From a virus, in the IMG/VR virus record IMGVR_UViG_3300031787_000971, positions 1 to 21,365 of that record: a stretch of DNA of 21,365 bases. One strand, written 5' to 3'. Below the pieces are notes generated by a model, which saw only the letters and a list, made by a program, of their open reading frames with translations, searched no databases and had not been told where the DNA came from. Numbering within the stretch: position 1 is the first letter of the stretch; each line of letters opens with the position of its first letter. The translations under genes and the position numbers were made by a program. Shown piece after piece: positions 1-21,365 of the stretch.

Positions 1-260
1 TCGCCAAGTTCCTCGGACGCAAACTGAATCAGTGCTGGTTCAAGCACGTTTCCACGGCGCATCGCCTCGTTCGGCTCAATGACTTCGGGCGGAAGCAGTT
101 TGCGCACTGCAAGGTCGCCAATGTTTTCGTATGGGTTCGCACCCATGATTGTTGACACTTCGCTTGCGCCGACGATGCAACGTCCGTCAGTGTCACGGTG
201 GCGCACCAGCAACCATTCAAGGCTTCCGTGCGTTGGTTTTGGGATAAGTGTTGTACTCAT
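1..260 (-). CDS. YqaJ-like viral recombinase / phage exonuclease, 3' end cut off by the window
   Basis: I translated this frame directly from the ATG at 258-260. It stays open for 86 codons to the window edge, so the C-terminus is missing. The N-terminal pattern fits lambda-exonuclease/YqaJ-type PD-(D/E)XK nucleases: GSLEWLLVRH (12-21), then IVGASEVSTIMGANPY (29-44), then NEAMRRGNVLEP (64-75), where Glu74 would be the conserved acidic residue of the G-x-x-LEP motif. In this family the enzyme resects double-stranded DNA 5' to 3' to make single strands for a partner annealing protein; the partner would lie further left. The later catalytic D and ExK residues are outside the window. There is no Shine-Dalgarno sequence upstream, and a -10-like hexamer sits 7 bases before the ATG, which suggests a leaderless mRNA. 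The gene is separated from the lysis genes by a strong hairpin, so it begins a separate transcription unit. Confidence 0.82.
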   Translation of the reverse strand, partial: MSTTLIPKPTHGSLEWLLVRHRDTDGRCIVGASEVSTIMGANPYENIGDLAVRKLLPPEVIEPNEAMRRGNVLEPALIQFASEELG

Positions 261-277
261 GTTGTTGATAGTACAAC
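250..277. promoter_or_regulatory. Operator-like inverted repeat around the exonuclease start codon
   Basis: Two perfect 8-base arms, GTTGTACT and AGTACAAC on the minus strand, are separated by 12 bases. The repeat covers the candidate -10 hexamer and the ATG at 258-260. As DNA it could bind a dimeric repressor. As RNA it could form an 8-bp stem with the start codon in the loop if transcription begins upstream. No regulator gene is visible in the window, so the partner is unknown. Confidence 0.45.
268..273 (-). promoter_or_regulatory. Candidate -10 element for the exonuclease gene (leaderless start)
   Basis: On the minus strand the hexamer TACTAT matches TATAAT at four of six positions. It ends seven bases before the ATG at 260, so a transcript would begin at or next to the start codon. 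That is the usual geometry of leaderless genes, which are common in Actinobacteria. I see no convincing -35 at 16-18 bases; TTGTTA is present but only 11 bases away. The hexamer lies partly inside an 8-bp inverted repeat, so a bound regulator could block it. Confidence 0.4.
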
Positions 278-325
278 GAGGGTGTAACAACGTTTCGGAT
301 TACCTCAAAGTAGGCAAAGTTGGTG

Positions 326-368
326 AGTGGCACGGCAGCGTGGCAGCGAACACAACTGCCGTGCCACT
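326..368 (-). terminator. Hairpin terminator closing the late/lysis operon
   Basis: Arms at 356-368 and 326-338 are perfectly complementary over 13 bp (AGTGGCACGGCAG against CTGCCGTGCCACT), with a 17-base loop. The first arm starts within the TAG stop of the last lysis gene. The downstream strand is not U-rich, so this is not a textbook rho-independent terminator. Hairpins lacking a U-tract are frequently invoked as terminators in Actinobacteria. Its position between a convergently packed operon end and a gene with its own start region supports termination or RNA 3'-end protection. Confidence 0.6.
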
Positions 369-549
369 ACTTCTGCAAGTCACCTCTGGCGTGGTCGCCA
401 ATGTGACCGTCAATCTTGGACTCAATGCGTGCCATGCCTTGCACGACAAGCATGTGGTCGTCCTTGTTTTCTTTTCTGCCACGTTGAATCAAAGCGGCGA
501 GAACAACTCCGACAAGCCCAATGAAGGCAACGGCAATCGCTTCCATCAT
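367..549 (-). CDS. Small membrane protein of the lysis cassette (holin- or spanin-like)
   Basis: This 60-residue protein has one strong transmembrane segment at about residues 4-22 (EAIAVAFIGLVGVVLAALI). A charged turn RGRKENKDDH follows, then a polar helical tail. The start is one of two consecutive ATGs at 549 and 546; the first overlaps the endolysin stop as ATGA, which indicates coupled translation. Placement directly after the endolysin suggests a role in lysis, as a holin, antiholin or accessory membrane protein. One-membrane-pass proteins with a coiled tail are common beside actinophage lysins, but family membership cannot be settled by eye. A strong hairpin begins at its stop codon. 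Confidence 0.7.
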   Translation of the reverse strand: MMEAIAVAFIGLVGVVLAALIQRGRKENKDDHMLVVQGMARIESKIDGHIGDHARGDLQK

Positions 550-1124
550 GCAGGAGTTTGCTTGTACGGCGGCACAGCATCGCCTTCGCAATACTGCCAG
601 TGCCACGCCTCAAACTCAGGCGACTTGTCGTTGTCTGTTTGCAGATAGAACCCGAAACGAGGCGCATTTGCCAGCATCCACGGGTATGCCTTTTTGGTTC
701 CGCCGAGCGAGACAATCTCACCGTTCTTGCCTTCTGCGGCAAGGTCAATGGCAAGCCCCCACCCGTGGTTACTTCCACGCACGCCAGTCGGGTCGGGGGC
801 GGCAGATGGTGCTTTGCCCTTCTTCAAGTACCACGTTTTGCCTTCATAGGTGCGTGTCACCTGCGGCTTGCGTCCCTCATCTTTGAGCGAATAGCGGTCA
901 TTGAACATGTCCACCTGACTCTCAAACGAACGATAGTCACCGATGTTGCGCAACGTAACGCCAGCCGCTTTCGCTTCGTCATACATGGCATTGAAATGGA
1001 CGGCAACTTCTTTCAGCATCTTTCCGCCGCACTTCACGGGGGCAAGCATTCCCTTGTCCAAACGACCGTTGATTTTCCCCTTCAACACGGAAGGCAGAAC
1101 GAGTTTCTTGTATGGCACTTTCAT
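546..1124 (-). CDS. Endolysin, peptidase M15 (VanY-like) family
   Basis: This 192-residue protein carries the zinc-peptidase signature of the M15 family. SNHGWGLAID (118-127) supplies the first zinc ligands His120 and Asp127. EAWHWQY (172-178) supplies catalytic Glu172 and the third zinc ligand His175. Upstream, GDYRSFESQ (62-70) matches the substrate-side motif of VanY/D,D-carboxypeptidase relatives. Family members cut peptide cross-links in peptidoglycan, so this is the likely lysis enzyme. There is no signal peptide, so export probably depends on the neighbouring membrane proteins. The ATG at 1124 overlaps the stop of the upstream holin-like gene as ATGA, and its own stop overlaps the next small membrane gene the same way. 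No separate cell-wall-binding domain is obvious, although the first 45 residues are basic and could contribute to binding. Confidence 0.88.
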   Translation of the reverse strand: MKVPYKKLVLPSVLKGKINGRLDKGMLAPVKCGGKMLKEVAVHFNAMYDEAKAAGVTLRNIGDYRSFESQVDMFNDRYSLKDEGRKPQVTRTYEGKTWYLKKGKAPSAAPDPTGVRGSNHGWGLAIDLAAEGKNGEIVSLGGTKKAYPWMLANAPRFGFYLQTDNDKSPEFEAWHWQYCEGDAVPPYKQTPA

Positions 1125-1375
1125 GCTTGTTCCTCACTGTTGTTCTTCGGGGTGGCAGGTGCGCCACCAAAGATTGCGGCAAGTTCTGCCTTGTCCACTA
1201 TGCCATCGTTGGCATACGCTCGAGCGAGTTTCTCACCGACTTGTGCGGCGGCGGCAATACCTGCCAACACGGCGGCTTTCCACACGGGAATGTCCCCAAG
1301 TACGGACGCACCACCGATGATGCCCATTGCGCTGTAACCGAACACGGCAAAAACACGCAAAAGAATCTGCTTCAT
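1121..1375 (-). CDS. Putative holin
   Basis: This 84-residue protein has a hydrophobic N-terminus (residues 4-27, ILLRVFAVFGYSAMGIIGGA). A second Ala-rich, weakly hydrophobic helix lies around residues 31-48, followed by a polar tail ending SEEQA. Its size, membrane topology and placement immediately before the endolysin are what is expected of a holin, which forms membrane lesions that release or activate the lysin. Similar small proteins with an Ala-rich VWKAAVLAG stretch are familiar in environmental actinophage lysis cassettes, though I cannot confirm the family. The start overlaps the preceding gene as ATGA and the stop overlaps the endolysin as ATGA. Confidence 0.65.
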   Translation of the reverse strand: MKQILLRVFAVFGYSAMGIIGGASVLGDIPVWKAAVLAGIAAAAQVGEKLARAYANDGIVDKAELAAIFGGAPATPKNNSEEQA

Positions 1376-1548
1376 TCCTCATCTCCTTTGAGAGCGACAG
1401 CAATCAGGTTGACAACCAACCCAACAATGCTGATGATTATTCCGAGGCGACGAGTTGAACCAGTCAACGTGATGAGGACAAGCCCTGTGCCTGCCAACGT
1501 CCACGCCAGACCTGTCATCTCGTCAAGCCACTTTTTCACACGGCACAT
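1372..1548 (-). CDS. Small two-helix membrane protein, possibly with a frame disruption at its 5' end
   Basis: This 58-residue protein was found by direct translation. It has two hydrophobic helices, about residues 13-29 (GLAWTLAGTGLVLITLT) and 36-54 (LGIIISIVGLVVNLIAVAL), separated by a GSTRR turn, and ends in GDEE. It could be a second holin or antiholin. The stop overlaps the next gene as ATGA. The start is uncertain: the ATG at 1548 has no clear ribosome-binding site, and an internal ATG at 1518 lies four bases after the stop of a 19-codon frame (1523-1582). That micro-frame and this one meet at an A5 run (1532-1536). If the run were four bases long, the two would make one continuous protein of about 69 residues reading NVPCEK-WLDEMTG. 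Confidence 0.6.
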   Translation of the reverse strand: MCRVKKWLDEMTGLAWTLAGTGLVLITLTGSTRRLGIIISIVGLVVNLIAVALKGDEE

Positions 1549-1582
1549 TCTTGTCGTCAGTGTGTGAGTTGCGTTGCATCAT
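1523..1582 (-). other. Nineteen-codon micro-frame upstream of the small membrane gene
   Basis: Tandem ATGs at 1582 and 1579 overlap the stop of the PA14 gene as ATGA. They open a frame reading MMQRNSHTDDKNVPCEKVA before a TGA at 1523-1525. The stop lies four bases before an in-frame ATG of the membrane protein, so it could be a translational-coupling leader. The alternative is that it is the true N-terminus of the membrane protein, separated from it by one extra A in the 1532-1536 run. The sequence alone cannot decide between these. Confidence 0.35.
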
Positions 1583-2889
1583 CGTGACTTTCGTGTTGGT
1601 GTAGGCACGGCAGACAATGCGGCACTCACTGCAATCACAACACGACGTGTTGACACAGGCACATTGGAACCGAGCGGCACATACGAATCAACTGCGCCAC
1701 TGAACACATTGATTTGTTCCTCAAATGCTTCACGCACGTCATCACTTGCTTGTTGCACAGTTGCCACCAAAACTGCCAACTCGGTTTCGTTCAGTGCGTC
1801 AACGTCCAAGGCGGCGAATACTGCCTCTGCCTCGGTCTTGTCAAGCACCGCCACAGCGTTTTCATCAAGGACGATTGTTTTCGCCTCGTCATTTGAGACA
1901 CCCCCCACCAGAGCCGTTGTAACGGCTTCTGCGGCGTTTGACCCCTCTTGGGGTACTTGCACCTGAATCGTGGTGGTTGTCGCAACAGGGGCGATTGTGG
2001 TGGGCGTTTCTTGCGTTGTCGTGGTCAGATTGGGCGTGACAGTCGGACGAACAACAACAGTGGACGTATTTGTGGCTGGTAGGGTCGTTGACGTGGAAGA
2101 AATAACCGTGCTGTCAATAATCGCTGTGGGTGCCGTACTGCTCGGCATCGCCGTACTCTCACTGGGCTGGTAGGTCGTTGAAGTTTCCACGCTCGTCGTC
2201 GTTTGGACGGACGTTGTTTCTGTACTTGTTGGCATGGGCGTTGTTGTTGTTGACGGCTCAACTGGTTGAGTGGTTGGCACAACTTGCACTGTGGTTGTTG
2301 TTTGGCTTGTGGTGGTCGTTGGCAGTGTGGTTGTGGTACTCGTTGTGCTGGTTGTTGATACAGGCAGTTGTGTGAACGCCGACGCAGGCACAATCTCCCA
2401 CGCACCATCAATCAGCCACCACAGTTGCACCCACGCACCGCCACCGTTCTCGTAAAACCACAACGTGAACGGCTGTGACACCCCTTCGGTAAAGTCCACG
2501 GGTGCGCTGATAGAACCGCCACCACCCTTGTCGTACCAATCGTCCGTCGCCAACTCGTCATTGATGAACAGTTTTGTGCCGTCGTCCGCTTGTGCCATGA
2601 ACTGCACTGCACCAGTTGAAGGTGCGGTCAAATGCCCTTCGTATCGGACAACAAAATCGTCACGCAACCCGAACAGTGGTTGTGCATCAAAGTTGTTCAG
2701 CACTTGCTGTTGCGTAACCATGCCAGCAATGCGTGTTGTTGGTGGCAATGGTGGTGCGTTGTTGTACTGGTTCCATTGCGTCCAGTTGTCATACACCGTG
2801 ACCAACACACCTGTTGGTTGTTCTTGTGCCTCAACAGTTGTTGAGTAGAGAGCCAAAATCGCCGCTGGCAAAAACACCAGCCAACGCAT
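1579..2889 (-). CDS. Secreted PA14-domain protein on a Thr/Ser-rich stalk
   Basis: This 436-residue protein starts at the ATG at 2889, which overlaps the previous stop as TAATG. A Sec-type signal peptide covers residues 1-22 (MRWLVFLPAAILALYSTTVEA). A PA14 domain covers roughly 25-175, with the family's hallmark features: GHLTAPSTGAVQF, then DDGTKLFIND, then DDWYDKGGG, then WFYENGGGAWVQLWW. PA14 domains are beta-barrels that often bind carbohydrate. A linker of about 165 residues dominated by Thr, Ser, Pro and Val follows (encoded by about 1985-2370). A folded acidic C-terminal region comes next, containing VLDKTEAEAVFAALDVDAL, and the protein ends in a basic tail, PTPTRKSR. No LPxTG sorting motif is visible. 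A signal peptide in a phage late operon is unusual. It may be a virion surface protein, a host-envelope protein made during infection, or a captured host adhesin. The function is not established. Confidence 0.7.
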   Translation of the reverse strand: MRWLVFLPAAILALYSTTVEAQEQPTGVLVTVYDNWTQWNQYNNAPPLPPTTRIAGMVTQQQVLNNFDAQPLFGLRDDFVVRYEGHLTAPSTGAVQFMAQADDGTKLFINDELATDDWYDKGGGGSISAPVDFTEGVSQPFTLWFYENGGGAWVQLWWLIDGAWEIVPASAFTQLPVSTTSTTSTTTTLPTTTTSQTTTTVQVVPTTQPVEPSTTTTPMPTSTETTSVQTTTSVETSTTYQPSESTAMPSSTAPTAIIDSTVISSTSTTLPATNTSTVVVRPTVTPNLTTTTQETPTTIAPVATTTTIQVQVPQEGSNAAEAVTTALVGGVSNDEAKTIVLDENAVAVLDKTEAEAVFAALDVDALNETELAVLVATVQQASDDVREAFEEQINVFSGAVDSYVPLGSNVPVSTRRVVIAVSAALSAVPTPTRKSR

Positions 2890-3632
2890 TACGAGTTTCT
2901 GTACCCATACAGGTGCCATGTTCCTGTCATGCCAACAGCGCACGTCAAACGTATTCTGTCTGGGGAGATTGTTCTTCCACCAGCGTATTCGTATCCGAAC
3001 GAAATCAGTTGGGTATTAGAAGGGTCATACCCAGAACCAACCACGTTGGTGCGATAAACGGTGGTGTTCATGCCGCCCACATCAAAAGAGATACGGGTCG
3101 GAGAGTTGGCATCGTAAACAGTTCCAAGTGAAAAATCTGCACCATTGTTCCTTTGCCCAAACGATGCGACAGTACCAAGGTAGTTACCAGAAACACCCCC
3201 GCCGAAGTAACCCGTGACGTAGCCCGTTGATGCATCACGCAACGTCGCCGTAACCGCAGAAGCACCAGTACCGCTATGACGGGTTAGCCAGAAAACGACA
3301 CGAAAGTTTTGGTATGCAGTCGTAAACCCAGTAATGTCAATCGTTGTCACGTTTGTTGGGCTTCCGCTTGCGATGAACTCCAGTCCTGGCGGTGTTGAGG
3401 ACGACACAACGTTGACCCATGCGCTACCTGTGTATGACTGCAATGTGTTTGTGTCGTCCAGATAGCAGAACATGCCTTCCGCCAACACGGGTTCACCGAC
3501 ACCACCAAACGCCGCATCACGAGTCGCCGCATTGGCAAACCGCATGATGACTTGGTCTTGAAGGTATGTGTTGACCTGTGCGGCGGTCAAAATCTGACCG
3601 TCAACAAACAGTTTTGTGCCTGCGCCAGCCAT
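2889..3632 (-). CDS. Minor tail / tail fibre protein
   Basis: This 247-residue protein has an N-terminus (MAGAGTKLFVDGQILTAAQV, then NTYLQDQVIMRFANA) of the kind that recurs in actinobacteriophage minor tail proteins. A segment CYLDDTNTLQSYTGSAWVNV (56-75) follows, also characteristic of such proteins. The rest is Gly/Ser/Thr-rich beta-structure ending in GTWHLYGYRNS, plausible as a receptor-binding or fibre head domain. The ATG at 3632 overlaps the upstream stop as TAATG. Its position after the main fibre gene supports a role at the tail tip. Host specificity is inferred, not shown. Confidence 0.75.
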   Translation of the reverse strand: MAGAGTKLFVDGQILTAAQVNTYLQDQVIMRFANAATRDAAFGGVGEPVLAEGMFCYLDDTNTLQSYTGSAWVNVVSSSTPPGLEFIASGSPTNVTTIDITGFTTAYQNFRVVFWLTRHSGTGASAVTATLRDASTGYVTGYFGGGVSGNYLGTVASFGQRNNGADFSLGTVYDANSPTRISFDVGGMNTTVYRTNVVGSGYDPSNTQLISFGYEYAGGRTISPDRIRLTCAVGMTGTWHLYGYRNS

Positions 3633-3802
3633 TACTCACCAGTCCATTCTTCGGGTTCCCACGATTCGGGTTCATTGCCTTCTTCAACCCATGCCAAAAA
3701 CTCTTGATACAACGGATTACTTTCAACCTTAGAAATCCAAACACCGTCCTCACGCAACAGTTGCGAATCACCGACTGGTGCGTTGTACACAAAAAACTTC
3801 AT
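3632..3802 (-). CDS. Small tail-fibre-associated protein (56 residues)
   Basis: I found this gene by translating the gap between the two fibre genes. It begins MKFFVYNAPV and ends EEWTGE, and is strongly acidic at the C-terminus (four Glu-Pro or Glu-Glu-Trp steps). Its ATG overlaps the upstream stop as TGATG, and its TAA overlaps the next ATG as TAATG, so both junctions fit a real gene. The central NPLYQEFLAWVEEGNEPE resembles short proteins encoded beside phage tail fibres, some of which act as fibre assembly chaperones. That role is an inference from position and resemblance. Confidence 0.75.
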   Translation of the reverse strand: MKFFVYNAPVGDSQLLREDGVWISKVESNPLYQEFLAWVEEGNEPESWEPEEWTGE

Positions 3803-5013
3803 CACAGTTCCGCCGCCGCTACAAAATGAACCTGAATAGCGCAGGTGTTTGCCGCACCAGACGTGCTTGCAATACCTAAGTAATGCTCGCCAATACTGCC
3901 ATTCACTACCGACTGATTAGGCCAGTTCGCCACACCTGCTTGCAAACGAGTGCATTTGTTGATGTTTCCGTCGTGGTCATACCACGTCACATTCGGCGCA
4001 ATGCGTTTGTATGTATTCATCATGACATGACCACCAAGTTCTCCTGATGTTCCAGCCGCAGATGAATAAGCCATAGTGATAAGAGCATTGAATGTGGCAG
4101 TACCCGCAACTGTGCCATACAAGTATGACTTTTCGTAATACCGCTGACATTCCACAAGTTCTTGACCGAATGACTTGAACTGAAATGGCGGCGCAATCGC
4201 ACCAACAACAAGTTGTACGCCAGTGATTTGCCAATAATCGCTTGTGGATTGGCTGGCGTTTGTTTGTCCAACACCTTCATTGGCGGCGGTGTATGTACCC
4301 CACGTGGTCTGCAATGTGCCAGAGGTGTAGTTGGTTCCTAATGCTTGAAACCAACTGATTTGCAATGAGAAAGCATTGTCATTGGTAAGTGTGCCAGTTG
4401 TGTCAGCAGGGAATGTAATCGTTTTGTATTCCCATGTTCCGCTGGCATTGATGACATACGAACCTGACACCGAACGATTGTTGTTGTTGTCATAAAGAGA
4501 ACAAATGTATGTACCGCCACGAAATGCTTTTACCCAAAAAGAAACTGTCAGTTGTTTAGCGGAAGATGTTCCTTTGCCGATTACTTGCACGTCACGTCCT
4601 TCAAGACGCTGGTTGACAAATACTGTTGCATTAGAACTCAATGGTGACGGTGGAGTAACACAGGTCATTTTCAGACTTGACCGAAAACCAGAGTATGTTC
4701 CACCAGACGTACCCCCTGGATAATCAGCCGTTGTGGACACGATTGTTTGCAACCATGTTCCAGCCGTGCCGAGAATAGTTGTACCCCAACGGTCTGCCGT
4801 GTAATACGCCTGCGCACCGCTTGAAAAGTTGCCGCTTGTTGTATTTCGTTGCGCCACATTCATTGCGCCGTTGTAGAGCAGATTCCGTGCCGCCGCACCA
4901 GACGACAGGATTCCATCAACTTTTTCGGCAATGTTCTCCATCGCCGTTGCGCCGTCAGTAACAAAGTCCGTTGGCTCTGGGTATGGAATGGCGTAGTTGG
5001 TTGTTGTACCCAT
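3802..5013 (-). CDS. Tail fibre protein
   Basis: This 403-residue protein opens with TNYAIPYPEPTDFVTDGATA (4-23), an N-terminal anchor type seen in many minor tail proteins. NLLYNGAMNVAQRN (44-57) and YYTADRW (70-76) are hallmark motifs of fibre proteins in environmental tailed phages. A carbohydrate-binding-module-like jelly roll follows, containing LTVSFWVKAFRGGTY, GTWEYKTITFPADTTG and the closing ITGVQLVVG, then CQRYYEKSY. The last 100 residues form a distinct beta-rich C-terminal domain ending HFVAAAEL. These proteins bind host surface polysaccharides. The ATG at 5013 is preceded by a good AAGGA ribosome-binding site in the nine-base gap after the hub gene. Confidence 0.85.
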   Translation of the reverse strand: MGTTTNYAIPYPEPTDFVTDGATAMENIAEKVDGILSSGAAARNLLYNGAMNVAQRNTTSGNFSSGAQAYYTADRWGTTILGTAGTWLQTIVSTTADYPGGTSGGTYSGFRSSLKMTCVTPPSPLSSNATVFVNQRLEGRDVQVIGKGTSSAKQLTVSFWVKAFRGGTYICSLYDNNNNRSVSGSYVINASGTWEYKTITFPADTTGTLTNDNAFSLQISWFQALGTNYTSGTLQTTWGTYTAANEGVGQTNASQSTSDYWQITGVQLVVGAIAPPFQFKSFGQELVECQRYYEKSYLYGTVAGTATFNALITMAYSSAAGTSGELGGHVMMNTYKRIAPNVTWYDHDGNINKCTRLQAGVANWPNQSVVNGSIGEHYLGIASTSGAANTCAIQVHFVAAAEL

Positions 5014-5022
5014 GTTCCGTCC

Positions 5023-5565
5023 TTACAGGATTGTCCAAATCAGGTTAGTCCATGACAGACCATCTGCCACGTCGTTCCATGTGAGCGTCGGTGTTACTTC
5101 GTCCCATTCTTGGGTGAAGCCGACTGGCGAGAAATACAACTGGACGGTGTGACCGTTGGGTGTGATGCGATGCTCAATGCCTTCCACATACAGATTTTTT
5201 TGGACTGTGGACGGTGTGCCGTACTTGTAGGACTTGGTGACGGAAACAAACGAGCCGATTTCCAACTGTGAAACGGTGGTGCGTTGTCCACTGGTCAAAC
5301 GTGCCATGTTGACGGTCAATGCTGTGTACCAAAAGTTTGGCTCTGGGCGTATGAGATAGTCCGCAAGCAGTTCTGCGTCCTCGTCGGTGGCGAGCAGTGA
5401 TTGCACGACGATGGATTGCACGCCGTAGTTTTCTTGTGACGTGGTATCGGTGGTTGTTTGCGGTGTTGGTGTTGGTTCTTCTGGTGTTGGTTCAACCTCA
5501 ACCGTCACGTCATTGATGATGCTGATAGGCGTGATGGAGAAGGCACGAACTACTGCGTCACTCAT
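5023..5565 (-). CDS. Tail hub / minor tail protein, C-terminal half in a separate frame
   Basis: This 180-residue protein begins MSDAVVRAFSITPISIINDV, followed by a Glu/Pro/Thr-rich insert (PTPEEPTPTPQTTTD, 28-42). The remainder (YGVQSIVVQSLLATDEDAEL, then LADYLI, then IGSFVSV, then LYVEGIEHRI, ending in a YFSPVGF strand) resembles the C-terminal half of actinophage tail-hub proteins. In those phages it usually continues directly from the domain found here in the upstream gene. Its ATG lies inside the last codons of that gene, with an 8-base overlap and a +1 offset. The upstream frame ends TAT GAG TGA, so a single-base change or +1 shift would give one protein of about 440 residues. It could also be a genuine two-subunit arrangement made by translational coupling. 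Confidence 0.72.
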   Translation of the reverse strand: MSDAVVRAFSITPISIINDVTVEVEPTPEEPTPTPQTTTDTTSQENYGVQSIVVQSLLATDEDAELLADYLIRPEPNFWYTALTVNMARLTSGQRTTVSQLEIGSFVSVTKSYKYGTPSTVQKNLYVEGIEHRITPNGHTVQLYFSPVGFTQEWDEVTPTLTWNDVADGLSWTNLIWTIL

Positions 5566-6346
5566 AGTTCACTTCCAATGTCTGATACGGAATACTCACA
5601 CCATCATCGGCAAATGCCACTGACGGCGGTTCTGCTGTTGCTTTTGGTGTGCGTGCTTCCCACACCAATGCACCAGACCTATTGACGTACAAACGTCCCT
5701 GTTCGGCAGTCTCAATCAGTTTGTTCAGATACGTCAATGCCGCCTGTGAGGAAACGGTCAACGAGGACAGGTTGGCAACGCCTTCGGCAATGATTGGCGC
5801 AGGGTCATTCGGGTATGCCACTTCTGGGCGTGCAAGGATTCGGTCAACTCGAGCGCCTGACTTCTCGGCAGGTGGCGTGAACTCGGTAATGGTGGTTGTT
5901 GATAGGTTCAAGAATCCATCGGCAGAGTTGACTGTCACAATGTTGTGGTCATCTTGACTGAACTCGGTGTCATAGGCAGTTATGAACCCGTAAAACAAGG
6001 ATTCGCCGTTGCGTGAAATGCGTACCTTTCGGCGTGGCTCAAAACCCAATCTGCCTCGTTCGGTGTTCCAATACGGTGATGCCTGATTGGCAACGCTGAA
6101 CTTGTCCTCACCTTTGAGGTCATCAATGACGATTGTGCATGTGCCAGCACCGAACTGTGCGTCGGCACTGGAACGTCCACGCTTGATTGATACGCCAACA
6201 ACGTATTGCGTCACGTCAAAGAATGTGGTTGTGCCACCGAGAACGGCAGGACCACCGAGTGTTGACGTGCCGAGATACAAAGCGTCCTGCAAAAAACCTG
6301 CGTCCAGTTCCACCTTGTATGTGCCGAGGTCGGCAAGACCGCCCAT
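5558..6346 (-). CDS. Tail hub / minor tail protein, N-terminal half
   Basis: This 262-residue protein follows the tape measure with no gap (TAA then ATG), the standard place for distal-tail and hub proteins. Features match actinophage minor tail proteins that build the baseplate. DVTQYVVGVSIKRGR (44-58) is followed by a CTIVIDD strand, a RKVRIS-NGESLFYGFI segment and VNSADGFLNLS. A helical region with RVDRILARPEV and ALTYLNKLIETAEQGRLYV comes next. The protein stops at LEVNYE just where homologues would continue into the domain encoded by the next gene. Expected function is joining the tail tube end to the fibres and closing the tube until infection. The truncation relative to the family is the odd point. 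Confidence 0.75.
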   Translation of the reverse strand: MGGLADLGTYKVELDAGFLQDALYLGTSTLGGPAVLGGTTTFFDVTQYVVGVSIKRGRSSADAQFGAGTCTIVIDDLKGEDKFSVANQASPYWNTERGRLGFEPRRKVRISRNGESLFYGFITAYDTEFSQDDHNIVTVNSADGFLNLSTTTITEFTPPAEKSGARVDRILARPEVAYPNDPAPIIAEGVANLSSLTVSSQAALTYLNKLIETAEQGRLYVNRSGALVWEARTPKATAEPPSVAFADDGVSIPYQTLEVNYE

Positions 6347-9151
6347 TTATGCCACCACAATGTTGAGTGCGCCAGAACGTTTGTTGTACTTACGCAACTC
6401 GGTCACGATTACGTCCGCCAATGATTCGTCAGCAATCTTGCTATTGATTGTGATGTTGTACACGTCGCCACCGCCGAGTTGATTGTTCGGCACAATCTTG
6501 CCAGAACTGGACGGCACAAACAGTTCTCGTCCACGCTCGCCAACAATGTACGGATAACCCGAATCAACCATGCCACCAGCGGCTTTGCCCTTCTTCGGAC
6601 GCTTCTTCGGTGCCTGCACACCTGTTTGCTTTTGCGCACGCTGTACTTGTTGAGCCGTCAACCCTGTCCGTGCGGCACGCACCTCACGTTCCGCCTCAGC
6701 AAGATTCAACTTGGCTTGCGTCTCACGGTCAACCGCCTCAGCCACAGCATCGGCTCGTGATGCCTCAGTTTCTTTGGCGGAGTTCAGTTCGTCCAATGCG
6801 TCCTTGTATGACTGTGACCCGACAGCGGCACCATTGATTGCCTCATTCAACGCCGTTTGTGCCGTAGTAATGGCGTTTGTTGCTTCCACTTCGGCGTTCT
6901 TTGCCTCAGTCAATGCCAACTCCGAAAGCGTCAACTCATCTTGTGCCGCCTTCACTGCGGCAGGGTCAGAACCAGCCCGTGCAGTGGACAACGCCAGTTC
7001 TGCCGCAGTCACACCAGCCACAGCGTCACGCAACGCAATCTGTGCCTCAGCAATCTTGCGTGGGTCATTCTCTTTCTGCGCATCAGCCAACGCCTTTTCA
7101 GCGTCGGTCTGACCGTACTTGGCAAGTGTTATGTCATCTTCCAGTTGCGCCAATGCGGCAGGGTCAGCAGCCTTTTGCATGTCTGCCAACTTCTGTCGTG
7201 CATCAATCACGCCTTGTTCCGCACGAGTCACGTCAATGGACGCACGAGTTTGGTCACGCTTTGCCTGTGCCAAATCTGCTTCGGCGGCGGCGGCTTGTGA
7301 ACTGCCTGCACCGTAACCACGCACAACTTGGTCGTAGCGTTCTTGCGCACGAGTCACGTTTTCTGTTGCTTTGGTCAGGTCGTCCTTGGCACGCTTGGTG
7401 TCTTTGATTGCGCCGTTGTAGGAACGTTGGTCAGCGCCGTATCCCTTCAATGCGGCAGTGAAGTCACGGAACTTTTCGGCGGCAGTCTTGACGGCTTTGC
7501 TAACACCATTGGTGTTGGTTTCGGTGTTCTTCAAGTCGTCCAACAACTTTTGTAGTTCTGCGTCTAGCGGAGTTACACCTGTTTTGCCAGCGTTGCCCAA
7601 AGCATTTGTGACTGTGCCAAGCGCCGTTTGTGTTTGCACCGTTTCGGCACGCATGACACGCATGGTGTCCACGAGTCGCAGAAACTTCAAGACCTGTTCA
7701 TCAGTGGCGTTTTTGAGTTGTGGCACTTCATTGCGCAAGTTGTAAAACGCCACTGTTTGTTTCGTGATTGCATCACTACCTGACGTGACCACCTTGTTGA
7801 TGTTCACACCCATGTCCAAGTATTTGCCTGCCGCCTGTTCCAGTGCGGTCAAACCACCTGCGCCTGTGTTCAGGTATTGCTCAAAGTCTTGAAGGTTGAA
7901 GTTGAACTTGGTGAGCGTGTCAATGTTTTCCTTGAACGCTTCGTCCGTCTTGTACAACTTCACCAGTGCGTCTGTTTGTGCTTGACCTTCCAGTTTCAGT
8001 GCTTCGGCAAACTCCAACGTGCGGTCAGTGGCATCGCTTTTCTTTTTGGCGTAGATGCCATACGCAATGGCGGCAACACTCAACAGGGCTGTGACACCAC
8101 CTGCGGCAATCAATGCGGCTTTGGTGGCGTTCAGCGTGATGTTCATTACTTCTGCGGCAACCTTCAATGCGCCAAGCACCGTTGTGTAGGTCACGGTGGC
8201 AACACGCAACGCACCAAACGCCAATGTGACGGCAACAACTGCCTTGCCCAACGTGCCGAGCGACATGATTGCGCCGATGCCTTTGCCAATCAGATACTCA
8301 ATGCCTGCACCAACGCCGTCCTTGCCGACCACTTGCGCAAAGTTCTGGAACACAGGCACAACTTTTGTGGTTACAAACTCGGCAAATGCCATGACAGTAG
8401 GAAGAAGCATGGTGCCAAAATCTTCGGCAAGGTTTTCAATGGCAACTTTCATGCGGTCAAAATCAGTTGCAGTGGCGGCGGCAGTGCCACCGACTTGTGA
8501 TTCCACTTCCTGCAAAATGACCTTTTGAGCATCAAGTGTTCTGTTGGTATCCACCAACTCTTTGATGAGTGCCTTTTGGTCCTCGGTGAAGTTGATGCCA
8601 GCACGACGCAACGCCGTGATTCCCTTTTCAGGGTCGGACAATGCTTTGCCGAGTTGCATTGCGGCGGCATCGGTTGAACCGAACACGTTGCCCAAGTCCA
8701 ATGACAGACGGACGGCACGATTGAAAATGTCGTTGTTGTCACCAACTTGGTTTTGGACTTGCTTGAACGTCAACAGAAGATTGGCGGACTTTTGGATTAG
8801 TTCATCGTCCACGCCAACTTGCTCGGATAAGGTGCGTGACAGGTCAGATACTTCAACTGCTGTGACACCTGCGGCACTTCCTGTGGCGGCAATAATCGCC
8901 TCGGTCTGTGCCATGACTTTTGCTGATTCCACTGCGGCGTTGACCAACTTGGTGCCAATAACACCTGCCACCACACTGCCAACACCTGCAATCTTGGCAA
9001 AAGCACCAGCAAACTTGGTTGCGCCTGCGTCCACATTGGCAAGCACTGCGCCAGTTTTGGCGGTTGCGCTGTCCAGTTTCTTGAAGTCCTTGATTGCACG
9101 GGTGATTCCTTTGGAATCAAACGTTGTAATGATGGGGACTGAAATAGCCAT
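6347..9151 (-). CDS. Tape measure protein
   Basis: At 934 residues this is the longest gene in the window, in the expected place after the chaperones and before the tail tip. Residues 1-280 show the typical N-terminal region, including ELIQKSANLLLTFKQVQNQV and AMQLGKALSDPEKGITALRR. Residues 291-370 are strongly hydrophobic (likely two or three membrane-spanning helices), as in tape measures that insert into the host membrane. About 565-845 is a long Ala/Glu/Lys/Gln-rich coiled coil with repeated A-x-x-x-L-x-x-A spacing. The C-terminus contains GYPYIVGERGRELFVPSS, a signature of phage tape measures. The protein sets tail length and helps DNA entry. By the usual 0.15 nm per residue rule the tail would be about 140 nm. 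No muralytic domain was recognised. Confidence 0.93.
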   Translation of the reverse strand: MAISVPIITTFDSKGITRAIKDFKKLDSATAKTGAVLANVDAGATKFAGAFAKIAGVGSVVAGVIGTKLVNAAVESAKVMAQTEAIIAATGSAAGVTAVEVSDLSRTLSEQVGVDDELIQKSANLLLTFKQVQNQVGDNNDIFNRAVRLSLDLGNVFGSTDAAAMQLGKALSDPEKGITALRRAGINFTEDQKALIKELVDTNRTLDAQKVILQEVESQVGGTAAATATDFDRMKVAIENLAEDFGTMLLPTVMAFAEFVTTKVVPVFQNFAQVVGKDGVGAGIEYLIGKGIGAIMSLGTLGKAVVAVTLAFGALRVATVTYTTVLGALKVAAEVMNITLNATKAALIAAGGVTALLSVAAIAYGIYAKKKSDATDRTLEFAEALKLEGQAQTDALVKLYKTDEAFKENIDTLTKFNFNLQDFEQYLNTGAGGLTALEQAAGKYLDMGVNINKVVTSGSDAITKQTVAFYNLRNEVPQLKNATDEQVLKFLRLVDTMRVMRAETVQTQTALGTVTNALGNAGKTGVTPLDAELQKLLDDLKNTETNTNGVSKAVKTAAEKFRDFTAALKGYGADQRSYNGAIKDTKRAKDDLTKATENVTRAQERYDQVVRGYGAGSSQAAAAEADLAQAKRDQTRASIDVTRAEQGVIDARQKLADMQKAADPAALAQLEDDITLAKYGQTDAEKALADAQKENDPRKIAEAQIALRDAVAGVTAAELALSTARAGSDPAAVKAAQDELTLSELALTEAKNAEVEATNAITTAQTALNEAINGAAVGSQSYKDALDELNSAKETEASRADAVAEAVDRETQAKLNLAEAEREVRAARTGLTAQQVQRAQKQTGVQAPKKRPKKGKAAGGMVDSGYPYIVGERGRELFVPSSSGKIVPNNQLGGGDVYNITINSKIADESLADVIVTELRKYNKRSGALNIVVA

Positions 9152-9153
9152 GA

Positions 9154-9756
9154 CTAACCGCCGAACTGTCCGAGCGCATTACGGCTCTGGGTCTTGGTGA
9201 ACTCGCTTTGTGCGGCACGTCGTTCAATGGACTTGTCCAACTTTGTGCCGATTGCCTTCTCCACTTGAGCAACAGCATCACGAATGTTTTTCTCAACAAG
9301 AGGCATGTTGGCTCGCACGGACTTCCACATGACACGGGACGCTTTGCCGTAACCCTCTTTTTCAAGGTTCTTGACGAAAACATTGCCACGATTGGCGGCA
9401 CCAGCCATGTCAAAAATCATTGCGCCAGCGTTCTTTTGCTGAACACGCAACACAGGCCATGAGTTTGTGAGTTGGTTCTTCCGACCACCGATTTTCACGC
9501 CAACGCCTTGTCGTGCCTTTTTCACCTCGTAATGAGGGAAAGCACCGCCACGTCGCCTGCTGTTCTGGGCAGGCTTCATGAATCCAGACAGGACAGATGA
9601 TGGAAAATCGCCTTTGACCTTCTGCACCAAAGGTTGCGACACCTTGCGGATTTCCTTGGTGGTGGCGTTGTACAGGTCACGGTCAACGTAGCGCAGTGTT
9701 TCAAGGACAGGCTTCAAGCCATGCACCTGAATACCAACCTGCATTACACCTGCCAT
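9154..9756 (-). CDS. HK97 gp10-like / minor tail protein
   Basis: This 200-residue, strongly basic protein begins VMQVGIQVHGLKPVLETLRYVD. That combination of short strand and long helix resembles HK97 gp10-family neck or tail-completion proteins. It continues through KEIRKVSQPLVQKVKGDFP and a Arg/Gly-rich patch (SRRRGGAFPHYEVKKARQG), and ends QSRNALGQFGG. In HK97-type genomes the gp10-family gene normally lies before the tail terminator. Here it lies between the tail assembly chaperone and the tape measure, so it could instead be a distinct minor tail protein. It is separated from the tape measure by only two bases. The start at 9756 has a GGTGG close to the ATG; an alternative ATG lies four codons inside. 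Confidence 0.6.
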   Translation of the reverse strand: MAGVMQVGIQVHGLKPVLETLRYVDRDLYNATTKEIRKVSQPLVQKVKGDFPSSVLSGFMKPAQNSRRRGGAFPHYEVKKARQGVGVKIGGRKNQLTNSWPVLRVQQKNAGAMIFDMAGAANRGNVFVKNLEKEGYGKASRVMWKSVRANMPLVEKNIRDAVAQVEKAIGTKLDKSIERRAAQSEFTKTQSRNALGQFGG

Positions 9757-9765
9757 GCCACCAAT

Positions 9766-10184
9766 CTACATTCTCCTGTTTGGTTGCTTATGCCGCCATT
9801 GTGCAACAGCAATCATCGTGTTCAGTATTTCTTCCGTCTCTTGCAACAACACGGACGGTGCGATGCCTGACTCCAACGCCAACCAAGCAATCAGCCAGTG
9901 GGCTGATTCTTGTCCAAAGGGACTGCACCTTCCGTTTCGTCGTCCTCAGACAGTCCGAGCGTGGACACAGTGCCAATCCAATCGGGGTCAAAAGGCATTT
10001 GTGTGTGCTTGTTGCGCTTCTCGCTGTGCCATGCAAGCCATGCAAGGTCGGTCAGGCGTAGTTCCTGCTCAAACTTGGTGACACTGCGTTGCCATGTGCG
10101 CTCAAACGCCACAAAGTCGGCAAAAACGGCATCAACCTTTTTCGTGGTGCCGTCATTGAACTCAACGGTCATTTGGATTTTCAT
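9766..10184 (-). CDS. Tail assembly chaperone, -1 frameshift product (gpGT-like)
   Basis: Translating the -1 frame after the slippery site gives a 139-residue fusion. It has 90 residues of the short form followed by GQESAHWLIAWLALESGIAP and 29 more residues ending RHKQPNRRM, with a TAG at 9766-9768. The extension has the sequence character of actinophage T domains: Trp/Leu-rich, then ALESG, then a helix ending in a basic patch. The -1 frame has no start codon of its own at a sensible place. The stop is ten bases before the next gene, so the frame fills the whole interval. This matches the conserved G/GT arrangement in siphoviruses. The product is predicted from sequence only. Confidence 0.82.
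9891..10184 (-). CDS. Tail assembly chaperone, short form (gpG-like)
   Basis: This 97-residue protein begins MKIQMTVEFNDGTTKKVDAV. A mostly helical body follows, with FVAFERTW and LRLTDLAWLAWHS, ending in an acidic segment SEDDETEGAVPL. It lies between the major tail proteins and the tape measure, the standard chaperone position, and has a GGAGAG ribosome-binding site eight bases upstream of its ATG. In lambda, gpG and the frameshifted gpGT hold the tape measure and recruit tail tube subunits. Here the acidic segment contains an in-phase slippery heptamer shortly before the stop, which allows the long form listed separately. Confidence 0.85.
   Translation of the reverse strand: MKIQMTVEFNDGTTKKVDAVFADFVAFERTWQRSVTKFEQELRLTDLAWLAWHSEKRNKHTQMPFDPDWIGTVSTLGLSEDDETEGAVPLDKNQPTG
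9915..9921 (-). promoter_or_regulatory. Slippery heptamer for -1 programmed frameshifting
   Basis: The heptamer C CCT TTG is in the correct zero-frame phase (GTC CCT TTG) and fits X-XXY-YYZ, so both tRNAs can re-pair one base back (CCC and TTT). It lies 22 bases before the zero-frame stop at 9891-9893. Downstream bases include a GC-rich ACTGGCTG segment, but I did not find a clear pseudoknot. No other in-phase slippery heptamer was seen in the last 60 bases of the frame. Confidence 0.75.
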
Positions 10185-10202
10185 TCGCTGCTCTCCGTGT
10201 TG

Positions 10203-10622
10203 TTATGGGGTAGTTGACTTTGCGAGTGTTCCACCTGTGAAGGAAACGCTGGTCATTGCCAGTTCACCGACTGCGCCAGCCACAGGAGTGTGAGCGGCGA
10301 GGTATGTGCCAGTGAGCGTGTAGGCAGGGTTGGTTGACGAGGTGGTTGCCCCGTTCGGCTTGATGATGACCGTTGTGGTGGTGCCAACAAGCGGATACAG
10401 GACTGCTTCAACGCTGTTTGACGGCGATACGGCAAAGTCCTGCATGAACTCAACATCACAGGAGTTGTTCTGCAATCCGCCAGTGAACTTGTGGGCAGTG
10501 TCGCCAAACGCCGTGATTTCCACCGAGTCCACTTCATAGTTCAGCGTGACGCTGTTGGAGTGGTCGGACAGCACAGTGCCGCCGATGGAAATGTATGCGT
10601 CTTTGAGAACGAGAACAGCCAT
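10203..10622 (-). CDS. Major tail protein, second copy
   Basis: This 139-residue tail tube protein is nearly a duplicate of the one encoded just upstream: about 101 of 135 aligned positions are identical by hand count. Shared blocks include MAVLVLKDA, NYEVDSVE, FTGGLQNNS, YPLVGTTTTV and LAAHTPVAGAVGELAMTS. The fold is expected to be the beta-sandwich tube domain that stacks in hexameric rings. This copy has four extra residues around VSPSNSVEA (65-73) and differs mostly at surface-like positions. It is twelve bases downstream of the first copy and has its own ribosome-binding site, so both are likely made. It may form part of a mixed tube or a specialised ring. Confidence 0.82.
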   Translation of the reverse strand: MAVLVLKDAYISIGGTVLSDHSNSVTLNYEVDSVEITAFGDTAHKFTGGLQNNSCDVEFMQDFAVSPSNSVEAVLYPLVGTTTTVIIKPNGATTSSTNPAYTLTGTYLAAHTPVAGAVGELAMTSVSFTGGTLAKSTTP

Positions 10623-10634
10623 GATGTTCCTTCC

Positions 10635-11042
10635 TTACGAGGTTGCCTTGACGAGCGTGCCGCCCGTAAAGGAGAGCGAGGTCATTGCCAGTTCGCCAAC
10701 TGCGCCAGCGACAGGAGTGTGTGCCGCAAGGAACGTGCCAGTGATGGTGTAAGACGGGTTGGTGGTGCTGACTGCCGAGGACGTGGGCTTGATGACAACG
10801 GTGGTGGTTGTACCAACCAGCGGATACACGGTTGCTTCCACATTTGCGGCGGCGAAGTCCTGCATCAACTCAATGTCAATGCTGTTGTTTTGGAGTCCAC
10901 CAGTGAACACATGTCCGCCACTGCCAAACGCTGTGACCTCAACCGAATCCACCTCGTAGTTGACGGTGACCGAGTTTGCGTGGTCACTCAGAGCAACGGA
11001 GTTGATGGTGATTGAGGCATCTTTGAGAACTAGAACTGCCAT
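10635..11042 (-). CDS. Major tail protein, first copy
   Basis: This 135-residue protein precedes the second copy in transcription order. It has the family's strand pattern: an N-terminal ITINSVALSDHANSV hairpin, VDSVEVTAF, FTGGLQNNSIDIELMQDF, YPLVGTTTTVVIKP, then a closing ELAMTSLSFTGGTLVK. Its location between the tail terminator and the chaperone genes is the standard place for the tail tube gene. One base separates its ATG from the preceding stop, and the ribosome-binding site GAAGGAAG lies inside the end of the preceding small gene. Which copy is the main tube subunit cannot be told from sequence. Confidence 0.85.
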   Translation of the reverse strand: MAVLVLKDASITINSVALSDHANSVTVNYEVDSVEVTAFGSGGHVFTGGLQNNSIDIELMQDFAAANVEATVYPLVGTTTTVVIKPTSSAVSTTNPSYTITGTFLAAHTPVAGAVGELAMTSLSFTGGTLVKATS

Positions 11043-11043
11043 G

Positions 11044-11214
11044 TCACTTGCTTCCTTCTGCGTCGGACTTGTTGGACTTGGTTGCTACGGCTTCAATGAA
11101 ACCGCCGTCAACCAATGCGGCGAGGTTATCAGCCGACATGTCGGTGGGAGTGACGATTGCGCCAACTTCACCGAGTGTGCAACGGTCGCTGATGACCTTG
11201 TACTGCTGTGCCAT
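11044..11214 (-). CDS. Small conserved-type protein between tail terminator and major tail protein
   Basis: This 56-residue protein was found by translating the gap. It begins MAQQYKVISDRCTLGEVGAI and ends SNKSDAEGSK. It has an excellent ribosome-binding site, AAGGAG six bases before the ATG, and its stop is one base from the next ATG. The pattern YKVISDR-x-x-LGE-x-G followed by LAALVDGGFIEAV resembles short proteins encoded next to head-tail genes in actinophages, whose function is not known to me. The tail is Lys/Ser-rich and probably disordered. It could be a head-tail joining or tube-priming factor, but that is speculation. Confidence 0.78.
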   Translation of the reverse strand: MAQQYKVISDRCTLGEVGAIVTPTDMSADNLAALVDGGFIEAVATKSNKSDAEGSK

Positions 11215-11223
11215 GTTGTCTCC

Positions 11224-11643
11224 TTATGTGTGGACAGTGAATGTGAACTGGATTTGCAGAAACTCGGCATCACCACTGGTGAGGCTTGTTATGTCTGCCG
11301 ATGTTGAAAGAATGGTTGCCTGCACCACACCGCCAAGCGTGTCGTCCGACTCAATAGCCGCACGCACGCTCTTTGAGCCTGTTGCCGACAGGTATTGGTC
11401 TAGCAGGTCGTGTGCCGTTCTGTCGGTGTATCTGCCGACGATGACATGGATTAGCCATTCCATTTGTGTAAGTGCCGCACCATTGCCCATTGTGCGGTGA
11501 TACACCACCTGTGTCAGTTCGGGATAGGCAACTGGCGGTGTCAGTTGTTCGGGTTGATAGTTGTATGTGCGCAGACCTGTAATGGTTGCCAACTTGGTTG
11601 CGATTGCTGTGGCAACTGTGTTGACGGTGGCTGGCGTACTCAC
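11224..11643 (-). CDS. Tail terminator protein
   Basis: This 139-residue protein has the mixed helix/strand pattern of lambda gpU-like tail terminators. It starts with the N-terminal helix TVATAIATKLATI and a strand segment YNYQPEQLTPPVAYPEL. MEWLIHVIVGRYTDRTAHDLLDQYLS comes next, then SVRAAIESDDTLGG and the C-terminal strand FLQIQFTFTVHT. Such proteins cap the tail tube and join it to the head connector. Its position between the head-tail connector and the tail tube genes supports the assignment. It starts with GTG at 11643, which overlaps the connector stop as GTGA. Confidence 0.75.
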   Translation of the reverse strand: MSTPATVNTVATAIATKLATITGLRTYNYQPEQLTPPVAYPELTQVVYHRTMGNGAALTQMEWLIHVIVGRYTDRTAHDLLDQYLSATGSKSVRAAIESDDTLGGVVQATILSTSADITSLTSGDAEFLQIQFTFTVHT

Positions 11644-12239
11644 GCAACACCAATGATTCTGTATGGCGAGAGAAGGTCACGCACGTCAGGGTCAACCGCA
11701 CGGACTTGGATTGCCATGTCTGCGAAGCCAACCACGCCGAGTGCGGCGTTGTATCGGGCGAATCCACGAATGGACAACAGGACTGCGGCTTCTCGCACGT
11801 CATCAGGCACAGCGTTCCAACCCCATTGGGCTGTCACTTGCACGAGCGCAGGGTCAGGGTTGTATTGCAGTGGGAATGTTTTGCCGCCGATTGCAACGAT
11901 GCGGCGATACGGGCGACCATTCAAGCCTGCGTCCAGTGGTTCCAACTGATAGTCGGTGCCTTGTGTCCATGTGTTCTCAAACGTTCCGTCTCCATCATCA
12001 TCTGTTTTCACTGTGATGCTGGTGGTTGCCATGTCGCTTACGGACACGTTGTATGAGTCCACTGGATACTGGCTGACAGCAGTTTGTGCGGTCTTGTAGA
12101 ACCAACGCCCTGTTACGCCATCAATGCGACGTGATGCGCCTTCAATCGCTTTCTCAATCAAACCGTCATCAACGTTGTCAGTGAGACGGAGTGCTGATTT
12201 GACCTCGGCAAGCGTGCAATAGCCGTTGGTGATTGCCAC
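11640..12239 (-). CDS. Head-tail connector (HK97 gp6-like adaptor)
   Basis: This 199-residue protein begins ITNGYCTLAEVKSALRL, then ASRRIDGVTGRWFY (residues about 35-48). Both are typical of the gp6/gp15-type adaptor that forms a ring under the portal. The middle is an inserted beta region (TTSITVKTDDDGDGTFENTW). The C-terminal helices VPDDVREAAVLLSIRGFARY complete the fold. It starts with GTG at 12239, just after an AAAGG ribosome-binding site that spans the end of the previous gene. No separate stopper gene is visible between it and the tail terminator. Confidence 0.85.
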   Translation of the reverse strand: MAITNGYCTLAEVKSALRLTDNVDDGLIEKAIEGASRRIDGVTGRWFYKTAQTAVSQYPVDSYNVSVSDMATTSITVKTDDDGDGTFENTWTQGTDYQLEPLDAGLNGRPYRRIVAIGGKTFPLQYNPDPALVQVTAQWGWNAVPDDVREAAVLLSIRGFARYNAALGVVGFADMAIQVRAVDPDVRDLLSPYRIIGVA

Positions 12240-12241
12240 GT

Positions 12242-12442
12242 TCAGCCTTTCTTACGCTTGGTGGCAGGTGCGATGACTGCTCGTTCCTCGTTCGGTTCTG
12301 CCGTAGCAGTTTCCTTTGTCATGTACTTGTGTTCGTATCCAAGTTCACGCAAAGCGGCATCAACTGCCTTGATTCGCTCGGGAAGATTGCGCATGACATA
12401 GCCATGTCGTTCAATCAGAAGTGCTTCAATGTGTTTGCTCAT
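12242..12442 (-). CDS. Small hypothetical protein after the capsid gene
   Basis: This 66-residue protein has an N-terminal helical half (IEALLIERHGYVMRNLPERI, then KAVDAALRELG) and a disordered, basic tail ending KRKKG. It begins at the ATG at 12442, right after a stem-loop downstream of the major capsid gene, with GAAAGG as ribosome-binding site. Small proteins with a motif like ERHGYVMR-x-x-x-ER-x-x-x-VD-x-x-LR are frequent in this position in actinophages, but I know of no assigned role. It could be a minor capsid or assembly factor. Confidence 0.75.
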   Translation of the reverse strand: MSKHIEALLIERHGYVMRNLPERIKAVDAALRELGYEHKYMTKETATAEPNEERAVIAPATKRKKG

Positions 12443-12455
12443 TTTTGCCTTTCAA

Positions 12456-12497
12456 GTGAAAGTGGGTGGCAGTCCCGACGACCACCACCCACTTCAC
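12456..12497 (-). terminator. Stem-loop after the major capsid gene (attenuator or mRNA-stabilising hairpin)
   Basis: Arms GTGAAGTGGGTGG (12485-12497) and CCACCCACTTTCAC (12456-12469) pair over 13 bp with a single bulged base and a 15-base loop. It lies in the 72-base gap between the capsid stop and the next gene. The strand after the stem is not U-rich, so full termination is uncertain. A partial terminator or 3' stabiliser would favour high capsid expression over the downstream connector genes. Confidence 0.55.
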
Positions 12498-12514
12498 ATT
12501 GCCGTGATTTGGAA

Positions 12515-13810
12515 TCAGAAGGTCGGAGTGACCAGACCCGTTCCGTTGATTTGCGCCCATGCGTTGGGGTAGCGGTTGGCGGTGTAGGCGGCGTAGCCGT
12601 ACACGACGCACAGCACGTCCAGTTCGGCACCCTTGGTCTGCTCAAAGCGCAGGTACATCGGCTCACCGTTGCCGTCCTCCCACAGGTGGAGTTCCTGCAA
12701 GTTGCCGACGTAGATGGTGTCCTGATTGGTGCCTGCACCCTGTGCGGTGGAAACGTTTGCGTCCGTGATGATTGGCAGACCAAACATTTCGTAGCCGCTG
12801 TTGCCGTATTCCACTGCGCCGTTGCCCGATGCAATGCCATTCATGTTGCGTGCCGCAGGAACAACCAACGGGCGGTTGGTGGTGTCAAGCGATGCCATGA
12901 TGAATCCAAGGCGGCGTGGGTGCATGATGATTGCGTTCGGACCACCGAAGAATGTGGACTGAACCTTCTGAATGGCATCAACCATCTTGGGGTACAGTTC
13001 CGCAACCGTCGGAGATGCGTCGGTGTAGGTCACGGTCTGTCCTGCCGAAGCAAGCAGTTCTGCAACCACGAGCGCATCAAGCGAAGTGTGGTAGGAGGAA
13101 ACGAGGTCGTTCATCACCAGCGAATCAACGTTGGTGCCACGCTCGAGCGCCTGACGGCTGACCGTCTGCTGACCTGCAATCGTCTGCACCGACACGTCCA
13201 ACTTGGTGTCGTCCATGTTCGTTTCCGAAACTGCGGCACCTTCCGTCTGAACTGCGGTGCTGGAACCAGTGGTCACCTTGCTGATGCTGATGGTCAGACC
13301 CTCAGCAGGCAGGGCGTGCTTGCGTGCGACGTTTGCAACAGGGCGACCTGCACGAGCGAACGGGGCGGCGAGTTCGGTGAGGTACTGCGGCACGATGAGT
13401 CCAGCAAAGTTTGCGCTGGTCACGTCACGACGCTCAACACGCTCTTCCTGCATGTGCCGAGTAAGACGCTCAGATGCCGCAAAGTCATTGCGGAACTGGG
13501 CGGCGTAAGCATCTGCCATGAACGAGTTGCGGTTGCCCTTCTCGTAGGTGCGTGCTTCCTTCTTGACGCTCGTGTTCACAGCAAGTCCAGCGTTTGCACG
13601 GACTTCCTTTGCCTCGGCGGAACGGGCTTCAAGGTCACGATGAGTCTTGATGCTGTCGTCCAGTTCGGCGGCGGAACGAAGTGAGGTTGCGATTGCCTTG
13701 TCCTCGTCTGCGGTCAGGTCACGTCCTTCTGCCTCGGCGGCATCAACGACTGCCTGAGCCTCAGCGAGAAAAGCGTTGCGCTTCTCAATGAGTTTCTCTG
13801 ACATTGCCAT
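12515..13810 (-). CDS. Major capsid protein, HK97 fold
   Basis: This 431-residue protein starts at the ATG at 13810, eight bases after GGGAGA; the frame stays open 15 codons further upstream but without a ribosome-binding site. Residues 1-75 form a highly charged helical delta domain (RNAFLAEAQAVVDAAEAEGR) that acts as built-in scaffold and is normally removed by the protease encoded upstream. No separate scaffold gene is present, which fits. The body has the HK97-type pattern: LIVPQYLTELAAPFARAGRP, then VSRQALERGTNVDSLVMNDL, then GPNAIIMHPRRLGFIMASLD and GLPIITDANVST. The protein closes with a GNLQELHLWEDG segment. The 71-base gap before it contains a TTGTCA that could be a -35 element, but no good -10. 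Confidence 0.92.
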   Translation of the reverse strand: MAMSEKLIEKRNAFLAEAQAVVDAAEAEGRDLTADEDKAIATSLRSAAELDDSIKTHRDLEARSAEAKEVRANAGLAVNTSVKKEARTYEKGNRNSFMADAYAAQFRNDFAASERLTRHMQEERVERRDVTSANFAGLIVPQYLTELAAPFARAGRPVANVARKHALPAEGLTISISKVTTGSSTAVQTEGAAVSETNMDDTKLDVSVQTIAGQQTVSRQALERGTNVDSLVMNDLVSSYHTSLDALVVAELLASAGQTVTYTDASPTVAELYPKMVDAIQKVQSTFFGGPNAIIMHPRRLGFIMASLDTTNRPLVVPAARNMNGIASGNGAVEYGNSGYEMFGLPIITDANVSTAQGAGTNQDTIYVGNLQELHLWEDGNGEPMYLRFEQTKGAELDVLCVVYGYAAYTANRYPNAWAQINGTGLVTPTF

Positions 13811-13881
13811 TTGGGTTTCTCCCTTTGTAGTGGCGGTTGGTGTTTGCTTTGACAAGTGAAGTTGCTAGTGCCGTGTGGCGG

Positions 13882-15237
13882 CTAGTTTTCGGCTTGTGCC
13901 TGTCGCAACTGAATCTGACGCTTGCGCAACTGAATCGGTGCTACGGCAGGAACGGTATCAGCCTGCGTGCTGTTTCTGTTGCGCAACTCTGCCACAGTTT
14001 CTTCATAGGCAGGGTACGTCACAACGGACACGTCATACAGACGAACCTCTTTGAGTTCACGGGTGCGCTTGTCGTCACTCCATGAATCCTTGACCGTCTG
14101 GAAGGCGAACGACATTTGTGACAAGTCGCCACGACGCAGTGCGCTCATTACCTTTGCGGCATCAGGATTGTTTTCGTCCAGCATGGCTTCAATGCGCAAA
14201 CCAATCTCGTCCTCAGAAAGAGAAAGCGTGCCTGAACGGGTGCGTGCAAGCGGCACGCCTTCATGGTCAATCAACAACCGAACATCTGCACCATCTTTGA
14301 TGGTTTTTGTAAATGCGCCACGACGGACAAACTCTGTCCACGGCAACGGTTCGGACGGCGAATCAAACACGGCGGCATAACCAACAAGCGTTTTGCCATC
14401 TGGGGCGGCACGCAGTTCCAAGTTGCTGTACGCAACGCACCGATTGGCACGGTTTTCAACAACCCAACCAGTTGTGCGGCTGTCCATTTCCATGTCGCCC
14501 ATCATCACGTCATCATCAGATGCCATGTCATCTTCTGCTTCCACAGAATCATCTTCCATCGGTTCCCACCTGTCGCAGTAGTGCGCCGCATCAACAGACT
14601 CATTGAACGCACTGCACATGTTGGATTCGGAATCAAAGTATTCACAGTTGCCGCAGTTGCGACCTTCTGGAACGTCCTCACTGTCGGCAGGACGATAACT
14701 CGGTGGCAACTGCCTCGCCTCGTCGTTTTCTTTCTGTGCGTCCAACTGACTCACCACCTGTTCTGCATAGTTCATTGTTCGTCTTGCGCCTTCTTTGGTG
14801 CCGTCGCTACCCCACAACAAATGCGCCACAAGTCCTGCTGTTATTTCATCGCCTTGGATTGCGTCCAAGTCTGACAGGTGACGTGCTATCCACGGGGCAA
14901 TCTTGCGCCACTTCTCCTCTGTCACTGTTCCTGCCGCCATTTTGCGTGCGTCCTCTACCGTCTGACGCACAATGCCGTCACCCGATAATCCTTCCTCGTG
15001 ATACTGCAAGCCACGCCGTGCGGCATCTCGCATGTATTGCGGCGGTGAAAGGTCAACTGCGGCACGAATCTCGCCAAGCGGTTCCATGTCCTCGCCGAGT
15101 GATGCGGCAATCATGTAGTCAATGGCATCTTGTTTGTTTGTGTAACAACTAAGCAGTTCGGTTGAACCATCAGCGTTTTGTTTGACCATTGCCCAACCGT
15201 CGCAACCAGTTTCGTTGTTGGAGATTCCGTACGGCAT
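13882..15237 (-). CDS. Capsid maturation protease (HK97 prohead protease, S78) with three N-terminal add-on modules
   Basis: This 451-residue protein is more than twice the usual length of an HK97 prohead protease. Residues 1-50 form a small domain beginning MPYGISNNETGCDGWAMVKQ, containing TNKQDAIDYMIA, of a type attached to actinophage structural proteins. About 63-168 is a helical domain (PPQYMRDAARRGLQYHEE, then ARHLSDLD, then VAHLLWGSDGTKEGAR) also met as a stand-alone unit in phage proteins. About 195-224 is a four-cysteine knuckle (Cys195, 198, 208, 221; NCGNCEYFDSESNMC), followed by an acidic Asp/Met tract. The protease occupies about 262-420, with catalytic His325 (LLIDHEGVPLART) and Ser376 (LSQMSFAF). 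It cleaves the capsid delta domain during maturation. It is joined to the upstream 86-residue gene by an ATGA overlap. Confidence 0.88.
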   Translation of the reverse strand: MPYGISNNETGCDGWAMVKQNADGSTELLSCYTNKQDAIDYMIAASLGEDMEPLGEIRAAVDLSPPQYMRDAARRGLQYHEEGLSGDGIVRQTVEDARKMAAGTVTEEKWRKIAPWIARHLSDLDAIQGDEITAGLVAHLLWGSDGTKEGARRTMNYAEQVVSQLDAQKENDEARQLPPSYRPADSEDVPEGRNCGNCEYFDSESNMCSAFNESVDAAHYCDRWEPMEDDSVEAEDDMASDDDVMMGDMEMDSRTTGWVVENRANRCVAYSNLELRAAPDGKTLVGYAAVFDSPSEPLPWTEFVRRGAFTKTIKDGADVRLLIDHEGVPLARTRSGTLSLSEDEIGLRIEAMLDENNPDAAKVMSALRRGDLSQMSFAFQTVKDSWSDDKRTRELKEVRLYDVSVVTYPAYEETVAELRNRNSTQADTVPAVAPIQLRKRQIQLRQAQAEN

Positions 15238-15497
15238 CAGTCCACACTCGGTGTCATTACTCGGATTTCCTCGGTGCCCGATGCGGTGATTGCATACAAA
15301 GTTTCCTTTGCAGGCAAAAACATCTCAAATGGAACAGCGTTTTTTTCGGTCAGCAATCCGTTTGCGGCTGTTACGTCCGCACCGCCAAGATAAACGACAC
15401 CAGCGCCAATGGCGTGAATGTAAACAGTCCGATTGATGTTGTCGGCTGGCACAACCAACACTCGTGTTGTGGATACGGAATAACTTGCGGTGTTCAT
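15237..15497 (-). CDS. Small beta-rich head protein (86 residues)
   Basis: The sequence shows short strands with conserved-looking glycine turns: VLVVPADNINRTVYIHAIGA, VVYLGGADVTAANG, PFEMFLPAKETLYAI and TEEIRVMTP. Small jelly-roll-like proteins with a VYLGG-x-DVTA motif occur near capsid genes in many tailed phages, and a decoration or fibre-base role is possible. It sits between the portal and protease genes, overlapping both as ATGA. That placement argues for a head-assembly role. The exact function is unknown. Confidence 0.72.
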   Translation of the reverse strand: MNTASYSVSTTRVLVVPADNINRTVYIHAIGAGVVYLGGADVTAANGLLTEKNAVPFEMFLPAKETLYAITASGTEEIRVMTPSVD

Positions 15498-16672
15498 TGT
15501 GGTGGTTCTCCATCTGTTCCGAGGAACGGCAAGTCTGGCGTTCCTGCCATTGGCGCACCCGGCAGGTTCAGCACAAACTTGTCGCCACCATCAAACGGTT
15601 CACGTCCTTCAATGTGGCGTGCTTCATTCGGTGTCAACATGCCTGATGCAATCTGTGTTTGTGCGGCACGCACACGAGTGGACAAGTCGGCACGCATGAA
15701 CTCATCAGCGTTGAAACGCACCTGTTGTGCTGGCGGCATCAAATCGGACAAAGCATCTTCCAGTCGCCGCATCCACGGCAACAGCGTGTGACGTACAAAC
15801 TGAATGCCTGCGGATTCAACGTTCTGGTATGTCTGTGAATCTCCGCCAGTTCCATTCATCATGTGCAACGGGATTCGGTAAAAGCGTGCAATCTCTCGGA
15901 CAATCTGCTCACGGTGTGCCATTGTGTCCATGTCGGCGGCAGACGCAGTGATTGCTTTCCACTTCAATCCGCCAGTCAACACGGCAGGGCGACGGCGTTT
16001 GTAGTGCGTGTCAATCCATGTGTCACGCAACACTTGTGCTTGTTCCACGGTCAACTGTTGGTCGGTTTCCAAAACAGAGCCAGGTGTGCCACCGTCTCCG
16101 TACCACGCCGAAAGGAATCTGTTGATTGAAATGTCCGTGCCGATGATGTTGCGCAACACGTCAATGGGAGACAGCGAACGTGCTTGGTCAGGCAACATCA
16201 CCCAGTTGAGTTGGCGGATTGTGTCTGCGCCGTATTCTTCTCGCCCGATTTTGTAGATGCGTGTGCCGTCTGGCTCAACACGGACAACAACTTTGGACGG
16301 GTGAATGTTGCGCAGTTCTGACGGATACAACCCTGAGCGTGGACACCACCAAAAGGCTGTGCCGTGTATCGCCATTGTGATGACTGTTTGTTGTATGAAG
16401 TCAAACATCATTTGGTCATCGTTCGGACGAATGAACACAGGCGGACGTGGCAGTTTCTCCCAGCGTCCTTTCACGTCTCGGTATGGGTCAAGCGGCATTG
16501 TGCCTACTGAATCACCAAGCAACGTGACGGCGGCGGCAACAGCAGATGAAGTGAAGGCAGTGAACTCGTCAACAATCTCGCCTGAGTAGTTGCCGAAAAT
16601 GGGGCGTGCCGTCAACTGGTTTGGGTCAATGGACGTTGGTAGCCCACGACGTTCAGGACGAAACAGGCTCAC
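15494..16672 (-). CDS. Portal protein, HK97 family
   Basis: This 392-residue protein is the expected length for HK97 gp3-type portals. Recognisable segments include AAVTLLGDSVGTMPLDPYRD (48-67), IQQTVITMAIHGTAFWW and LHMMNGTGGDSQTYQNVES. QFVRHTLLPWMRRLEDALSD and the C-terminal SGMLTPNEARHIEGREPFDG (about residues 345-364), shared by this family, complete the set. It forms the dodecameric ring through which the terminase pumps DNA. It starts with GTG at 16672, overlapping the stop of a small membrane gene as GTGA, and ends overlapping the next gene as ATGA. Confidence 0.92.
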   Translation of the reverse strand: MSLFRPERRGLPTSIDPNQLTARPIFGNYSGEIVDEFTAFTSSAVAAAVTLLGDSVGTMPLDPYRDVKGRWEKLPRPPVFIRPNDDQMMFDFIQQTVITMAIHGTAFWWCPRSGLYPSELRNIHPSKVVVRVEPDGTRIYKIGREEYGADTIRQLNWVMLPDQARSLSPIDVLRNIIGTDISINRFLSAWYGDGGTPGSVLETDQQLTVEQAQVLRDTWIDTHYKRRRPAVLTGGLKWKAITASAADMDTMAHREQIVREIARFYRIPLHMMNGTGGDSQTYQNVESAGIQFVRHTLLPWMRRLEDALSDLMPPAQQVRFNADEFMRADLSTRVRAAQTQIASGMLTPNEARHIEGREPFDGGDKFVLNLPGAPMAGTPDLPFLGTDGEPPQ

Positions 16673-16806
16673 GAGTTCGCCTCACAGGCAACAACAATCA
16701 ACGTTCCTGCGGTGATGAGCGCAACTTCAATGCTGTACATACCGACTCCCACGCATGCAATGATTCCGCCGATGACTTCCAAAAACATGATGAGGCGTTG
16801 TTTCAT
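16669..16806 (-). CDS. Small membrane protein between terminase and portal
   Basis: This 45-residue protein begins MKQRLIMFLEVIGGIIACVG. Two short hydrophobic segments (about residues 6-22 and 27-41) make up most of its length. The ATG at 16806 is four bases after the terminase stop, and its TGA overlaps the portal GTG. A tiny membrane protein in this position is unusual; possibilities include a superinfection-exclusion factor or a simple translational coupler. There is no strong ribosome-binding site, so expression would depend on coupling. Confidence 0.6.
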   Translation of the reverse strand: MKQRLIMFLEVIGGIIACVGVGMYSIEVALITAGTLIVVACEANS

Positions 16807-16810
16807 TGCG

Positions 16811-18292
16811 TCACCATACCGAGGCAATCGTAGGCGTTGGCGTACTGATTGAGCGACGTGTTGCTCTGTCCAGCGCCATGCACATTGCAATGGCGGCATC
16901 AATCTTGCGACGTGACTTGCCTTTGGAAAGTCGCCAGCCGTTTTCGGTCATGCGTTGTGCGGCTGACAACACTTGGTCGGTGAACATTGGTGAACCATCG
17001 TGAACAACTCTGGATTGCACGATGAGGTCATACGCAGTGCCGCACGCTGGAATCATTCGTTGTGATGATTGTGGAAACTCAATCATTGGCAGTCCGTCGT
17101 CCATCAGTGCCTCGGCACTTCTTTGGAAAAACGCTGGGTCATAAGCAAACTCCTTGACGTTGTAGTTGCGGTGCAGTTCTCGCAGGTGTGCTTCAACATC
17201 AGCAATGTCAATGCCTTCCATGTCTGGGTGCCAAATCTTTGCTTGTGTGTGGAATCGTCCATCAGGTTTTCCTTGTACGAGAACAATGGCGATGCTGTCG
17301 TGTTTCAACGCCATGTCAATACCAACGTAGCACTCATCAGTGGTGTTGATGTTGGTTTGTTCCACCAATCGTTCCCATGCACCAACTGGCAACCACGATT
17401 CTTGGGAACGCACCCACTGATTCAATCTGAAACGGCGGAAAGACATTTCGCTGGTCTGACGTGAGGACACTTCCATGTCCTCAACATCAAGCAAGCCGAG
17501 TGGCAGGTTCGGGTTGGCTTTCTTCCATGCTTTGCGGTCATCAATCTTGCAATCAGGCGGTGCTTCCCACCAATAGAAACCAAACGCATCATCAACAATC
17601 TCGTTGGCGGCGACGGACTTGCCGTAGTTGTACAACTGTCCTGCAAGCGTGTCCAAGTCAAAACCAGCAGTGGTGATGCCGATGGTGATTGGGTCAACTC
17701 GTGCGCCTGAACCGAGCGTCAATGCGTCCCACAAATCGCTGTTCCGTTGGACGTGCAACTCGTCAAACACAACCATTGATGGGTTCAAGCCCTGTTGCAA
17801 CTTGCCGTCGCTGGACAACACACGATACACGGCACCAAATCGGGGAACTTCAATGGCATCTCGGTACACCTTGCATTCCGCCGACAACATCGGTGATTGG
17901 ACAATCTGTTGCTTGGCTTCATTGAACACAATGCGTGCTTGTTGCCTGTCGCCTGCGGCGGAATACACCTCGGCACCTGCTTCACCTGCAAATAGACCAT
18001 ACAAGGCAACAGCAGAACCTAATAGTGACTTCCCTTGTTTGCGTGGCAAACCAATGTACGCACGGCGGAAGCGCAACTTGCCATCATCACGCCGTTCCAA
18101 CAACGCACCGAGTAGCCACTGTTGCCACTCCGTGAACTCGAGCGGATTACCTGCACGAGTGCCTTTCGTTACTGTCAACCATTGTTCTGCAAAGTCAGCA
18201 ACCAAATCACCGTCACTCAAACTGTGACGACGAGGAACAAAGAATGTAGGTTGCCACGCCTTCTTAGGCAGTAGTGCGCTTCGCTGCGACAC
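16811..18292 (-). CDS. Terminase large subunit
   Basis: Counting from a GTG at 18292 the protein is 493 residues. The ATPase domain has a Walker A-like LPRKQGKSLL at 82-91, the variant form typical of Terminase_1 proteins, and Walker B MVVFDE at 173-178. The RNase H-like nuclease domain has Asp326 (YVGIDMALKHDS), Asp385 (AYDPAFF) and Asp465 (KIDAAIA). It packages DNA into the prohead and cuts the concatemer. The start is ambiguous. An AGGAG motif favours GTG codons at 18298 or 18292, while an ATG at 18316 lacks a ribosome-binding site. All choices overlap the small subunit gene. Confidence 0.93.
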   Translation of the reverse strand: MSQRSALLPKKAWQPTFFVPRRHSLSDGDLVADFAEQWLTVTKGTRAGNPLEFTEWQQWLLGALLERRDDGKLRFRRAYIGLPRKQGKSLLGSAVALYGLFAGEAGAEVYSAAGDRQQARIVFNEAKQQIVQSPMLSAECKVYRDAIEVPRFGAVYRVLSSDGKLQQGLNPSMVVFDELHVQRNSDLWDALTLGSGARVDPITIGITTAGFDLDTLAGQLYNYGKSVAANEIVDDAFGFYWWEAPPDCKIDDRKAWKKANPNLPLGLLDVEDMEVSSRQTSEMSFRRFRLNQWVRSQESWLPVGAWERLVEQTNINTTDECYVGIDMALKHDSIAIVLVQGKPDGRFHTQAKIWHPDMEGIDIADVEAHLRELHRNYNVKEFAYDPAFFQRSAEALMDDGLPMIEFPQSSQRMIPACGTAYDLIVQSRVVHDGSPMFTDQVLSAAQRMTENGWRLSKGKSRRKIDAAIAMCMALDRATRRSISTPTPTIASVW

Positions 18293-18749
18293 GGTCACGG
18301 AACTCCTGCAATCCATCAGTACGCACGCCAGTCACACCAAGTCTGGCACGGTCAGTCGGTGTGAAACCAAGTTGCGCCAAGTTCTGTGCAATCTGCTTTT
18401 CCAACATGCGCAAAGCGGCACGCTCACGCCATTCCAGACCAGTGCGAAACATCTTGTCACGCAACAACGTCCGTTCATCGGTCTGCTCACAAACAAGCAT
18501 CACCAGTTCCGAATCCGTCTCGGCTTTTATCCACGGCGAACCGCTTTCCCAAATCATGTTCCACAACTGCCGACCAGCACCAACGCCACCTGAGCGAGTG
18601 GTCATCAACGGACGGTGTGGTTCAGGAATCTCGGTGACCGCCTGTGGCAACGGTGTAACGGCAGTCAACGGCGGCAACTTCCTTTGCCCAGGATTACCAA
18701 GGCGGATTTTCTGTTCCACTGGCTTTGGTTTCCGTCCGACTTGCGCCAT
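18264..18749 (-). CDS. Terminase small subunit, P27-like
   Basis: This 161-residue protein starts at MAQVGRKPKPVEQKIRLGNP; the GRKPKP-x-x-x-K-x-x-x-GNPG beginning is the signature of the P27 family of small terminases. A linker rich in Pro follows, then the helical core PHRPLMTTRSGGVGAGRQLW and a C-terminal FTPTDRARLGV motif. It recognises the packaging site and recruits the large subunit. The frame is open further upstream to a TTG at 18806, but residues there (CVQTLPMFGCYRGG) do not resemble the family. The ribosome-binding site is weak (GGTGG next to the ATG). Confidence 0.85.
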   Translation of the reverse strand: MAQVGRKPKPVEQKIRLGNPGQRKLPPLTAVTPLPQAVTEIPEPHRPLMTTRSGGVGAGRQLWNMIWESGSPWIKAETDSELVMLVCEQTDERTLLRDKMFRTGLEWRERAALRMLEKQIAQNLAQLGFTPTDRARLGVTGVRTDGLQEFRDRVAAKRTTA

Positions 18750-19028
18750 GCCACCACGGTAGCACCCAAACATCGGCAACGTTTGTACACACGCCGCTTG
18801 TGGCAACGCATCAGCAAACCTGTTTCACAAATCGTGTTCATTTCGCAGGGACACACGCTTGGACGGCACAGGGGTGACCAAACCTTGCGCCATGGAAAAA
18901 TCCGATAAGTCCGTGCGTGTCCGATGCGTGCCAGCCGTCGTGGTTCGTCGCCTGTTGGGTGGGACGTGTTGGGGGGTGGGTGTAGTGCGTGCGTGTGTCT
19001 GGCGTGATTGTGGCGTGTCTGTCATCAA
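18750..19028. other. Intergenic gap before the terminase genes
   Basis: This is the longest stretch without a supported gene. Minus-strand frames here are Thr/Arg/Pro/His-rich and do not look like proteins, and no ribosome-binding site precedes them. The half nearest the HNH gene is dominated by GTGCGTGTGT-type runs and a G-rich tract on the plus strand. It may hold the packaging (cos or pac) site and the late promoter, as this position does in related phages. I found no convincing -35/-10 pair. Confidence 0.5.
18957..18980 (+). other. G-quadruplex-like motif
   Basis: The plus strand reads G3-N1-G3-N7-G6-N1-G3, which satisfies the standard rule of four runs of at least three G with loops of one to seven bases. 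It lies on the strand opposite the genes, so transcription would use it as template. It is inside the gap before the terminase genes. Whether it folds, or matters for packaging or transcription, is unknown. Confidence 0.5.
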
Positions 19029-19337
19029 TCAATGTTGTTTGTTTCCTCGGCGGCTGTTGCATGACCTGTGTGCAGGGGCTAGGGGTGACTGTGGGTTGCC
19101 TGCGTCTATGTGGTCGGCTGTCCACGGGTCATTGATGCGTGCGCCTTCGCCGCAAATCCAGCAGGTTGTGGCGGCATCACGGACTGCCTTTGCCCTCTTG
19201 CGGTAGTCGCCTGCGTAGTGTGGACGGTTGCGTTGTGCGGTGCGCCGTGTGTTCAGTTGTGTTTGGCATTTCTGGCATCTTGCGCCGTGTGTCGTGGGTG
19301 TTCCGCATGTGAGGCAGATACGGGGTGGCTGTGCCAT
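19029..19337 (-). CDS. HNH endonuclease with an N-terminal zinc ribbon, likely packaging-associated
   Basis: Counting from the ATG at 19337 the protein has 102 residues. Cys8-Cys11 and Cys21-Cys24 form a zinc ribbon. The HNH core has Cys59-x-x-Cys62, the Asp75-His76 pair, and His90-x-x-Cys93-Asn94-x-x-Arg-Gly. Small HNH proteins next to terminase genes are known in many siphoviruses to act with the large terminase in cos-site cleavage, and this one is the gene before the small subunit. The start at 19337 has an AAAGGA ribosome-binding site. The same frame is open to an ATG at 19424 that overlaps the previous stop, adding a Lys-rich stretch of 29 residues. A frameshift on the A8 run there could also fuse it to the preceding gene. 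Confidence 0.86.
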   Translation of the reverse strand: MAQPPRICLTCGTPTTHGARCQKCQTQLNTRRTAQRNRPHYAGDYRKRAKAVRDAATTCWICGEGARINDPWTADHIDAGNPQSPLAPAHRSCNSRRGNKQH

Positions 19338-19420
19338 GTGTGTGTCCTTTTTTGGCAACTGCACGCCCCTTTTTTTTCGGTGGGTCGTGCGGTCTTTTTT
19401 GGCGGTGGGATACCCCCCCG

Positions 19421-19645
19421 TCATTTTTTTTGGTGACGGTTGGCAAATGCCACTGATGCGTCACCGATTGTGGCGGCGAGGTCGTGGTCGCCGTATTCAA
19501 CGAGGCAGTGTGCGAGGTCGTCAAAGGCTTCCAGCATTGTTTGTTGTGCGTATTGTGCCACGTCTGGTTCGTTCATGCGGTCTGATGCTTCAACGCTTAT
19601 CATCAACGCACGTTTGACGGCGTTGTGCATCTCCTCAAAGTCCAT
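19421..19645 (-). CDS. Small helical protein of unknown function
   Basis: This 74-residue protein is predicted to be almost entirely helical: MHNAVKRALMISVEASDRMN, YAQQTMLEAFDDLAHCLVEY and DLAATIGDASVAFANRHQKK. I do not recognise a family. Its ATG overlaps the stop of the ATPase-acetyltransferase gene as TGATG, so it belongs to the same operon. It ends CAA AAA AAA TGA, an in-phase A AAA AAA heptamer immediately before the stop, which could let some ribosomes slip into the HNH frame. An accessory role for either neighbour is possible. Confidence 0.72.
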   Translation of the reverse strand: MDFEEMHNAVKRALMISVEASDRMNEPDVAQYAQQTMLEAFDDLAHCLVEYGDHDLAATIGDASVAFANRHQKK

Positions 19646-20763
19646 CAGTGACCTTGATTGGGTAGAAGTCGGCGTGCTGTGGCTGATGGTTCGCCAACGT
19701 ACTTGAATGATGCGGTCACTCTGCCTCGTGATGAAGTGAGGTCACGTCCAACGGTGCTTGTTTTGCCTTGTGCCTGTACTCGTGATGGTTTGCGAACCAT
19801 TGCCCAGTTGGGATTGTGATTGAGTCCGTTGATTGCGGCAGGGTGGCTGCTGGTTATGTACATTTGTTTGCCGTCTGCCACATACGCTGATGCCACCGTG
19901 TTCATCACATGTGTCCCGATGCCTATGCCCTGATAGTCAGGCAGAATCACAATGCGTGCAATGCGTCGGGCGTTCTTCACTTTTGGGTGTGGCATTGCCA
20001 TGATGGTGCAGATTGCGGCTGGCTGGTCGTCCACAAATGCCACATACGCCGTCCATGACGTGACGTTGCTGTGGTCTAGATAGTGATGACGTGCGAATAA
20101 CTGCCAAGCGGAACGATGACACCGTTTGATTGTGATGTTGATTGGCGGTCGCCGAAGTGACTCCCATCGGAAGGTGCCAGTGGCAGGCTCGTATGTCCAA
20201 TCAGGTGTCAACCATTCGGCAATGTCGTAATGGCAGGACACGGCAACAAACTTTTGTCCGTTGCGTCGGACGGTCTTGGCGAGTGCTGTGGAACCAATCT
20301 TTGCCACAGTTCTATCAACAACGCTGGTGAACTCGTCCACAACGACCATCTCAGGGTTCTCAGCCAACAGACGTGCCATTGATACACGGAACTGCTCACC
20401 ATTGGACAGTGTGTGGAACGGTCGCAACCATGCAGGCGGTGACGAGAACCCGACAGACGACAACAGAAGTGCCACGTCCTTCACACTCATCTTGGTTGGG
20501 AAAGCGTCAATGACTGCCTTGTTGATGTCCCATTCCATTTTCGGGTCAACGAGGTCGCCAAAGTGTTTGCGTGCAATGGTGGACTTGCCACTGCCTGATG
20601 CACCGACAATCAAACCGATGTTCCACGGGCGGCTGGATAGGTCAGGCAGATTGTCAATGATTGTTGTTTGTGCCGTTTTGGCGGCAGGAATGTCAAACAT
20701 CGCTTCCATCTGAATCACTTTTGGCGTGCGTTCCACGCCACTTTTGAGAATCAGGTTGCTCAT
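19645..20763 (-). CDS. ABC-type ATPase fused to a GNAT acetyltransferase domain (COG2401-like)
   Basis: This 372-residue protein joins two enzymes. Residues about 45-200 are an ABC ATPase: Walker A GASGSGKST (54-62), signature LSNGE (119-123), Walker B VVVDEF (140-145), D-loop SVVD (147-150) and H-loop His178. No membrane segments are present, so it is not a transporter. Residues about 205-350 are a GNAT domain with the acetyl-CoA loop VILPDYQGIGIGTHVM (272-287), preceded by FARHHYLDHSN and a TAYVAFVDDQPAAIC strand. The fusion corresponds to COG2401, an uncharacterised group. The GNAT part has a HHYL segment that invites comparison with Mom, the phage Mu GNAT-fold enzyme that modifies adenine in DNA; this link is only suggestive. 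It overlaps the ParB-like gene as ATGA. Confidence 0.85.
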   Translation of the reverse strand: MSNLILKSGVERTPKVIQMEAMFDIPAAKTAQTTIIDNLPDLSSRPWNIGLIVGASGSGKSTIARKHFGDLVDPKMEWDINKAVIDAFPTKMSVKDVALLLSSVGFSSPPAWLRPFHTLSNGEQFRVSMARLLAENPEMVVVDEFTSVVDRTVAKIGSTALAKTVRRNGQKFVAVSCHYDIAEWLTPDWTYEPATGTFRWESLRRPPINITIKRCHRSAWQLFARHHYLDHSNVTSWTAYVAFVDDQPAAICTIMAMPHPKVKNARRIARIVILPDYQGIGIGTHVMNTVASAYVADGKQMYITSSHPAAINGLNHNPNWAMVRKPSRVQAQGKTSTVGRDLTSSRGRVTASFKYVGEPSATARRLLPNQGH

Positions 20764-21338
20764 ACGACGATTGCCCGAACCTTCAAGCCTTCAAGACTCA
20801 ACTTTTCCAGCAACATTGTCTGTTGGTATTCGTTCTCGCACTCAATGACCACCTCAAACTTCTCACCAAAGTCCACAGGGTCACCGCTTGGGTCAACGCC
20901 GTGTGTGCCTGCAAAGTCTTTTGGTGCGAGGTCGTCCAGCAAGTTCTGCAAGTCCTCTGGCTCAAACAACGTGCCTTCCAAACCTGCGCCTTCGGCAAGT
21001 TCGGTCAACAGTTCTGCCAATGCGTTGTCATCGTATGAGGCAAGGTCGTTCGCTCGGTTATCTGCCAACAGAATCCTCAATGCTTGTTCGTTGTCGCAAT
21101 CAACGTATGTCACGGCAATCTTGTCCCAACCAAGTGCCTTTGCGGCTTGATAGGTGTGATTGCCTGCCAGTATGTGTCCTGTTTCTTTCTGCACCACAAT
21201 GGGTCGGTATTGACCGTGTGCTTCCAAACTGGTCACGATTGCCCCCACGTCGCCTTGTCGGACGTTGCGTGGGTGCGGCGTGAGATTGGCAAGTGGTTGT
21301 GCGAGTCGGGCTATTTCTGCCCTGATGTTATGTGCCAC
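20760..21338 (-). CDS. ParB-like nuclease-domain protein
   Basis: This 192-residue protein has an N-terminal ParB/Srx-type domain at about 15-100: HPRNVRQGDVGAIVTSLEAH (22-41), GQYRPIVVQ, the core motif AGNHTYQAAKALGW (58-71) and LADNRANDLA. GNHT replaces the GxHR of chromosomal ParB. The partition-type helix-turn-helix is missing. The C-terminal 35 residues (KFEVVIECENEYQQTMLLEK, then LSLEGLKVRAIVV) form a small domain often attached to phage ParB-like proteins. These domains can bind or hydrolyse CTP, or nick DNA, and are often found beside DNA-modifying enzymes in phages. The start is a GTG at 21338, five bases after AGGAG. An ATG at 21343 is in another frame. Its role is unproven. Confidence 0.85.
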   Translation of the reverse strand: MAHNIRAEIARLAQPLANLTPHPRNVRQGDVGAIVTSLEAHGQYRPIVVQKETGHILAGNHTYQAAKALGWDKIAVTYVDCDNEQALRILLADNRANDLASYDDNALAELLTELAEGAGLEGTLFEPEDLQNLLDDLAPKDFAGTHGVDPSGDPVDFGEKFEVVIECENEYQQTMLLEKLSLEGLKVRAIVV

Positions 21339-21365
21339 GGCATCTCCTGTGTTCGCTATTCACTG

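Follow-up and report, generated by a model that had tools for sequence, protein, structure and literature searches.

A conserved gene pair of lake-actinobacteria viruses that appears to place a stalked sugar-binding protein on the infected cell

Class II holins form membrane lesions that release or activate the endolysin, and spanins of the Rz/Rz1 type pair an inner-membrane N-in-C-out protein with an outer-membrane lipoprotein. In T4, RI acts on the holin T, and superinfection-exclusion lipoproteins of the T5 Llp type block the phage's own receptor. In actinobacterial phages, the closest described system is LysZ of the Corynebacterium glutamicum phages CL31 and Cog, which, as cited in PMC13056207, is reported to act on lipid-anchored glycans. 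According to the same text, LysZ is a 177-aa protein with one TMD in N-in-C-out orientation and a proposed spanin-like role, and its deletion leads to small plaques, a phenotype rescued on a host without lipoarabinomannan. Two further lysis-cassette systems are described: LysF1a/LysF1b of the mycobacteriophages Girr and NBJ, i.e. two small membrane proteins that act together and whose genes share an ATGA overlap (PMC13056207), and gp33 of a Gordonia phage, an 87-aa protein with a signal sequence and one TM in N-out-C-in orientation (PMC9671378). The gene pair reported here would fit this known kind of actinobacterial phage lysis accessory; we found no description of it in the literature on PA14 in phages, actinophage lysis cassettes and superinfection-exclusion lectins outside subscription papers and preprints.

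The window, i.e. the whole stretch of DNA analysed, is a 21,365-base virus record (IMGVR_UViG_3300031787_000971). A sequence-only reading had noted in it a secreted PA14-domain protein at 1579-2889; these coordinates are correct, with the gene on the minus strand (Table 1). From its N-terminus, the protein consists of a signal peptide, a PA14 head, a Thr/Ser stalk, a helical base, a hydrophobic segment and a basic tail. The claimed signal peptide corresponds to a signal-peptide-like N-terminus called by heuristic, in which a charged start is followed by WLVFLPAAILALYSTT and then by VEA and QE, and cleavage would be expected after VEA. The PA14 domain is likewise borne out: PF07691 matches with 36.2 bits against a curated cut-off of 24 (E=6.3e-9), and AlphaFold2 models a beta-sandwich with pLDDT mostly above 90, whose closest solved structures, both at Z about 19-20, are 6qdi and the PA14 domain of RsgI3, 6qe7 (VIA-align Z=19.6, 2.0 A over 138 residues). 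Residues D102, D103 and G104 are invariant in 31/31 aligned relatives, the Asp pair being also the general PA14 pattern; in PA14 lectins we take this Asp-Asp pair to be the sugar/calcium site. The domain is a plain member of its family. Searches of the surface protein returned no Pfam match over cut-off besides PA14 and no NCBIfam match.

The stalk had been described as about 165 residues dominated by Thr and Ser. The composition holds (Thr+Ser account for 51.7% of the stalk, for 13.3% of the remaining protein and for 28.0% of the highest-scoring 143-aa window among the other genes tested), whereas the length comes down to the 143 residues measured. Its Thr codons are mixed (ACA 19, ACG 19, ACC 13, ACT 4), and the linker is therefore not a simple DNA repeat. 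The distinct C-terminal domain noted earlier is a confidently modelled helical domain (residues 319-392, block-mean pLDDT about 90-96 over most of it), and its motif is common to the window-type relatives. The helix that follows is modelled apart from the base helices and, together with the basic tail, looks like a membrane anchor in sequence and model. With only about 14-16 residues, its hydrophobic run is short for a TM helix, which makes topology the weakest link in the functional reading. The anatomy of the protein is well supported, and it is from this anatomy and its genomic context that we infer function.

Table 1 Features of the surface-protein gene and its neighbours, by position in the window
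Feature	Positions	Strand	Details or basis
Surface-protein gene	1579..2889	minus	436 aa; ATG at 2889, stop at 1579-1581
Signal-peptide-like N-terminus, residues 1-21	2827..2889	minus	sequence, heuristic, model helix 6-14
PA14 domain, residues about 27-172	2374..2811	minus	Pfam, AlphaFold2, VIA-align
Thr/Ser-rich linker, residues 176-318	1936..2364	minus	composition; disordered in AlphaFold2
Helical base domain, residues 319-411, motif YVPxGSxxPVxxRR	1657..1935	minus	sequence, AlphaFold2
C-terminal hydrophobic helix 412-426 and basic tail ending RKSR	1582..1656	minus	AlphaFold2, sequence
Upstream fibre-like gene	2889..3632	minus	assigned by position; PHROG matches all of unknown function
58-aa two-TM partner gene, phrog_29041 family	1372..1548	minus	two hydrophobic stretches; PHROG match
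84-aa hydrophobic holin-like protein	1121..1375	minus	sequence character and position
Endolysin, VanY/M15 peptidase	546..1124	minus	PF02557, E=2e-18

The assigned position between fibre and lysis genes stands as well. Upstream lies the fibre-like gene, whose stop overlaps the ATG of the surface gene; downstream, after 30 bases, begins the two-TM gene, the stop of which overlaps the start of the holin-like gene by 4 nt, and the endolysin gene comes next. The surface gene therefore heads a run of lysis-type genes. The 58-aa two-TM gene, the identity of the next two genes as holin-like ORF and VanY/M15 endolysin, and the hydrophobic segment with its basic tail were absent from the sequence-only reading. 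Matches of the 58-aa protein were confined to phrog_29041 (unknown function), with no Pfam match over cut-off and no NCBIfam match. The holin-like family matches phrog_26427, labelled 'nuclease', a label that looks wrong since the product is a small hydrophobic protein. The M15 domain of the endolysin also matches a region within the PHROG tape-measure family phrog_16823, and such peptidase domains may, by this sequence match, move between tail and lysis genes. Elsewhere in the window, the product of 19645-20763 (minus strand) resembles ABC-type ATPases in its N-terminal half (best match to NCBIfam ABC ATPases at E about 4e-10) and, by eye, an acetyltransferase in its C-terminal half, which is unusual near the terminase end of a phage; 10203-10622 and 10635-11042 (minus strand) encode adjacent, clearly similar proteins of 135-139 aa that both start with MAVLVLKDA. 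The two are a duplication in tandem, and the protein duplicated is perhaps the major tail protein.

Relatives were collected from viral contigs, where the C-terminal part of the surface protein gave 15 loci and the signal peptide-PA14 part 160 confirmed loci, 80 of which were kept. Pooling the two scans with further loci, and excluding the window's own loci and the second loci of four contigs, yielded 92 loci, of which 70 were testable, i.e. contained the gene in full and no less than 230 nt beyond its downstream end. In 70/70, the two-TM partner either adjoins the surface gene (68) or is fused to the C-terminus of its product (2). A gene with the strict two-TM motif follows in 54 loci and a looser version in 14; all of the latter, which fail the strict regular expression, match the two-TM profile, several having helped to build it, and the independent evidence for them is direct reading of the sequences. 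The fused cases are L096 (the metagenome-assembled phage DSL-LC01) and L097, and the fused tail of DSL-LC01 matches phrog_29041, the same PHROG as the 58-aa protein of the window. In 46/54 strict-motif loci, the two-TM gene starts -4 to +5 nt from the end of the upstream frame, suggesting from gene spacing that the two genes are translationally coupled.

Conversely, scanning viral contigs with two alignments of the two-TM protein returned at least 585 and at least 565 confirmed stretches, two sets that may overlap. Eighty loci were kept per scan and 159 analysed, 150 with an upstream ORF and 9 without a gene or room for one; at least three of the 150 upstream ORFs (L132, L197 and L199) are not surface-type. 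One of the two subfamilies we label 'acI-type', which implies no host assignment. Its two-TM proteins align by profile with those of the window type (hhalign 89.7; acI profile on the window protein, E=0.001), a relationship with better support than that of the bases, and have no Pfam match over cut-off. The bases of the two subfamilies are likely homologous by profile comparison (hhalign probability 97.3, but both are A/E-rich), and the acI-type base is without the YVPxGS motif. The linker differs in type among relatives, being Thr/Ser-rich, Pro/Glu-rich or long and Ala/Glu-rich, a variation suggesting that the linker needs to be long and open more than it needs a given sequence. Among 122 non-redundant pairs, the upstream protein carries a C-terminal hydrophobic stretch in 109 and a net positive charge in its last 8 residues in 119, and a charge of at least +2 is found in 98% of upstream proteins versus 33% of 815 control ORFs. 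The tail of the two-TM protein is modestly acidic, with a net charge of -1 or lower in 80/122 pairs and of -2 or lower in 25%, versus 4% of 1722 small hydrophobic ORFs.

The C-terminal order of YVPxGS motif, hydrophobic run and basic tail, and the shortness of that run for a permanent anchor, would also suit a wall protein carrying an undescribed tripartite sorting signal that is cut by a host enzyme, with any role in lysis being secondary. We consider this very unlikely: the C-terminal motif of the window protein is YVPLGS rather than LPXTG, the acI-type base lacks YVPxGS altogether, and in L096 and L097 the segment runs on into the two-TM module, which cleavage would remove. Still less probable is that the protein is part of the virion, e.g. 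of the tail tip or a decoration, the hydrophobic stretch at its N-terminus then being no signal peptide. Its gene directly follows the fibre genes, with the ATG overlapping the fibre stop, as expected under that reading; against it stand the anchor-like C-terminal segment, the pairing with a membrane protein and an AxA-type site in 90/92 relatives, a set preselected for a hydrophobic N-terminus. Homologues lacking the signal peptide, which had been named as counter-evidence to a secreted protein, were not seen, in a set that was itself chosen for an N-terminal hydrophobic stretch and a length above 200 aa (92/120 with the 5' end in the locus).

Linkage to lysis genes was assessed at 125 loci with at least 2.5 kb on either side, which are mutually related and hence not independent trials. 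In 75 of them, a member of the holin-like family is found no more than about 200 nt from the two-TM gene; in 10, it precedes that gene by about 1.0-1.3 kb, immediately ahead of the surface gene; 5 have it elsewhere, and the remaining 35 have no copy in the locus. At 46 loci with at least 5.5 kb on each side, again related to one another, 33 lysin ORFs were found, 23 of them in the first kb downstream; a holin or lysin is nearby in 36/46, and neither in 10/46. Of the seeds used to find lysins, Pfam confirms CHAP, VanY and M23, and two L007-like seeds have no Pfam match. The fused gene of DSL-LC01 is separated by about 4.5 kb from the annotated endolysin gene, which lies on the other strand. From gene order, then, the pair would usually belong to a lysis cassette. 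Small lipoprotein-like ORFs with a Cys past a hydrophobic N-terminus and an RYRYEC motif follow the two-TM gene in L049 and L063 and are possible further lysis parts. Genes for proteasome/HslV-like Ntn-hydrolases occur close to surface-protein or lysis genes at L084:7200-7721 and L260:14366-14992, and sequences similar by eye are present in L054, L076 and L092.

RsgI3, the protein with the closest solved fold, is an envelope protein whose outside PA14 domain is coupled to an inside regulator. Together with the fusion of surface protein and two-TM module in two phages, and their adjacency elsewhere, this evokes a sensor of lysis timing, in which the head would read an extracellular ligand (a free glycan, or a neighbouring or superinfecting phage) and the membrane base would trigger or restrain the two-TM protein, much like RI acting on T in T4. 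We regard such a sensor as unlikely. The cytoplasmic tail would comprise a few basic residues only, and the disordered stalk, varying in type between T/S-, P/E- and A/E-rich, would transmit a signal poorly. RsgI3 is a host regulator, and its cytoplasmic anti-sigma domain is absent from the surface protein. By fold, the head also resembles the sugar-binding PA14 heads of the Marinomonas primoryensis adhesin and of the yeast flocculin/Epa lectins. Those are cellular adhesins, unlike the phage surface protein, and we know of no two-TM partner or lysis linkage for any of them.

Lysis-gene position and the LysZ precedent favour a glycan-directed accessory of lysis over the other roles considered: we give roughly 40% probability to the surface protein acting at the host surface as a glycan-binding lysis accessory, analogous to LysZ but not a member of that family. 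Like LysZ as cited in PMC13056207, it would be a lysis-associated membrane protein of an actinobacterial phage whose outside part is thought to act on envelope glycans. It is set apart from that description by its 436 aa, signal peptide, N-terminal lectin head, stalk, C-terminal segment and two-TM partner, and its signal-peptide-like N-terminus and C-terminal segment predict N-out, as opposed to the N-in-C-out topology of the single TMD given there for LysZ. The pair recalls the two actinophage membrane proteins LysF1a/LysF1b; these, in the sections of PMC13056207 covered, are without signal peptide, head or stalk. With gp33 the surface protein shares a predicted exported N-terminus and one internal TM with the C-terminus inside, although gp33 has only 54 residues outside and no lectin head is mentioned for it in the passages of PMC9671378 covered.

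The pair also departs from spanins: reading for a lipobox found none in the surface protein or elsewhere in the pair, and the signal peptide implies the opposite topology. The 58-aa partner, with two hydrophobic stretches and its lysis linkage, has the shape of a class II holin, a shape common to many small membrane proteins.

The head is the variable part of the unit, on a conserved base. Of 120 upstream proteins whose 5' end falls within the locus, 92 have a signal-peptide-like N-terminus and exceed 200 aa; 41 of these 92 carry a PA14 head and 51 other heads. Over all 150 upstream proteins, a profile without the signal peptide finds PA14 in 47; one including it would match L186, L220 and L221 through the signal peptide alone. 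The non-PA14 heads form several clusters, and a Pfam scan of 10 such proteins yielded no head assignment. For L203, which has one of these heads, the model is a beta-sandwich (pLDDT mostly 70-90), with Foldseek matches that include CBM16, CBM29, CBM61, CBM35 and CBM6 at E-values near 1e-4. CBM-like sandwiches and PA14 are common folds, and a modelled fold would suggest sugar binding rather than prove it. Heads are interchangeable between closely related phages: L215 (PA14) and L220, L219 and L214 (another head) have similar signal peptides and unrelated heads, yet their bases are 98-100% identical over the last 90 residues and their DNA is 97.8-98.3% identical over 3-7 kb, beginning just past the head. 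Since L215 is known from one contig only, its swap may be an assembly chimera; L160 versus L168, L164 and L113 provides a second, weaker case.

Upstream of the surface gene, eleven loci (L203, L207, L209, L211, L213-L215, L217, L218, L220 and L221) carry a fibre gene that is Gly-rich and hypervariable, followed by a small gene of about 72-128 aa; these two genes make up an island of diversity, the DNA being closely similar otherwise. Between this fibre island and the surface gene, L214:2130-2612 and L218:2971-3453 encode a product that is sulfotransferase-like by eye (FGSFPRSGNFF).

Head swapping is also compatible with receptor masking, which had been proposed from the sequence as one purpose of export. 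A lectin displayed late in infection would cover the glycan receptor, thereby keeping sister phages from a doomed cell and progeny from debris, i.e. superinfection exclusion. The predicted surface display and sugar-binding heads, the exchange of heads between near-identical phages and the location of the surface gene beside the hypervariable fibre gene, in the same variable island, all point this way. However, in L209, L213, L214, L217 and L220 the heads are 87-99% identical while the fibres past residue 60 are just 34-64% identical, which argues that head and fibre are not locked together. Nor did head and fibre similarity correlate significantly in the one clade compared (Spearman 0.23, P=0.24, for 28 non-independent pairs of 8 loci, leaving out the near duplicates L207, L218 and L221), and lock-step evolution of the two was rejected for this clade. 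Since masking also leaves the two-TM partner and the holin/lysin linkage unexplained, we judge it rather unlikely.

The remaining suggestion, a captured host adhesin, is not supported. The surface gene is ordinary for the phage in codon usage (RSCU correlation 0.71, versus 0.50-0.90 for the other genes tested), and its relatives are abundant in viral contigs; on these two grounds a captured host gene was rejected, and recent capture is disfavoured, as is the virion part, though host copies may exist, the scan of 84,980 bacterial and archaeal genomes having used one narrow, degenerate peptide pattern; this gave 29 candidates and one match. The match lies on a 21-kb contig (C40 of G001; loci L260 and L097) binned in a 'Gammaproteobacteria' MAG. 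Besides a fused surface/two-TM gene, the contig carries PHROGs of endolysin, HslV-family, replication-initiation and metallo-phosphoesterase type, and it is probably a phage contig mis-binned into the MAG. In a collection of 50,697 phage records, DSL-LC01 was the sole match for the base, window two-TM and holin-like queries, the acI-type two-TM query had no match, and no cultured phage with the pair was found; the collection may or may not include Girr. DSL-LC01 was assembled from a metagenome and, according to PMC10611076, is predicted to infect Actinomycetia. Many viruses of lake actinobacteria appear to carry, next to their lysis genes, a two-gene unit that places a stalked sugar-binding protein on the infected cell surface.

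Of the roles first proposed for the protein, export to the surface of the host and binding of polysaccharide agree best with the signal-peptide-like N-terminus, the sugar-binding fold, the disordered stalk and the C-terminal hydrophobic segment with its basic tail; both are inferred, and masking keeps the place of a rival. As a lysis accessory, the protein would be made late, exported, tethered to the membrane and displayed by the infected cell, acting as a pair with the adjoining two-TM protein. The PA14 head would bind a glycan in the outer layer of the host, the stalk, disordered and Thr/Ser-rich, would carry the head through the wall, and the helical base and C-terminal hydrophobic segment would engage the two-TM partner next to the holin in the cytoplasmic membrane. 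During lysis, the two proteins could couple the membrane to the surface glycan layer and help to break or open that layer after the endolysin has cut the peptidoglycan. Against such an accessory speak the 35/125 loci without a holin-family gene, the 10/46 with neither holin nor lysin nearby, the distance of the fused DSL-LC01 gene from the endolysin, the short hydrophobic run and the modest acidity of the two-TM tail. The probability left beyond the five readings falls to other roles.

A bolder, and in our estimation doubtful, generalization would see in this two-gene actinophage system a widespread apparatus that spans the envelope and, by gripping or sensing surface glycans, drives or times lysis, i.e. 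a glycan-addressed third lysis component that evolved in actinobacterial phages, distinct from spanins, LysB and LysZ, with heads exchanged like receptor-binding tips to match strain-specific glycans. The head swap makes such strain-specific glycan targeting directly testable with purified domains. If the pair is indeed a lysis part, it would show by what means a glycan-coated surface is breached by phages of freshwater actinobacteria, hosts that are abundant but hard to culture, and would explain why this part needs exchangeable carbohydrate-binding heads.
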